A stretch of DNA of 64,000 nucleotides, taken from the NCBI GenBank assembly GCA_019359045.1, contig JAHHIA010000017.1, positions 1 through 64,000 of the forward strand, read 5' to 3'. The translations under genes and the position numbers were made by a program. Under the pieces are notes generated by a model that did not search any database, was not told the origin of the DNA, and was given only the letters and a program-made list of their open reading frames with translations. Origin of the DNA: Scytolyngbya sp. HA4215-MV1 (GTDB taxonomy: Bacteria; Cyanobacteriota; Cyanobacteriia; Leptolyngbyales; Leptolyngbyaceae). Shown piece after piece: positions 1 to 64,000 of this stretch. Numbering within the stretch: the first letter of the stretch is position 1; each line of letters starts with the position of its first letter.

Positions 1-62
1 TGACCATTGGGCATCTTGCCATGCTTATGAGCTTTGATATGACCGCACAGTGGGCATTCCAT
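1..62 (-). CDS. IS transposase N-terminus (IS1/InsA-like), cut by window edge
   Basis: Only the first 20 codons are present, read on the minus strand from an ATG at 62. They encode a CPxCG pair followed by His, Lys and Gly residues (MECPLCGHIKAHKHGKMPNG). This matches the zinc-ribbon opening of InsA-like IS1-family transposase proteins. The rest lies left of the window, so it cannot be judged whether the element is intact. The assignment rests on the start motif alone. Confidence 0.55.
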   Translation of the reverse strand, partial: MECPLCGHIKAHKHGKMPNG

Positions 63-108
63 CACTTTGATCCCAGTCGAGCTTCCTCTCTATGTTATCA
101 ATCCCACA

Positions 109-594
109 TTAGCCTGACGCACTACCCTCTTGCGTCCACTCATCCGGACTGATATAGCTCAAAGCATAAAACTTGTTATCTAAGTCATACATTAACTTTT
201 TCCAGATACTGTATAGCTGTTCAGGAGGAAAAGTAAGTGAGCCATAATGAACTATATTGATTAACTTACAAGCAGATTCAACTTCATTTGAAAGTCTATC
301 GATTCTCTCGCTTAGCCTAAATATTTCCTCAGTTAATTTCAGTTGACGAGCATCCTTTTTATTATTTATAACAAGCCATATAACAGATATTGAAGCTGCC
401 AGAGATACAAAAAATACTGCAAATGTCAGTAATTGAACATTTGGATTACTTGAGGTTATACCAACTAAAACAGATCCAGTTGCAAAAATTAAAAGAATTC
501 CAAATATAAACAAATATTCTGGCTGGACTTTTAGCCCTTGAATTATTTCTAGATGTGCACTGCTCTTCTCTGAATTGTTAGTATTTTTGGACAT
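109..594 (-). CDS. unknown two-TM membrane protein with coiled-coil tail
   Basis: I do not recognise this 161-residue protein. Two hydrophobic segments at about residues 28-49 and 54-77 are separated by a short polar loop. They are followed by a basic stretch (NNKKDAR) and a heptad-like helix at about 82-110 (EEIFRLSERIDRLSNEVES). A Trp/Pro-containing globular tail ends the protein. The topology suggests a small membrane anchor with a cytoplasmic coiled coil. The start is the ATG at 594, preceded by AAAGAG. The surrounding DNA is AT-rich compared with the rest of the window, which fits accessory origin. No operon partner is visible; the next gene on the same strand starts at 1972. Confidence 0.55.
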   Translation of the reverse strand: MSKNTNNSEKSSAHLEIIQGLKVQPEYLFIFGILLIFATGSVLVGITSSNPNVQLLTFAVFFVSLAASISVIWLVINNKKDARQLKLTEEIFRLSERIDRLSNEVESACKLINIVHYGSLTFPPEQLYSIWKKLMYDLDNKFYALSYISPDEWTQEGSASG

Positions 595-925
595 CTCTTT
601 AAAGTAAGCTCCTGGAAAATGCTTGGTTGGATCGTAACTTTTTGTTCTTGCTGGTGTCCAGCTTCACTCAGATTCAAAATAGATAGCACAACAACAACAA
701 TCTCCTAGATACACCCCAATCCAGAACTGAAGTTATTTGGGCATCGCAGCTACAGATATCTCTCCACTACGCCCCAGCCGAGAGATGAGTGGTCTAACGT
801 TCTGGTTGCGCGGCTGTAAGCCACGTTACGCTTATTATAGAAACGCTTATTGTAGAAATCTTGCCAGCCCGCTCCGACCGGGTTTTTATACAGATGTCAT
901 TTATCTTAAAGATTACTGGTTTTGA
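595..925. other. intergenic, no gene seen
   Basis: No coding frame looks real here. A short direct repeat around 836-860 (cttattatagaaa / cttattgtagaaa) is the only structure noticed. Confidence 0.4.
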
Positions 926-1972
926 TTATTCCTCTTCGGCAGTAAGAAGTTCCGGCTCGGAAAACACATCACTTCCTTGTGAAGGTTTACCACCTGGTAC
1001 AATCTGTTCTGCTTTACTTATCACATCATTTGCTAACCTTTCGCTAAAACCAACAACAAAAGAAATGGCAAGAAATGCTAACCAGCGATTAATGGGTTTT
1101 GTTTCATTTTTAGAAATCGTTATAGGTAGCAAAGTAGAACTAATCAATGCAAATACAAATATGCCGAAAAAAGCTCCAATTGCAGGTTTAAATGCCCCTA
1201 CAAAGACAGGTAGAAGTGTCTCTCTATACTTTGAATTACGGTATTGATCTAACCTCAGCATAATACTTACTACGCTACCAGTCGCTCCCGCCATTGCAGA
1301 AAGAATTAGAAGGGCTGAAGCTTCTTCAAAATCGTATTCAGACATTTTAACTATCGTATCATTTCCGTCTTGCTGACTAACTAAAGAATTTTGCGGTGCA
1401 GACTGTCGCTGAACACTCTCTGCAAACAAAGGCTGAAGATGAAAATTAGCGATCGCTAAAAGATAAGCTAGAACAACTGGTGCTAACAAATGAATAGGAA
1501 GTGCAATAAAGAGTCCAAAACAAACTTTTGTATGAGTTTCTGCTTTATAAAGAAAGCTTTTAAATGCTTCAAAACAAGGAGAAAATAAAGGATAATCAAT
1601 CTTAAGAATTGAGTACGCGACATCACATCTTAATCTTTTTACCAATATCTTGTTTGAGCTTTTCTGGATTGCGTGAACTGCAACTTTAACATTAGGTATC
1701 ATAGCTTCTAGTTGAGCATTTTTTTTCTTATTATTGCTTAACTGTGCAACTGATAATTCGCTTTTTAGCTTTGCTGTAACACCTAAAAGATTTACAAGTT
1801 CTTCCTGCATTTCAGGCTCTAGTATAACTTCCGCTATAGCAATCTTTCTCAGCGTCTCTGTCAATTCATCGATCTGCGAAATAGAGGGTTTAACAGAAGA
1901 AGTGTCGTCTATATTTTTATTCATAAAATGATTGTTTTTTAATCTACTTGAAGTTGATTTCGTAATTATCAT
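926..1972 (-). CDS. unknown multi-TM membrane protein
   Basis: This 348-residue protein is not recognised. The first ~140 residues are charged and helical (a TETLRKIAIAEV helix, then LKSELSVAQLSNNKKK). Four hydrophobic segments follow: about 150-178, 218-240, 258-290 and 296-315. There is a soluble loop with a QQDGNDT stretch between the first two. The C-terminus is acidic and short. A second in-frame ATG at 1924 (MNKNIDD) is an alternative start, because the first 16 residues look like leader sequence. The DNA is AT-rich like the neighbouring gene at 109-594, suggesting that the two arrived together or share an accessory island. Confidence 0.6.
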   Translation of the reverse strand: MIITKSTSSRLKNNHFMNKNIDDTSSVKPSISQIDELTETLRKIAIAEVILEPEMQEELVNLLGVTAKLKSELSVAQLSNNKKKNAQLEAMIPNVKVAVHAIQKSSNKILVKRLRCDVAYSILKIDYPLFSPCFEAFKSFLYKAETHTKVCFGLFIALPIHLLAPVVLAYLLAIANFHLQPLFAESVQRQSAPQNSLVSQQDGNDTIVKMSEYDFEEASALLILSAMAGATGSVVSIMLRLDQYRNSKYRETLLPVFVGAFKPAIGAFFGIFVFALISSTLLPITISKNETKPINRWLAFLAISFVVGFSERLANDVISKAEQIVPGGKPSQGSDVFSEPELLTAEEE

Positions 1973-2922
1973 TCACTGACTGGAAATATTGTCTGCAAGA
2001 GAACTGAAGCCAGATAATTATATATTTATTGTTAAATCTGCGCGATAATACCCTTCCTCTAAGTAATTATCTTTTAGATCTGCGGGATAATACTCCAATC
2101 TTTAGGAATTTAAACAAAAAATGCAGGATAAGTCCGGGAATTTGGGGGAGTAACTTTCATATCTGATGGTTAAGCGTAGTATTTGGGTGCTTATTCAGCA
2201 CAAGTGACAGATAAGTACCTAAATACTGGAGTGATCCAGCGGCATTTACCTGATCCCCTCGCTCTTACAAGTGTAGATTTTAATATTTGCAACGGCGAAA
2301 TAGTTTGTGAGAGCACTGAAACCCTCATTCTTTCGTGAAACAAACCATCCTATGCAATCGCTGAAACCCCTATTATTCCATATCCATTTAAAAAACCTAC
2401 CCTTGCTAAGATCCCCTCGCTTGGGTTGAATCTGCAATAAAGACTGGGGAACGATCGTCATTTAGCAATAGCCATCCCTGGATATTGACACCTCAAACCT
2501 CTGACGTCACAACCCATCCTCATCAGCATGAGTTGTGACACTTTCAGTCAATGCACCATTGAAGTGCTCATTTTACCGATCGCAGTTCTCATTGACTCTT
2601 TTTGCCAACTCATTGGCTGCGATCGTGTACTCAATTGGATAGTTTCCGCAGGTAAAAAGCCTGTTTGCCAACTCATTGACTCCATTTGCCTGCTCATTTC
2701 AGTAGATCACGCACTCAATTGAGTGTTTTCCGCAGACAAAAAGGCTTTTTGCCGACTCATTTTGTCGGTTTGCCAACTCATTTCAGTAGATCGCGCACTC
2801 ATTTTCATACTTGCAATGTAGTCAAAAACCTTGCCAATTTGCCAAAATTTGCTCAGGTAGTTCGATCGAGGTAGCGCTTAACGTAGAACAGTCGAATCCC
2901 ATCACCTGAAGGAACATCTACA
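1973..2922. other. AT-rich intergenic region with repeats
   Basis: About 950 bp without a convincing gene. Two near-identical AT-rich stretches around ATCTGC[CG]CGATAATAC[CT]C lie at about 2036-2055 and 2080-2097. The phrase GATCCCCTCGCT occurs at about 2252 and 2411. The distal part holds the degenerate tandem repeat described separately. A short minus-strand frame at 2246-2461 has no family signal. Confidence 0.45.
2599..2806. repeat. degenerate tandem repeat, period about 80 bp
   Basis: Three imperfect units start at about 2600, 2663 and 2746. Each opens with TTTGCCxACTCATT and continues with a GATC-containing stretch and a CACTCAATTG-like box. The first two close with TTTTCCGCAG..AAAAAGGC or a variant. 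The core NACTCATT or NACTCAATTG recurs about every 30-40 bp and also in fragments from about 2567. The array sits directly upstream of the gene at 2923, so it may be regulatory or may be mobile repeat debris. Confidence 0.6.
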
Positions 2923-3369
2923 ATGGCTCGTCCCAAAAGAACCTCCACTGCCTTGGAAAAAGCTGCGCGTCGTGCAGCAAGTTTGGCTTCCATTAATTCC
3001 CAATTAGATTTAGGCAACGGACTCACCTTACCCGCCTTCTCCAACCTGATCGAAATCATGCGAGCCAAAGAGAATGCCTACAATAGTGCCCTTTCCAACC
3101 TGGATAAGCTCTATCGGGAAATGCTGGAAACCGAGCGCGAGTTGTCAGATATGGCAGAACACATGCTATTAGGCGTTGCCGCCAAATATGGCAAAAGCAG
3201 TGTGGAATATGGCATGGCAGGCGGAGTTCCTAAAAAACAGCTTCGCAAAGGGCTGCGTGGCGCTGCATCTACTGCCCATGCTGGGCAATCGGCTTTCACG
3301 AGCAGCACCAACGGCAGCAGCAGCCCGAATGGTAGCCAAAATGGCGCAACCGCCGTTGTAGCTAATTAG
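2923..3369 (+). CDS. conserved cyanobacterial small protein of unknown function
   Basis: A 148-residue protein that begins MARPKRTSTALEKAARRA. It carries a hydrophobic-heptad helical middle (about 40-95, including LDKLYREMLETERELSDMAEHML) and a KYGKSSVEYGMAGG motif at about 107-120. The tail is low-complexity Ser/Asn/Gly/Ala (about 130-148). I recall related proteins opening with PRPKRTST in other filamentous cyanobacteria, but I know no function. It has no signal peptide or membrane segment. GAAGGA lies 10 bases upstream of the ATG. The gene stands alone behind a tandem repeat array. Confidence 0.7.
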   Translation: MARPKRTSTALEKAARRAASLASINSQLDLGNGLTLPAFSNLIEIMRAKENAYNSALSNLDKLYREMLETERELSDMAEHMLLGVAAKYGKSSVEYGMAGGVPKKQLRKGLRGAASTAHAGQSAFTSSTNGSSSPNGSQNGATAVVAN

Positions 3370-3852
3370 AGAGAGGTTGGATATCAAGGCACTTCATCCC
3401 CTCAGCCTCATTGCTTTTCATCGATGTTCTTGCTGCTGCTGGATTTGAGTCCGAGATATCAAACCCTGTAGGGGCGCGGCATTGGACAACGATTTAACCA
3501 ATCTCACCCAAAATGTTTATCCCAATGCCACGCCCAACCCCAACAATATGCCCAATCCATCCAAACCAGGCGTGGCATACCCTACGGGAAGCAAGCTACG
3601 GGCGGGAAAGGGTTGACAAAACCAAAAAACATTTGCCGAATGCCGCGCCCCTACGTCAGATTACACAAATTGAGTTAACACCAGAGATATTCTCAATTGC
3701 ACTTACTCTTTTCCATACCGATGCTGAGCACCCGCAGAGACAGTTCAAAGCCCTCAACCCATAGACGGAGTCGCATAAAAAACTGCCAAGGTCTGAATCT
3801 ATCCCACTACAATCCTAAGTAGCGACCCTCAACTGTACCCCGTTGAATCCTC
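3370..3852. other. intergenic with dispersed repeat; no gene
   Basis: Contains the inverted-repeat pair listed separately. Frames through it are compositionally repeat-like (proline- and threonine-rich) and have no family signal. Confidence 0.5.
3468..3654. repeat. dispersed GTAGGGGCGCGGCATT inverted repeat (MITE-like)
   Basis: Perfect 16-bp arms at 3468-3483 and 3639-3654 enclose about 155 bp that contains degenerate internal copies (AATGCCACGCCC, GGCGTGGCATACC). The same phrase is a familiar dispersed repeat in cyanobacterial genomes. No coding content was seen, so this could be a non-autonomous mobile remnant. Confidence 0.65.
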
Positions 3853-6087
3853 ATGGATTTGTTCGATCGCCATCGCCTAGACCTGACCGAAACCGAAGCA
3901 CCGCTGGCAGCGAGAATGCGTCCCCGCACCCTGGATGAATTTGTGGGGCAGTCTGCCATCATTGGGCAGGGGCGATTGTTGCGACGGGCAATTCAAGCAG
4001 ACCAACTCTCTTCGCTGATTTTCTACGGTCCCCCCGGCACCGGCAAAACCACCCTGGCAAGGATTATTGCCAACACCACCCGCGCCCATTTCATTGCCAT
4101 TAATGCCGTGTTGTCGGGAGTCAAGGAAATTCGAGAAGCGATCGCCGTTGCTCAAGAAAAGCGCGGCATGTATGGGCAACGCACCATTCTCTTTGTCGAT
4201 GAAGTGCACCGTTTCAACAAAGCCCAACAGGATGCGCTGCTGCCCTGGGTGGAAAATGGCACCGTGATTTTGATTGGTGCCACCACCGAGAATCCTTATT
4301 TTGAAGTGAATAAGGCACTGGTGAGTCGATCGCGGATTTTTCAGTTAAAGTCCCTGGATGAAGCCGATTTACGACAGATTGTGCATCAAGCCATTGCCGA
4401 TCGCGATCGAGGCTACGGCAAACTCAACGTACAAATCGATGACGAAGCCCTCGATCACCTGATCAATGTTGCCAATGGCGATGCACGCGCCTTGTTAAAT
4501 GCATTGGAACTCGGATTAGAAACCACACCGCCCAACGACGCAAACATCATTCACCTGACCCTGGCAGTGGCAGAAGAATCGATTCAGCAACGGGCAGTGC
4601 TCTACGACAAAGAAGGCGATGCCCATTTTGATACCATTAGCGCCTTCATCAAAAGTCTGCGCGGATCTGATCCGGATGCAGCCTTGTATTGGTTAGCGCG
4701 GATGGTCTATGCAGGTGAAGATCCGCGCTTCATCTTTCGGCGCATGGTGATTTTAGCGGGAGAAGATGTGGGCTTGGCAGATCCGCAGGCGATCGTTGTG
4801 GTCAATGCCTGTGCCGAAGCCTTCGATCGGGTGGGAATGCCAGAGGGGCGTTATCCCCTGGCGCAAGCGACGCTTTATCTGGCAACCTGCGCCAAGTCCA
4901 ATAGCGTCATGGGCTTTTTTGATGCCCTTGCTACCGTCGAACGGGAGCGCGAAGGGGACGTACCCACCCACTTACGCGACTCGAGCCGCGACAAACACAG
5001 TTTTGGGCATGGTGCCGGATACCTCTACCCCCATTCCTATCGCGAACATTGGGTGGCGCAGCAATATCTACCTGGCAGCTTGCAGGGACAGGTTTTCTAC
5101 CAACCTTCGGAACAGGGTTATGAGGGCAAGATTCGCCTCAAGGTAACACGGCAACGAGAAGCGCAACTGGCAGCTTTGGTGGAAGGCATTGGCGTGGCAC
5201 TGCCAGAAGCCTTGTCATTTTCGCCCCAAGATTCGGCACAAGAACGCTGGCTCCAAAGAACCTTGGGACAAACGGGAGAACGGTTGGGTCACCTGCGCGA
5301 TCGGCTCTTTAGTTTGGCAAACTTGCAACGGCATCATGTGGTGCTGGATCTGAACGCAGGCAGCGGGTTGCTCACCTGGGAAGCCCTGCGCCAGGTGCCG
5401 GAAGGTGGGGTCTATGCCCGTGCCAACACCGCCACCGATGCCCAAGCACTCACCGAGCAAATTAACGCTCTGCCTGAACTGCTACGCCCGATCGTTCTCC
5501 AGGGTGAACTCGACCAGCTACCCGCAATCCTTGCCCAACAAGCGCCCGATCTGCGCTTCGATTGTTTACTGGGACGCAATCTCTTGACTCGACAGGCAGA
5601 CAAAGCCCAACTTTTTCAGTTGTTGGCTCAGCTTTTGCAACCTAGCGGGATGATCGTCCTGGCAGAAACCGTGCCTCGCCATACCCAGCGGCTTTACCAA
5701 CTCCTGGAGCCAAACTGGCTGGGCAGCGAACTCTACCCACAACTGGTCGCTGCCGAAGAAGCCCTCTATACGCCATCTGACTCTGATGCAACCTATAATC
5801 CCCTGATTGCCTGGGATGTGGAAGATTTGCAAACCGCCAGCACGATCGCCGGACTCAAGCTCGAAGCCACCCTAGAGCGCAGTACCACGGAAATCTACAT
5901 CACACCCGCCTTGCTCGATCGCTGGTTTAGCCGCACTCCTGCTCCTACGCCCAGCTACGCCACCCATCTCAGTCGCACCCTCACCGACCCAGCGATCGCC
6001 ACGATTCAACAACAATTCACCCGCCATCTGTGCAATCAAACGGTGACCTGGGAAAGCGCGATCGTGTTTTTGAGGATGAGTTGGTAG
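3853..6087 (+). CDS. rarA: RarA/MgsA-like AAA ATPase with methyltransferase-like C-terminal domain
   Basis: Replication-associated recombination protein of the RarA (MgsA/WRNIP1) clamp-loader-like family, which acts at stalled replication forks. The ATPase signature is complete: Walker A GPPGTGKT at 59-66, Walker B ILFVDE at 112-117, sensor 1 GATTENP at 142-148 and an SRSR arginine finger at 158-161. The lid and tetramerisation domains run to about residue 435, ending in the family's HSYREHW..QQYLP region. RarA proteins usually stop near here (about 430-450 residues). This one continues for about 300 residues, with a class I SAM-methyltransferase-like motif [10 protein letters not shown], at 497-505. 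I believe the fusion is found in other cyanobacteria. The substrate, or even catalytic competence, of the tail is unknown. ATG 3853 is the first start consistent with the family. Confidence 0.9.
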
Positions 6088-6143
6088 GGGATAGAGGGGG
6101 TAGAGGGGTGAATGACTCAAACGCCCATTCCCCCGTCTCCCCA

Positions 6144-6617
6144 TTAACTCAACCGTGCCGTGCATTCCAAAATCAACCGCTGATTCAACAACGCATAGGG
6201 CTGAATTTCCAGTGCTTTGCGAAAACACCGAATCGCTTCGCGGTAGTTACCCAGCGAAGCATGACAAAGTCCTAGACCGTGAAAGGCACCAAAGTGAATC
6301 GGGTTGAGCCGGAGAACCTCTTCGCAGTCAGAGATCGCTTTGTGATATTGGTGCTGAGTGAAATATAGTACAGCGCGACGATTCCAGGCTTCGGCAAAAT
6401 CGGGTTGATCTTGAATCAAGTCAGTTAGCAATGTTTCTGCTTCAGCTACAGCACCCGCTTGGAGTAAGGTTTGGCTGCGTTCCAGTAATTCCAACCCATA
6501 GACCCCCTTTTGCCAAAACCAGATGCGCCAGAGTTCTTGCGTGGCACGATCGCGAACAGCCTCATCAGGGTTCTTTAAGTCTTCTAGCAATCCATTAATT
6601 GCAGATTCGTCGTTCAT
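6144..6617 (-). CDS. TPR-repeat protein
   Basis: A 157-residue soluble protein. After a short acidic N-terminus there are about three tetratricopeptide units in the C-terminal two thirds: about 49-82 (AEAETLLTDLIQDQPDFAEAWNRRAV), 83-116 (HKAISDCEEVLRLNPIHFGAFHGLGL) and 117-150 (YREAIRCFRKALEIQPY). The TPR consensus positions W/G/Y/A/P are well kept, so it is probably a protein-interaction adaptor. It is convergent with rarA (57 bp gap). No partner is evident. Confidence 0.8.
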   Translation of the reverse strand: MNDESAINGLLEDLKNPDEAVRDRATQELWRIWFWQKGVYGLELLERSQTLLQAGAVAEAETLLTDLIQDQPDFAEAWNRRAVLYFTQHQYHKAISDCEEVLRLNPIHFGAFHGLGLCHASLGNYREAIRCFRKALEIQPYALLNQRLILECTARLS

Positions 6618-6958
6618 GCGATTGGGGTGCTTTCAGGTTGGGAGGTGCTTCCAGTCGATCTAGACTCGGTCGATCGGGATCAATCCGAAACAAGTCAATC
6701 TGGGAAAAAATGGCTTAGGTCGCGACTGTAAGAGTTCGGGACTAGTGTACCTTTTTCCGGGACGATGATGCCCTGATAGCGAACGTTTGCTTGTCGATCG
6801 TGATTCTCTACTTGCAAACTAACCCCGACCAAATTCCCTGTCCTGCCTCTGAGCATTGAGAATGCTGAATTAAAGACAATCAAAAGATCTGGACGCGGTT
6901 CTGCGATGCCCCAGGTAGAATGAAGATAACCGAGTCGTAATGAGTAGTAAGGTGAATT
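6618..6958. other. intergenic, no gene seen
   Basis: Divergent gap between the TPR gene and cnfU, presumably holding both promoters. A 62-codon minus-strand frame (6695-6883) has no family signal and was not accepted. Confidence 0.4.
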
Positions 6959-7201
6959 ATGTCTCAGACAATGGCGTTGACCCCTGAGAATGTTGAGACG
7001 GTTCTGGATGAGATGCGTCCCTATCTGATGGCAGACGGTGGTAACGTTGAACTAGTTGAATTGGATGGTCCGATCGTCAAGCTACGGCTCCAGGGCGCTT
7101 GTGGATCTTGTCCCAGTTCTACAATGACCCTGCGAATGGGGATTGAGCGCCGTTTGCGCGAGTTTATTCCCGAAATTGCCGAAGTTGAACAGGTCATCTA
7201 A
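6959..7201 (+). CDS. cnfU: NifU C-terminal-domain Fe-S scaffold (Nfu/CnfU)
   Basis: An 80-residue stand-alone NifU C-terminal domain. It carries the cluster-binding CxxC at C48-C51 in [17 protein letters not shown] and the conserved [10 protein letters not shown] segment. In cyanobacteria and chloroplasts such proteins assemble a [2Fe-2S] cluster at the dimer interface and hand Fe-S clusters to targets such as ferredoxin and photosystem I. The length equals that of known cyanobacterial CnfU proteins. AAGGTG lies just upstream of ATG 6959. It is followed after 90 bp by the GH57 gene on the same strand. The intervening sequence has repeats of AACTCATAACTCAAA type, so co-transcription is possible but not shown. 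Confidence 0.93.
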
Positions 7202-7291
7202 ACCAGTTATGAGTTATGGGTTTTGGGTTCGATGCTTGAAGTCAAAATCAAAAGCTCATAACTCAAAGCTCATAACTCAAACTTTCTCACC

Positions 7292-9547
7292 ATGCCTTAT
7301 CCCTTATACGTTGCCTTCATCTGGCATCAGCATCAACCGCTTTATAAAAGTCGCAGTAATAATTTGCAAAGCTCTTCGATCGAGGGGCACTATCGTCTGC
7401 CGTGGGTTCGATTACATGGCACGAAGGATTATCTCGATCTGGTACTCTTGCTGGCAAATTATCCCAAATTGCACCAAACCGTGAACCTGGTTCCTTCTTT
7501 GATTTTGCAAATCGAAGAATATATTGCAGGAACTGCACTTGATCCCTACCTGGCGCTGGCGCTCCACCCTACGGAACAGTTGCAGTGGGATCAAAAAGAA
7601 TTTATTGTCGAACATTTTTTTGATGCCAACCACCATACGATGGTTGATCCCCATCCGCGCTATGCCGATTTGTACTACCAACGGCAAAATAAGGGACGCG
7701 GTTGGTGTTTGGAGAACTGGAATGCTCAGGATTATAGTGATCTGTTGGCATGGCATAACCTGACCTGGTTCGATCCGATGTTTTGGGATGATCCGGCGAT
7801 CGCCCAATGGCTAGAACGGGGCAAAGGGTTTAGCCTCAGCGATCGGCAACAAATCTATGCCAAACAAAAAGAAATCCTCAGCCGTATTGTGCCGCAACAT
7901 CGGCAGATGCAGGAATCGGGGCAACTCGAAGTCATTACTTCGCCCTATACCCATCCCATTCTGCCGTTGCTGGCAGATACCAATGCGGGGCGGGTGGCAG
8001 TACCTGCGATGAATCTTCCTGACCTGCGTTTTCAGTGGGCAGAAGATATTCCGCGCCATTTGCGTAAAGCCTGGGATCTGTATCAGGAGCACTTTGGTTG
8101 CGCGCCACGTGGGTTGTGGCCCTCGGAGCAGTCGGTGAGTCCGGCGATTTTGCCGCATGTGGCGCAGCAAGGGTTTCGCTGGCTGTGCTCGGATGAGGCG
8201 GTGTTGGGCTGGACACTGAAGCATTACTTTAGCCGCGATGGATCGGGCAATCTCTACCATCCAGAGTTGCTCTATCGTCCCTATCGGTTGGAAACGCCTC
8301 AGGGCGATTTGTCGATTGTCTTCCGAGATCATCGCTTGTCTGACCTAATTGGGTTTACCTATGGCGCGATGGAGCCACAGAGGGCAGCAGCAGATATGGT
8401 GGGGCATTTGGAGGCGATCGCGCGATCACTGCGGCACACCCAACCGGGAGAAGGCACGGCGCTGGAGCGTCCCTGGCTGGTAACGATCGCGTTGGATGGG
8501 GAGAACTGTTGGGAGTTCTATCCCCAAGATGGCAAACTATTCCTGGATGCGCTGTACCAGAGCTTTAGTGACCATCCCGACTTAGAGTTGGTAACAGTCT
8601 CAGAATTTTTGACCCAGTTTCCTCCCACAGAAACGCTGCCTGCAGAACAGTTGCATAGCGGTTCCTGGGTGGATGGCAATTTCACCACCTGGATTGGCGA
8701 TCCAGCTAAAAACCGCGCCTGGGATTTGCTCACCCATGCCCGCCAAACCCTGGCAAATCACCCTGAAGCGACGGAAGAAAGTAACCCGGAAGCTTGGGAA
8801 GCGTTATATGCTGCGGAGGGATCAGACTGGTTTTGGTGGTTTGGCGAAGGGCATTCGTCTAACCAGGATGCGATTTTTGATCAGCTTTTTCGTGAGCACC
8901 TGTATGCGCTGTATCAGTCTTTAGGAGAACCTGTTCCCGAAGCGGTCTTGTATCCGGTGGAAACCCATGAAGTGCGGGGTGATCATCCTCCCGAAAGTTT
9001 CATCCATCCGCTGATTGATGGACGGGGCGATGAGCAGGATTGGGACAAAGCTGGACGGATTGAAGTTGGTGGGGCGCGCGGCACCATGCACCGCAGCAGT
9101 GTGATACAGCGGCTCTGGTATGGTGTAGATCACCTCAATTTCTACTTGCGGTTGGATTTTCAGAGTGGAACCAAGCCAGACAGCGATTACCCGCCGGAGT
9201 TAAATTTGCTCTGGTTCTATCCCAATCAAACGATGCACAATAGTCCAATTCCCTTGGCAAGTTTACCGTCAGAGGAGCCGCTCAACTACCTCTACCATCA
9301 TCATTTGGGGCTGAATTTGCTGACCAAGTCGATCCGCTTCCAGGAGGCGGGTGAGCATTATGAATGGTTACCGCGCACTAGTCGGGCACAGTTTGCTCAA
9401 GATAGTTGCCTGGAAATTGCGGTGCCCTGGGCAGATTTGCAAATTCCGCCGGATAGCCCACTGAGATTAGTGCTGGTGTTTTCGGACAATGAGCAATATC
9501 GCAGCTATTTACCCGAAAATGCGTTAATTCCGATCGGGGTTCCTTAG
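7292..9547 (+). CDS. glycoside hydrolase family 57 protein
   Basis: A 751-residue GH57 enzyme, a family of retaining alpha-glucanases and branching enzymes acting on glycogen-like glucans. The N-terminal IWHQHQPLY motif (residues 10-18) is family region 1. Region 3, GLWPSEQS, contains the expected nucleophile E279. Region 4, VTIALDGENCW, contains the expected acid D402. The C-terminal ~250 residues, from about 500, form a beta-rich extension with ESFIHPLIDGRGDEQDWDKAG and GTMHRSS, typical of the longer cyanobacterial GH57 proteins. The exact substrate (amylopullulanase, 4-alpha-glucanotransferase or glycogen processing) cannot be read from sequence. There is no signal peptide, so a cytoplasmic role in storage-glycogen turnover is inferred. 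Confidence 0.9.
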   Translation: MPYPLYVAFIWHQHQPLYKSRSNNLQSSSIEGHYRLPWVRLHGTKDYLDLVLLLANYPKLHQTVNLVPSLILQIEEYIAGTALDPYLALALHPTEQLQWDQKEFIVEHFFDANHHTMVDPHPRYADLYYQRQNKGRGWCLENWNAQDYSDLLAWHNLTWFDPMFWDDPAIAQWLERGKGFSLSDRQQIYAKQKEILSRIVPQHRQMQESGQLEVITSPYTHPILPLLADTNAGRVAVPAMNLPDLRFQWAEDIPRHLRKAWDLYQEHFGCAPRGLWPSEQSVSPAILPHVAQQGFRWLCSDEAVLGWTLKHYFSRDGSGNLYHPELLYRPYRLETPQGDLSIVFRDHRLSDLIGFTYGAMEPQRAAADMVGHLEAIARSLRHTQPGEGTALERPWLVTIALDGENCWEFYPQDGKLFLDALYQSFSDHPDLELVTVSEFLTQFPPTETLPAEQLHSGSWVDGNFTTWIGDPAKNRAWDLLTHARQTLANHPEATEESNPEAWEALYAAEGSDWFWWFGEGHSSNQDAIFDQLFREHLYALYQSLGEPVPEAVLYPVETHEVRGDHPPESFIHPLIDGRGDEQDWDKAGRIEVGGARGTMHRSSVIQRLWYGVDHLNFYLRLDFQSGTKPDSDYPPELNLLWFYPNQTMHNSPIPLASLPSEEPLNYLYHHHLGLNLLTKSIRFQEAGEHYEWLPRTSRAQFAQDSCLEIAVPWADLQIPPDSPLRLVLVFSDNEQYRSYLPENALIPIGVP

Positions 9548-9859
9548 GAAGGAAAATTAAATAATTTCTGTAGGTTGGGTTGAGTCCACGAAACCCAACA
9601 AGCGTAGGATGTTGGGTTGAGCTTTGCGAAACCCAATCTACAACTCAAATCCCTGAAATTCTAGAAATTCCGGGGATTTTGTGTGTTGGGGCAGAGGACA
9701 GATCCATTTCCAAACGGTCTGCGTATAGTTCATTACCAGCCAACAGTAACCTTGCAGTGAGTGGCAGTCGCGATCGCTGGCTGAAGAAATCCATCATGGT
9801 ATTGCGTTTATTTCGCCCCCTCCCTGTTGTCTCCCCTTACAGCCTGAAGGACTTTACTC
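9548..9859. other. intergenic region with dispersed repeat
   Basis: Holds the GTAGGTTGGGTT repeat (9570-9641). The remaining ~215 bp contains no recognisable gene or terminator. Confidence 0.45.
9570..9641. repeat. GTAGGTTGGGTT dispersed palindromic repeat, copy 1
   Basis: Starts GTAGGTTGGGTTGAG and ends GAAACCCAATCTAC, with an internal AACCCAAC / GTTGGGTT pair, so it can fold as a nested hairpin. A second copy is at 20252-20328 and a half-copy at 58191-58205. This is a common cyanobacterial dispersed repeat. Confidence 0.75.
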
Positions 9860-10543
9860 ATGCTGATATACTCTGAACCGTCTCTTTTAGAGCAACTGAA
9901 AGCGGTTAATCGCATCATTCGACTCACCCAGGAACCTGCCAACTTTGAAGCGATTTACGATCTAGACGAACTGCTGCAAAAAAACAACCTGAGCCAAATC
10001 TCCATTGACTATTTAAGGTCTCAACCTGAAGTTGCAACTATCATGCAGGAACGTTATTTGGCACCTGTACCCGACCTGGATGTCCTGATGAATTATCCTC
10101 ACGATTCTTTGGGATATGCCTTTGCCAGCCATTTGATTGCCAATCAATTTGACCCCGCCTTCTATCGTCAACGTGATGTCATGGATGACATTAGTTATAT
10201 TGTGGTGCGTCAAAGCCAAACTCATGATATTCATCATGTTATCACTGGATTTAGCACGGATTTGAGTGGGGAATTGGGATTACAAGCTTTCCAATTAGCC
10301 CAATTTCGATCGCCCCTTGCACTCACTTTATTAGCCACTGGCATTATGCACAATTTTGCCAATCCTCGTGCTTTGGAAGATTATATGCAACAGATTTTTC
10401 GCGGATGGAAAATGGGGCTAAAAGCCAAACCGTTGATGGCACAAAAGTGGGAAGAGAAATGGGCAAAACCTTTGTTTCAGTGGCGCTCGGGGTTGGGGAT
10501 TGAACTTGTCAATCCTTATGATGGTCTGTTGATCGCCGCATAG
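9860..10543 (+). CDS. Coq4-family protein
   Basis: A 227-residue protein with the Coq4 signature HDxxH(x11)E, seen exactly as H122-D123..H126..E138 in THDIHHVITGFSTDLSGE. In Coq4 these residues bind a metal. Eukaryotic Coq4 organises the ubiquinone-biosynthesis complex and has been tied to C1 decarboxylation/hydroxylation of the quinone head. Cyanobacteria make plastoquinone by another route, so the role here is inferred only as quinone- or isoprenoid-related. No membrane segment is predicted; Coq4 is peripheral. The SRPBCC gene follows after 82 bp on the same strand, possibly an operon. Confidence 0.85.
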   Translation: MLIYSEPSLLEQLKAVNRIIRLTQEPANFEAIYDLDELLQKNNLSQISIDYLRSQPEVATIMQERYLAPVPDLDVLMNYPHDSLGYAFASHLIANQFDPAFYRQRDVMDDISYIVVRQSQTHDIHHVITGFSTDLSGELGLQAFQLAQFRSPLALTLLATGIMHNFANPRALEDYMQQIFRGWKMGLKAKPLMAQKWEEKWAKPLFQWRSGLGIELVNPYDGLLIAA

Positions 10544-10625
10544 GACAAATAGTTTGAGGCACCACCAATCACTTTGCCCCTGCCTTTCCCCCTTCACTTC
10601 CTTCCCTCTTCACTTACATAAACCT

Positions 10626-11090
10626 ATGGCAGACTATCAATTTGTAACCCATTGGCTGATTGCAGCCCCCATGCAACAAGTTTGGGCAGCGATCGTCGAT
10701 TCGGAAAGCTGGCATCTCTGGTGGAATGCAGTTGAGTCTGCGGTGGAGCTAGAACCTGGACAGGCAGATGGTCGGGACAATGTCCGGCGATTGGTTTGGA
10801 AAACCCCGTTGGGCTATCGACTGGCGTTTGAAACGCGGGTGATTGATATCCAAGCACCGACGTATTTAGCAGTGCAGGCGATCGGGGATGTGGAAGGAAC
10901 CGGGCGCTGGGAACTCTCGACCTGCGATCGCGGCACCCAGGTAAAATACATTTGGACAGTGCGCACCACAAAATGGTGGATGAATGCCCTGGCGGCGATC
11001 GCCCGTCCGCTGTTGGAATGGAATCACAACATCATCATGGAGGAGGGGGGCAGAGGCTTGGCTCGATATCTTCAAGCTGGGTTACTTTAG
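10626..11090 (+). CDS. SRPBCC (START/Bet v1-like) family protein
   Basis: A 154-residue protein starting MADYQFVTHWLIAAPMQQVWAAIVDSE, the classic opening of polyketide cyclase/dehydrase-like SRPBCC domains. Features are VWxAIxDxExWxxWW, then GTGRWEL, then a C-terminal helix (about 125-150). These folds bind hydrophobic ligands in a deep cavity. An in-frame upstream extension to 10554 exists, but ATG 10626 begins the domain. Proximity to the Coq4-like gene hints at a shared lipid or quinone context. There is no catalytic motif to name a reaction. Confidence 0.82.
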   Translation: MADYQFVTHWLIAAPMQQVWAAIVDSESWHLWWNAVESAVELEPGQADGRDNVRRLVWKTPLGYRLAFETRVIDIQAPTYLAVQAIGDVEGTGRWELSTCDRGTQVKYIWTVRTTKWWMNALAAIARPLLEWNHNIIMEEGGRGLARYLQAGLL

Positions 11091-11237
11091 TAGAAGATTC
11101 TACACCTTTCGTCCAACTGCTGGCTGCATCGCTGCCAATGGCTCTGCTGGTTGTTGTTCTATTTCGGCTTCATTGGCAACTGTCGGAAGAAGATGCAGTA
11201 AGGCGGTGGGGGGACGGATACGAAACGGGACTGCACC

Positions 11238-11336
11238 CTATCGATCGCTCTCAGATGCTGTTTGTGCCTTTAACCAAGCTTCTAAATCAACCAAATGGGC
11301 AAAATCTAACAATGCCTCACTCAGATCTGCCAACAT
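11238..11336 (-). pseudogene. C-terminal remnant of a DUF4351-type protein
   Basis: A 32-codon minus-strand frame reads MLADLSEALLDFAHLVDLEAW and ends shortly after. This is the end pattern (LGEALLDFxxLxDLxxWL) that I know from DUF4351 domains of Rpn-like nuclease/transposase-related proteins. A stop codon lies two codons upstream of its ATG, and nothing family-like precedes it, so most of the gene is lost. Confidence 0.4.
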
Positions 11337-11471
11337 CACTTAACCGCATTGCTGGGGGGTTCGCCAATGAGGTCAAACAGCAATTAGGGCGATCGTTGAA
11401 ACATTTAATAAAAAATTGGTCACGCTGCATCGGGGCTACTACTCAATCAACTTGAGCAAGTGTACTACTAA

Positions 11472-13478
11472 TTAGCTATGCCTGCCCAATAACTTATCTC
11501 GCAGATGTTTGATTTTGTCACGATATTTAGCAGCTTCCTCGAACTCCAAGCGTTTGGCAGCATCTTTCATTTGTGCTTCTAGTTGGGTAATCAGTTCGGG
11601 GATATTCTCCATGGGAATATCGTTAGCTTGCTCATAGGCTTGATCAAGCTCTTGAGCGTTGAGTCGACGAGACACTTCCAAAAATGCCAGAATTGCATTA
11701 CCGGTAGATTTGCGGATGATGGATTTGGGTGTAATACCATGCTCTTCGTTATATGCTATTTGAATACCACGACGACGATAGGTTTCACTGATGGCACGAT
11801 CCATGCTGTCGGTTAGGTTGTCGGCATAGAGAATCGCTTGTCCCTTCACATGGCGAGCTGCCCGCCCGATCGTCTGGATTAGCGATCGTTCTGCTCGCAA
11901 AAAGCCTTCTTTGTCAGCATCTAGAATTGCCACAAGTGAGACTTCGGGTAAGTCGAGTCCTTCGCGCAACAGATTCACTCCGATCAACACATCGAACGTG
12001 CCCTCTCGCAGATCTTGCAGAATCTCAATCCGTTCGATCGAGTTAATTTCGGAATGCAGATACCGAACTCGCACCCCCCGTTCTTCAAAATATTCGGTCA
12101 GGTCTTCTGCCATGCGTTTTGTCAACGTAGTGACCAAGACCCGTTCTTGTCGCTGCGCTCGTTCTCGGATTTCGCCCAGCAAGTCATCGACCTGCCCTGT
12201 TGTGGGACGCACAAAAATTTCTGGGTCTAACACGCCCGTGGGACGGATCACCTGTTCTGCAATGCGGTCTTCTGAGATTTCTAGTTCCCAATTTCCCGGT
12301 GTGGCAGAAACAAACACGCATTGATTTACCTTTTGCCAGAATTCGGTGTCCTTCAGGGGACGGTTATCGGCAGCACTGGGCAACCGAAATCCGTGTTCAA
12401 TTAACACACGTTTGCGTGCCTGATCACCGTTGTACATGCCCCGTATTTGCGGAATAGTGACGTGAGATTCGTCAATTACCAATAGCCAGTCTTTAGGAAA
12501 ATAGTCGATCAAGCATTCGGGGGGTGCTCCGGCTTCTCGCCCTGCGAGATGACGCGAATAGTTTTCTACACCATTACAAAACCCGACTTCACGCAAAATT
12601 TCCAGGTCGTAACGGGTGCGTTGTTCCAAGCGTTGAGCTTCCAGCAACTTGCCTTGTTTTTCCAGTTCTTCCAGTCGCTCTTTCAGTTCTTCCTGAATGG
12701 CTTCACAAGCTGCTTGCAACCGATCTTCTGGGGTCACAAAGTGACGAGCGGGATAGATATTAACGGCTTCCATGCTCTGCAGTGTTTGTCCAGTCACTGG
12801 ATCGATATAACGGATAGCATCGATTTCGTCACCAAAAAATTCCACCCGAATGATTCGGTCCTCATAAGCCGGTCCAATCTCTAACACATCGCCCTTAACC
12901 CGAAACTTGCCTCGCCCCAAATCTAAATCGTTGCGGGTATATTGCACAGAAGCCAGTTCTCTCAGAATGTGGCGCTGATTGACTTCATCCCCAACCCGTA
13001 AAGGAATGGAGGCTTTCAAATATTCTGAGGGAATGCCTAAACCGTAAATGCAACTGATAGAAGCGACAACGATGACATCTTTACGCTCAAATAGGGAGCG
13101 GGTGGCGGAGTGGCGCAACATGTCAATTTCGTCGTTAATCGATGCCGTTTTTTCGATATAAGTGTCGGTAACGGGTAGGTAGGCTTCTGGCTGGTAGTAA
13201 TCGTAATAACTGATGAAATATTCGACGGCATTATTGGGAAAGAATTCTCGTAACTCATTGCACAGTTGGGCTGCCAGAGTTTTGTTGTGTGCCAAGACCA
13301 GCGTTGGTTTGCCAATTTTTTCAATCACTGAGGCGATCGTGAAAGTCTTGCCCGTACCCGTTGCACCAAGCAAAGTTTGAAACTGGTGCTGTTCGTGAAT
13401 ATATTGGCTTAATTGGGCGATCGCCTTGGGCTGATCGCCTGTGGGCTGAAATGGGGCGTGAATCTGGAATTGCGCCAT
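11472..13478 (-). CDS. uvrB: excinuclease ABC subunit B
   Basis: The damage-verification helicase of nucleotide excision repair, which is loaded by UvrA and recruits UvrC. It is full length at 668 residues. Walker A GATGTGKT is at 38-45. The beta-hairpin region [12 protein letters not shown] that clamps DNA follows, then the DESH helicase box (DESHVTIPQ). Helicase motif VI lies around QTIGRAARH. The C-terminal UVR coiled coil that contacts UvrC is at about 625-665 ([24 protein letters not shown]). The start [20 protein letters not shown] is typical for the family. It is monocistronic as far as visible. Confidence 0.97.
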
Positions 13479-13592
13479 AGAGAGGAAACTGGGGAGAATC
13501 AGGTTCCTCTCTATGATGACGGATCAATCTGGTATCCAGCAGGGACATTCGTAAAATCTCTCCCTGCTAAAGCGAGTTGATGAACTGTCTTC

Positions 13593-13895
13593 TTATTCCC
13601 AATGTCCCAATTGGCGATTTGCCAGGGCTTGCTGGACTCGCGTCATCGGAACAGTGGACTGGGCTGGTGTTGAGTGGGACGGTGTAGATTGTTTTTGGGT
13701 ACTGAAGACAGATTGCTGAATCCGGGTTTGAGGCATGTAGGCAGTCTCGATCGTGGGCTTCTGCGTTGCGGTATGCTCGGTATTCATCGCTTGCTCAATC
13801 CGCGTTTGAGGCATGGATACCGACTCAGCCATTGCAGGGAGTCCAGAAACAACCACCAGCAACATGGGGCAAAGACTATAGAGTAGGGCTTTCAT
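13593..13895 (-). CDS. secreted peptide with three TRxQQ repeats
   Basis: A 100-residue unknown protein. Residues 1-23 form a signal peptide (MKALLYSLCPMLLVVVSGLPAMA, cleavage predicted after AMA). The mature part has three spaced copies of an octapeptide: MPQTRIEQA at about 28, MPQTRIQQS at about 53 and VPMTRVQQA at about 82. Thr/Ser/Gln/Pro-rich linkers separate them. The mature chain has no cysteine or membrane segment. The repeat suggests a linear binding motif in an extracytoplasmic peptide. I know no family. A nearby ATG with good upstream GAGAAAA supports the start. Confidence 0.6.
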   Translation of the reverse strand: MKALLYSLCPMLLVVVSGLPAMAESVSMPQTRIEQAMNTEHTATQKPTIETAYMPQTRIQQSVFSTQKQSTPSHSTPAQSTVPMTRVQQALANRQLGHWE

Positions 13896-14336
13896 GTTTT
13901 CTCCTGTATAAAGCTAGGTGTGTGTGGTTAGCTTTATCTTGATCCCCGAAGCTGAGGAATGGATGAGTGTCCGATAAGAATGCATGTCGATCGACTCTTT
14001 TCAGTATTTTGAGCTACAAAAGTTTTTAAAGTTGGAGAATCTTGACTGCCGTATGTCTCTCCCCATACCGGTTGTATCGATCTTTGTTCTGGGCGCTTCT
14101 CATCTGTTCTGAGTTGGTATTTTTTTGTCTTTACCGCTTTTGCTGTTCGCGATCGCACATCAGGCGTTGCAACATTGTGGTGCATCAGTTTCGCAATCGT
14201 ACCGAGCATTATGTTAATGATGTGATGGAGACGGCTTGTGGAGCTGCACAACTTCCGTCTTACCCCTCGTCAACTCAAAGTTGCCTAAGGTGAAGATTGC
14301 TGGAGATGCATCTCCGCAACACTTTTGAATGCTTCA
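13896..14336. other. intergenic; no supported gene
   Basis: Several frames are open (e.g. minus 13934-14251), but they have no family signal. Part of this DNA may be the decayed remainder of the response-regulator gene at 14337-14516. Confidence 0.4.
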
Positions 14337-14516
14337 CTATTTCCGGTAAAGTCTAATGTTGACGGGAAGCGGCTTTGCGATTTCTACTGCTGTTTCCCCA
14401 TCTTCTGGCTCTGCAAGGATTTCAAAGTCCGACGCCTGCTGTAATTGCATTGGTAGACTAAGGCGGAAGCGTTCATCATCTTCTGTCAAAGGAATTTTCA
14501 AAGGACTTGCTGCCAT
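14337..14516 (-). pseudogene. truncated response regulator (receiver N-terminus only)
   Basis: Fifty-nine codons start ATG one base after the kinase stop (TGAAATG). They read like the opening of a NarL-type response regulator: MAASPLKIPLTEDDERFRLS, with the acidic pair ED-D, then EILAEPEDGETAVEIAK. The receiver's phospho-acceptor segment (normally LLDxxLPG) is replaced by IRLYRK and a stop. The rest of the receiver and the HTH output domain are missing. The tight junction shows it was once co-translated with the kinase. Confidence 0.65.
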
Positions 14517-14517
14517 T

Positions 14518-15621
14518 TCAAGTTGATAAGGGCAGTTGACCGGGGAGTACGGGCAATCGGAATGCAAACATTGCGCCATGCGGTTGACGGTTCTCTGCCC
14601 AAATTTTACCGCCATGCGCTTCTACAATTTGGCGGGTGAGGTATAGTCCCAATCCTGAGCCTTTTGCCTGGCGATCGCTCTCCCCCTGATAAAACCGCTT
14701 GAATAAGTGGGGTAATTCTTGTGGTGTAATTCCGGCTCCCATGTCAATCACTTTAGCGACTTGATAAGAAGACCCTGGTTCTAAAACGACTTCCACTTTG
14801 CTACCCCGGGGTGAATGATTAATCGCATTGGTTAATAGATTGACAAAGACCCGGTGCAACTGAAAGGCGTCACCGTTCACCCAGAAAAACTGACGAAAAT
14901 CGGAATTGCCGCAATTGAATGAGATGTGAATGCGCCGACTGGCGGCTAAATCTATTAAGGTCGTTGCCACATCTTCTGCTACTTCTACCAGATCAACCGG
15001 AGCGAATTGCAGCTTTAGCCCTTCCGTATCATTGCGATAGACATCCAGCAGTGTTTCTACCAGCTGTAAGCTGGTTTGATGACTGCGGATCATGGTGGTC
15101 ACGACTGTTCTTTGTTCCAGTAGAATCGGACCGAAATTTCCTCGTTGAAGTGCTTTTAAAGTTTCAATTGCCCCTAGCATGGGTGTTTTTAAGTCATGCG
15201 TTAGCGTAGAAACAAAATCTTCTCGCACACTCGCCAGTTTTTCCTGGGCTTGTAGCTTTGCCTGTTGTTGCAACAACGTTTGCTGATAGGAGCGGTTGCG
15301 ATCGCTGAGAAAACCAGTCACTACTAATGCCAGAACAGCAATGATTCGACTCGCAACCGTTGGTGCTTGGATTTCCTCATGGGCTGGAAACCAGACATTT
15401 GCCATTGTCAGTACACAGGCGATCGCGATTGCCTGAAAAGTTGCCGTTCGACCACTAAAGCGAGCGTTAACCAGCAGAATCGGACCAATGTACAAATAGC
15501 CGAACACATAGGCAGAAGGAGTTAAAAACTCCAGCACTGCGACGATCGCAAACAATCCGACAATCAACCAGAACTTACGATCTCGTAATTCTTGAATGTA
15601 TTTCATTGATTTGAGCGGCAT
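14518..15621 (-). CDS. membrane sensor histidine kinase
   Basis: A 367-residue kinase from ATG 15621; a GTG at 15645 or an ATG at 15606 are alternatives. Four hydrophobic segments cover about residues 16-108 (WLIVGLFAIVAVLEFL; VFGYLYIGPILLV; FQAIAIACVLTMANVW; IIAVLALVVTGFL). They have short loops, so there is no large external sensor domain. The HisKA box is STLTHDLKTP with H142. The HATPase has an N box NLLTNAINHSPRG, G1 DMGAG and G2 GSGLGLYLTRQ. It is followed immediately by a truncated response regulator, so its normal partner may be lost. It is divergent from the kdp operon, but it lacks the KdpD sensor domain, so I do not call it KdpD. Confidence 0.88.
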   Translation of the reverse strand: MPLKSMKYIQELRDRKFWLIVGLFAIVAVLEFLTPSAYVFGYLYIGPILLVNARFSGRTATFQAIAIACVLTMANVWFPAHEEIQAPTVASRIIAVLALVVTGFLSDRNRSYQQTLLQQQAKLQAQEKLASVREDFVSTLTHDLKTPMLGAIETLKALQRGNFGPILLEQRTVVTTMIRSHQTSLQLVETLLDVYRNDTEGLKLQFAPVDLVEVAEDVATTLIDLAASRRIHISFNCGNSDFRQFFWVNGDAFQLHRVFVNLLTNAINHSPRGSKVEVVLEPGSSYQVAKVIDMGAGITPQELPHLFKRFYQGESDRQAKGSGLGLYLTRQIVEAHGGKIWAENRQPHGAMFAFRLPVLPGQLPLST

Positions 15622-15713
15622 TGTTTGTAGGAAACATAGAAGCACAGTACTTTGAGTTTATTCCGAAAAGCTTTGAGTGTACTGGATTACAGAAGTATAT
15701 TTTTGACTCAAAG

Positions 15714-15757
15714 GTGTTTAGGTTTTGTTGATGTTCAGCTAAACAAAACCTAAACAC
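15714..15757. repeat. 16-bp inverted repeat (hairpin) upstream of kinase
   Basis: Arms 15714-15729 and 15742-15757 (GTGTTTAGGTTTTGTT and its exact complement) with a 12-nt spacer. There is no U-run on either side, so an operator or repeat-derived hairpin is as likely as a terminator. Confidence 0.7.
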
Positions 15758-15959
15758 TTCTATGTCTTTAGGAGGATCTTTGGAGTGCAGAGGTATATAC
15801 CGTTTAATAACGCAAAATTATATCTCTCTATACCTTGTAAGCTGCCATAAATCTCTCCATGATTAGTCTGTAGTTCTTTAAATTATGAGCCTAGACTGAA
15901 TTTTGCTTGAGTTGCTAAGAGGATGCTTTAAAAGTCCTTTCGTAATTAGCAACAGACAC

Positions 15960-16170
15960 GATCCCCCTAAATTTCCCTTAAAAAGGCTACCGTGTACACA
16001 CAAGTAATCAGTGATGTCATTGAGTGAGTTGATCCCCCTAAATCCCCTTGAAAAGGGGGACTTTGAAATCTGAAGCCCCCCTTTTCAAGGGGGGGGTGGG
16101 GAATCTCCAGTAGTTTTGCCTTAAATCCGAGATTTGTGTATACACCGTAGCTTCAAAAGGGGGACTTTGA
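15960..16170. repeat. GATCCCCCTAAAT dispersed repeat cluster
   Basis: Copies begin at 15960 and 16031. An inverted stretch follows at about 16073-16105, and an AAAAGGGGGACTTTGA piece at about 16155-16170. The phrase is a widespread cyanobacterial intergenic repeat. The internal CCCCTT / AAGGGG arms can pair. Confidence 0.7.
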
Positions 16171-16178
16171 GGCTGATC

Positions 16179-16241
16179 CCCCCGTTCTTTAGCGAAGCGG
16201 TGCGTATAGCCTGTCGGCATGGCTTCGCTAAAGAACGGGGG
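16179..16241. repeat. perfect 20-bp inverted repeat in the kdpA leader
   Basis: Arms 16179-16198 and 16222-16241 are exact complements (left arm CCCCCGTTCTTTAGCGAAGC), with a 23-nt loop. It lies about 110 bp upstream of the kdpA start and therefore may be in the transcribed leader. It could alternatively be mobile palindrome DNA. Confidence 0.75.
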
Positions 16242-16302
16242 CTAGGACGGATCTCTGAGTGCTCAACATTACAGTAAGCACCTTTTCAAACACCCTCTAA
16301 GT
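16230..16302. repeat. dispersed element shared with 42228-42297, copy 1
   Basis: CGGGGGCTAGGACGGATCTC is followed by TGAGTGCTCAACATTACAG, then A/C-rich sequence ending CACCCTCTAAG. The copy near 42.2 kb matches over about 65 bp with scattered differences. Both copies follow a palindromic GC-rich stretch. Confidence 0.65.
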
Positions 16303-16352
16303 TCTCGCTTCAACAAAGCTTCAGTCATCCTCTATTGGAGTTGAATAAACCC

Positions 16353-18101
16353 ATGTTGCAAGGTTGGATTCAAATTGCAATGACGCTACTGATTCTGGTA
16401 GCAATTACTCCCTTTTTGGGTCGATACATGGCTCGCGTGTTTCAGGAGCAGAGAACCATCTTCGATCCGATTTTGAACCCGGTTGAGCGGCTTCTCTATT
16501 CATTAGTAGGCGTGCGAACCAGGGAAGACATGACGGGCTGGCAATACGCCCGCGCCATTCTTTATAGCAATGTGGTGATGGGGCTACTGATTTTTTCCAT
16601 CATCACACTTCAGCAGTTTTTACCGTTGAACCCAACTGGGATTCCAGCTCCAACCTGGGATACGGCATTACATACCACTATTTCGTTTATCACGAATACA
16701 AATCAGCAGCACTATTCTGGTGAAACCTACCTCAGCTATGCCAGCCAGATGTGGGGGTTGGGCTATCACATGTTTACCTCAGCTGCGACAGGGATAGCTG
16801 TAGGCATTGCCTTTATTCGCGGTTTGACGGGACGACCACTGGGTAATTTCTATGTGGATCTGATTCGAGCCATTACCCGTGTATTGCTACCCATTAGCAT
16901 TGCGGGCGCGATCGTTTTGATTGCAGCAGGCGTTCCTGAAACGTTGGCAGGTCCAGTAGTCGTGCCGACGCTGGAAGACCCAGCCATCAGTCAAGCAATC
17001 GCCCGTGGCCCGGTGGCTCACTTTGAGATCATTAAAGAGTTGGGTGAAAACGGTGGTGGCTTCTTTGCAATCAACTCAGCTCATCCCTTTGAGAACCCCA
17101 ATGGATGGGTCAATCTGATTCAGCTTGTAGCAATTCTGAGTATTCCCACCTCGTTGATTTACACCTATGGCATCTACGCTAATAACCTCAAGCAGGCGTG
17201 GCTAGTGTACTCGATTCCACTTGCGATTTTGGTAGTGTTTATTATCATCACAGCGATCGGAGAATACAACGGTAATCCAGCGGTAAATGCATTGTTGGGA
17301 GTTGATCAAGCTCCCAATCTAGAAGGGAAGGAAGTCCGGTTTGGCTGGGCGCAGTCGGCTCTGTATGCAGTAATTACGACTGCTAGTATGTGCGGTGCCG
17401 TGAACAGCTTGCATGATTCTTTCATGCCAAATGGTGGCTTCTCTACCCTGTCTAATATGTTTCTTCAAATTGTGTTTGGTGGACAAGGAACGGGAACCGC
17501 CTATCTGTTTGCCTACCTGATTCTGGCAGTATTTGTAACGGGGTTGATGGTAGGACGCACCCCCGAATTTTTCGGACGCAAGATTGAGAAGCGCGAGGTG
17601 GTGCTAGCGAGTTTTCTGATTTTGCTAGTGCATCCAATCGCAATTCTGATTCCCGGGGCGATCGCCCTTGCGTTTCCCGATCAGCTTTCAGGCATCAGCA
17701 ATCCTGGATTTCATGGCTTATCTCAAGTGATTTACGAGTATGCTTCGGCGGCGGCCAATAACGGGTCTGGTTTCGAAGGATTAGGCGATTCGCAACCCTC
17801 TCCAATTGCGATCGCGGGGGGAGCAGCTACCACGACAACCGCCTTATGGTGGAATCTGAGTACCTGTTTCAGTTTGTTAGCGGGGAGATATGTGCCGATC
17901 GTCGCTCTGCTGCTGCTCGCTGATAGTATGTCCCGCAAGCAGCCTGTCCCAGCCACCACAGGAACGCTACGAACCGATACGGGTTTGTTCACCGGAGTCA
18001 CTATTGGCGTGATTTTGATTTTGGGCGCATTAGAGTTTTTCCCAGTGTTAGCACTGGGTCCGATCGCAGAAGCGTTTCAAATTGCTAGAGGAATTGGGTA
18101 A
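16353..18101 (+). CDS. kdpA: K+-transporting ATPase subunit A (KdpA)
   Basis: The K+-selective channel-like subunit of the high-affinity KdpFABC pump in the cytoplasmic membrane. It is 582 residues long with about ten hydrophobic segments and pore-loop filter motifs such as [11 protein letters not shown] and NNGSGFEGL. The frame extends to a TTG at 16335, but ATG 16353 gives the usual MLQGWIQIA start and has GGAG 12 bases upstream. kdpB starts 3 bp after its stop. Kdp operons are normally induced by K+ limitation. Here the leader contains repeats and hairpins but no regulator site that I can name. Confidence 0.97.
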
Positions 18102-18104
18102 CTT

Positions 18105-20246
18105 ATGACATCCATGAATGATTTTCCACGTCCTTACCATGTACCATCGGGAACACGGGAATCGCGCCGTCATACGCCCAAGGTGGAAATGAAAGGGCTG
18201 TATCAGCGAGCGATTAAAGAATCATTTGTTAAACTTAACCCTCGGATTCAAGTCAGAAACCCGGTCATGTTTGTGGTCTGGGTGGGTACCCTGGTAACGC
18301 TCCTGCTCACGTTCGATCCCAATTTGTTTGGAACGCTGCAAGCTGACATCAGCCAGCAGCGATTGCTCAACGGATTGATCACGTTCATTCTGCTCTTCAC
18401 AATTGTCTTTGCCAATTTTGCGGAAGCGGTGGCTGAAGGACGGGGGAAAGCGCAAGCTGATGCACTACGGGCAACTCGCAGCGACACGATCGCCAAGAAA
18501 ATTTTGCCGACTGGCGGCGTTCAAGAGGTTAGCTCTACTGAGCTTCGCCGAGGTGATCAGGTCAAGGTGGTTGCTGGAGACATGGTTCCGGCGGATGGCG
18601 AAGTCATTGCAGGGATTGGCTCTGTAGATGAATCTGCCATTACTGGAGAGTCGGCTCCTGTTCTCAAACAACCTGGAACCGATATCGCCAGTTCAGTTAC
18701 TGGAGGAACACGCCTCCTATCTGATGAACTGACGGTGCGAATCACCACTGATCCAGGACAAGGTTTTATCGATCGCATGATTGCCCTGGTAGAAGGCGCA
18801 GAACGCACCAAAACTCCAAACGAAATTGCGTTAACCGTGCTGCTGGCAGTATTAACACTAGTATTTCTGATTGTGGTGGCAAACATTCCACCCATTACAG
18901 GTTACATTGCAGGCTTTCTGAGCACAGCAAGCAGCGAACAAGCAGCGGCGGATCTGCGAAATGGAGCCAGTGTTGCCATCATGATCTCGTTGCTGGTGGC
19001 ACTGATTCCCACTACGATCGGGGGGTTGTTAAGTGCGATCGGCATCGCCGGGATGGATCGCGTTGCCCAATTTAACGTGATTGCTACCTCTGGACGGGCC
19101 GTAGAAGCTTGTGGCGACATCAACACTCTGGTACTGGATAAAACAGGCACGATTACCCTCGGTAACCGTTTAGCTGCCGAATTCATTCCGGTAAATGGAC
19201 ATAGTTTACAAGACGTTGCCCAGGTTTCCTTAGACGCTAGCGTGTTTGATGAAACACCGGAGGGACGATCGATCGTGGCATTGGCAGAGCGATCGGGGGC
19301 AAAGGCTAGTTTTGATCCGAATCTGGCTGAAGGGGTGGAATTTTCTGCCAGAACCCGCATGAGCGGTACAGATTTGGATGGCAAAGAGATCCGGAAGGGA
19401 GCAGTCGATGCGATTCGGGGCTTTGTGCGATCGCGGGGTGGACATGTTCCCAATACCTTAGATGCAGCCTATGAGCGAGTTTCCAAATTAGGGGGTACAC
19501 CGCTTGCCGTTTGTCAGAATGATGATATCTACGGCGTGATCTATCTCAAAGACACGGTTAAACCTGGACTCAAGGAACGGTTTGATCAACTGCGACGGAT
19601 GGGTGTACGCACCATTATGCTCACAGGAGATAACCGGATTACTGCCTCGGTGATTGCTGAGGAAGCAGGAGTCGATGACTTTATTGCCGAAGCCACTCCC
19701 GAAGACAAGATTGAGGTGATTCGCAATGAACAGGCACAGGGCAAGCTAGTTGCCATGACGGGAGACGGCACCAATGATGCCCCGGCACTGGCGCAAGCGA
19801 ATGTAGGGTTGGCAATGAACTCTGGAACGCAAGCAGCAAAAGAAGCTGCCAACATGGTGGACTTAGATTCTGATCCTACGAAGCTAATTGATCTGGTGAC
19901 GATCGGCAAACAACTACTGATTACCCGTGGTGCCCTCACGACCTTCTCCGTTGCCAACGACATCGCCAAATACTTCGCAATCATTCCCACTATCTTCGCT
20001 GCCACAGGCATTGGCGCACTCAATGTGATGGGGTTGAAGAGTGCTAGCTCTGCCATCATTTCAGCCCTGATTTATAATGCGCTGATCATTTTGGTGTTGA
20101 TTCCTCTGGCGTTGAAGGGAGTGCAGTTTAGACCCCTCACTGCGGATCAACTGTTGCGGCGCAATATCTTAATCTATGGCGTTGGCGGAGTGATTGCCCC
20201 ATTCATTGCCATCAAATTGATTGATGTAATTCTGCCATTTTCCTAG
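18105..20246 (+). CDS. kdpB: K+-transporting P-type ATPase subunit B (KdpB)
   Basis: The ATP-hydrolysing subunit of KdpFABC, a class I P-type ATPase of 713 residues. Landmarks are the TGES actuator loop ([10 protein letters not shown]), the phosphorylation site DKTGT with D345 ([13 protein letters not shown]), the nucleotide-binding domain, and the hinge [13 protein letters not shown]. Seven or so membrane segments are distributed as in the family. The N-terminal ~35 residues ([14 protein letters not shown]) are a cytoplasmic extension, as usual in cyanobacteria. It lies directly behind kdpA, so the two are co-transcribed. Confidence 0.97.
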
Positions 20247-20251
20247 TCTCT

Positions 20252-20328
20252 GTAGGTTGGGTTGAGGTACAAAACCCAACGCTGATGTTTCTGAAATGTT
20301 GGGTTTCGCTTTGCTTCACCCAACCGAC
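20252..20328. repeat. GTAGGTTGGGTT dispersed palindromic repeat, copy 2
   Basis: Inserted between kdpB and kdpG/F. Starts GTAGGTTGGGTTGAGG, has internal AACCCAAC...GTTGGGTT arms and ends CACCCAACCGAC. It forms a stem within the operon transcript. Confidence 0.7.
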
Positions 20329-20349
20329 AAAAATCTCCCCATCACATTT

Positions 20350-20625
20350 ATGAAACTGACTCATCTACAACGAAACTTGCCTCAAGGATCTTCTCAGATG
20401 CTTGAAACGATTGCCGAAATTGGCTCTGAATGGCGCAGACAAAAGTTGCCACTCTATCTGTTTTTAGGGTTGTGCTTTAACTTAATCTTGGCTCCAGCAG
20501 TCTTTGCGGCTACAAGTGGTAACTTGTCACGCACTCAGGCTTACTGGCTAGGAGCATTGGTAATTTTGACCGTTGCCCTTGCGATTTATCTCTTTTTTGT
20601 CATGTTTGTACCGGAGAGGTTCTAA
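20350..20625 (+). CDS. kdpG: KdpG/KdpF-like small Kdp membrane subunit
   Basis: A 91-residue protein between kdpB and kdpC, the position of kdpG in Anabaena kdp operons. A cytoplasmic ~40 residues (MKLTHLQRNLPQGSSQMLET) precede two hydrophobic segments, about 38-52 and 63-85. The second ends ALAIYLFFVMFVPERF, which resembles the KdpF subunit (YLxxxLLxPERF). It is therefore likely a KdpF equivalent with an N-terminal extension that stabilises KdpABC. Its stop codon overlaps the kdpC ATG by one base (TAATG). ATG 20350 is chosen because upstream codons lie in the repeat. Confidence 0.82.
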   Translation: MKLTHLQRNLPQGSSQMLETIAEIGSEWRRQKLPLYLFLGLCFNLILAPAVFAATSGNLSRTQAYWLGALVILTVALAIYLFFVMFVPERF

Positions 20626-21266
20626 TGAGTTTTGCACGTGAAGCGAGTAGAGCCGTTCGTTCTACCCTGGTGCTCTGGGTTCTGACGGCAATTATCTATC
20701 CTTTTGGCATGATTGGGATTGGGCAGCTTGTCTTTCCCTTTCAAGCCAATGGCAGTATTATTACTAACACTCAAGGTCAGCCTGTCGGGTCAGCGTTAAT
20801 TGGACAACCCTTTACCAGCGATCGCTACTTCAACAGTCGCCCCAGTACGACCAGCTACAGCACCGCTGATCCGAAAAAGGATGAGGCAAAGGTGCTACGA
20901 ACTGGAGTTTCAGGCGCAAGCAACCTAGCTCCCAGTAACCCAGCTTTGATTGATCGCATTAAAGGGAAAGCTGATCCGAACCCAGAAAAGGAGATCGAAG
21001 GTGTCATTCCTAGATTGCAGAAAGCGGGCGTAAAACCAACAGCTGATCTAGTTTATACGTCTGGCTCCAGCCTTGACCCTCATATCACCCCAGAAGGGGC
21101 AAGAGCACAAATCGCACGAGTCGCAAAAGCCCGCGGACTGCAACCCAACCAGCTTGAGAATTTAGTTAATCAGAACACCGATGAGCGCTCTTTAGGCATC
21201 TTTGGTGAACCGGGTGTCAATGTGCTGAAGCTCAACCTGGCGCTTGACGCGTTTAAACCTGCATAA
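20625..21266 (+). CDS. kdpC: K+-transporting ATPase subunit C (KdpC)
   Basis: A 213-residue subunit with a single N-terminal membrane helix (about 15-35) and a periplasmic/soluble domain that assists ATP binding and complex assembly. Recognisable family segments are GQPFTSDRYFNSRPSTTSY, TSGSSLDPHITPEGA and FGEPGVNVLKLNLAL. It is the last gene of the operon. No kdpD or kdpE follows, unlike some cyanobacterial operons. Confidence 0.96.
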   Translation: MSFAREASRAVRSTLVLWVLTAIIYPFGMIGIGQLVFPFQANGSIITNTQGQPVGSALIGQPFTSDRYFNSRPSTTSYSTADPKKDEAKVLRTGVSGASNLAPSNPALIDRIKGKADPNPEKEIEGVIPRLQKAGVKPTADLVYTSGSSLDPHITPEGARAQIARVAKARGLQPNQLENLVNQNTDERSLGIFGEPGVNVLKLNLALDAFKPA

Positions 21267-21344
21267 GCGCAATTTCTAAAGAAGGGGAAGCGCGCTTGCT
21301 ATTCATGTCTTTCCCCTTCCCAATCCTCTTCAAAAAACAACACT

Positions 21345-21470
21345 TTAGACTTGTTGGGAAATAAAACCGACTATTTGACAGGGTTGGGGACACTCCGCTC
21401 CGGTCTGCACCATTGCCGTGGCTAATGCCTCATCCACAACGTGACAGACAAATTCATCCACTTCTTGCAC
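21345..21470 (-). CDS. possible small ORF or remnant in frame after paoC
   Basis: A 41-codon GTG-started frame (VQEVDEFVCHVVDEALATAM, then VQTGAECPQPCQIVGFISQQ) lies downstream of the paoC stop and in the same reading frame. It contains three cysteines and looks like coding sequence rather than noise. It could be a C-terminal piece detached by a nonsense mutation, or a separate small gene. I recognise no family. Confidence 0.3.
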   Translation of the reverse strand: MQEVDEFVCHVVDEALATAMVQTGAECPQPCQIVGFISQQV

Positions 21471-21488
21471 ATTGCGGAGTGGTTTAAT

Positions 21489-23702
21489 TCACAGAAGCTT
21501 GTCCAATGTGAGCGGCAAATCTCGGACGCGCTGACCTGTGGCGTGATAGACTGCGTTAGCGATCGCTGCTGCTGAGCCAGTAATCCCAATTTCGCCAATG
21601 CCTTTGACGCCGATCGGATTCACATGAGGGTCCTGTTCATCCACGAAGATGACGTCGATCGACGGCACATCGGCATTCACCGGGACGTGATACTCCGCCA
21701 GATCTGCGTTCACCACCCGCCCCCGATTGGGGTCCATGACGGTGTGTTCCATCAGCGCCATGCCGATGCCATAGACAATGCCGCCAATCAATTGACTATT
21801 GGCAGTTTTGGCATTCAGCAGGCGACCAACCCCAAACGCTCCCACCCAACGGGATACGCGCACTTCTCCAGAGTCAGGATTCACCCGCACCTCAACAAAC
21901 TGCGCTCCAAACGAGTGCATCGAGTACTTGTCTTTTTCCTCACCGGGTTTGGCATCTGCCCGCGCTTCGATCGTCTTCAATCCGTGTCGCGAAAGGATTG
22001 CACCGTAGGTTTCGGCGTTTGCCGCTTTATTTTTGAGCAAGAATCTGCCGTTCTGGGCAATCACGTCCTCAGCCGTGGCGCCATACAGCGGGGACGCCTG
22101 ATCCATTAGCGCCAATTGCAGTAGCTTACTGCGGGCTTCTGTTCCAGCTAAATGCACAGCTGAACCGACGCTTGCTGCTGTTTGGGAACCGCCGGAGACG
22201 GGAGTTTCGGGCAGATTGGTATCACCCAGCTCAAACTGGATTTGCTCGGCAGGCAGCCCCAGCGCGTCGGCGGCGATCTGAGTCATAACGGTATAGGTGC
22301 CCGTGCCAATGTCCTGAGAACCACTACGCACCACGGCCGTTCCATCTGCCTTGATCTGGGCGATCGCCGAGGCCGGAGAGCGGTTGGTGGGATAGGTTGC
22401 GGTTGCCATGCCCCAACCGATTAACGTGTTGCCATCGCGCATCGATCGCGGCGTGGGATTGCGCTTTTGCCAGCCAAAGCGTGCTGCCCCCTGCTGGTAG
22501 CATTCCCGCAAGGATTTGCTCGACCAGGGCAATTTTTTATCGGGATCGAACTCCGCATAGTTTCGCAGACGCAACTCGATCGGATCAATTTTGAGCGCAT
22601 ACGCCAGTTCGTCCATTGCCGATTCCAGGGCAAACGACCCGGATGCTTCGCCGGGTGCCCGCATGTAAGTCGGCGTCCCTACATTCAACCGCACCAGACG
22701 ATGACTGGTCTCGATGTGCGGGCAGGCATAGATCATGCGAGCAGTCTTGGCGACAGGTTCAATAAACTCATCGAACGTGGAGGTGATGGAGGTTCCGGCG
22801 TGCCGCAGTGCCGTCAAATTGCCCTCGCGAGTCGCACCTAAACTCACCTGCTGCATCGTTTCGGGTCGAAAGCCGACCGGGCCAAACATTTGCATCCGCC
22901 CCAGCACCAGTTTCACTGGACGGTTAACCTGCCGTGCTGCCATCGCCGTTAGCACCACATGCGCCCAGGTCGAACCTTTGCAGCCAAAACCACCCCCGAC
23001 AAAGTAAGACATAATGCGGACATTTTCTGGCGGCATCCCCAGCACTGCCGCTACCTTTTTCTTCGCGCCAAACACGCCTTGCGTGGCGTCATATAGCAGC
23101 AGCCGATCGCCTTGCCACACGGCGGTAGTGGCGTGGGGTTCCATCGGATTGTGATTCTCAATGGGCGTGGTATAGGTTTGCTCCACTTTCACGGCTGCCG
23201 TTGCGAGTCCTTGCTCAACACTGCCATGAGCCGAATCGGGTGGCTGATCGCGGGGAATTTTCCCCTGGGGGACATACGCCTGGTCGAGATGTTCCTTCAG
23301 GTGCAGCGCTGGCTGCTCCTCGTCGTAACGGATATTAACCAGTGCTGCCGCCTGCATGGCATGCTCAAACGTGTCGGCAACCACCACCCCAATGTGTTGA
23401 CCGCTGTAGCGCACCTGGTTATCTTGCAGCAGCGGCAGTTTGCGATCGCCGCCTGCCTCGCCAGACACCTTCGGGGCGTTGAGGTGGGTCATGACCAGCA
23501 GTACACCTGGTACGCGCTCGGCAGCACGGGTATCGATCTGGGCAATTTTGCCGCTGGCGATCGTGCTTTGAATAGTGACGCCATGCACGAGCTTGGCAAC
23601 CGGAAACTCCGCTGAATAGCGGGCTGCGCCTGTTACCTTTGCATGTCCATCCACGCGGTTGAGCGGTTTGCCCACCACACTCTTCATATCACTTGAATTC
23701 AT
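21489..23702 (-). CDS. paoC: periplasmic aldehyde oxidoreductase molybdenum subunit (PaoC/YagR-like)
   Basis: The molybdopterin-cytosine-dinucleotide catalytic subunit of a xanthine-oxidase-family enzyme, 737 residues. The family spine is present: GxAxYSAEF near residue 30, YFVGGGFGCKGS (Moco loop), PTYMRAPGEASGSFALE, QDIGTGTYTVMTQI, and the C-terminal GVKGIGEIG with the putative catalytic base E704. In E. coli PaoABC this subunit oxidises aromatic aldehydes in the periplasm. It has no signal of its own, so it would be carried by the Tat signal of the small subunit. Its ATG overlaps the stop of the FAD-subunit gene by 4 bp. The cofactor needs MCD, hence the relevance of mocA and xdhC at 50-51.7 kb. 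Confidence 0.92.
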   Translation of the reverse strand: MNSSDMKSVVGKPLNRVDGHAKVTGAARYSAEFPVAKLVHGVTIQSTIASGKIAQIDTRAAERVPGVLLVMTHLNAPKVSGEAGGDRKLPLLQDNQVRYSGQHIGVVVADTFEHAMQAAALVNIRYDEEQPALHLKEHLDQAYVPQGKIPRDQPPDSAHGSVEQGLATAAVKVEQTYTTPIENHNPMEPHATTAVWQGDRLLLYDATQGVFGAKKKVAAVLGMPPENVRIMSYFVGGGFGCKGSTWAHVVLTAMAARQVNRPVKLVLGRMQMFGPVGFRPETMQQVSLGATREGNLTALRHAGTSITSTFDEFIEPVAKTARMIYACPHIETSHRLVRLNVGTPTYMRAPGEASGSFALESAMDELAYALKIDPIELRLRNYAEFDPDKKLPWSSKSLRECYQQGAARFGWQKRNPTPRSMRDGNTLIGWGMATATYPTNRSPASAIAQIKADGTAVVRSGSQDIGTGTYTVMTQIAADALGLPAEQIQFELGDTNLPETPVSGGSQTAASVGSAVHLAGTEARSKLLQLALMDQASPLYGATAEDVIAQNGRFLLKNKAANAETYGAILSRHGLKTIEARADAKPGEEKDKYSMHSFGAQFVEVRVNPDSGEVRVSRWVGAFGVGRLLNAKTANSQLIGGIVYGIGMALMEHTVMDPNRGRVVNADLAEYHVPVNADVPSIDVIFVDEQDPHVNPIGVKGIGEIGITGSAAAIANAVYHATGQRVRDLPLTLDKLL

Positions 23703-24679
23703 GCCATGCCTCCCACCGTTGCCAGCGCCCGCATCACAGTCCGTTTGGTTAGTTCGACCTTGAAGCCGTTGTATTTTTGTGGCTTTGCACCCTGAACTGC
23801 CGCCTTTGCCGCCGCTTGCAAGGTGTTCTGATTCAAGGGCTGGTTGATCAGCGCTTTTTCCGCGTCATAGGCACGCCACGGTTTGGTGCCGACTCCACCC
23901 AGCGCAATCCGCGCCGATCGCACCACGCCATTTTGTAGTTCCAGCGCTGCCGCCACCGATGCCATGGCAAAGGCGTAAGATGCGCGATCGCGCACTTTCA
24001 AATAGTGCGAGCGCGCGGCAAACGGAGATGCGGGTAAATCCACCGCCACAATCAACTCTCCGGGTTCTAGCACTGTCTCTTGTTCCGGCGTATTGCCGGG
24101 CAGCAAATGAAAATCAGCGATCGAAATGCTGCGTGTTCCCTGCGGTCCCCGCGTTTGCACCACGGCATCCAGTGCCATCATCGCGACTGCCATATCCGAT
24201 GGATGGGTGGCAATGCAGCGATCACTGCCGCCGAGAATGGCGTGAATACGGTTGTAGCCCTCGATCGCCGGACAGCCAGAGCCGGGCACCCGCTTGTTGC
24301 AGGGGAATGCCGTATCGCGGAAGTAGTAACAGCGAGTGCGCTGCAATAGGTTTCCACCCACCGTTGCCATGTTTCTCAACTGCGGCGATGCTCCCGACAA
24401 CAGCGCCTCCGACAGCACCGGATACCGCTCTCGAATCATGGCGCTATAAGCAACATCACTATTGCGTGCCATCGCCCCAATCCGGACACCATTGCCCTGT
24501 TGTTCCACCTGAGCCAGCGGTAGCGCATTAATATCGACTAACTGCTGGGGGGTCTGAACATTCAACTTCATCAAATCGATCAGGCTGGTTCCTCCAGCTA
24601 AATACATTGATTGATCTAAACGAGCGGACGCGATCGCAGTGTCGGCTTGCTCCACCTGGTGATAACTAAACGGCTGCAT
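23699..24679 (-). CDS. paoB: aldehyde oxidoreductase FAD/[4Fe-4S] subunit (PaoB/YagS-like)
   Basis: The FAD-binding electron-transfer subunit, 326 residues. It starts MQPFSYHQVEQADTAIASA. The FAD-binding stretch LAGGTSLIDLMKLN is at about 28-41, and NMATVGGNLLQRTRC at about 104-118. The four-cysteine insertion that in E. coli PaoB holds an extra [4Fe-4S] cluster is visible: RCYYFRD, then FPCNKR, PGSGC and GGSDRC. This insertion separates it from plain XdhB/CoxM proteins and supports the Pao assignment. It overlaps the 2Fe-2S subunit gene by 14 bp upstream and paoC by 4 bp downstream, a translationally coupled operon. Confidence 0.92.
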   Translation of the reverse strand: MQPFSYHQVEQADTAIASARLDQSMYLAGGTSLIDLMKLNVQTPQQLVDINALPLAQVEQQGNGVRIGAMARNSDVAYSAMIRERYPVLSEALLSGASPQLRNMATVGGNLLQRTRCYYFRDTAFPCNKRVPGSGCPAIEGYNRIHAILGGSDRCIATHPSDMAVAMMALDAVVQTRGPQGTRSISIADFHLLPGNTPEQETVLEPGELIVAVDLPASPFAARSHYLKVRDRASYAFAMASVAAALELQNGVVRSARIALGGVGTKPWRAYDAEKALINQPLNQNTLQAAAKAAVQGAKPQKYNGFKVELTKRTVMRALATVGGMA

Positions 24680-25292
24680 TTTTCTTGCCCTCTAAGACCT
24701 CACGAACCGCCGTCACAATATTGGGATACGCTCCGCAACGACAGATGTTGCCGCTCATCAGTTCTCGGATGTCAGCATCTGACTGGGCGTGTCCTTCGTT
24801 CACCAACCCCACCGCCGAACAAATCTGTCCCGGTGTGCAGTAGCCGCACTGAAATGCGTCGTGAGCCACAAACGCCGCCTGCATCGGATGGAGCGTATTA
24901 CCTTTCGCCAATCCTTCGATCGTGGTAATTTCTGCTCCCCTGTGCATGATGGCAAAGGTCAGGCAGGAATTAATCCGTCGTCCATTCACCAACACCGTGC
25001 AAGCACCGCACTGTCCATGATCACAGCCCTTTTTTGTCCCGGTCAGGTCAAGCCGCTCCCGCAGAACATCCAGCAGCGTCACCCGGGGTTCAATTTTGAG
25101 CATCTGCTCTTTCCCATTAATCTGCAGCTCGACATCCACATAGCTGTTAGGATCAGCAGGAACTTCAGGTTTTGAAGGAGTTTGAGGTGTTGATTGACCC
25201 ATCGCCTGCTTTGTAAACCCTGCCAGTACTGCCCCAACCGTACCCGCGATCGCAAACTGCCCCAACCGTCGCCGTCTAAACCTCAGCCTCAT
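24666..25292 (-). CDS. paoA: Tat-exported aldehyde oxidoreductase 2Fe-2S subunit (PaoA/YagT-like)
   Basis: The small subunit with two [2Fe-2S] clusters, 208 residues. The N-terminus MRLRFRRRRLGQFAIAGTVG is a twin-arginine signal (RRxLGQF followed by a hydrophobic stretch and an AMGQS cleavage region, about residues 1-35). This would export the whole heterotrimer. The plant-ferredoxin-type cluster residues lie in CDHGQCGACTV, and the second cluster in QCGYCTPGQI plus GNICRCGAYPNI. It is the first gene of the paoABC operon. Its upstream region contains a 32-nt hairpin (25469-25500). Confidence 0.92.
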   Translation of the reverse strand: MRLRFRRRRLGQFAIAGTVGAVLAGFTKQAMGQSTPQTPSKPEVPADPNSYVDVELQINGKEQMLKIEPRVTLLDVLRERLDLTGTKKGCDHGQCGACTVLVNGRRINSCLTFAIMHRGAEITTIEGLAKGNTLHPMQAAFVAHDAFQCGYCTPGQICSAVGLVNEGHAQSDADIRELMSGNICRCGAYPNIVTAVREVLEGKKNAAV

Positions 25293-25711
25293 AGGTTCAC
25301 ACTTAAGTTTGTTGCCTGAATATTAGAAAAGCTGTTGTAGTAATAAATCTATCTATTGACAGAGGTTATGCGAGTCAAACACATCTGTCGCTACGAGAAC
25401 CAACAATAAGCTATACCAACGTGATTGTTTTGTCTGCCATTAAGATTGTTTCTTGTTCTATCAGTTAAGTGCAAGATTTGAGTTAGCTCAAGTCTTGCAC
25501 CATTCTCAATAGGGGTTGCCAAAGGAGACAAAATCAAGAAAGGGCGTAGGAAAAAACAGCAGACGAGCGAGCCAAAGAGTTAGTACTCATCTATCACTAT
25601 AGGAAGAAGGATTAAGAAATTTAAACCGTTACCTTAAGGTATCTCTGCTGTGAATCTTGAGCATTGATTTAAGTTTTGAGCACTGACAGATCAAATACAA
25701 GGGAGTTTACG
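25293..25711. other. divergent intergenic region paoA / DUF4383 gene
   Basis: About 420 bp expected to hold both promoters. A hairpin at 25469-25500 has 14-nt arms (GTGCAAGATTTGAG / CTCAAGTCTTGCAC, one G-U pair) and a 4-nt loop, without a U-run. No gene is visible. Confidence 0.55.
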
Positions 25712-26149
25712 ATGAAAGCAGGGCAGTACTTTTCTTTGATCTCTGGCGTCTTTTTTCTGGTTCTTGGAATTATGGGGCTTATCCCCGGACTGGTTCATTA
25801 TACTGAAGCAACCTCCAGTGTAAGTGATGCGTACGGCATGGGATACGGTTACATCTTAGGCAGTATTCCGACTAATGGAATTCACGATTTCATTCGCATT
25901 GTTTTTGGGTTGTTAGGGATCCTAGCATCCATTTCACTAGCTAGTTCTCGCACTTATAGTCGTGCCATCACAGTTTTCTATGGACTATTTGCGGTGCTAG
26001 GGTTGATTCCTTATGCCGACACATTGTTCGGTACAGTTCCAATTTTTGGCAGTGACGTTTTGGTCCATGGCTTAAGTGCTGTGATCGCCTTTTACTTCGG
26101 ATTCCTTGCCTCACCGGGGCTTTTGGAATTGTCTAGTGATCAGCCTTAA
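25712..26149 (+). CDS. DUF4383 four-TM membrane protein
   Basis: A 145-residue integral membrane protein with four hydrophobic segments, about 6-27, 55-76, 84-105 and 112-135. Conserved elements are a first helix with GxFFLxLGIMGLIPGL, then NGIHDFIRIVFGLLGI and VHGLSAVIAFYFGF, which match the DUF4383 pattern. The function is unknown. ATG 25712 (MKAGQYFSLI) is preferred over an upstream frame extension because GGGAG lies at the right spacing. It is divergent from paoABC and followed by a strong hairpin at 26230-26276. Confidence 0.78.
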   Translation: MKAGQYFSLISGVFFLVLGIMGLIPGLVHYTEATSSVSDAYGMGYGYILGSIPTNGIHDFIRIVFGLLGILASISLASSRTYSRAITVFYGLFAVLGLIPYADTLFGTVPIFGSDVLVHGLSAVIAFYFGFLASPGLLELSSDQP

Positions 26150-26229
26150 GTCAAGAAGCGCTCTAGCATTGGGTCTTAAAAGGCTACATGGAATAGGGTA
26201 ACCAGTCCAGGCTGGGTGCTAATGATTCC

Positions 26230-26276
26230 GTGAATGGTGGGGGATAAGGCGTGAGGCGCTATCCCCCACCATTCAC
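26230..26276. terminator. 17-bp perfect hairpin between convergent genes
   Basis: Arms 26230-26246 and 26260-26276 (GTGAATGGTGGGGGATA and its exact complement) with a 13-nt loop. Placed between two convergent genes, it probably ends transcription from both sides, although no long U-run follows. Confidence 0.6.
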
Positions 26277-26357
26277 TATGTCTGTGGCATTGCTTAGTTT
26301 GCGGTATTGCTCAACAACACCTTTATGCTAATTCAGTAATGCCAGCATGAACGCCTG

Positions 26358-26966
26358 CTATCTTGCGCTGGAATGAGACACACCATGCTGTGTAGAAAGA
26401 GCCATGCGTAAGTGATCTCGTAAGGTTGGTAAGGTTTGGGCTGCCCAGGCTTTTACCTCAAGATCTTGCCCCTGTTGAGCTTCCTTTTCAAACAGAGAGA
26501 CTGTTTTTTGATGATCCATGACCATTTGGTTCATCAATGCCCGATCAAACGCTGTACCCGAAAGCTTAGATAGTCCTGCTTTTGTTGCTTTATTCTGAGT
26601 ACCCGTGTCTGTTGGAATAGGGATTCCCTTTTGAGATGCTAACTGTTTAAGTTGGTTGTTTGCCTGAGTATGGTCTTTAACCATGTGTTGCCCAAAGCTT
26701 TTCACCACAGAACTGGAAGCTTTCTGCATAGCGAGTCTTCCCAGTTCCACTTCTGCCATTCCGCCTTGAGCCGCTTGCATCACAAATTGCTGATCTTGAG
26801 AACGGATTTCGCTGTGATTGGCATCTGTCGATGGGCTCGAAGTGGATTGAGTCAATTGGGCAGGAGGCTAGGCAGGCTGATTTGCTTGAGATGGTGTATT
26901 GCAACTGGAAAATGCAGGCAGGACGATCGCTGCAAAAATAATCACTGGTAAGCGGTTCTTCAACAT
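26358..26966 (-). pseudogene. DUF4142 lipoprotein gene with in-frame amber codon
   Basis: The DUF4142 domain (ferritin-like helical, periplasmic; EIRSQDQQFVMQAAQGGMAEVELG, then VKSFGQHMVKDHTQAN, then ALMNQMVMDHQKTVSLFEKE) is intact from about codon 55. Upstream in the same frame is a clear lipoprotein signal starting at ATG 26966, MLKNRLPVIIFAAIVLPAFS followed by lipobox Cys22 (LPAFSSC). After codon 32 a TAG at 26868-26870 interrupts the frame. The linker then continues in frame (PPAQLTQSTSSPS). Translation from an internal TTG (26855) would give a signal-less cytoplasmic protein. It is either a recent pseudogene, a sequencing error or a readthrough case. Confidence 0.8.
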
Positions 26967-26998
26967 TTTGAGTTCTCCTTAAAAAACGATGGTTTAAA

Positions 26999-27936
26999 TC
27001 AATTGCCGAACTTTATCTGACAGGAGGGTGAGTGCGCTCTTTTGTCGATTTGGCTCCCCTCGTACCAACGATTCAGCCAGCTTTGTCGCCTGATCGACTG
27101 TGACTTTGCGGGGAGGAGCGGTTCCAATGGATCAACGATCGATTCCACAATTACCGAACCCAGTGTTGCCAGTAGCCGAGCCAAAATCCTTCCACAGGTT
27201 GCTGGATCATCAGTCGTGAAACCTGTAGCCCCACTGCCATTGCAAACGCCGCAAAGTTATTTCTTCAAGTTCACAACCGTATTCTGGATTGCCCAAGAAT
27301 ACCATCTGTTCCCATTCCATCTGACCTAAGGAGCCGTCCTTGCTCATCACCCCTTTGATCGGCAGCCGATATTTTACACAAGTGATAAAATCTGCCATCA
27401 ACCTAGAAAAGCCCCGTCACCAACAATGTCAGGCACTGCTAGCAAAGTAATAATTTGCTGCCACAATTACGTCTATCGAAAGCATGAAGTCCAAACTTGA
27501 AGTATTGTGAGCGTGATATAGCGATCCTATCTGGATTGTGAAAAAGAGTTCCTGTGGAACTCTTTTTCACAGAGCCTTTCTCATTCACAAATGGTTTAGG
27601 ACTGCTATAGCGATGGAACAGGAATCCGAGCAGATGCAGGCGATTCGGAATCAAGCGACGTAGGCGACACCTGTGAATGGGGACGATCGATCAAGGTTTG
27701 ATTACGTCCATCGGGAATTAAGACGATATCCGTGACGGGTAATTAAGAACGTTAGGTTCACTGCATAAATCATCATCGAATTCCCTGATAAACTCTACCC
27801 GTAGGGACTCAAGCTGTTTTTTACCCAATTGAACACCATATATAAATTTGCCTAAAGTGGGGATGAATCTTCATTCGTGCGATACACTTAGAGCCAGGTT
27901 TTCATACCTAAGAGTACAATTCCTAAATCGTGCATT
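26999..27936. other. decayed region with short coding-like fragments
   Basis: No intact gene. Several minus-strand pieces look like broken coding sequence: one ends at about 26998 (RKVTVDQATKLAESLVRGEP then a tail DKVRQLI), one at 27210-27401 (WEQMVFLGNPEYGCELEE), and one around 27605-27870 reads KKQLESLRVEFIREFDDDL then, after a frame change, TDIVLIPDGRNQTLIDRPHS. I recognise none. A perfect hairpin lies at 27538-27570. Confidence 0.4.
27538..27570. repeat. perfect 15-bp hairpin (terminator-like)
   Basis: Arms 27538-27552 and 27556-27570 (GTGAAAAAGAGTTCC and its exact complement) with loop TGT. The stem contains an A-run and a T-run on opposite arms, as in bidirectional terminators. No intact gene adjoins it. 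Confidence 0.7.
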
Positions 27937-27966
27937 GTGGCGGAAGCCACCCCAGGCAGGCTCAAG

Positions 27967-30648
27967 ATGGAATACTGGGAATTTTTGTTGCAACAAGAGG
28001 GCGATCGCATCTGGCTACCGCTGGAATCGCCCAATGTTGAGATTTTGGAGGGACGATATCGCATCGTTGCCCGCTCCAGTCGGATTAATACTAATGTCGA
28101 AATCCGGATTAGCCATGAAGCGATCGACGAGGTGCCGCCCAAACGCCGCATCCAAAAGCGCATGGGGCGAACCAATCGAGAAGGCTTAATGGTGGTGATT
28201 CCCTATACCCGCCTTCAGGCAGGCATTTGGCATTTGAGCTGCTTGGGAGACGTGATGTCAGACTTCATGGGTGACAACTGGAAGTACACGGTCAACCTGC
28301 AAGTACTGCCCAGCGAAGCAGAAATGGAAGAATGGGAAACTCCCTGGCATCCTTTAGACGATTCAGCCGAGGATTCAGCCGAGTTTAAATTGTCCAAAGA
28401 TTCATCGGCGGCGGTATTGGGGACTGCCTCTCGGTGGCGAGAAACGTTGCCCAAGACGACGATCTCAGCCATCTCTGATGCTTCCGTTACCAGTGAGACT
28501 GCTCCCAGCGAAGCGATCGCTGCCATTGGGGTCAATCCGAACGCCGCATCCAACCCGCTTCCAGCACCTGAAGCGATACTGGCTGAAAACGTGGCTGAAC
28601 CCGATGCCATGTCTCAATCGGAGGTCACACCGCCATCGCTAACCGACGTTGATCCAGAAATTAGTCGGGCGATCGGGTCTTCTATGGAGCAATTTCTGGA
28701 TGTGGCAGAGCAAATGTCGCAACACTTGGTCAACCAGGTCTTTCAATCGTTTGACCAGGAAACTGGATTAAATACGATTCCAACGGGACAAACATTGGTC
28801 GATCGAGAAACCTCAGATAACGAGTCTGAGGCATATGACTTCGACGCACCCGACCATGTGTTGGAATTGGCTTCTACCGCAACTGGACTGACCCTTCCCA
28901 CTCAACTCAATTTGGACGCCGATTCTGCCATAGATCGAGAAACCGAGGTAGACGCTGCTGACGCCAATACTCATGACTGGGATGCGGTTGATCTGGGGAC
29001 TGTTGCCTCAGTACCCACGGTTTCAGCCGCTACCCGCTCCATGCCTGCACGATCTCTGTCACTCTCCTTAGATCAACCTGCCTATGTGGCACATCGGGGA
29101 CAACCCCTGCTGTTGAGCGGTCAAATCACAGAAGCGGAACCCACGGCGTTCTCTGACCCTTGGATGCAAAGCTCCCTCCTGTCCGCAGAACTCCATGTCT
29201 CTCTGCAAGATCCCCAAAGTTCTGCACAACTGGTCGAAATCAACCAACCGATTTCAGCCCAGTCTTTACCCTATGCTTTTAGCTGCGCTTTGGAGATGCC
29301 AGCCGACCTGCAAACCCGTCTGGCTTTAGGAGAAGTGGTGCTATACAGTACGGTGGCTCCAGGAACGGCACTAGTTGCCCAATCTTTTACGGTGACGGTA
29401 GATGTAGATGAATTGTTGGGTGAGTTGGCGCAGATTAACCAGTTGCTGAAAGCGGAGACGGAATCAACCGATAAGCTCGAACTTCCCTTAGAAATGGCAG
29501 ATCAACCGATGAGATCGCCACTCGAATCGGATTATCTCAAGCTTTCTTTCCTCTCGTCTGAAGACGATGCCACGGCTCCTCGTTCCAGTCCCTTTCCCTT
29601 TTTGGCTGGTCACCCCTTGCCGCCCCAACTCTACCAACCCGACCCTGCCAAAGCCGATCGCAAAGGACTGGATTTACCACAGTTTCGTCCACTCCAAGAC
29701 AATGAACCTGTTCCTGCTGATTCAGCCGAAGTCAACGACACCGCAGAGATGCCGTCTGCTTCAGACGAGATCATGTCCTCATCGGAGACATCGCCATTCA
29801 ATCCTGAGATCGAGACATTTCCCCCTGACGCATCCCATTCAAAACGACCAACGGTTTCTCCCTTAGAACGAGAAATTCCTGCGTTTGGCAGTCAAGATGA
29901 AGCCTTTGCGACTCGTAAACCGACTTCATCTATCAAAACGATCGCCGAACTGCAAAGCCTTTCTCCCGAAACGATCGCATTTCGCTCCCTCAGATTGCAA
30001 GAGCGCTTTTGGACCCGGCTCAACTCTCTGGCATCCGATGCAGAACTTTCGGAGTGGCTCAGAAACAACTTGCAGGCAGCGGGGGTTTCCCTGCCACCTC
30101 GATGGGCAACCTCATCCGCACCGGTGACTTCGCTCTCCGAAAATCTGGCGACCCATGAATTTGTTGTAGAGGATGAGCCACCCACTCCGGTGCAAAACCT
30201 CAGAGATGCCTTTGGACAAAGTCAACGATCGCTCCAAACAGAGGCAGCAACTGCTGCTTCATCCACATCCGCTGTGCCCGATGTTGAACCCGTACCCACT
30301 CCCATTTTGGAAGTCACCACCCAAGAACTAATTTCGGGAGAACCTGTTACTGTTCGGGTGAGGCTCCCTCGTCCAACATCTCGCATTTATGTCAAACTCT
30401 GGATTAACGATTGCCAAACACGCTTATTGTTGGATGGACCCCGCTTACTGACCGACTTTTTACCCATGAGTTCAGGAGAATTGGAAGCAACGGTTCAACT
30501 CACCGTTCCCTACGGCAGCCTAGAGATTCGATTTGAAGCGATCGCCCTTGATATGCAAACCCAGCGTGAAAGCCACAAAACTACTGTCATACGGCACATC
30601 ATGCCACCAGGTCTACCCAACTCATCAATGGATGAATTTGAGCCATAA
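27967..30648 (+). CDS. large conserved cyanobacterial protein of unknown function
   Basis: An 893-residue protein from ATG 27967 (MEYWEFLLQQEGDRIWLPLE); a GTG ten codons upstream is also in frame. The N-terminal ~115 residues look folded and conserved (LEGRYRIVARSSRINTNVEI, MGRTNREGLMVVIPYTRL, MSDFMGDNWKYTVNLQVLP). A long acidic, Ala/Ser/Thr/Pro-rich segment that is probably disordered follows. Around 360-480 lies a beta-rich domain (LSLSLDQPAYVAHRGQPLLL). The C-terminal ~110 residues form another beta-rich Ig-like stretch (VRLPRPTSRIYVKLWINDCQ). There is no signal peptide or membrane helix. I recall homologues only in cyanobacteria. The function is unknown. Confidence 0.75.
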   Translation: MEYWEFLLQQEGDRIWLPLESPNVEILEGRYRIVARSSRINTNVEIRISHEAIDEVPPKRRIQKRMGRTNREGLMVVIPYTRLQAGIWHLSCLGDVMSDFMGDNWKYTVNLQVLPSEAEMEEWETPWHPLDDSAEDSAEFKLSKDSSAAVLGTASRWRETLPKTTISAISDASVTSETAPSEAIAAIGVNPNAASNPLPAPEAILAENVAEPDAMSQSEVTPPSLTDVDPEISRAIGSSMEQFLDVAEQMSQHLVNQVFQSFDQETGLNTIPTGQTLVDRETSDNESEAYDFDAPDHVLELASTATGLTLPTQLNLDADSAIDRETEVDAADANTHDWDAVDLGTVASVPTVSAATRSMPARSLSLSLDQPAYVAHRGQPLLLSGQITEAEPTAFSDPWMQSSLLSAELHVSLQDPQSSAQLVEINQPISAQSLPYAFSCALEMPADLQTRLALGEVVLYSTVAPGTALVAQSFTVTVDVDELLGELAQINQLLKAETESTDKLELPLEMADQPMRSPLESDYLKLSFLSSEDDATAPRSSPFPFLAGHPLPPQLYQPDPAKADRKGLDLPQFRPLQDNEPVPADSAEVNDTAEMPSASDEIMSSSETSPFNPEIETFPPDASHSKRPTVSPLEREIPAFGSQDEAFATRKPTSSIKTIAELQSLSPETIAFRSLRLQERFWTRLNSLASDAELSEWLRNNLQAAGVSLPPRWATSSAPVTSLSENLATHEFVVEDEPPTPVQNLRDAFGQSQRSLQTEAATAASSTSAVPDVEPVPTPILEVTTQELISGEPVTVRVRLPRPTSRIYVKLWINDCQTRLLLDGPRLLTDFLPMSSGELEATVQLTVPYGSLEIRFEAIALDMQTQRESHKTTVIRHIMPPGLPNSSMDEFEP

Positions 30649-30828
30649 TTGGGCGCATATGACACCCAGTTCCGAACTCTACTCTTGAGAGCGCATCTAA
30701 GCTTTAAAGGACGGGGAGCGTAGAGAGGTGGACATGCAGTTTTGTTAAGAATCTTAAGAAGTTAAGAACTTGGTTCCAGTTCGCAGTAGAGTCATCTTTG
30801 AAATCATGTAGCCAAAATAGGATTTGAT

Positions 30829-30957
30829 ATGACAGGTTCATACGCCGCTGCATACTTACCTTGGATTCTGATCCCCATCACTTGCTGGCTTTTTCCAATC
30901 GTAGGGATGGGGCTTCTGTTTTTGTATGTTGAACGCGAAGATCCTTCTGGAATCTAG
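30829..30957 (+). CDS. psaI: photosystem I reaction centre subunit VIII (PsaI)
   Basis: A 42-residue single-helix protein reading [20 protein letters not shown], then [19 protein letters not shown] and SGI. This is the PsaI pattern (YLPWIxIPxxxWLxPxxxMGLLFxYIExE). PsaI sits in the thylakoid membrane at the trimer-forming side of photosystem I and helps to stabilise PsaL. psaL is not adjacent in this window, although the two are linked in some cyanobacteria. The gene is followed by a rho-independent terminator at 31003-31038, which supports a monocistronic unit. Confidence 0.9.
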
Positions 30958-31002
30958 CCTCAACATCGGTTTGGCATCATTTTGAGCTAAGCCTTTAACA
31001 TC

Positions 31003-31038
31003 AAAACCGCTTTTCTCCCTGGGGAAGAGCGGTTTTTT
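31003..31038 (+). terminator. rho-independent terminator after psaI
   Basis: AAAACCGCT pairs with AGCGGTTTT across a C/T-rich and G/A-rich inner stem (TCTCCC / GGGGAAG). A TTTTTT run ends at about 31038. It lies 45 bp past the psaI stop. Confidence 0.8.
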
Positions 31039-31203
31039 AGTGGGACTCATTGCACTCCCAGCCAAAACCTGAGGAACTTCACGGCACCTTCTCAGGCTCC
31101 TTTCACCTCCGCGTCAGAGCAATTTCAGCTAGGTAGTTCATGCTTTGCATAAGGCTGATTTGAGCCAGACGTTCCGTGATTACATTACCGATAGAGGTTT
31201 GCT

Positions 31204-31689
31204 ATGAAAGGTTATTTTGCTGCTGGGATATCGGCTTTGCTGTTGGCAAGCACGGCTGCGATCGTCCCTGTCCTGACTCAACCCGCCCAGGCACAGATGC
31301 GCTTCAACTTTACTGCACCCATCATTGCAGACTCAGGCATTGTGGGAACTCAACACTTTATCCGAGTTGCAGTTACGGGGATGGCATTGCAAGATTTGAT
31401 GATCGCGCTCCCCCAACAAATGGAACGGTACGACAAAATCAACGTGGTGGATCAAGCCGGAAAAGAAATTCCTGCGAATATTAAAGCCACCAAAGAGCGG
31501 GTTGCGATTACCTTTACCAATCCCGTTCCTCCCGACAGCTATGTTGAAGTGAAATTCACCAACGTCCAAATGACCACGGGTGGCGGTGAGTACTTATATT
31601 ATCTTGTCACTGGAAAACGATCCGGGCTTCAAGGTGAAATCCCGATCGGTACCGCCCAGGTTAGAGTCCCCTCTCGTGACGGTGGCTAG
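31204..31689 (+). CDS. DUF2808 secreted cyanobacterial protein
   Basis: A 161-residue protein. Residues 1-30 are a signal peptide (MKGYFAAGISALLLASTAAI, cleavage near PAQAQ). The mature part has DUF2808 features: FTAPIIADSGIVGTQHFIRV, TGMALQDLMIALP and a beta-rich middle (IKATKERVAITFTNPVPPDS). It ends GEYLYYLVTGKR...GTAQVRVP. Proteins of this family are found in cyanobacterial periplasm or outer-layer fractions; no activity is known. It follows the psaI terminator and has its own leader with a GAGGTTTGCT ribosome-binding region. Confidence 0.85.
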   Translation: MKGYFAAGISALLLASTAAIVPVLTQPAQAQMRFNFTAPIIADSGIVGTQHFIRVAVTGMALQDLMIALPQQMERYDKINVVDQAGKEIPANIKATKERVAITFTNPVPPDSYVEVKFTNVQMTTGGGEYLYYLVTGKRSGLQGEIPIGTAQVRVPSRDGG

Positions 31690-31767
31690 AGAAGACGGGC
31701 AAATGGGAGGGTCTAGGAAAATCAACAAGATGCCCGTCCCTCTCCCCCCTCCCCCCTCTTCACCCCT

Positions 31768-32286
31768 TCACTCCTCCCTCCCTCCGCGCCCATATAGCAC
31801 CAACCACTCCACTGCATATCGCCGAGAACCCAACCGATCGGCTCTCACCTTCACCCACCCTTCCTGCACTGCCACCACTTCAAAAATTGCCAGTAGCTCC
31901 ACTGTTGTCAGCTGGGGCTTTGCTTTTAAAACCACCCGATCGCCTACGACCAAATCAGGTTCAGCAGGAGATTGGGAGGGTGTGATGGCAACGATCGCTT
32001 CAGAAGTCGGAAAAGTGGGTTCTGGATAGTCTTGTAGCGGGAAACGATCTGCCAACGGGGGATACCATTGGCATAGCTTTTGCTTGACCTCTTTAGGCAA
32101 AGCTGTCAAGACCTGCGTTTGTTGCGGCTCTGTCAGCATTTCCAGAATATCTAGCTCATCTGCAGTCTCTGCTACCGTCATCATCGTCAGTACAGTTGCC
32201 AGACTGGAACCGTCCAACAACTCGATCTCAGGGGTGATTGGCGCGATCAAAAACAGTTCTGGTTGAAAATATTCTGGCTGTGACAT
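31768..32286 (-). CDS. conserved hypothetical protein
   Basis: A 172-residue protein starting MSQPEYFQPELFLIAPITPE. The first half is helical (EIELLDGSSLATVLTMMTVA, then LTEPQQTQVLTALPKEVKQK). The last ~60 residues (DLVVGDRVVLKAKPQLTTVE, then VKVRADRLGSRRYAVEWLVL) look like an SH3-like beta barrel. There is no membrane segment. ATG 32286 is preferred over an upstream TTG. The function is unknown. It is convergent with the DUF2808 gene. Confidence 0.65.
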   Translation of the reverse strand: MSQPEYFQPELFLIAPITPEIELLDGSSLATVLTMMTVAETADELDILEMLTEPQQTQVLTALPKEVKQKLCQWYPPLADRFPLQDYPEPTFPTSEAIVAITPSQSPAEPDLVVGDRVVLKAKPQLTTVELLAIFEVVAVQEGWVKVRADRLGSRRYAVEWLVLYGRGGREE

Positions 32287-32301
32287 TCTTTGGAAGAACA
32301 A

Positions 32302-32788
32302 GCGAATCGAGAGATAATGTAAGTAACGAAGAAAAATGCAACCTCGTTGTACAGTCGCTTTCTCGCAATCAAAATCTTCTTTTCAAGGTTTCAAGCAGGT
32401 ATATTTTTTGACCTATTCTTTCGGAGGAATTAGAAAAAATTATTGAATTGGGAATGCTAGAAACTGAAATAATTTGCTTTTTCTTCAAGCGCTTTCTTCG
32501 TCTCTAAAGGACTCAAGTAAGTGAACAAATCTTTGATGGACTAAAATTGATACACTAAGATCAACTTATTCTCAGTATTTATTCGAAGGCTATCTCAGAC
32601 TGGTCAATCATCGATTCCGCAAAGGCTTGACTGAATAACACTACTTTGACAAAGAAAATTCATCTGAATCACACCAAAGGATAAATATTTGGGAAGTCTG
32701 CTGATTCATCCATTTACCCAAGTCACAAACAAAGTTATAAATGCACTGTCTAGAACACCCTGTTCAATACACATAAAACCTGTAAACC
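32302..32788. other. AT-rich intergenic region
   Basis: Divergent gap of about 490 bp. No gene or clear hairpin was seen. It presumably contains promoters for both neighbours. Confidence 0.4.
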
Positions 32789-33616
32789 TTGCAGGCTATG
32801 GCAATCCTGAGATCTAAAAAAGCATTGACTCCTGAATCATTGGATTTAGAAATCCCTGAATCCAGTGATGCAGATAAAATTTTTGAAACCTTGCCATTAG
32901 AAGCACAGCAATGGTTTGGCAATTTATCCTGGCATGAACGGCGTTATATTTTATCCCTTTGCCATCTTATTTGTGTTGCCTCACCAGAGACCCGGGCGAG
33001 TTTTCTAGACGATTACACTGCTGATGGGCTAGTTTCAAGGATGCTGGAAGATCGGGTTACCAAAGAGCGGGTCAAAGAACAATTAAATACCTTTCGAGTT
33101 CCCACTGAACTGGATGAAGGTTTGCTCAGAGCTTACATCAAGCAGTTCTATATTCACTCAGCTCAAGATAACTATCGACAACCCGATCTTTATCTGGAGT
33201 CTGCGCTCAGGCTTGTTTTGAGTAGTGAAGAACGCAACCATGTATTCAATTATATTCTAGGATTCGAGCTATTTAAGGTGATGTTTCAGATGAGTTGGCT
33301 ACAGCATGAAAGGCTGTATCGACTCCAGAGAAATCAGGATGAATTTATTCATTCCTATATCAAACCGATTCAGTATGCCCACAAGATCAACGGTATTATT
33401 GTACCGAGAGACAAGAAGATATTTTTTGCACGTCGTGCTTACTACGTCAAAAAACCCGACATTTCTGAAAAGAAATTAGTGCAGTTGGTAATGGTGACAT
33501 TTACTGCCGATATTGTGACAAATTTTGGGTTTTCCATCATTCGTCACGCTAAATCTTTTGCTTTTGATTACGATTACATTTACAACTATTCGGATCAAGA
33601 AATTATTTTTTCTTAA
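32789..33616 (+). CDS. conserved hypothetical protein
   Basis: A 275-residue soluble, largely helical protein that I do not recognise. After a short polar N-terminus comes an aromatic-rich core (LPLEAQQWFGNLSWHERRYI, then LSLCHLICVASPETRASFL). Later segments include EERNHVFNYILGFELFKVMF and DKKIFFARRAYYVKKPDIS. The first residues (MQAMAILRSKK) allow start at 32789 or at the ATG 9 bases downstream. There is no signal peptide. The gene stands alone, convergent with the YdeP-like gene 25 bp downstream. Confidence 0.6.
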   Translation: MQAMAILRSKKALTPESLDLEIPESSDADKIFETLPLEAQQWFGNLSWHERRYILSLCHLICVASPETRASFLDDYTADGLVSRMLEDRVTKERVKEQLNTFRVPTELDEGLLRAYIKQFYIHSAQDNYRQPDLYLESALRLVLSSEERNHVFNYILGFELFKVMFQMSWLQHERLYRLQRNQDEFIHSYIKPIQYAHKINGIIVPRDKKIFFARRAYYVKKPDISEKKLVQLVMVTFTADIVTNFGFSIIRHAKSFAFDYDYIYNYSDQEIIFS

Positions 33617-33641
33617 TCTGTAAATATTTTGATCTAGGCGC

Positions 33642-35906
33642 TTATTGGATCAATTTCTCCAGATACACCAGGGTGTTGTAGTCGGGTACGCCTTCGTGCG
33701 ATCGCCGCCCGCGTTCCAATAGCCCGTTGCCTTCGGGCCAGTGCACTTGCAGGTTGCCAGGATTGACTGGCGCAATGCAAACTGTACCGGGCAATTCGCC
33801 CCGATCGTTTTTCAAGACAATGTGATCGCCGTTTTTTAATTCCAAGCGATCGGCATCCGCCGCATTCATCAGGACCGCTTCACGAAATGCCCCGTTAATT
33901 TGGTCTTTGCGTGCTTGCACCATACTATTGAACTGCTTGCCTCGTCGGGTGGTCACCAGAAAATACCCTTCCGGGATGGGGCGTTGATGGGGCACCAAGG
34001 CAGTAAAGCGGGCTTTGCCATCGGGAGTGGGGAAGTTCCAGCCAAAGCAGAGATGGGCACCGCCATATTGAAACTGATCACCCGCTTCTTTGAGATGCTG
34101 GATACCTGCATAAAGCGGAATCACCTGAGCGATTTCTTGCCGAATGGCAGCGGTGTCCTGGAAAGACAGGGCTGAAGCGTGAAGAGAAGGGGTTAACTCA
34201 GAACTTGCCTTTTCCAAGTCAGGGCGAACGCGTCTGGCTAATTCCATAAACACTTGCCATTCCGGTCTGGCTTCGCCAATTCGGGGACCCAGAATTTCGG
34301 GGCTGAAGATGACGCGGCGTTCGGTGCTGGTTTCGGTAACACCGCCGGGGATCTCGTAGCGGGTGGTGGCAGGTAGGAGCACTACAGTATCTGCCGGATC
34401 AAGTAACATTTGCTTGGAGCAGAGGATATCCATATGGACGCGCAGGGGCACTTTCTTTAAAGCTGCCTCTACGTAATTGGGATCAGGTAGGACTTCTAGA
34501 AAGTTGCCGCCCACAGTGAAGAGGATATCCAGTGCGTTGCGATCGGCAGCGTCGATCATTTCGGTGGCAGTCATGCCTTTCGTCGCAGGCACCTCAAAGC
34601 CCCATTGCTGGCTCAGTTTTTCAGCATTCTCTGGAGTAATTGGGTTACCACCGGGCAACACGGTAGCATAGCAGCCCATTTCTGCTCCGCCCTGCACGCC
34701 AGAGTGTCCCCGAATTGGCATCAGACCGCAGCCTTCGCGTCCCACAAAGCCCTTGGTCAAAGCCAGGTTGATAATGGCGCGCACGTTGTCTTCGCCACAT
34801 TCATGCTGAGTAATGCCCATGCTCCAGACGAAAACTGCTTTCTGGGCTTGTCCAATCATCTGGGCAAAGGTGTACATGTCTTCTTTAGAGGCTCCTGACC
34901 CTTGCTCCAGATCTTCCCAGGATTGAGCATCCAGCGTGGCTTGCAACGCTTCAAAGCCGATCGTGTAGTGGGCAATAAAGGCAGGATCAACCCAACCATT
35001 GGCAATCAGGTGTTTGAGGGTGCCGTTGAGAAAGGCGATATCTCCGCCGACATTGACCAAAAAGAAATCTTCGGCGAATTTGGTGCCAAAGAGCGCGCTT
35101 TCGACTACTGAGGGCACCCAATAGCGCTCCATCCCTGGTTCACGGTAGTTATTGATCACGACGATCCGAGTGCCGGATTTTTTTGCCAAGTGCAAATATT
35201 TGACTGTGACGGGCTGGTTGTTTGCCACATTGGAGCCGATGAAGACCAGTAAATCGGTGCCAATCCAGTCTTTGTAAGAACAGGTGGTGGCACCTGCGCC
35301 GATCGTACTTTTGAGGGCAGCGGTGCTGGGGGAATGGCAGATGCGGGCAGCGTTGTCGATGTGGTTGGTGCCCATCGCCCGCACAGCTTTTTGAGCAGCG
35401 TAGTAGGTTTCGTTGACGGTGCCGCGACTGGTGATGTAGAAGCTGAGGCGATCGGGGTGGGAAGCTCGAATGCGATCGGCAATTAGCCCTAAGGCAGTAT
35501 CCCAACTCACGCGCTCAAAGCCCTGATCGCCCTTTCGGCGCACCATGGGATAGGGCAACCGCCCCAGATCACGTAATTCGGCACTGCTTTTAGCTTGCAG
35601 TGTTGACATATCACTCAACAGCCTGGGATCGAAAGCGGGCATGGTGTTGAGGCGTAACAACCGCAACCGCACATTACAGACATGGATGCCATCCTGTGTC
35701 CAGTCTTTCATGCCAGTAGTGCCCAGGGCGCAGCCATCACAGACCCCTTGATTAAGAATTTCCCAGGCGTAGGGAAATTGATCAAGATTCTCCCAAATCG
35801 CCCGAAACACTTCCCAATAGTTGTTGGGGTATTGTTCTCCCAGCCCAAATGGTTTCCAACTTGCCCAGTGTTCGGGAGTCCAGCGCTTTTTGGGTTGACG
35901 CAGCAT
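33642..35906 (-). CDS. YdeP/FdhF-type molybdopterin oxidoreductase
   Basis: A 754-residue member of the molybdopterin oxidoreductase superfamily (DMSO-reductase type, YdeP/CbbBc branch). It has the cluster motif CDGCALGTTGMKDW at about 55-68, GLIADRIRASHPDRL at about 137-151, the cofactor-binding ARICHSPSTAALKSTIGAGA, FIGSNVANNQPV, GREGCGLMPIRGHSGVQGGAEMG, and a C-terminal dinucleotide-binding domain (TTRRGKQFNSMVQARKDQIN). E. coli YdeP is linked to acid resistance, but the reaction is unknown. It has no Tat signal, so it is likely cytoplasmic. It is monocistronic and depends on the molybdenum cofactor pathway. Confidence 0.88.
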   Translation of the reverse strand: MLRQPKKRWTPEHWASWKPFGLGEQYPNNYWEVFRAIWENLDQFPYAWEILNQGVCDGCALGTTGMKDWTQDGIHVCNVRLRLLRLNTMPAFDPRLLSDMSTLQAKSSAELRDLGRLPYPMVRRKGDQGFERVSWDTALGLIADRIRASHPDRLSFYITSRGTVNETYYAAQKAVRAMGTNHIDNAARICHSPSTAALKSTIGAGATTCSYKDWIGTDLLVFIGSNVANNQPVTVKYLHLAKKSGTRIVVINNYREPGMERYWVPSVVESALFGTKFAEDFFLVNVGGDIAFLNGTLKHLIANGWVDPAFIAHYTIGFEALQATLDAQSWEDLEQGSGASKEDMYTFAQMIGQAQKAVFVWSMGITQHECGEDNVRAIINLALTKGFVGREGCGLMPIRGHSGVQGGAEMGCYATVLPGGNPITPENAEKLSQQWGFEVPATKGMTATEMIDAADRNALDILFTVGGNFLEVLPDPNYVEAALKKVPLRVHMDILCSKQMLLDPADTVVLLPATTRYEIPGGVTETSTERRVIFSPEILGPRIGEARPEWQVFMELARRVRPDLEKASSELTPSLHASALSFQDTAAIRQEIAQVIPLYAGIQHLKEAGDQFQYGGAHLCFGWNFPTPDGKARFTALVPHQRPIPEGYFLVTTRRGKQFNSMVQARKDQINGAFREAVLMNAADADRLELKNGDHIVLKNDRGELPGTVCIAPVNPGNLQVHWPEGNGLLERGRRSHEGVPDYNTLVYLEKLIQ

Positions 35907-36231
35907 AGCAAAGGCACAATGTAGAAATACTTTCTATGGTAAGGAATCGGGATGCAATCCAATCGAAAATTTAGGCGTTGCTGCAAAGCAGGATGATTTG
36001 GAACAAAGTTTCAAATCATTCAGCATCATTTTCATTCCGTTGTTGAGCAACACCAAAATTTATGCGGCGATCGCAAGCTGGGGCGCCAGGCATGGCATTC
36101 CGTCTCGAAACACCCGATATCAAGGTTTTATCAGTAACCTGTGAGTTTTTGACAATCGGGTTTACATCGCGGGACAGCTAGGATTTAATTTGCATGGCTG
36201 AGGCTCTTAACCATCATTGGCAAACTCTTCC
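35907..36231. other. intergenic, no gene seen
   Basis: Divergent gap of about 325 bp. The GATTGTCAAAAACTC-like region near 36150 is unremarkable. No hairpin or repeat stands out. Confidence 0.35.
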
Positions 36232-37131
36232 ATGTTGTCTGCCCGATTTATTCGCTTCTTTTTGCACCTCAATTTTGCCACTCTCAAAGAAATTGTTGTT
36301 CAGGTCGCAGCACAACGGTTGCCGGGTCTATCGGCAGAAATGGCATATAGCTCAATGCTGGCGCTATTTCCCGCGATCGTGGCGGTATTGACGGCGATCG
36401 GTTCACTCAAGTCTCAAGGGACATTGGAGAATCTGGCACAGCAACTTAGCCTCGTTGCGCCCGAAGAAGTCCAAAAGATTATCCAGACTTTCCTGAAAGA
36501 AATTCGGATTGAGAAGACACGAGGGTTGATTTCTGTCAGCTTTGGGGCAGCGCTTTGGGTTTCCTCGGGTGCGATGAATGCTGCGATGACTGCACTCGAT
36601 CACATTCATCAAATTCCTGCCAAGCTGATTCGCCCCTTTTGGAAAGCCAAGCTAGTTTCACTGATCTTGACGATCGGGACAATCTCACTACTCATCCTCG
36701 CTTCAACGTTAGTATTTGTCAGCGATGTCCTGATCAAATTAGTGGCAACCAGTCAGGGCGGCATGATTCGCGAGGGATTGCTGACAACCTGGCGATTGCT
36801 GAGTTGGCCCCTGGCGCTGGGGATTGTGGCATTGACGTTTGCGTTTATCTATCGCTATGGTCCCAGCCGTTGGAATCGTGGTACGCCCATTATGCCGGGG
36901 GCCGTGCTGGCTGCGGTTTTTTGGGCAGGGCTGTCGGGGGTATTTCGCTCGTATGTCTCGCATTTTGGCAATTACAACAAGGTGTACGGCACCTTGGGAG
37001 CAGTAATTGTGCTAATGCTGTGGCTCTATCTCAGTTCGCTGGTGATGTTGATTGGGGGACAACTGAATGTGACGGTGGGGGAGGCGATGCGGCGATCTCA
37101 GCAGGCGCGGCGAGAGGGGGGGAAGGGGTGA
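36232..37131 (+). CDS. YihY/BrkB family inner membrane protein
   Basis: A 299-residue membrane protein. The family core is GLSAEMAYSSMLALFPAIVA (first helix), ISVSFGAALWVSSGAMNAAM, KLVSLILTIGTISLLILAS, LALGIVALTFAFIYRYGP, PGAVLAAVFWAGLSGVF and a final AVIVLMLWLYLSSLVMLIGGQLN. It has about six helices. The family was once called ribonuclease BN in error; its function is unresolved. ATG 36232 gives the normal N-terminus; a TTG five codons upstream is in frame. The tail is basic (RRSQQARREGG). Confidence 0.88.
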   Translation: MLSARFIRFFLHLNFATLKEIVVQVAAQRLPGLSAEMAYSSMLALFPAIVAVLTAIGSLKSQGTLENLAQQLSLVAPEEVQKIIQTFLKEIRIEKTRGLISVSFGAALWVSSGAMNAAMTALDHIHQIPAKLIRPFWKAKLVSLILTIGTISLLILASTLVFVSDVLIKLVATSQGGMIREGLLTTWRLLSWPLALGIVALTFAFIYRYGPSRWNRGTPIMPGAVLAAVFWAGLSGVFRSYVSHFGNYNKVYGTLGAVIVLMLWLYLSSLVMLIGGQLNVTVGEAMRRSQQARREGGKG

Positions 37132-37369
37132 TGGGGGGATGGGGAGAGGGAGAAATTTTACAGAATGTAATCTTTTTTAGTGCGTGGGTGATCCACCTAA
37201 CGCTCTAAACTCTTAAGAATCTGACGATTCGTTACCTTTCTCCCAACTGGTTTGGGGAAGTTTTCAGTCTCAATTATGTTGGGCTGCTCGATGCGATTTC
37301 AGGCTCAGCGGTTGAGGTTGATAACACTTTCCTATTCCCTTGCAACTACTACCTTTTTTAAAAACCGTC

Positions 37370-38353
37370 ATGTTTCCTACTCACCGTCCCCGTCGTTTGC
37401 GTTCTCATCCCCAGATCCGTCGCATGGTACGTGAGACGGTCGTCACCCCTAGCGACCTGATCTATCCCCTGTTTGCGGTGCCTGGAACAGCGATCGCGAA
37501 TGAAGTGAAATCGATGCCGGGGGTTTACCAACTCTCGATCGACAAAATTGTGGAAGAAGCCAAGCAAGTCTATGACCTGGGTATCCCAGCAATTATTTTG
37601 TTTGGCATTCCCGCCGATAAGGATACCGATGCAACCGGCGCATGGCACGACTGCGGTATTGTGCAAAAAGCCTCTACTGCGGTTAAGGAGGCTGTGCCTG
37701 AGCTAATTGTCATGGTTGATACTTGCCTGTGCGAATATACTTCTCACGGTCACTGTGGCTATCTGGAAGTGGGTGACCTGACTGGGCGGGTGTTGAACGA
37801 CCCCACGCTAGAACTGTTGAAGAAAACGGCCGTTTCCCAGGCAAAGGCAGGGGCTGACATCATTGCGCCTTCCGGCATGATGGATGGGTTTGTCCAGGCA
37901 ATTCGTGAAGGACTGGATGAAGCAGGCTTCCAGGACACGCCGATTATGTCCTACGCTGCCAAATATGCCTCAGCTTACTATGGTCCTTTCCGCGATGCCG
38001 CAGATTCTGCGCCTCAGTTTGGCGATCGGCGCACTTACCAGATGGACCCCGGCAATGGTCGCGAAGCACTGAAAGAAATTGAATTGGACATTACTGAAGG
38101 GGCGGATATGTTGATGGTCAAGCCTGCTTTGGCATACATGGACATCATCTGGCGTGTCAAAGCCGCTACCAATCTGCCTGTGGCGGCTTACAATGTTTCG
38201 GGCGAATATTCCATGGTCAAAGCTGCTGCGCTGAATGGCTGGATTGATGAGCAAAAGGTGGTAATGGAGACACTGACTGGCTTCAAGCGTGCCGGAGCTG
38301 ACCTAATTCTCACCTACCACGCCAAAGATGCAGCGCGTTGGTTGAATCAATAA
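37370..38353 (+). CDS. hemB: delta-aminolevulinic acid dehydratase (porphobilinogen synthase)
   Basis: Condenses two 5-aminolevulinate molecules to porphobilinogen, the second common step of haem, chlorophyll and bilin synthesis. It is 327 residues. Schiff-base lysines are K198 ([12 protein letters not shown]) and K251 ([10 protein letters not shown]). The Cys site [14 protein letters not shown] (C119, C121, C129) is the zinc-type ligand set, as in zinc-dependent enzymes; plants have a magnesium-type Asp-rich version. The frame runs to a TTG at 37340, but ATG 37370 gives [11 protein letters not shown], the usual start. It is followed by an inverted repeat at 38378-38435. Confidence 0.97.
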
Positions 38354-38377
38354 GGAGGAGGGGACTGATACCCCGAT

Positions 38378-38435
38378 CCCCGGCTTCTGGCAAAGATCTT
38401 GTCGCTTACGATTGATCTTGCGAGAGAAGCCGGGG
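38378..38435. repeat. CCCCGGCTTCT inverted repeat after hemB
   Basis: Arms 38378-38388 and 38425-38435 are exact complements, with an inner AAGATC / GATCTT pair. Outer partial pairing (GATACCCC / GGGGTgAGTC) extends it. This repeat family (AGAAGCCGGGG) is common in cyanobacteria and may act as the hemB transcript end. Confidence 0.65.
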
Positions 38436-38550
38436 TCTGCGTATAGGGGTGAGTCCGTCTGGGATGGACGACTTTTACTTTTGAGAGCGATCGTCTGCAA
38501 AAAGATGTGCTATTAATTAAGCTGCTTTTCTGCAAGAAAGGATCGCCGCT

Positions 38551-39453
38551 GTGCTGAAATTTCTAACCAAAGCTGACTATTTATTGCGAGAAACTGTCCT
38601 GGGCTTACGGCGCGGCGGTTGGATGAACTGGGCAGCTATTAGCACAGTCACCGTGCTGCTGTTTTTATTTGGCATCAGCTTGCAAGCTTCCTGGCAGTTG
38701 GAAAGTTTACTTAACCAATTTGGTAGCCAGCTAGAGGTTTCGGTTTACCTGGAAACGGGGGTGCAAGCAGAAACGCTGAAACCTTTTGTGACAGCGATGC
38801 CGGAAGTCAATTCGGTGGAGTTGATCCCCAAAGAACATGCCTGGAATTCTCTAGTGCAGGAGTTGGGGCTGTCTAACATTAAGGATGCCAGTCAGCAACT
38901 TGAGGGGAATCCCCTAGTTGATGAACTGAGGGTAAGGGCAAACGTCTCGCAACAAGTGGTGCCACTGGCGCAAAAGCTGGCAAAGTTACAAGGAGTGGAA
39001 GACGTCCAGTATGTGGATGAGGCAGTAAGGCGTATTGCTCAATTAAACCAGGGCTTGAGCTGGGTCAGTATGACGGTAACGGGGTTGTTAACTTTGACGG
39101 CGATCGCCGTGATTACCACTACGATTCGCCTGATTGTCACTGCACGTCGGCGCGAGATTGAGGTCATGCAACTGGTGGGGGCAACCATTGGCTGGATCTA
39201 CTTCCCCTTCATCTTGCAGGGGATTACTTTTGGGGTGGTTGGTGCTGCGATCGCCTGGGGCTTAATTGGTGGCGTCCAACATTTCTTAAAAACCCTGCTG
39301 GCACAGCAACCCGAATTTATTCAATTTCTCACTAATGGATTTCAACTCAACATTGCTGAATCGGTTTTGTTACCGTTGCTATTGTTGGGGTTTGGTGGCT
39401 CGGTCGGTGTGATGGGTAGCCTGTTTGCTGTCCGCCGCATTGCCGTTCGATAG
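38551..39453 (+). CDS. ftsX: cell division protein FtsX
   Basis: A 300-residue ABC-type permease that with FtsE activates septal peptidoglycan hydrolases. Four membrane helices: about 28-48 (WAAISTVTVLLFLFGISLQ), 170-195 (VSMTVTGLLTLTAIAVITTT), 222-246 and 270-293. The extracytoplasmic loop (about 50-165) contains LEVSVYLETGVQAETL. The conserved RREIEVMQLVGATIGWIYFP follows the second helix. The start is GTG with AAGGA upstream. ftsE is not adjacent. Confidence 0.93.
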   Translation: MLKFLTKADYLLRETVLGLRRGGWMNWAAISTVTVLLFLFGISLQASWQLESLLNQFGSQLEVSVYLETGVQAETLKPFVTAMPEVNSVELIPKEHAWNSLVQELGLSNIKDASQQLEGNPLVDELRVRANVSQQVVPLAQKLAKLQGVEDVQYVDEAVRRIAQLNQGLSWVSMTVTGLLTLTAIAVITTTIRLIVTARRREIEVMQLVGATIGWIYFPFILQGITFGVVGAAIAWGLIGGVQHFLKTLLAQQPEFIQFLTNGFQLNIAESVLLPLLLLGFGGSVGVMGSLFAVRRIAVR

Positions 39454-39523
39454 GTCAAGTTGAAATTTTGGATTGCAGCCTTTGCCCTATCGACCTTCCT
39501 CACTTCACTGCATGCCCCATCCT

Positions 39524-40021
39524 CTAAGGCGATGCCGTGATCCGCAGAGTATAAGGCAAATATTTAGATCGGTCGTAAGAACCTACCCAGATCTTGTAGG
39601 TGCCTGCCTGCCACTCCCCAGCAATACCGGGGTTCTTGCCAACTTGATCATCATTACACCAGATTCCCCCTGGACCCTGAATCACCAGCGTGGTGTCAGC
39701 GGGACTGTCTAGCTGAAGGCTGAGGTAACTGAAAAAAGATGAAAGCTGGAAAGTATGGTCAGGTTTGGTATCTGCAAAGCCCACACATGGACCTGTGCGA
39801 GTCTCTGTGCGTCCTGCAATCACCCGCATGGGAACTGTACCACCGCTTAACCCCTGCAATTTGATTGGATCAGGAGAAAATTTGGGGTTAATGGTTAATT
39901 TTTGAGTGACTAGCTGCGGCGATTGCTGTGCTTGCACAGGGGCATTCAGCATCAGGTTGAGCAAGAACAAACTGACAGAGATCAGCCCAAAAAGGATGGT
40001 GCAAGGGCGATGGCGGTTCAT
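39524..40021 (-). CDS. secreted cyanobacterial beta-rich protein
   Basis: A 165-residue protein with a signal peptide from MNRHRPCTILFGLISVSLF to about residue 32 (NAPVQAQQ). The mature domain reads QKLTINPKFSPDPIKLQGLS, RVIAGRTETRTGPCVGFADT, KPDHTFQLSSFFSYLSLQLD, GPGGIWCNDDQVGKNPGIAG and GTYKIWVGSYDRSKYLPYTL. Two cysteines may pair. The pattern resembles peptidase-associated (PPC-like) beta domains found alone in cyanobacteria. The in-frame extension to 40129 is rejected because the signal peptide begins at the internal ATG. The function is unknown. Confidence 0.75.
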   Translation of the reverse strand: MNRHRPCTILFGLISVSLFLLNLMLNAPVQAQQSPQLVTQKLTINPKFSPDPIKLQGLSGGTVPMRVIAGRTETRTGPCVGFADTKPDHTFQLSSFFSYLSLQLDSPADTTLVIQGPGGIWCNDDQVGKNPGIAGEWQAGTYKIWVGSYDRSKYLPYTLRITASP

Positions 40022-40189
40022 GGGAACCTGTAAGGAAGACTGGAGCACGTTGACCATAGATTGTATCGGATTGCATGTTAACTGTCTTGACTCCGGGGAC
40101 GATGAGATCGCAGTCCATGTTCCATCCAAGCATCTATTTTCTGCAAATAATTTTATTGCTCCAAGGCAGTGCTCCAGCTCAGATAGGCT

Positions 40190-41638
40190 CTAGCCCGCGA
40201 TCTCCAGCGCTGCTTCTAACCGAGACCGATCCCAGCCATGTTGATGCAGCAACAACCAGGATTGCGCCAGATCGGGCCCATGCATCGCTTTGGTCAAGGC
40301 TGCCCGTAGCGATCGCATCACCAACCCTTTTTTCAAATGGTGCTCACTGGTTACTTGTTTAATCAAACTTTGAATCCCCTCAGATGTCAGCGGTTGATAA
40401 CTTTCTAGAGTGGTCAAAATCGCTTGCACAGCAGCAGCAGTGCCGCTCTGCTGCAACTGAGTGGTTGCTTCGGCACTAAAGTCTAGCTGTGCCACAAATA
40501 GGTAGCGGCTCATCTCCACCGCATCTTGTAGAAGGGTGAGGCTGGGTTTGATCAGATCGACCAATTGCTCCAGCCAGGGACGATCGCCCACCGCATCGAA
40601 TTCGTAGCCTGCGGCTTGCCAATAAGGCAGCAGCAATTCTAGTAGCTGATTGGATGGCATCTGGTGCAAATACTGGCTGTTGAGCCAATTCAGTTTGTCC
40701 CAGTCAAATTTGGCTCCAGCTTTGTTGACCCGATCGAAGCTAAACTTTTCAGCCGCGCCTGGGAGCAGAAAGATCTCGTCCATGCCTTCGGGGGGCGACC
40801 AGCCGAGCAGAGTCATGTAATTAGCGAGTGCCTCTGCCGTATACCCCATTTGTTGAAATTCGGCGATCGAGGTGACGCCATCGCGCTTGGAGAGCTTTGC
40901 ACCAGACTGATTCAGAATCAGGGGGGCATGTCCGAAGGTGGGAACGGTAGCCCCTAGCGCTTCGTACAGCAAAATTTGTTTGGGAGTGTTGCCAATGTGG
41001 TCTTCACCCCGGAGCACATGGCTGATTTGCATATCGATGTCATCTACGACCACGACAAAGTTGTAGAGTGGTTGTCCGATGTCGCCGGCAGAAGCCGCAC
41101 GGGCGATCACCATATCACCACCCAGATCGCGTCCTTTCCAACTCAGCTTGCCGCGTACCAGGTCGGTCCAGGTAATTTCGCGATCGTCCTCGATCATGAA
41201 GCGAATCACCGCCGATCGTCCCTCGGCTTCGTAGGCGGCGCATTGTTCGGGAGTGAGATAGCGATGGCGGTTGTCGTAGCGGGGCGCTTCTCCTTTGGCT
41301 TTTTGGGCTTCCCGCATAGCATCCAGTTCTTCCGGTGTGTCATACGCCCGATATGCCAAGCCTTTCTCCAACAGGATGTGAATCTTTTCGCGATAAAGAT
41401 CCAGACGCTGGCTTTGAAAGAAAGGACCCTCGTCCCAGTTGAGTCCCAACCAGGTCAAACCATCCAAGATGTTTTGCGTATATTCGGGGCGCGATCGCTC
41501 CAGATCTGTATCCTCGATTCGCAGGATAAACTTGCCCCCTTGATGGCGGGCAAACAACCAGTTAAATACCGCCGTGCGGGCAGTACCGATATGCAAATTT
41601 CCAGTGGGACTGGGTGCAAGCCGAACACGAACAGACAT
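40190..41638 (-). CDS. gltX: glutamyl-tRNA synthetase
   Basis: Charges tRNA-Glu, and in organisms lacking GlnRS also mischarges tRNA-Gln. Glu-tRNA also feeds the C5 tetrapyrrole pathway, which links it to hemB nearby. It is 482 residues, class I. The HIGH motif is seen as [14 protein letters not shown] at 9-22. The KMSKS-like motif is KLSKRDG in [15 protein letters not shown]. The C-terminal helical anticodon-binding domain runs from about 330. It starts at ATG 41638 ([13 protein letters not shown]). It is separate from its neighbours. Confidence 0.97.
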
Positions 41639-41863
41639 AGAAACGATACCCTTAAGGATATTGGATTGTTGGGGATTTTTGTGAACCCCTTGCGAGGTTG
41701 CCCTGGCTTTCCCAAGCCCTGCCTATTGAGTGGTCTGTTAAGACTGTTTTGATAAAAACTCCAAAACCGTCTCAAAAATGGTTTTGGTAGAGTTGAATGA
41801 TCCCTCAAATCTATTCTGACGGACATCTAGGATGGTGAGCCAAGCCAAAGCAGGATTGTTATT

Positions 41864-42061
41864 CTATCGTGTTCGCGTGCTGATGCCTGCCAGAATGCCT
41901 CCGCCAATCCCTAACAACACCAGACTGATCACAGCAGTTTGGGGGATGGTTTTGAAGGCTCCAAATACTTGTAGGAGCAACAAGATAGCAAACAGCACCA
42001 GTAAGATCCCGGCAATATAGAGCAGAATCGTGACTGCAAGACTGGGGGGTTGACGATTCAC
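41864..42061 (-). CDS. small two-TM membrane protein
   Basis: A 65-residue protein, MNRQPPSLAVTILLYIAGIL and onward. Two hydrophobic helices (about 8-30 and 41-60) are separated by FKTIPQTA. It ends in a basic tail (ISTRTR). Composition and a clean start support a real gene, and it has the look of conserved small membrane proteins of cyanobacteria. The function is unknown. Confidence 0.6.
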   Translation of the reverse strand: MNRQPPSLAVTILLYIAGILLVLFAILLLLQVFGAFKTIPQTAVISLVLLGIGGGILAGISTRTR

Positions 42062-42227
42062 AAAAGTTGCTCCTCACACTTTGGCAGAAACGGTGAAGTT
42101 TTCAACTGAAACCTTACCGCATAGGCATCCTACCCCAGTTCTAGGTCATTGGGAAAGATGCGGAGGGGGCCTGTCGTGGACTGAGGCATTTTGTTGTAAC
42201 TGTTTTCTAGCGCAGCGGCGCACTAGC

Positions 42228-42297
42228 GCGGGGGCTAAGGAGGGGATTTCTGAGTGCTCAATATCACAGCTAACACCTCTTAAACAACCTCTGAGGC
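42228..42297. repeat. dispersed element shared with 16230-16302, copy 2
   Basis: GCGGGGGCTAAGGAGGGGAT, then TTCTGAGTGCTCAATATCACAG, then TAACACCTCTTAAACAACCTCTGAGG. It aligns over about 65 bp with the copy before kdpA and likewise follows a GC-rich palindromic stretch (CTAGCGC..GCACTAGCGC). Confidence 0.65.
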
Positions 42298-42379
42298 ATT
42301 GCTTTCCTTCTTCACTTTGCGTTGCAGGAAGGCAACCCCTTCTGCCATCCGTTTTTCCCAGGAATCGACTGTCATGAGG

Positions 42380-42722
42380 GAGACAACCTGCCTTTTTCTT
42401 GCTTGAACCGCAGCCTAACCGCGCTTCATCTACCGTGAGGTTTATCCGTTTGGCGGCAATCACCGCTGTCACCTGCCGCAGCCGTTCTTAGCTCATCGAC
42501 TTAGCCAGGATGGCATAGGCTTCGCCAAAGGAGTTGATGCGATCGATGAGATCCATGTCGAGTTCTGTAGCCGATAGGGCAAACTACCGTGCTCCATCAA
42601 TGAGGGCAGTGTTTTTCGCCGCATCGCTACTACTGAGATTAGTCACATCGGCATTGGTGATATATAGCCGCGTGTAAAGTGACTCCCACGGTGGCTTGAA
42701 CCGAACCGTAGGAGGAAGACAT
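42380..42722 (-). pseudogene. broken unknown gene (one frameshift, two stops)
   Basis: A coding-like minus-strand sequence starts at ATG 42722 (MSSSYGSVQATVGVTL). It shifts frame near 42675, then reads LYTRLYITNADVTNLSSSDA, AKNTALIDGAR, TAG (42584-42586), FALSATELDMDLIDRINSFG, EAYAILAKSMS, TAA (42488-42490), and ERLRQVTAVIAAKRINLTVD. Codon composition and continuity across the stops argue for a decayed real gene of at least 100 codons. I do not recognise the family. The 3' end merges with repeat DNA. Confidence 0.5.
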
Positions 42723-42804
42723 ATGTCGGAATTGTATCAGAGCCTTTCTCATAGCAAGTAAGATTGCAAGTACCAGCGTTCATCTGGATAGGGATTACGT
42801 CCAT

Positions 42805-43500
42805 TTACATTCGTTCTGCTAGCTGTTGGCAAAACGCCGTCTGAGCAGGTGAAGCCAACCCTTCCTGCACCACAGTCAACACTCGCGCCATATCTCCCGC
42901 CAACAAATCCTCCACCGCCAGCCATAACCCTGGAAACTCGCGACTGCGAATCACCCCATCTTCATCCACAGGCAGTGGCACATACTCTCCTTCCTGCAAA
43001 TAAAACCAGTCCAGCTTTTGCTCAAACACCTGCCAGACAATGTACTCTTTGATCCCATTGCGACGATATGCCCGTTTCTTATCCCCCAAATCAATTGCCG
43101 CACTGCTTGCCGCAATTTCTGCCACCAATTCCGGTGCCCCTTCCAAGTAATCATCCTCACTCAGCCGCGCCTGCCCACCACACTGTTCCTCAATCAGTAA
43201 CACCGCATCCGGTTGAGGTTCATTGTCCAGGTCTAGCCGAACCGTTGGTTCAATCCCCAACGCCACACCTAATGTTGAACTTTCGTAAACGCCTAGCCAG
43301 GTAATTAAACGTCCGTGAGGCTGTCCATGACTTCTAAACCGCAGGGCAGAAGCCATATAAACCACTCCTTCAATCAGTTCAGCTTTTTTAAGATGAGGCA
43401 TGGCATTGTAACGCCGCTCGAATTCATAGCGATTTAAGCGATCGCCACTTTCCAACTGAGGAATTGGTAACGGCTTTTGGGGAGGAGGAGTTTTGACCAT
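42805..43500 (-). CDS. Uma2-family (DUF820) PD-(D/E)XK-fold protein
   Basis: A 231-residue member of the Uma2/DUF820 group, which is heavily expanded in cyanobacteria. The putative nuclease core has EFERRYNAMPHLKKAELIEG, then an acidic PDAVLLIEEQC, then YLEGAPELVAEIAASSAAI, DLGDKKRAYRRNGIKEYIVW with the E/D-x-K-type triad, and EFPGLWLAVEDLLAGDMARV at the C-terminal end. The biological role is unknown, though these genes behave like mobile or accessory genes. No adjacent antitoxin is visible. Confidence 0.88.
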   Translation of the reverse strand: MVKTPPPQKPLPIPQLESGDRLNRYEFERRYNAMPHLKKAELIEGVVYMASALRFRSHGQPHGRLITWLGVYESSTLGVALGIEPTVRLDLDNEPQPDAVLLIEEQCGGQARLSEDDYLEGAPELVAEIAASSAAIDLGDKKRAYRRNGIKEYIVWQVFEQKLDWFYLQEGEYVPLPVDEDGVIRSREFPGLWLAVEDLLAGDMARVLTVVQEGLASPAQTAFCQQLAERM

Positions 43501-43925
43501 ACTGACCGGGTGGTTCTAGATTCCGCTTGTTTCCATAGTAAGATTCCAAGCCATCAATCGCCTCAAGGGCGATCGTCTGCTGCAAGATGCCAGGAAATGG
43601 CGTGCTGTTCATCTCTGCTTTGATATCTATGGCAGTTTTCACCTGAGTGAAGTGCAGAGATCTGAAGTACAGCAGGGTGCTTTGCACTCTCACTGTACTT
43701 CACACCCTTGAAAAGGGTTATGTAAGGGATTTGGGGTGGAGTTTGCAGCGCGATCGTTCTCACTGCAACCGCGATTGTTCCGGTTTGCAACCAGACCATT
43801 CCCATTTCAAATGAGACCATCTCATAAAAAAGGACGATCGTCCCGTTACGACGATCGCCCCAGACGGAAATTAATTCACCTCAGGACATTAGACAGAAGG
43901 ACCCATGGCAAAGGTTCACCATCGA
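43501..43925. other. intergenic with palindromic repeat
   Basis: Contains repeat copy 1 (43627-43720). Further on lies a CGATCGTC-rich stretch around 43838-43860. No gene is accepted here. Confidence 0.45.
43627..43720. repeat. palindromic GTGAAGTACAG element, copy 1
   Basis: Shares with 51700-51795 the opening GCAGTTTTCACCTGAGTGAA, a central imperfect palindrome (TGAAGTACAGCAGGGTGC / GCACTCTCACTGTACTTCA) and the closing CACACCCTTGAAAAGGG. Both copies have the same orientation. Confidence 0.75.
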
Positions 43926-44576
43926 TTATTCTGCATCCAGACAACTCGCAAACTCGCGTTTCATCTGGATATTTCTCAGGTGTTTTTTAACGGTCTCTTC
44001 AGTGATGTAGAGATCCATAGCAATTTGCTTGCGCGTATAACCCACACGTCGCAATCGCCAAACTTCAGCCTCGCGAGGCGTTAGCCTATAGCGATCGGCT
44101 TCCGAAATTGCCATATTCTCCATCGATTGACGTTGGTCTTCAATAATCACCAACAGATAGGGCTTATCGGCAGGGTCGATCGACAACCAGCGTGCCCGTA
44201 CCCGCAGCGTCGTTGAATGATCGGGTTTCACCTCCGATTCCATCACCAACGCCTGATTTGGAAACATTTGGGCGCTATCGATCAACGCCCGACACACGTG
44301 CCAGATTTCTTCCGGCACCGGATGAGATCGCACCTGATCCTGCGCCAGTTGTTGACAAACTCGACGGGCAAATCCATTGGCATGAATCCATTCACCACGC
44401 ATCGACAAAATTAAAATTCCATCCACCAAACCTTCAATTACGCCTTGTAACAATTCAGCTTTGGGTGCATCCATGTCAGTATCTTCGATCGTTTCAGCAA
44501 AGGATTGCGGCAAGATACCCTCAGCAACCCTTCGGTGCAATTGGCTGCTGAGGGGGGCTGTCTCGAGCAGTTTCAT
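43926..44576 (-). CDS. PAS-like domain LuxR-type transcriptional regulator
   Basis: A 216-residue regulator. Residues about 38-150 look like a PAS sensor (LLQGVIEGLVDGILILSMRG, ANGFARRVCQQLAQDQ, LRVRARWLSIDPADKPYLLV). A LuxR/NarL HTH follows at about 163-205: YRLTPREAEVWRLRRVGYTR then KQIAMDLYITEETVKKHLRN. There is no receiver domain, so activity is probably set by ligand or partner. It is divergently transcribed from the STAND/WD40 gene with a 394-bp shared upstream region. The HTH would be expected to bind such a region, but no operator can be read. Confidence 0.85.
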   Translation of the reverse strand: MKLLETAPLSSQLHRRVAEGILPQSFAETIEDTDMDAPKAELLQGVIEGLVDGILILSMRGEWIHANGFARRVCQQLAQDQVRSHPVPEEIWHVCRALIDSAQMFPNQALVMESEVKPDHSTTLRVRARWLSIDPADKPYLLVIIEDQRQSMENMAISEADRYRLTPREAEVWRLRRVGYTRKQIAMDLYITEETVKKHLRNIQMKREFASCLDAE

Positions 44577-44970
44577 CAGATTTTCCTCTCTGGATTAGAA
44601 AGATGTCCCCAGTCTAGGAGCGCATCCCTCCCCGAAGCCAACCTCACCCATTCAAGGCTGGAAGGCGCTTGTGATCCGGAATACCTTCGGGGAAAGTGTT
44701 GTTCAACTTGGGGGATGCCCCGAACTTTCAGAGAAATTACTGAGAATGCGGTGCAACCGCCCCGGTAATTTCCCAATTCTGAGGGGAATCTGCATTGAAA
44801 GCGCTTCCCCAACGGGGGAATTGTGGATGTTCAGTTACCCTGCTCCGGATTGTCGAAATGATTGAATTCACGGTTGTTATGGAAAAAAGCTCAGGGTTGT
44901 CGCTACAGAATCAATTATCAAACTCGATCGTCACTATCCATCTGTTGCTCGGAGTTCCCCGGGGGTGTGT
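44577..44970. promoter_or_regulatory. shared divergent control region of the LuxR and STAND genes
   Basis: About 394 bp between two divergent starts. A GGGG(G)-rich palindromic portion lies near 44690-44820 (e.g. AACTTGGGGGATGCCCCGAA and CTTCCCCAACGGGGGAA). The last 100 bp before the STAND gene are less structured. No promoter boxes are called. Placement is the only argument for regulation. Confidence 0.4.
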
Positions 44971-47900
44971 ATGCCAAAACCAAGTTTTGGACCTCAAGCT
45001 AAAAAACAAGCGAAATATTTACTCAGTGTGCTGCTGGCACGCGCAAATGGTGAACTCGATGAAAAAAATGGTGCCAAAATCCAACTGCATTGGCAGACCG
45101 AAAACCAACTCGTCATTCGAACCAAGATTCGATTTCTAGAAGAATTGATTGCGGTCTACTGTCCCGAAGTTTCGCTCAGTCGAAATCAGATCAAAGAAGG
45201 GCTAAAACGGCTACAAGATCTGGACATTTTGCAAGACAATCGTCCAGCAACCCAGGGTTCAGAAGATTGGCACTTTACCCTAAAACTCTGGCGCGGACTG
45301 CACAAACAAGAAGCCAATCTGCTTTACTTTGATGAACAGTGGGAAGGATATCGATCGCAGAAAATCAAATCCCCGATCGCTGTGCTTACCCCTCCTGCCC
45401 TGTCTGATCCGATCACCCTGCCAGCACCCATCCCGCGACTACACCAGGATTGGGGCGAAGCGCCGGACGCTGCCAGCTTTTATGGGCGCGACACTGAACT
45501 GACCACCCTGGAGCAATGGATTGGACAAGACCATTGCCGCTTGGTCATGCTGTTGGGCATGGGCGGTATGGGAAAAACCACGCTGGCAGTGAAATTGGCA
45601 GAACGGTTGCGTGACTTCGAGTTCATCTTTTGGCGATCGCTGCGGAATGCGCCGACGATCGATGACATTCTGTCGGCATTGATTCCTTTTCTTTCACAGC
45701 ACCAAGAAACAGATCTCCCCGAAGCCCCGCTGGATAGCAACATAGCGCGCGTCATGCAGTATCTGCAACAGCACCGCTGCTTATTGATTTTTGACAATGT
45801 CGAATCGATTTTGCAAAGTGGCGACCACACGGGGACATACCGTACCGAGTACGAAGGCTATGACCAGCTTTTGCAAGGGATTGCCGATACAGCACACCAG
45901 AGTTGTTTAGTCATCACCAGTCGCGAGATTCCCAAAGGACTGGGAGCCAAGGCAGGCAGTACTTTACCCGTCAGATCGCTGCATCTGAAAGGAGTGAGTT
46001 TTCAGGAAACGCAAAAAATTTTTAGCGAGAAGGGAGCGTTCCATGGATCGGATGCCGACTGGCAAGCGATCGCGCAACACTACGCGGGCAACCCCTTGGC
46101 GCTAAAAATTGCAGCAGCGGCTGTCGAAGATTTTTTTGGTAACAGCGTCGCCGAACTATCGCAACGCATTCAGCTGGGGTCTTACATCTTCGACGATATC
46201 TATGACATCCTCGATCGCCAGTTCAATCGCCTCTCTGCCCTGGAAAAAGAAGCGATGTATTGGCTAGCAATCTCTAGAGAACCCGTGCGGTTCGACGAAT
46301 TGCAAGAAGATCTGCTCTCAGTCAGTGCTAAACATCGACTCATTGATACGCTAGCCTCACTCAAACACCGCGATTTGATCGAACAAAACAGTACCGGGTT
46401 TACCCAACAACCCGTAGTGATGGAGTATGTCACCGATCGCCTGGTGAAGTACATTTGTCAGGAAATCGTCGATGGAGAAATGCAGCTTTTGATGAGTCAT
46501 GCCCTGTTGAAAACGCAAGTGGCAGACTATGTCCGGGAAACACAGGTGCGGTTTATTTTGGAGGCAATTTGCGATCGTCTCCGCACCTTACTCAAATCGC
46601 AAGACACTATTCAGCAAAAACTCAACCAGATTCTGGCACGGTTGCGGCAAGACTTTTCTGCCCGACCAGGCTACGGCGGCGGCAACGTCATCAACCTGTC
46701 GCGCCAACTCAACATTGGCCTGACCGGATACGACTTTTCTGAACTGGCGCTCTGGCACGCCTATCTCCCTGGAGCCATGCTGCATCACACCAACTTTGCC
46801 CAGGCAGACCTTAGCAAAGCAAGTTTTACTGAAACCTTTGGTAATATTCTGTCGCTGGCATTGAGTGCCAATGGCAGGCTGTTGGCGATCGGGGACAGCG
46901 AAGGCAAACTGTGGATTCGTGATGCTGCCACAGGCAAACCGTTGCTGACCTGGAAAGCTCACGATAACTGGATTTTTGCCACTGCTTTTAGTCCAATCAC
47001 ACCGTCTGGACCGTCGCGCACCTTACTGGCAACCGCCAGCGCTGGCTGCACCATTAAGCTCTGGGATGCCAGAACGGGCAACTGCCTGCGAATTCTGCGT
47101 GGACACACTCATCCCGTGCTTTCAGTGGCATTTAGCCCAGATGGTCAGTGGCTTGCTAGTGGTAGCGACGACCACACGATTAAACTCTGGCAAATCGAGA
47201 CGGGTGAGTGCTTCCAGACTTTACAGGCTCATTCGGGTTCAGTGCTGTCGGTGGCATTCAGCCCCGATCGCCCAATTTTGGCAAGTGGTAGCGAAGACCA
47301 CACCCTTCAGCTCTGGGATCTTGATACGGGCAAGTGTCTGCAAACTTTGAACGGGCATGCTAATTGGGTCAAATCGGTGGTGTTTATACCGGGGCAAGAG
47401 CGATGGTTAGCAAGCGGTAGCCTCGATCACAGCGTCAAGCTCTGGGACATCGATACGGGCGAGTGTTTGCAAACCTTGACTGGACATGATCATGCCATTT
47501 TTGCGATCGCTGTCAATGAAGAAGGCGATATGCTAGCCAGCGGTAGCTACGATCACACCGTAAAACTCTGGCAGATCGAAACTGGGCAATGCGTCAAAAC
47601 CTTGCAAGGGCATACCAACCGCATTTCAGCGATCACATTCAAATCGGGCGGACGGATGCTAGTCAGTAGCAGCGACGACCAAACAGTAAAAGTCTGGAAT
47701 GTGCAAACCGGGCAATGCCTGCGGACCTTTCGGGGCTATAGCAATGCCATTTTTGCCGTGGCATATGCACCGATCGCGGCAAAACTACCCCATGTCCTTG
47801 CCAGTGCCAGCGAAGACCACACGGTCAAACTCTGGGACACTGAAACGGGTCAATGTTTCCACACCTTACAGGGACACACTAACCGGGTCTGGTCGGTGGC

Positions 47901-48720
47901 GTTTTGCCCTGACGGACAAACCCTGGTGAGCGGTGGCAGTGACCATACCCTGAGGTTCTGGAATCTCCAAACGGGTGCCTGCCTCAAAACCATTAAGGCG
48001 CACAGTCACTGGATTTGGACAGTGGCATGCAGTCCTGACAATCAATTAGTTGCCAGTGGCAGCCTCGACCAAACCGTAAAACTCTGGAATCTCCAGACCG
48101 GGCATTGTGTCAGAACGTTATGTGGTCATACTGGCTATATTCGCTCGATCACCTTTAGCCCCAAGGGCGAATCCCTGATCAGCAGCAGTTATGACGGTAG
48201 TATCAAAATCTGGCAGGTGCAGACAGGGCAATGCCTAAGAACACTGCAAAACCATGCCGGATCGATTTTAGCGAACGCCCTCAGTCCCGATGGTCGCGTG
48301 CTTGCCAGTGGCGGTAGCGATCGCACCATCCAGCTTTGGGCACTGGCAACGGGCGAGTGTATCAAAACTCTGGAGGGACATACCGATCAAATCTGGACAC
48401 TGGCATTTCATCCCCAAGGGCATCTGTTGGCAAGCGGCAGCGAAGACAAAACCATTCGGCTCTGGGACATTGAAACGGGAGAATGTCGCCATATTTTGCG
48501 GGACAATCAAACCCTGATCTCTTCGATTGCCTTCGCTCCGCTGGGACAAACCCTTGCCAGCAACCGTCTCAACGCCACTATCCAACTCTGGGAAGTAGAA
48601 ACGGGTGACCCTCTCAGTACAATGATCAGCCCTCGCCCTTATGAAGGGATGAATATTACGGGGGCGATCGGACTGACGGAAGCCCAGAGGGCGACTTTGC
48701 GACAGTTGGGCGCGGTTTGA
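44971..48720 (+). CDS. STAND NTPase (NB-ARC type) with 14 WD40 repeats
   Basis: A 1249-residue signalling or defence-type STAND ATPase. Residues about 1-110 are an N-terminal domain seen on cyanobacterial NB-ARC proteins (MPKPSFGPQAKKQAKYLLSV, WHFTLKLWRG). NB-ARC starts near FYGRDTELTTLE; its P-loop is GMGGMGKT at 196-203 and its Walker B is CLLIFDNVES. A winged-helix part follows, then a short pentapeptide-like stretch (LPGAMLHHTNFAQADLSKAS). Fourteen WD40 units then run from about 625 to the end, each closing xLWD/xLWQ and xTGxC. The repeats would form two propellers and sense a ligand. A GTG two codons upstream is an alternative start. There is no effector nuclease domain, so the output is unknown. 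Confidence 0.9.
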   Translation: MPKPSFGPQAKKQAKYLLSVLLARANGELDEKNGAKIQLHWQTENQLVIRTKIRFLEELIAVYCPEVSLSRNQIKEGLKRLQDLDILQDNRPATQGSEDWHFTLKLWRGLHKQEANLLYFDEQWEGYRSQKIKSPIAVLTPPALSDPITLPAPIPRLHQDWGEAPDAASFYGRDTELTTLEQWIGQDHCRLVMLLGMGGMGKTTLAVKLAERLRDFEFIFWRSLRNAPTIDDILSALIPFLSQHQETDLPEAPLDSNIARVMQYLQQHRCLLIFDNVESILQSGDHTGTYRTEYEGYDQLLQGIADTAHQSCLVITSREIPKGLGAKAGSTLPVRSLHLKGVSFQETQKIFSEKGAFHGSDADWQAIAQHYAGNPLALKIAAAAVEDFFGNSVAELSQRIQLGSYIFDDIYDILDRQFNRLSALEKEAMYWLAISREPVRFDELQEDLLSVSAKHRLIDTLASLKHRDLIEQNSTGFTQQPVVMEYVTDRLVKYICQEIVDGEMQLLMSHALLKTQVADYVRETQVRFILEAICDRLRTLLKSQDTIQQKLNQILARLRQDFSARPGYGGGNVINLSRQLNIGLTGYDFSELALWHAYLPGAMLHHTNFAQADLSKASFTETFGNILSLALSANGRLLAIGDSEGKLWIRDAATGKPLLTWKAHDNWIFATAFSPITPSGPSRTLLATASAGCTIKLWDARTGNCLRILRGHTHPVLSVAFSPDGQWLASGSDDHTIKLWQIETGECFQTLQAHSGSVLSVAFSPDRPILASGSEDHTLQLWDLDTGKCLQTLNGHANWVKSVVFIPGQERWLASGSLDHSVKLWDIDTGECLQTLTGHDHAIFAIAVNEEGDMLASGSYDHTVKLWQIETGQCVKTLQGHTNRISAITFKSGGRMLVSSSDDQTVKVWNVQTGQCLRTFRGYSNAIFAVAYAPIAAKLPHVLASASEDHTVKLWDTETGQCFHTLQGHTNRVWSVAFCPDGQTLVSGGSDHTLRFWNLQTGACLKTIKAHSHWIWTVACSPDNQLVASGSLDQTVKLWNLQTGHCVRTLCGHTGYIRSITFSPKGESLISSSYDGSIKIWQVQTGQCLRTLQNHAGSILANALSPDGRVLASGGSDRTIQLWALATGECIKTLEGHTDQIWTLAFHPQGHLLASGSEDKTIRLWDIETGECRHILRDNQTLISSIAFAPLGQTLASNRLNATIQLWEVETGDPLSTMISPRPYEGMNITGAIGLTEAQRATLRQLGAV

Positions 48721-48794
48721 GACGGGCGAGGGGTAGTTGAGGGGAAATCGGTGGAGCGTTAAAGTTTGTCTGTAAACGCTTGTACCGTTCCGCA

Positions 48795-49060
48795 TGTCAC
48801 TGACACAAGATCTATGCATCATGGCATCGAACGCGCGCTTAGCGGTAGCGGGATTGGGATCGGTGATCGCTTTCGTCAAGGCGATCGGCGTAATCTGCCA
48901 GGACAAGCCCCATTTATTCTTGCACCAGTCGTACGCACTCTCCTGTCCGCCGTTACCGACGATCTCGTTCCAATAGCGAAGCGATCGGTTTCGTCCTGGT
49001 CGGTGGTTGCGACTTGAAATGAGAAGGCTTCGTTGTGCTTGAATGCGGGTCAACCAGGCT
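48795..49060 (-). pseudogene. VOC-family (PhnB-like) protein remnant
   Basis: The minus strand carries DRYWNEIVGNGGQESAYDWC, KNKWGLSWQITPIALTKAIT and KRAFDAMM, the C-terminal half of PhnB/3-demethylubiquinone-methyltransferase-like VOC proteins. Just upstream, EAFSFQVATTDQDETDR lies in a different frame, so there is a frameshift at about 48985. The N-terminal half is missing and the C-terminus runs into unrelated sequence. The gene is broken. Confidence 0.7.
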
Positions 49061-49069
49061 TCTCCATTG

Positions 49070-49650
49070 TCACTTCTCCATTGCGATGAGCCGCCGAATG
49101 CCGAACTGAACGATGCGCTCATAGTCGAGGGGCATTGGCTCGGCCGACAATTCCGCGTCAATTGGATGGATGCAATCTCTGTGGTCGGCGATCGCATCGA
49201 GCGTTGCTCCCGGTCTAATCCTGGTTTGAGGTCAAACGCCGCATCCAGGGCATAGAGCCAGAAATAGTAATGGTGCAGTCTATGTCCGGGCGGGGGCGCG
49301 GGTCTGGTATAGCCTGGTTTGTTGGCGCTGTTCACGCCTTCGCTAAATTTGCTACCTTCTGCTTCTGCAACGCGATCGACCGTTGCCGGAATTCCATACA
49401 GCAGTCAGTGCGTAAACCCACGTGGCATTGGCGCATCTGGGTCGTAGCAAATCAATGCTAGCTCTTGAGTTCCGGCTGGTAGTCCACTCCAGGCTAATGG
49501 CGGTGAAACATTATCGCCTTTACTGGTGTAGCGTTGCGGAATACGATCGAGCGTTGTAAACGCAAGGCTACTAATTCGCAAATCCTTGGGGTTCGACCCC
49601 ATTGCCACCTTCCTTTTGCTGTTTAAACTAGACGAGTGCGTCATCTTCAC
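49070..49650 (-). pseudogene. PEBP-family (YbhB/YbcL-like) gene with nonsense codon
   Basis: The YbhB/YbcL phosphatidylethanolamine-binding-like sequence is clear: SLAFTTLDRIPQRYTSKGDN, VSPPLAWSGLPAGTQELALI, CYDPDAPMPRGFTH. A TGA then replaces the expected Trp codon. The frame continues LLYGIPATVDRVAEAEGSKF, GYTRPAPPPGHRLHHYYFWL and YALDAAFDLKPG. Near 49210 the frame changes, and the family's final (I)GTYRR motif is absent. It is inactive in its present form. The start would be ATG 49650 or the internal MGSNPKDLR. Confidence 0.75.
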
Positions 49651-49957
49651 TCCCTAGTTCGCACCCTAAGTTTGCAGGGTGATTTCATTCTCGTCTTCAA
49701 ACATCAATCCGGAGAGATAGGTGTGGAATGACAGCATCAATCGGAGGTTGTAAAACCTGCGACAGAGACACGATCGTACTCGGTAACGATATTTCCTAAG
49801 AAAGACGCCAGGAATTGGCTGATTCTATAGTATATGCGGTTAGAAGCGAGTCACTTTGGCTGCCTGCTTTGGTCATGGTCGTTACTCGATAGCGTTACAT
49901 CCTGATGGAATCAAACCATGTTTGTTATTGGCGCGACTGGCAACCAGGGCGGTGCGC
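49651..49957. other. intergenic with NmrA-like N-terminal stub
   Basis: Mostly featureless. At 49918-49956 an ATG frame reads MFVIGATGNQGGA, the Rossmann opening of NmrA-like NAD(P)-binding proteins (GATGxxG). It then runs into the xdhC coding region in another frame, so only about 13 codons of that gene survive. Confidence 0.5.
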
Positions 49958-51082
49958 ATGAAGGATTTACCAGCCATTCTAGAGTCGTATCAAGCTGTCT
50001 ACCAGCGCGGTGAGGCGGCGTTTTTAGTGACGGTTGTCCATACTCAAGGCTCGACCTATCGCCGTTCGGGTGCCCGAATGTTAGTTACCCAAACAGGCGA
50101 GACTATTGGGATGGTCAGTGGGGGTTGCTTAGAGCAAGATATTGTGGAACATACGCGGCAAATGTCTTTAAATGACGCGATCGCCGTCACCTATGATAAT
50201 ACTGCTGAACCAGAAGACCTGCTGTGGGGACTTGGATTGGGCTGCAATGGGGTCGTACAAGTTCTCATTGAACCCTTGCTGCCCAATGTCTGTAACCCGC
50301 TCACAGTTTTAGCGGAGTGCTGGCGCGATCGCGCTCCTGCTGTCTTAGCCAATCTCTTTCAAGCTGAGGGGACAACCACCATCAAACTGGGCGCCTGTCT
50401 CGCCCTCACACCTGACAAAGTCATCGTTTTTGAGCAAGCCCATTCTGATTTAGTCACCGCGATCGCGGCGGACGCTCAAGCAGTGCTCCAGCAGCAACAG
50501 TCAACGATTCAATCCTATGATCTGGTAATGGGGACGGTGCAGGTTTTCCTAGAATATGTTTCAGTTCCAACTGCGCTGACGATTTTTGGAGCGGGTCAGG
50601 ATGCGATTCCCGTGGCTCAATTGGCAAAATCCCTCGGCTGGCAGGTCACAGTCATTGACTGCCGCGCTAATCCCGTCAGTCATGCTCACTTTGCCATGGC
50701 AGATCAGGTGATTTTGACTCGCCGGGAACGGTTACTCCCACTCGATCGTTCTCCGATCAATCAACCGAGTGCGGCGGTTGTGATGACGCACAATTATCTC
50801 GATGACCTGGAAGCATTGAGAGTGTTGCTACCCTCATCGGCATCCTATATCGGCATACTTGGACCCAAACGCCGAACCGAATGCCTCTTGCAAGATCTAC
50901 AAGCCGAGGGAAGGGTTGACTGCAAGGTTGATCTAGCCAAACTCCATGCGCCGATCGGACTGGATATTGGTGCAGACACTCCAGAGGCAATCGCTGTGGC
51001 GATCGTGGCAGAGATTCAAGCGGTTTTAGCCCAGCGAGTCGGTGGATTTCTGAAACACCGTTCCATGCCAATTCATCAGTAA
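49958..51082 (+). CDS. xdhC: XdhC/CoxI-family molybdenum cofactor maturation protein
   Basis: A chaperone that binds and sulfurates molybdenum cofactor and inserts it into xanthine-oxidase-family enzymes. It is 374 residues from ATG 49958 (MKDLPAILESYQAVYQRGEA). The N-terminal XdhC domain has FLVTVVHTQGSTYRRSGARM, GGCLEQDIVEHTR and LWGLGLGCNGVVQVLIEPL. The C-terminal Rossmann domain has LTIFGAGQDAIPVAQLAKSL, VVMTHNYLDDLEALRVLLP and IGLDIGADTPEAIAVAIVAE. The mocA gene starts 1 bp after its stop. The pair should serve PaoABC (21.5-25.3 kb). The upstream in-frame extension is not used because it crosses an unrelated gene stub. Confidence 0.9.
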   Translation: MKDLPAILESYQAVYQRGEAAFLVTVVHTQGSTYRRSGARMLVTQTGETIGMVSGGCLEQDIVEHTRQMSLNDAIAVTYDNTAEPEDLLWGLGLGCNGVVQVLIEPLLPNVCNPLTVLAECWRDRAPAVLANLFQAEGTTTIKLGACLALTPDKVIVFEQAHSDLVTAIAADAQAVLQQQQSTIQSYDLVMGTVQVFLEYVSVPTALTIFGAGQDAIPVAQLAKSLGWQVTVIDCRANPVSHAHFAMADQVILTRRERLLPLDRSPINQPSAAVVMTHNYLDDLEALRVLLPSSASYIGILGPKRRTECLLQDLQAEGRVDCKVDLAKLHAPIGLDIGADTPEAIAVAIVAEIQAVLAQRVGGFLKHRSMPIHQ

Positions 51083-51083
51083 G

Positions 51084-51683
51084 ATGCACTCAAGCCCTCT
51101 CCCAGTCGGATTGATTTTGCTCGCTGCGGGAGCTTCAACTCGGATGGGATCTCCCAAACAGCTGTTGCCCTATCGGGGACGTAGCTTGCTGCGATGCATG
51201 GCAGAAGTCGCGTTGGCATCGGACTGTGCCCCCATTGTGGTGGTGCTGGGTGCCAATCGCGATTGCATCAAACTCGAGATCAGTGATCTGCCCTTACACA
51301 TTGTGGAAAACGATCAATGGTCAGAGGGGATGGGCAGCTCGATTCGGGCGGGTGTCAAACAGATCGCACAGATCAATCAGCAGCTCGATGCAGTGGTGGT
51401 GATGTTATGTGATCAGCCTTTAGTGACTGCTTCCAGGCTCAATCAATTGATCGAAGCCTATCAGATTAACCGAAGTCAGGTGATTGCTTCAGCTTATACC
51501 AACACGCTCGGAGTACCCGCTTTATTTAGTCGCGCTCGATTTCCCGAGCTGTTGAGTTTGACTGCAAATGTCGGTGCAAAATATTTGATTCAGCACTATC
51601 GTGATCAGGTTTATGCAGTTCCCTTTCCTGAAGGTGCGATCGATCTAGACACTCCAGACGATTATCAGCAATGGTGTTTCTAA
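51084..51683 (+). CDS. mocA: molybdenum cofactor cytidylyltransferase (MocA-like)
   Basis: A 199-residue nucleotidyltransferase that joins CMP to Mo-molybdopterin to make MCD for PaoC-type enzymes. The signature N-terminus is LILLAAGASTRMGSPKQLLP (residues 10-29), with the Lys that binds the nucleotide phosphates. It is followed by the DQP motif VVMLCDQPLVTASRLNQLIE and a C-terminal PFPEGAIDLDTPDDY. MobA-type GTP enzymes are similar, but coupling to xdhC favours MocA. It is the last gene of the xdhC-mocA pair and is followed by a palindromic repeat. Confidence 0.88.
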   Translation: MHSSPLPVGLILLAAGASTRMGSPKQLLPYRGRSLLRCMAEVALASDCAPIVVVLGANRDCIKLEISDLPLHIVENDQWSEGMGSSIRAGVKQIAQINQQLDAVVVMLCDQPLVTASRLNQLIEAYQINRSQVIASAYTNTLGVPALFSRARFPELLSLTANVGAKYLIQHYRDQVYAVPFPEGAIDLDTPDDYQQWCF

Positions 51684-51699
51684 CAGAATCCTTAAGCTT

Positions 51700-51795
51700 C
51701 TATAGCAGTTTTCACCTGAGTGAAGTACAGCGGTGTGAAGTACAGTGAGGGTGCAAAGCACCCTCACTGTACTTCACACCCTTGAAAAGGGCTAT
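51700..51795. repeat. palindromic GTGAAGTACAG element, copy 2, with 23-bp perfect arms
   Basis: Arms 51732-51754 and 51758-51780 are exact complements with an AAA spacer. Flanks match copy 1 at 43627-43720. It sits 15-20 bp after the mocA stop and could fold as a strong stem in its transcript. Remaining intergenic DNA (51796-51978) shows no gene. Confidence 0.8.
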
Positions 51796-51978
51796 TCTCA
51801 CAGAGCCAGTGAATTGGCATCGAGCGCCACTTGCGGGAACGGTGGAGTGAAAACGTTCAGGTGTTCAAAGCCTTTTTCTTCTGTGAGCCAGTTCTGGCGG
51901 ATGTTCTGACCGAGATCAAGCAGCAAGGATTCAATCAACAGCGAAGCCCTATGTGGTCACCAATGGGTATGTCAACTA

Positions 51979-53136
51979 GATTGTGTCAAAGGTAAAAACT
52001 CAAGTTGGAAAGCGATCGCCAAACTCAATAGTGAAGCGATTGAGGGCGGGTTTCCAATTTTGAATGGGCATGGTCCACTTTTTAGCAATATTCTGAATGG
52101 CGAGGTAGACAACTTTCAGGACAGATTCATCGGTTGGAAAAACTCGGTGGTTTTTAATCACCTTCCTGAGGGGCATATTCATCGATTCAATGGCATTGGT
52201 CGTATAGATGGCTTTGCGAATCTCAGATGGGAAAGCAAAGAGGGGAATGATCCGCTGCCAATGATTGAGTCAGGACCTGCTAATCGTCGGATATTGCTTG
52301 TCCCACTTTTCAGAGAACTCGACTAAGCGCTGCTCCGCCTCAGTTTCAGTGTTGGCTGTGTATAGATGCTTAAGGTCTGCTGCGACCGCCTTGCGGTCTT
52401 TGTAGGATATGTAGCTGAGCGAATTTCGAACCATATGGACAATGCACAACCGCACCTGGGTTTTAGGAAAGACCGCTTTAATGGCATCAGGAAAGCCGGT
52501 AAGCCCGTCACAGCAGGCGATGAAGATGTCTTTGAGTCCTCTATTCTGAAGCTCCGTCAGTACATGCAACCAAAATTTGGCGGACTCGTTCTGGGTCATC
52601 CACATCCCCAAGCGCTCTTTGTTACCGGACAAGTTAACGCCAAGCGCCAGGTGAATTGCTTTGTTGTTCACCCGTCCGTCCTGTCTGACTTTGACCACGA
52701 TGGCATCAAAATAGACGATGGGATAAACCGGGTCAAGGGCACGGTTTTGCCAGATTTTACGCTCCGCTTCAACTGAGTCGGTGACGATGATGGGCTCAAA
52801 CTCACTGTTGCGGTCGCGGGGGACACTGATTTGAGCCTCTCTAAACTCCCCTTTGATGGTCTTCTTGCTGTGGCCGTTGCGGCGGTTACGAGCTAGCTTG
52901 GCGTCGCTTTCAGGCTCCGCCTGTTACTCTTCCAGGTGGGTTTTCATTTCCGCATTTAAGCAGCGTTGCACCAAAGCAGCCGTTAGCTGCTTAAGAATCC
53001 CTCCGTCCCCCAGCAGGTCTTCGGGATTCTGATAACCTTTGAGCAATTCATCCAGGAGTTCAGGTCGAAAAGTCATAGTATGAGTGCCTTGCATCTAGTA
53101 GTTCATTAGATCTCATTTCTGACCTTTGCCACAAAC
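51979..53136. mobile_element. IS256-family insertion sequence, inactive
   Basis: Imperfect terminal inverted repeats of about 24 bp: left (51979-52002) GATTGTGTCAAAGGTAAAAA, right complement (53113-53136) GTTTGTGGCAAAGGTCAGAA. They bound a transposase gene of the Mutator/IS256 type. Total about 1.16 kb. Both ends abut a CTAG-containing sequence; no clear 8-9 bp target duplication could be confirmed. Confidence 0.75.
52000..53076 (-). pseudogene. IS256-family transposase with two nonsense codons
   Basis: From ATG 53076 the frame reads MTFRPELLDELLKGYQNPED and runs 358 codons, but it contains TAA at 52924-52926 and TGA at 52270-52272 (replacing Trp in SRSWLNHWQ). Everything else is in one frame. 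The DDE catalytic residues are recognisable: VYFDAIVVKVR, DIFIACCDGLTGFPDAI, and the Glu in KAIYTTNAIESMN. An active copy would be needed in trans. Confidence 0.85.
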
Positions 53137-53322
53137 TAGTTTACAATCCCGGGACTGAAACATGGTAGCGGATGAGGAAGCAGATGAAACGGATGAGCAA
53201 TAGGTGAGAACCAGAAGCTCTGGAATAGACCCACTCTGTATCCGCTTCATCCGTTCTTATCCGCTGCCCACTTTACCCCCCAAAATGGGCACATTAAAGA
53301 GGTCATCCACCTCCCCACCCCC

Positions 53323-53784
53323 GTGTCTGACCCCAACATTCCCTATCAAGACCTGACCTACCGCATCATCGTTGCAGCCATGCGGGTTCATCGCAACACC
53401 CCCGTGGTTTGCGCGAAAAGCATTATCAAAGAGCCTTAACCGCAGCCATGCGCCAAGATGGGCTAATCGTTGCGGAAGAATATCACCTCGAAATCTATAG
53501 CGAACAAATCTGGTTAGGACGGCTCTATCTCGATCACTGGGTCAACGATCGTATTGTGGTTGAAGATAAAGCCGTCTCTCACAACATGGGAGACGACGAA
53601 ATTGCTCAAGTGATCAGTTAACCTTGTAGCAACCCAGGCTCCAGTTGGGCTATTGCTTAACTTTGGGCGATCGCGTTTGGAATACAAACGGATTCTTCGC
53701 CCACAAGTCGCCCAAAACTGGCAAGGTGCGATCGCAAAATATTTATGGACACCACCCAAAAGCAGTCTGAAAAACCCGATTTAA
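53323..53784 (+). pseudogene. GxxExxY-family protein, frameshifted twice
   Basis: Coding similarity starts at GTG 53323 (VSDPNIPYQDLTYRIIVAAM), shifts frame near 53400, continues LREKHYQRALTAAMRQDGLI, EEYHLEIYSEQIWLGRLYLD and VEDKAVSHNMGDDEIAQVIS, then meets a stop. The ending NLVATQAPVGLLLNFGRSRL, EYKRILRPQ is in yet another frame. GxxExxY proteins are PD-(D/E)XK-like and of uncertain role. It is broken by the two shifts. Confidence 0.75.
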
Positions 53785-53967
53785 CCAACTCATACTTCAA
53801 CTCATACATTCCACCCACCCAGTCACTCAGATCCATACTCAAATACCCACCTGTAAGCATAGAAATATCAGAATTCCTACTTGGAAAATCCTGAGCGATG
53901 GTCAGGATTCCATAATTGCATGATTGTCTATGGCGATCGCCAATGCTTTGGACACGTGCTCTTTCCT

Positions 53968-55227
53968 TTACCCCTGCCACTCCACTTGTGGTGGCAGGGT
54001 CGAGACCAGTAACCTTCCCTGTGAAATCACGTGGCGCACCGTTGCCCGACGACGAATCGCATCATAACGATCGTGGGCATCCAACACAATCAAATTCGCA
54101 GGTTTACCAATCTCCACCCCATAGTCATCCTCAATATGCAAGGTCTTTGCACCATTCCAGGTCACCATGTCATAACAGGCATCAATTTCTGCGGTGCCTG
54201 TCATCTGGCAGACATGTACCGCCATGGAAGCCACATCCAGCATATTCCCCGTTCCCAGTGAATACCAGGGATCTTGCACGCAGTCATGTCCCAGGCTGAC
54301 ATTTTGCCCCTGTTGCCAGAGTTCTTTCACGCGGGTGACGCCTCGTCGCTTGGGGTAGGTGTCGGTGCGTCCTTGCAAGGTAATGTTGATCAACGGATTG
54401 GCGATAAAGTTCACTGCGGTACGCCGCAAGAACCCGAGTAGTTTAAAGGCATAGGCATTATTGTAGGAGCCAAAGGCTGTGGTATGGCTGGCAGTGACAC
54501 GCGATCCCATGCCCGATCGAATCGCATTGGCAACCACCACTTCCAGAAAGCGCGATTGATCATCATCGATTTCATCGCAGTGGATATCAATCAGGCGATC
54601 GTACTTTGCCGCCAGTTCAAAAATTCGATGCACCGATTTCACCCCATCTTCTTGGGTGAGTTCGTAATGGGGAATGCCGCCGACCACATCCGCGCCCAGC
54701 TTCAGCGCCTCTTCCATCAGTTCAGCATTTTGGGGACTGCCGTAAATGCCATCTTGGGGAAATGCCACCACCTGTAACGTGATCCACTCTTTGACGGCTT
54801 CCTGGGCTGCCAGCAACCCTTGCAGCGCGATCAAATTGGCTTCGCTGACATCGGCGTGACTGCGAACAAACAACACGCCCTGGGCTGCTTGTTGTTTTAG
54901 CGTGGAGATCGCGCGTTGTTTCACGTCTTCTAGCGACAGGGTTTGCTTGCGTTCTCGCCAGATTTCGATGCCCTCGAACAGGGTGCCGCTCTGGTTCCAG
55001 CGCGGCTCGCCTACCGTGAGGGCAGAGTCGAGGTGAATATGCGACTCGACAAAAGGAGGACTGACCAATTGATATTGAGCATCGAGTTCTAGCGCTGCGG
55101 TGGCATCCAGTTGGGGAGCGAGCGCGGCAATCTTGCCCGCCTGGATGCCGATGTCCACCGTTTCTACCGAGTGGGGCGATCGTAAGAGGCAGCAGTGACG
55201 CAACAAAAGATCGTAAACAGTAGACAT
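53968..55227 (-). CDS. codA: cytosine deaminase (CodA-type amidohydrolase)
   Basis: A 419-residue amidohydrolase-superfamily enzyme that converts cytosine to uracil for pyrimidine salvage. Metal-binding and active-site motifs are all present: HIHLDSAL (about 63-70), HADVSEANL, HYELTQEDG, HCDEIDDDQ, ASHTTAFGS and GHDCVQDPWYSLGTGNM. The order and spacing match E. coli CodA, with MSTVYDLLLRHCCLL as the N-terminal beta sandwich. There is no signal peptide. It stands alone; a codB-type permease is not adjacent. Confidence 0.92.
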   Translation of the reverse strand: MSTVYDLLLRHCCLLRSPHSVETVDIGIQAGKIAALAPQLDATAALELDAQYQLVSPPFVESHIHLDSALTVGEPRWNQSGTLFEGIEIWRERKQTLSLEDVKQRAISTLKQQAAQGVLFVRSHADVSEANLIALQGLLAAQEAVKEWITLQVVAFPQDGIYGSPQNAELMEEALKLGADVVGGIPHYELTQEDGVKSVHRIFELAAKYDRLIDIHCDEIDDDQSRFLEVVVANAIRSGMGSRVTASHTTAFGSYNNAYAFKLLGFLRRTAVNFIANPLINITLQGRTDTYPKRRGVTRVKELWQQGQNVSLGHDCVQDPWYSLGTGNMLDVASMAVHVCQMTGTAEIDACYDMVTWNGAKTLHIEDDYGVEIGKPANLIVLDAHDRYDAIRRRATVRHVISQGRLLVSTLPPQVEWQG

Positions 55228-56072
55228 CCGTAGATACCATCAAAGAGGGATGGAATTACTCTACTGCGATCGACAGAGGAACAACCCTATCCAATTTCAG
55301 CATTCCCTTACCCAACCCTATAAAAAAGGCATTCCCTGAGGAATGCCTTTGTGGGTCTTGAGCCTGAAATCTAAAACGGGTTAAGGGTCTGTTTCGCAAA
55401 CTGCTTAGACTTTGTAAATTCCCAGCTTGCACCTTAACACTGACCAGCTACCTTGCTTTTGGACACTTCAACTTCGGCAGGACTCTAGCTTAACTGGACG
55501 CCGCAATCAGGGAGTAGAGAGTTGCATTCTTGCCTCCTCTAATCTGTAAGGAGATGAGGCACACTCTTTTAAGAGCCTCTCCCTACCTCCAGCTCACTGA
55601 AGCGATTGCTTGCAACGACGTCAGTATATTTATTTACTTTCTGTATCCTATTCTACAGTTTCAACCCAGAAAATTGATCTTAATTAAAATTAACAATAAA
55701 AATGAGGTTGTTTTGCAACTGGGTAAATAGGTAACCCTAATTAATTGGAAAAAAGGCGTTTGGGAGCTGTGCCCCCAGGCAGGGGATTTTACCCCCTTTG
55801 CCTCCAAAAACATCTTCAATTTAATTTAGCCCAGCGACTGATTGAGGCGCTCGGATGAAGTTTTCACATAGAAACCGATTTATAAAAAATATTCCCCTTT
55901 TGGCTGAAGCCTTCATATTCAGCAAGTTAGACCGCATTTTTGCGAGAGATTGCCGATCTCAGCCATGCTAAGAGTCATTACAGATTGACTGAAGGTCATA
56001 GAGTTTTGACGCAAGTCAGGATAGAAAATCACTAATGCATTTTGCCGCACAACCATAGAAGGGAGTTTTGCT
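55228..56072. other. intergenic region, no recognised gene
   Basis: About 845 bp. It holds a strong hairpin at 55325-55350 and, around 55490-55590, a C/T-rich stretch (CTCCTCTAATCTGTAAGGAG). A 66-codon frame at 55530-55730 lacks family signal. AT content rises after 55,600. Leader RNA for the gene at 56073 may lie here. Confidence 0.4.
55325..55350. terminator. perfect 11-bp hairpin with flanking A/T
   Basis: AAAGGCATTCC (55325-55335), loop CTGA, GGAATGCCTTT (55340-55350), with a preceding AAAAAA run on the plus strand. Read on the minus strand it is stem plus T-run, i.e. a terminator for minus-strand transcripts arriving from the right. No such gene is visible, so its client may be lost. 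Confidence 0.65.
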
Positions 56073-56309
56073 GTGCAATTAAAAGGTAATGTTTACGGTC
56101 CTGTTTCCCCCGAAACCGAAAAAATGCTGAACTGGTTGACTCGCAAAAGTGTCGATCGCAAGGACGAAGTCGTCCAGTTGTTGAGCTACAACGAACCGGA
56201 AAACAGCGATGTTGTAGAATCAGAATTCATTTCCTGCACCTGGTACGACGGTTGCTACTATTGTCAGGACGAAAACCAGAAATGGTATCAGGTCAAGTGC
56301 TACGTGTGA
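56073..56309 (+). CDS. small conserved cyanobacterial protein
   Basis: A 78-residue acidic protein, GTG start with GGGAG upstream: MQLKGNVYGPVSPETEKMLN, then WLTRKSVDRKDEVVQLLSYN and a C-terminal segment rich in Trp/Tyr/Cys (ISCTWYDGCYYCQDENQKWY). It lacks a signal peptide. Its function is unknown. Its last 10 bp overlap the 3' end of the convergent ABC gene. Confidence 0.65.
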   Translation: MQLKGNVYGPVSPETEKMLNWLTRKSVDRKDEVVQLLSYNEPENSDVVESEFISCTWYDGCYYCQDENQKWYQVKCYV

Positions 56310-58084
56310 GTATGGATGCCATTGAGCAACGGCGCAGCACTCAAAAGCGTTTTGGTATAAGGATGTTGGGGATGGTTGAAGACAGCTTCGGTCTCGCCAA
56401 GTTCAACAATCTGCCCAGCATTCATGACTGCAATGCGATCACAGAAGTACCTCGCCACCCAGAGGTCATGGGTAATGAATAGATAAGTTAGATCAAATTC
56501 TTGCTTCAGGGATTGCATCAGATCGAGCACCTGGGACTGGATGCTGGCATCGAGCATACTGACTGGCTCGTCACAAATCACCAGTTTGGGACGGGTAATC
56601 AAAGCGCGGGCGATCGCGACTCGCTGTTGCTGCCCCCCCGACAATTCTCCTGGATAGCGAGGGTAAAACTCTTGTGTGGGTGTCAGTCCTACCCGTTCTA
56701 GCATTTCCTCAACCTTTTCCTTGGCTTGCGCAGGCGAACACAAGCGATGAATCAGTAATGGATCGGCAATGCTGTCGCCGACGGTCATGCGCGGATTCAA
56801 GCAGGCGTGAGGATCTTGAAAAATCATTTGCATTTGTCGCCGTTGTTGCTGGAGCTGCTGACGCGACAACCGAGTCAAATCTTGCTGCAAAAATTCGACT
56901 TTGCCCCCGGTGGGGCGGAGCAGATGCAATACCGTGCGCGATAGGGTGCTCTTGCCACACCCTGATTCGCCCACCAACCCCAGCGTTTCCCCCGAAAACA
57001 GTTCCAGATCAATCCCATCCACGGCGCGAATCGTAGCATCGGCATTTGAGAATAAACGCGCAAAGAAATTTTGTTCCAGGCTGTAGTGTTGCTGAAGATT
57101 TTGCAGGCGCAGGAGGGGCGAGGGGGCGAGGGTGGAAGGGGCAGAGGGGGCGAGGGGTACTTCAGTGTGAGAGCTTGCCTGGTGGCTGTTGAGGGAGGGC
57201 TGCTTTCGAATGCCTGTTGCTCCCTGCTCCAGATTTTGAACATGTAAGGCGGCTTTGAGCAGCGATCGAGTGTATTCGTGCTGCGGATTCTGAAAAATGC
57301 TCTGAGTGTCACCCATTTCTACCATCTTGCCGCCATACATTACTGCCAGACGATCGCAATATTCGCCTACCATTGCCAGATCGTGAGAGATCAGCAACAA
57401 CGCCATTTGTCGATCGGCACAGAGGCGGGTCAGTTCTTGCAAAATCTGGGCGGAAACGGTGACATCCAGGCTAGTGGTGGGTTCATCTGCCACAATCAGA
57501 CGCGGATTCAGCAGCAATGCCAGGGCGATCGCCACCCGTTGCCGCATCCCCCCGCTAAACTCATGGGGATACTGCGCCCAGCGATTGGCAGGGATTTTCA
57601 CCGTCTCCAGCACTTCCAGTGCTTTTACCCTTGCCTGTCGTCGCGATAGGTGCGGTTGATGCGCCCGCAAAGTCTCGATGCAATGTTCACCGATCGTCAT
57701 CAGCGGATCGAGCCGCGTCATTGGGTCTTGGAACACTAACGACACGGCTTCACCGCGAAACCGTCGCAATGCCTCTGGCGATAGGTCAAAGAGCGATCGT
57801 CCATCAAATCGCAAGTGTCCCTCAATCTGGGTTGCTGAGGGCAACAACCGCAACACTGCTCGTCCCAAGGTGGATTTGCCACAGCCCGACTCTCCCACCA
57901 ATCCCAACCGCTCGCCCGGTTGCAAGTCAAAAGACACGTCATCCACTGCCCAAATTGTTGCGCTTGGGCTCAGAGCGTCGATCGCCAGATTGCGGCGGCT
58001 GGTTGCGCGCTTTTGCTTTTGAGGATAAGCAATTCGCAGATTTTCAACCGATAGCAGAGAGTCTGGCATTGAATTACTCACCAA
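56300..58084 (-). CDS. fused double ABC ATPase (oligopeptide/dipeptide type)
   Basis: A 594-residue protein with two complete ATPase domains of the Dpp/Opp D+F type in one chain. First domain: Walker A GESGCGKST (about 63-71), Q-loop VFQDPMTRLDP, signature EFSGGMRQRVAIA, Walker B LIVADEPTTSLD. Second domain: Walker A GESGCGKST (about 365-373), Q-loop MIFQDPHACLNP, signature ELSGGQQQRVAIA, Walker B LVICDEPVSMLD. A variable Ser/Pro-rich linker joins them. It would energise a peptide or nickel importer in the inner membrane. No permease or binding protein is in the window. Its 3' end overlaps a convergent gene by 10 bp. Confidence 0.92.
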   Translation of the reverse strand: MVSNSMPDSLLSVENLRIAYPQKQKRATSRRNLAIDALSPSATIWAVDDVSFDLQPGERLGLVGESGCGKSTLGRAVLRLLPSATQIEGHLRFDGRSLFDLSPEALRRFRGEAVSLVFQDPMTRLDPLMTIGEHCIETLRAHQPHLSRRQARVKALEVLETVKIPANRWAQYPHEFSGGMRQRVAIALALLLNPRLIVADEPTTSLDVTVSAQILQELTRLCADRQMALLLISHDLAMVGEYCDRLAVMYGGKMVEMGDTQSIFQNPQHEYTRSLLKAALHVQNLEQGATGIRKQPSLNSHQASSHTEVPLAPSAPSTLAPSPLLRLQNLQQHYSLEQNFFARLFSNADATIRAVDGIDLELFSGETLGLVGESGCGKSTLSRTVLHLLRPTGGKVEFLQQDLTRLSRQQLQQQRRQMQMIFQDPHACLNPRMTVGDSIADPLLIHRLCSPAQAKEKVEEMLERVGLTPTQEFYPRYPGELSGGQQQRVAIARALITRPKLVICDEPVSMLDASIQSQVLDLMQSLKQEFDLTYLFITHDLWVARYFCDRIAVMNAGQIVELGETEAVFNHPQHPYTKTLLSAAPLLNGIHTHT

Positions 58085-58108
58085 GGGCTTGTGGGTTATG
58101 TTTTACAC

Positions 58109-58167
58109 ATGTTGTTGGTATTTTTGAAAGCTTTGCTGAGCAAAGCTTTCAAAAATACCAACAACAT
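58109..58167. repeat. 59-bp perfect palindrome (29-bp arms, 1-nt centre)
   Basis: Arms 58109-58137 and 58139-58167 are exact complements around G58138. They read ATGTTGTTGGTATTTTTGAA at the outer left. It lies between the ABC gene start and the stop of the 58215 gene. It could be a transcript end for the latter or a hotspot. Confidence 0.85.
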
Positions 58168-58190
58168 CTTTGAAGCACTATCGGGGTTGT

Positions 58191-58205
58191 GTAGGTTGGG
58201 TTTCG
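58191..58205. repeat. GTAGGTTGGGTT repeat fragment, copy 3
   Basis: A short half-copy (GTAGGTTGGGTTTCG) of the repeat found at 9570 and 20252. It lacks the distal arm. Confidence 0.5.
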
Positions 58206-58214
58206 CCGATCGAC

Positions 58215-58715
58215 TTACTCATCACGATAATGATCTAATTCTTCCTTATAGAGTAGTTGAATGTCCGATCGTAGGGCAATGCGAAAGGCGGTTTTGGCTT
58301 TGTTGATGCGATCGACCTGGTCAAAAGAATATTTTTCGTCAACTGGCTTTTCTCTTAGAACTCGACGCAGTGCATAGAGCGTATTTGCTGCCTGCTTAGA
58401 TAGGAGCAAAAACGCCTTCGAACCATGCCACTCATCCAACTTAGCGAGAATCGTGTTGAAATATTCTTCAGTGAGGACATCCCGATGTTCGGTCATGTAA
58501 GTCCGTCGCAAGCCATTGGTAATCAAAATTGCTTCGTGATAGACTTCCAAGCGCTTTTCATAGAGCCGATTGGTCATTTCTCGCTGCATTTCTCGCTCGA
58601 ATTTCTCACGCTCTGACTTGAGTTCATTTCTGTTTGCCAGGAAAGAAATCATTGCCACCACGATCGAGACAACGGCGGCAATGACTGCACTTAGAATGCC
58701 AATTAGCCAATCCAT
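58215..58715 (-). CDS. unknown single-TM coiled-coil protein
   Basis: A 166-residue protein. An N-terminal membrane helix (about 4-27, IGILSAVIAAVVSIVVAMIS) is followed by a charged coiled coil (NELKSEREKFEREMQREMTN). A helical C-terminal part contains EKRLEVYHEAILITNGLRR and VDRINKAKTAFRIALRSD. I do not recognise it. The topology (short outside, long cytoplasmic helix) resembles small membrane-tethered scaffolds. The stop lies near a 59-bp palindrome. Confidence 0.6.
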   Translation of the reverse strand: MDWLIGILSAVIAAVVSIVVAMISFLANRNELKSEREKFEREMQREMTNRLYEKRLEVYHEAILITNGLRRTYMTEHRDVLTEEYFNTILAKLDEWHGSKAFLLLSKQAANTLYALRRVLREKPVDEKYSFDQVDRINKAKTAFRIALRSDIQLLYKEELDHYRDE

Positions 58716-58751
58716 AGGGTTCTAATTGAAAAAGCGTGGTGGGTCAAAGGC

Positions 58752-59306
58752 TTACTTATCAAATCGCCGCATGAGGTATGCCACCCCAAAGTCACCATTG
58801 GGATGATTTTCCAACCGATCGGCTAACTCAAACAACTGTTTGGCAAGGTCTTCACCCAGTTTATTAATCGTGGCACGGCGTTCTTGCTCCGTTTGGCTCA
58901 TCTCCCGCACTCGTCCTTGCCACTCATTAGAAAACAATTGCTCGATCGCCACATGCAATCCTAGTTCTTTGAGCACCTCCCATTCCCCGCGATCGCACCA
59001 AATCCCGCCACAATTAGGACAACGCTCCACATAAAACGGGTGAGAGATTCCCACCTTTGCCCTGGCAAGATAACAGCTACATGCCGGACACAGGGCAGCT
59101 CTTGCATCAAAAGGCGAAGGCTCGAAATCAATTTCTAATGTCTTGGGTAAGGGAACATCACCCGGATGACGTTGCGGTTCTCGCCACACTTCATAAGACT
59201 CCACCGGAATCCAATTGCCCTCACAAGTTGGGCAATGTTCAACCGTCAGTCCCCTCTCTAAAGAAGATGTAATGAGATCTACCTGTCTGTCTTTAGGACA
59301 TCTCAC
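58752..59306 (-). CDS. TFIIB-type zinc-ribbon domain protein
   Basis: A 184-residue protein with two zinc ribbons. The first (about 1-40) is CPKD..VEHCPTCEGNWIP. The second (about 71-108) is CPACSCYLARAKVGISHPFY followed by ERCPNCGGIWCDRGEWE. The paired CPxC/CPxCxGxW pattern matches the zf-TFIIB domain of small bacterial proteins whose role is unknown. The C-terminal helix (QTEQERRATINKLGEDLAKQ) is basic and charged. No catalytic motif was seen. Confidence 0.8.
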   Translation of the reverse strand: MRCPKDRQVDLITSSLERGLTVEHCPTCEGNWIPVESYEVWREPQRHPGDVPLPKTLEIDFEPSPFDARAALCPACSCYLARAKVGISHPFYVERCPNCGGIWCDRGEWEVLKELGLHVAIEQLFSNEWQGRVREMSQTEQERRATINKLGEDLAKQLFELADRLENHPNGDFGVAYLMRRFDK

Positions 59307-59428
59307 GCCGCGATCGCTCCTGAATTGTTAACTTCCCCAGTATCTCAATTTATTCGTTTTTCGGAACAGCGATGTAGAGATTGGAGAACAAAGGGCAAGC
59401 AATTTGCATATTATTACCCTTTCCACCT

Positions 59429-59800
59429 TCACTGCTTCACTTCCTCTCCTAACAGCCCATCACAATAACGCAGCAACAAATTCAGCCGATCACTGATCTG
59501 TTCCTGTCGCTGACTTGCGGTTGTAGATTGGCGGGCTGCTTTTAGGAACGTCAAATCCATGCCTAAAAGACGTAATTGCTTATCGATTTCAACCCAAAGC
59601 GCCCGTACTTGAGGGACTGATTCTAAAGCGGGTCCATTTCCATCGGGTGCTGTTAACTCTTGCTTAAAAAATTTTTGCAGCTCTTGAATCCCTGCTTTTA
59701 GTGCTTCTTTGTCCGAATTGAGTTGAGCTGCGATGGTCGTCAATTTCTCAACCGCCTGGCGAAATTCTCGACAATGCTGACAATACGGTTCAGGAAGCAT
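59429..59800 (-). CDS. PatD-like heterocyst frequency control protein
   Basis: A 123-residue helical protein, MLPEPYCQHCREFRQAVEKL at the start and then three or four amphipathic helices. The segment LWVEIDKQLRLLGMDLTFLK followed by a QRQEQISDRLNLLLRYCDGL helix is the pattern I associate with cyanobacterial PatD. PatD tunes heterocyst frequency in Anabaena, and relatives are found in other cyanobacteria. No other heterocyst gene is in the window, so a differentiation role is not implied. It is divergent from the RelA/SpoT gene. Confidence 0.6.
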   Translation of the reverse strand: MLPEPYCQHCREFRQAVEKLTTIAAQLNSDKEALKAGIQELQKFFKQELTAPDGNGPALESVPQVRALWVEIDKQLRLLGMDLTFLKAARQSTTASQRQEQISDRLNLLLRYCDGLLGEEVKQ

Positions 59801-60126
59801 AAAAACTAACCAGAGGTTTTAGACAGTTGTAAAGAAATTTGTTTATATTATAGAAACAAGTTTTTTAAAACCTCATAGTCCATTTTTAGGCAACCAGATG
59901 AACTTGGCGATCAAGCCAAGCTCCCAGATCGTGATTTTTATTACTGTTACAGACGGATGCAGCTTGCTTGAGAATTTGTTGTGATAGATAAAAACACCCA
60001 AATCCTCTGTTCAATCAGTTCCGAATTTGGCAGTCAATACAAATGTTCGTATATCGAATACGACACTCATGCCGTAGAATTCATCAATCATCTACTTCTG
60101 AGCCAACCTGATTTTTAGCCTCAAGC
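59801..60126. other. divergent intergenic region upstream of relA/spoT
   Basis: About 326 bp, AT-rich (e.g. TTTGTTTATATTATAGAAACA near 59840-59860). Likely contains the promoters of both flanking genes. No repeat was noted. Confidence 0.4.
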
Positions 60127-62442
60127 ATGAACGTAACGGCTCTGACCGCGCCTTCCGCCTCCCATCCTGATTTTGCAATTCCTGGCTGGTTACGGGAATG
60201 TCTCGCCTCACGGTCTTCTACCGCTGAGTTACTGACCGATGCTTCCCCCCTAGACCCGAGCGACTCTGCCACAAGCCACAAACCAGCCGAGCCGCCGACA
60301 GGTAATGATCTCATCTGCCTGGCGTTTGAGTTTGCTGACCGACTGCACGAAGGGCAAACTCGCGCATCAGGTGAACCATATATTGCTCATCCCGTGGCTG
60401 TAGCAGGCTTGCTCAGGGCACTAGGAGGCAGTGCTGCCATGATTGCCGCTGGCTTCCTGCACGATGTGGTCGAAGATACCGACGTCACGCCTGAGGAAAT
60501 CGAGCAACATTTTGGGGTAGAAGTGCGGGGGTTAGTTGAAGGCGTCACCAAACTCTCAAAGTTTAACTTTTCTAGTAAAACGGAGCGCCAGGCAGAAAAT
60601 TTTCGCCGAATGTTTTTGGCAATGGCGCAAGATATTCGCGTGATTGTAGTGAAGCTTGCCGATCGCTTACACAATATGCGAACCCTGGAACATCTATCCG
60701 AGGTGAAACGCAAACGTATTGCCTTGGAGACTCGCGAAATCTTTGCACCGTTAGCAAACCGCTTGGGCATTGGTCGTTTCAAATGGGAACTTGAAGATCT
60801 CTCATTTAAATATTTGGAGCCGGACTCTTACCGGGGTATTCAAGAGCTGGTGGCAGAAAAACGTACCGATCGCGAAGCTGGGCTCGCCCAGGTGATCCGA
60901 TCCCTCAAACAACGATTGGATAAGCTCAGCATTCATTACACCGACATTAGCGGTCGTCCCAAACATCTCTATGGCATCTACCAAAAGATGCAAAGACAGC
61001 AAAAGGAATTTTGGGAAATTTACGACATTGCCGCAATTCGCATTATTGTCGGCAGTAACGACGAATGCTATCGAGCGCTGGCGGTGGTTCACGACCTATT
61101 TCGCCCCATTCCTGGTCGTTTCAAAGACTACATCGGCTTACCCAAACCCAACCGCTACCAATCGCTCCATACAGTCGTTATTGGCAATACGGGGCGTCCC
61201 CTGGAAGTGCAAATCCGCACGGTTGAAATGCACCACGTTGCAGAATATGGGATTGCAGCGCATTGGAAGTACAAAGAAACAGGTGGTTCCAGTCAGGCAC
61301 AGATGACGACCGCTGACGAGAAATTTACCTGGTTGCGTCAGTTAATCGACTGGCAAAGCGATCTCAAAGATGCTCAAGAGTATTTGGAGAGCATCAAAGA
61401 TGATTTGTTCGATGGCGATGTGTATGTCTTTACGCCGCAAGGGGATGTGGTGTCCCTCAAACGGGGTGCTACGCCGATCGATTTTGCTTATCGTATCCAT
61501 AGTGAAGTGGGGAATCACTGTGCCGGAGCCAGAATAAACGGACGCATCGTCACCCTAGATACAGCATTGCAAAACGGCGATATTGTCGAGATCCTGACTC
61601 AGAAAAACTCTCGCCCCAGTCTGGACTGGCTTAACTTTGCGGCGACTACCAGCGCCCGCAACCGTATTCGTCAATGGTATAAGAGATCGAACCGAGAAGA
61701 AAATGTCTCGCGTGGTCGCGACATGCTGGAGAAAGAACTGGGCAAAAACGGATTCGAGGCATTGCTCAAATCCAACCCGATGCTGGTCACTGCTGAGCGT
61801 TGCAACTATCACAGTGTAGAAGATTTGTTGGCAGCTTTGGGATATGGTGAAGTCACCCTGAAACTGGTTGTCAATCGTCTGCGGGAAGCTGTCAAAGCTC
61901 AACAACCGATCGCCCCTGATCCGCAAATCCTACCGCTGATTCCAGCAGGGAATAAACCGGTTGCGGTCAACCGTTCTAATAAATCCCCGATCGCTGGCAT
62001 TGAAGGGCTTCTGTATCACATCGCTGGCTGTTGTAACCCGGTGCCCGGTGAAGCCATCATTGGGGTTGTGACACGCGGCAGTCGGGGTATCTCGATTCAC
62101 CGCCAAGGGTGCCCCAATGTGGATCAGGTTTCTGGCGATCGCCTAGTTCCTGTGAGTTGGAACCCGACTGATGAGCGGGCGGGGCGTCCCCAAACTTATC
62201 CCGTTGATATTCAAATTGAGGTGATCGATCGGGTCGGTGTGCTCAAAGATATCCTCTCTCGACTGACCGACAACAACATCAATGTCCGCAACGCCAAAGT
62301 TCAGACCTACCCCGACCAAACTGCATTCATTGATCTCAGAATTGACATTCGCGATCACGAACAGCTGGAACGGACCTTCAGCCAGATCAAAAAAATGACC
62401 GATGTGCTCAATCTGCGACGAATTAATCAATTGGAAGAGTAG
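60127..62442 (+). CDS. relA: bifunctional (p)ppGpp synthetase/hydrolase (RelA/SpoT)
   Basis: The stringent-response enzyme of cyanobacteria, making and degrading (p)ppGpp. It is 771 residues. The HD hydrolase domain (about 65-200) has H88 (YIAHPVAVAGLL) and the HD..ED motif LHDVVEDT at 111-118. The synthetase domain centres on RFKDYIGLPKPNRYQSLHT at 331-349. The TGS domain is DVYVFTPQGDVVSLKRGATP. The conserved-cysteine domain contains IAGCCNPVPGEAIIG and RQGCPNV. The ACT domain is at about 696-768 (VDIQIEVIDRVGVLKDILSR). The N-terminal ~55 residues are a variable extension; ATG 60127 is the only start seen that precedes it. Confidence 0.95.
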   Translation: MNVTALTAPSASHPDFAIPGWLRECLASRSSTAELLTDASPLDPSDSATSHKPAEPPTGNDLICLAFEFADRLHEGQTRASGEPYIAHPVAVAGLLRALGGSAAMIAAGFLHDVVEDTDVTPEEIEQHFGVEVRGLVEGVTKLSKFNFSSKTERQAENFRRMFLAMAQDIRVIVVKLADRLHNMRTLEHLSEVKRKRIALETREIFAPLANRLGIGRFKWELEDLSFKYLEPDSYRGIQELVAEKRTDREAGLAQVIRSLKQRLDKLSIHYTDISGRPKHLYGIYQKMQRQQKEFWEIYDIAAIRIIVGSNDECYRALAVVHDLFRPIPGRFKDYIGLPKPNRYQSLHTVVIGNTGRPLEVQIRTVEMHHVAEYGIAAHWKYKETGGSSQAQMTTADEKFTWLRQLIDWQSDLKDAQEYLESIKDDLFDGDVYVFTPQGDVVSLKRGATPIDFAYRIHSEVGNHCAGARINGRIVTLDTALQNGDIVEILTQKNSRPSLDWLNFAATTSARNRIRQWYKRSNREENVSRGRDMLEKELGKNGFEALLKSNPMLVTAERCNYHSVEDLLAALGYGEVTLKLVVNRLREAVKAQQPIAPDPQILPLIPAGNKPVAVNRSNKSPIAGIEGLLYHIAGCCNPVPGEAIIGVVTRGSRGISIHRQGCPNVDQVSGDRLVPVSWNPTDERAGRPQTYPVDIQIEVIDRVGVLKDILSRLTDNNINVRNAKVQTYPDQTAFIDLRIDIRDHEQLERTFSQIKKMTDVLNLRRINQLEE

Positions 62443-62450
62443 CGAAGAGA

Positions 62451-62585
62451 TCACGACTGAGCAGGCTTGAGCAACTGCTTTAGCATGGCTTGGATATCTT
62501 CCATCTTCTTACCTTGCCATTCCAATGAATGATTGCATGCAATGGGGATATCCTGTCCTAGGTCATTCGTTTGAATATATCCTTC
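62451..62585 (-). other. possible C-terminal coding stub
   Basis: A stop-to-stop minus-strand frame of 44 codons ending KMEDIQAMLKQLLKPAQS and containing GQDIPIACNHSLEW. It has the feel of a protein C-terminus, but there is no start of good quality before the internal Met. I recognise no family, and it could be noise. Confidence 0.2.
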
Positions 62586-62610
62586 TCATTGCCTTCACTA
62601 ACTTGCCTCT

Positions 62611-64000
62611 ATGCAACAATTTCCCAATCCACTTCTAGCGCTAAATTATCTCCCTGCTTTTGCCGGATTGGGTGAAGACTATTTTGATCAGGTTGTTGCT
62701 GCCAAGTTTCCCCAACATATTCTGCGCTTTCGCAATGATGATTTGCTTCCTATCCTGGGTTTGCCACCTGCTGGCGTCACCGATGCAGATTTCATTGAGG
62801 CATTTGGCAAATTTCAGGGACTGCAACCGTTTTTGGCAATGCGCTATCACGGCTACCAGTTTGGCGAGTATAACTCGGCACTGGGAGATGGCAGAGGCTT
62901 TCTCTATGGGCAGGTACGAGGACTAGACGGCGAACTGTATGACTTTGGCACCAAAGGATCGGGAACAACGCCTTATTCCCGAGGAGGAGATGGTCGGCTT
63001 ACCCTGAAAGGCGGAGTGCGCGAAGTGATTGCATCCGAAACGCTGCATCGGATGGGAGTCCGAACCTCTCGCTGCCTGAGTCTGGTGGAAACCGGAGAAT
63101 CCCTTTGGCGAGGCGATGAACCTTCTCCTACCCGATCGTCGGTGATGATTCGCTTCAGTCGTTCCCATATCCGGTTTGGTACCTTCGAGCGACTGCATTA
63201 CCTCGGTCGCAAAGATCTGATCCGAAAACTGCTGGATCATGTGTTGGAGTTCTACTATCCTCATCTGTTTAATCCAGAAGCCAACGAGAGAGATCGTCAA
63301 ATAGCTTACTCACAGTTCTATGCAGAGTTGGTACAACGAGTTGCTACCCTAACCGCTCAATGGGTCGCAGCAGGCTTTTGCCACGCCGTATTGAACACAG
63401 ACAATATGTCCATTACAGGCGAAAGTTTTGATTACGGTCCTTTTGCCTTCATCAATACCTACGATCTACGGTTTACCGCAGCCTATTTCGACTACTCTGG
63501 GCGCTACTGCTATGGCAACCAACCTGCAATTTGCCACTGGAACCTGGAAATGCTGCAACGCCCCTTGAAAGCTGTGATCGCGATCGCTGAAATGGAAGCT
63601 GCACTGGCAAACTTTGCCGCTCAGTTTCAAGCTGCCTACTACCAGCAAATGCTCTATAAACTTGGCTTTGCCACCCCTCCTTCACCCGACTCTGAAGCGC
63701 TGGTTCAACAAACCTTGCAATTGCTCCAACTCACCCAAACCAGCTACCCCGGATTCTTTGCCGATCTCACTCAACAATTCTCTCCTGCCTGGCGAGACGA
63801 AAGTGAACGCATCCTGAACCTGGCTGACTTTGCCCGAACCGATGAGCAAATTACCTGCTTGAAGCAATGGCGACAGCAATATCACCATTGCTTGCTAGAA
63901 ACCTCGCCCGAGCAACTAGATGCGATGGCTACGACTTTGCATTGTTACAATCCCCAAGTGGTTCCCATCCGACCCTACATCGAAGCAGTTTGGGAACCGA
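62611..64000 (+). CDS. selO: protein adenylyltransferase SelO (YdiU), 3' end outside window
   Basis: A pseudokinase-fold enzyme that transfers AMP to protein Ser/Thr/Tyr and takes part in redox responses. The first 463 codons are present from ATG 62611 ([20 protein letters not shown]). Family markers are [100 protein letters not shown] and AFINTYD (metal-binding Asn/Asp). UPF0061/SelO proteins are usually about 470-600 residues, so the end should lie shortly beyond the edge. The upstream start context has no other gene in frame. Confidence 0.93.

Follow-up and report, generated by a model that had tools for sequence, protein, structure and literature searches.

A premature TAG in a DUF4142 lipoprotein gene of Scytolyngbya sp. 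HA4215-MV1: probably a recent nonsense pseudogene in a decaying locus

Results

The interrupted gene

The window, the whole 64,000-nucleotide stretch of DNA that was analysed, carries on its minus strand a DUF4142 lipoprotein gene with one in-frame stop. The features of the locus are collected in Table 1. Translation of the gene gave 32 residues (MLKNRLPVIIFAAIVLPAFSSCNTPSQANQPA), a stop, a further 169 residues and the terminal stop. The initiator ATG at 26966 is preceded by a seven-base Shine-Dalgarno match at eight-base spacing, which is a strong site. The first 22 residues have the layout of a lipoprotein signal, a hydrophobic stretch followed by a lipobox with its cysteine (...LPAFSSC); the corresponding residues in the copy from Kovacikia minuta are ILSSC. 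Under the lipobox rule, phenylalanine at position -3 is tolerated, not typical. An export signal is present, yet the TAG parts it from the DUF4142 domain and the two do not lie in one uninterrupted frame. Such an uninterrupted frame of signal and domain is usual in the relatives and lies outside the Pfam definition of DUF4142.

Table 1. Features of the DUF4142 locus and its flanks, in window coordinates
Feature	Position	Strand	Remarks
Convergent DUF4383 gene, intact	25676..26149	+	neighbour
Very stable hairpin	26230..26276		z -8.6; unique in the genome; in the gap between the DUF4142 gene and its convergent neighbour
DUF4142 lipoprotein gene with one in-frame stop	26358..26966	-	ATG 26964-26966; terminal TAG 26358-26360
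DUF4142 domain	26400..26798	-	Pfam; five-helix model, like DUF305/CopM structures
TTG, first possible start past the stop	26853..26855	-	without Shine-Dalgarno match
Premature TAG, codon 33	26868..26870	-	in Pro/Gln/Ser-rich linker between lipobox and domain; frame open in closest relative
Lipoprotein signal peptide, lipobox-like FSSC	26901..26966	-	Cys22 at 26901-26903
Shine-Dalgarno-like TAAGGAG	26975..26981	-	8 nt before the ATG; start region common to the Kovacikia relative
C-terminal remnant of a thiamine-pyrophosphate-dependent enzyme (pyruvate-oxidase-like), truncated and frameshifted	26994..27413	-	three-frame translation, Pfam, plasmid matches
Palindromic dispersed repeat, about 88 bp	27513..27600	-	100 bp past the remnant's end; present at 20 other genomic sites

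The Pfam match to DUF4142 (PF13628) lies entirely past the stop. It scored 159.5 bits against a cut-off of 27 and covers positions 2-135 of the 138 in the profile, so that membership of the family is supported over nearly its full length. AlphaFold2 modelling of the part from the TTG onward, with an alignment of 19 sequences, gave a confident five-helix model (mean pLDDT 91.5, pTM 0.84). The nearest solved structures found by Foldseek were a DUF305 fragment (PDB 3bt5) and the cyanobacterial copper-binding protein CopM (5fej and 5ffc). The overall helical fold is alike (TM 0.70-0.75 by query), but identity in the Foldseek matches is 16-19% and the likeness is one of fold and sequence scores only. 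The sequence match is weak (E 0.036 in the PDB search; 27.2 bits for Pfam DUF305, at its cut-off of 27), and the best Pfam family of the protein is DUF4142, not DUF305.

Comparison with relatives

The closest relative is carried by the Kovacikia minuta CCNUW1 plasmid NZ_CP083583.1. It aligns over residues 1-201 with 55% identity and has no stop inside. The copy has the same arrangement of signal with lipobox, Pro/Gln/Ser-rich linker and full domain, and a stretch around the start codon, AGGAGAACTCAAAATG, is common to both genes; the Kovacikia frame is open from start to end, whereas the window's gene has TAG at codon 33. Judged from the sequence, the interrupted locus is one gene with a nonsense codon, because the closest relative is open throughout with the same signal and start region. 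A signal-like open reading frame joined by chance to a domain was considered and is ruled out by the full-length open relative and the common start region. The preliminary description had placed signal, lipobox and DUF4142 in one frame interrupted only by the TAG, and the translation, the Pfam match and the open relative confirm this. It had also proposed that a single-base change accounts for the stop and that codon 33 should be compared with the closest relative; since the Kovacikia frame carries no stop there or elsewhere, one substitution is indeed enough. The surroundings of the two genes differ, in that the Kovacikia gene has upstream of it a transposase frame, which we take to be IS110-like, and the window's gene adjoins an enzyme remnant.

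A search of 388 genomes drawn from the class, with up to eight candidates scored per genome, found a DUF4142 gene in 63, the window's genome included; in the order-wide search a match was found in 20 of 42 genomes, again with the window's genome among them. Three matches were flagged for stops. In two of these (G064 and G122) the stops follow the natural C-terminus, and no tendency of the family to carry internal stops was seen. The window's gene is the only one in the 63 matching genomes with a stop inside the gene, and none of the others has one at the same place, as a recoded codon would require; for many matches the alignment starts past the linker, and codon 33 itself was compared in the nearest relatives alone. 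The window's gene thus shows the mark of a nonsense pseudogene, an in-frame stop that is absent from the relatives and removes the conserved domain.

When a crude hydropathy rule was applied to 58 distinct relatives, 54 showed an in-frame hydrophobic segment ahead of the domain, and on this ground the family is taken to be normally exported. A motif resembling a lipobox was recognised in only 12 of them. One metagenome-assembled relative outside the class-wide count (L029) has an open frame without a signal-like segment; its gene may itself be interrupted or shifted upstream.

Decoding of TAG and starts past the stop

The possibility was considered that the TAG is read through. The genome has at least 114 tRNA matches, with 150 of 386 candidates scored. 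Among the tRNAs that ARAGORN called in the stretches holding these matches, none has the anticodon CTA, TTA or TCA; the call was confirmed match by match in the four longest stretches only. Five matches in these four stretches received no call, and their anticodons were read as three His, one Val and one Leu. Release factor RF1 is intact and scored above its cut-off. TAG terminates 13 of 39 long stop-to-stop frames in the window, frames that were picked by length, include the second part of the DUF4142 gene itself and probably frames of broken genes, and need not all be genes. The DUF4142 gene itself also ends in TAG. Neither a suppressor tRNA nor a reassigned TAG was thus found, and recoding of TAG across the genome is ruled out by the lack of a CUA tRNA among those called, the presence of RF1 and the use of TAG as a terminator.

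Three long tRNA arrays were observed in the genome, on contigs C30 (approximately 18297-22516), C14 (134234-137493) and C23 (733751-737431), with 34, 23 and 22 tRNAs called, respectively. One array is on a contig of 28.9 kb, possibly a plasmid. Plasmids carrying tRNA arrays are mentioned in an excerpt of PMC9679502.

None of the possible starts past the stop has a Shine-Dalgarno match above four bases, and the nearest, the TTG at 26855, has none at all. Further on, the most favourable is an ATG within helix 1, with a four-base match at four-base spacing. The preliminary description had left the cell a choice between lost export on one side and readthrough or an internal start on the other; the first is the likelier, and the other two found no support in the tRNA calls, RF1, the terminal TAG and the want of a good ribosome-binding site.

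The upstream flank

The same description had regarded the flanks as free of other damage, which is wrong. A truncated and frameshifted enzyme remnant lies directly upstream, and two more genes in the window are broken. The last sense codon of the remnant is 30 bp before the ATG of the DUF4142 gene and its stop codon ends 27 bp before it. A piece of the remnant matched Pfam TPP_enzyme_C at 19.7 bits, just under the cut-off of 21.9 (E 0.0008). The pieces obtained by three-frame translation were searched separately against 72,556 plasmid records. The first matched 82 records, with thiamine-pyrophosphate enzymes and a pyruvate oxidase among their annotations; 14 were matched by the middle piece, which lies in another frame, at a laxer limit of E 0.01; and the last matched a single record, from Sinorhizobium sojae, which was also the record matched by all three pieces. 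An open Sinorhizobium sojae frame and an annotated Azospirillum thermophilum protein align along 26997-27413 with identities of 41% and 43%. Both open enzymes align by their last 140 residues alone, and the remainder of the gene is missing at the window's locus. A search of the window's genome at E 0.001 gave no second copy of the first piece.

The thiamine-pyrophosphate enzyme and DUF4142 were also considered as a conserved gene pair, and this was rejected. No DUF4142 match occurs in the flanks of the two open enzyme copies (3 and 4 kb on each side), and the transposase frame upstream of the Kovacikia gene speaks against such a pair. The palindromic repeat beyond the remnant has a stem of about 16 bp, and its copies are 73-98% identical, some of them partial.

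The hairpin between the DUF4142 gene and the convergent DUF4383 gene is perhaps a terminator, though it lacks a T run. Across 25600-28000, no Rfam match at E 0.5 or below was obtained, the promoter/terminator scan found no terminator-like site, and promoter-like sites numbered 5 compared with 3.4 (sd 1.9) in shuffled sequence.

Other broken genes in the window

When the window was scanned for stops inside coding-like frames, the DUF4142 TAG ranked fourth. Two of the three higher ranks were the in-frame TAA and TGA of a Mutator-family transposase (PF00872; 52003-53094, minus strand). The third was a TAA at 42488-42490 within the frame 42146-42583, also on the minus strand, where codon usage is coding-like on both sides. 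The next rank below the DUF4142 TAG was the in-frame TGA at 49405-49407 of a phosphatidylethanolamine-binding-protein (PBP) family gene (PF01161; 49150-49650, minus strand), and three-frame translation revealed a frameshift past that TGA. Since stops of all three kinds break genes in the window, ordinary decay is favoured over a special role for TAG.

Age of the lesion

The window's domain and the intact Kovacikia domain were each scored against 57 other relatives. The window's domain scored higher in 48 comparisons and lower in 9, the relatives not being independent of one another, and because it outscores an intact domain so often, it shows no loss of constraint. Unconstrained drift was also simulated. 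With indels set at 5% of substitutions, the share of runs in which both halves of the gene stayed unbroken was 35% at 2% divergence and 6% at 5% divergence; without indels the corresponding values were 63% and 31%. The scores and the simulation together indicate that the lesion is young, or an error, or that the cell still uses the domain. Among the genomes searched there was no other from the window's genus, and the age of the stop is therefore bounded by the simulation alone.

Discussion

The best reading of the locus, to which we give a probability of about 0.8, is a recent nonsense pseudogene in a decaying locus. In its working state the gene, translated from the ATG at 26966, would have specified a lipoprotein for export that carried the helical DUF4142 domain, until a recent nonsense mutation at codon 33 inactivated it. 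Ribosomes starting from the strong site would now make only a 32-residue peptide of signal and linker before they stop, and the DUF4142 domain would not be made in useful amounts and would not be exported. The present intactness of the gene would reflect the youth of the lesion, not continued use, and the loss would be part of a wider decay in which the upstream gene had already become a frameshifted stump. We infer that the TAG is present in the DNA of the living cell, is recent and later than the decay of the neighbour, and leaves no functional product; the frame, the stop, the signal, the intact domain, the relatives without the stop and the damaged neighbour were seen directly. Young nonsense pseudogenes of bacteria typically have one stop in an otherwise undamaged frame, open relatives and decaying neighbours, as the window's gene does. 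Against this reading, an unbroken, high-scoring domain and an intact signal are equally expected of a working gene.

One alternative is that the living gene is intact and the TAG is a sequencing or assembly error. The stop is known from the assembly consensus, in which an error would mimic a TAG; one wrong base would suffice, and the gene looks functional in its signal, linker, domain and start site alike. However, the assembly, of 33 contigs, has a completeness rating of 99.99%, the 39 long stop-to-stop frames span 47 kb of the 64-kb window, and the stump, the stops in the transposase and the TGA and frameshift in the PBP-family gene look like real decay. An error is accordingly considered unlikely. 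The persistence of the domain has also been weighed as a sign that it is still made, as a cytoplasmic protein, from an internal start past the stop. The TTG 12 bases past the stop codon would yield a 165-residue protein with the whole domain, a domain that has not decayed and that, in a high-confidence prediction, folds in the absence of the signal. But this TTG has no Shine-Dalgarno match and the best later ATG has four bases at a spacing of four, compared with seven at eight for the real start; moreover, the family is normally exported. Such an internal start is quite improbable. We consider slightly less probable again an elaboration of it in which ribosomes reinitiate at the TTG: the DUF4142 protein would have changed from an exported lipoprotein to a helical bundle in the cytoplasm, and the same message would also yield the 32-residue lipopeptide precursor.

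Least probable of all is that a suppressor tRNA or leaky termination lets ribosomes pass the UAG and make the full exported lipoprotein. In favour of this, nothing else interrupts the frame before or after the stop, the stop falls in a linker, where the identity of the inserted residue would be of little consequence, and the tRNA complement is large, with three arrays. On the other hand, none of the tRNAs called carries an anticodon for a stop codon (with 150 of 386 candidates scored), RF1 is intact and TAG also ends this very gene. TAG is not the codon that breaks the two other genes, whose stops are TGA and TAA. Furthermore, an internal stop occurs in none of the other matches, codon 33 having been compared in the nearest relatives alone. 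These observations leave the recent nonsense pseudogene as the preferred reading.

As to what the intact protein may have done, CopM is described in an excerpt of PMC4335983 as periplasmic and extracellular, and the DUF4142 relatives resemble it in being exported. By analogy, a metal-binding role outside the cytoplasm would be a guess. No title or abstract containing the term DUF4142 was present among the literature matches listed. Searches on DUF4142, premature stops and readthrough in cyanobacteria, pseudogenes and nonsense mutations, CopM and DUF305, tRNA arrays and suppressors likewise returned no title on this gene among the matches listed.

The interruption was correctly seen but is ordinary, and it matters little beyond annotation. 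There, a gene finder would probably call either a DUF4142 protein without a signal or a 32-residue peptide, both of them misleading. An undamaged domain and signal are no argument for readthrough unless the flank has been searched for remnants in other frames. The locus is most likely a freshly broken ordinary gene and not a new way of reading the genetic code.
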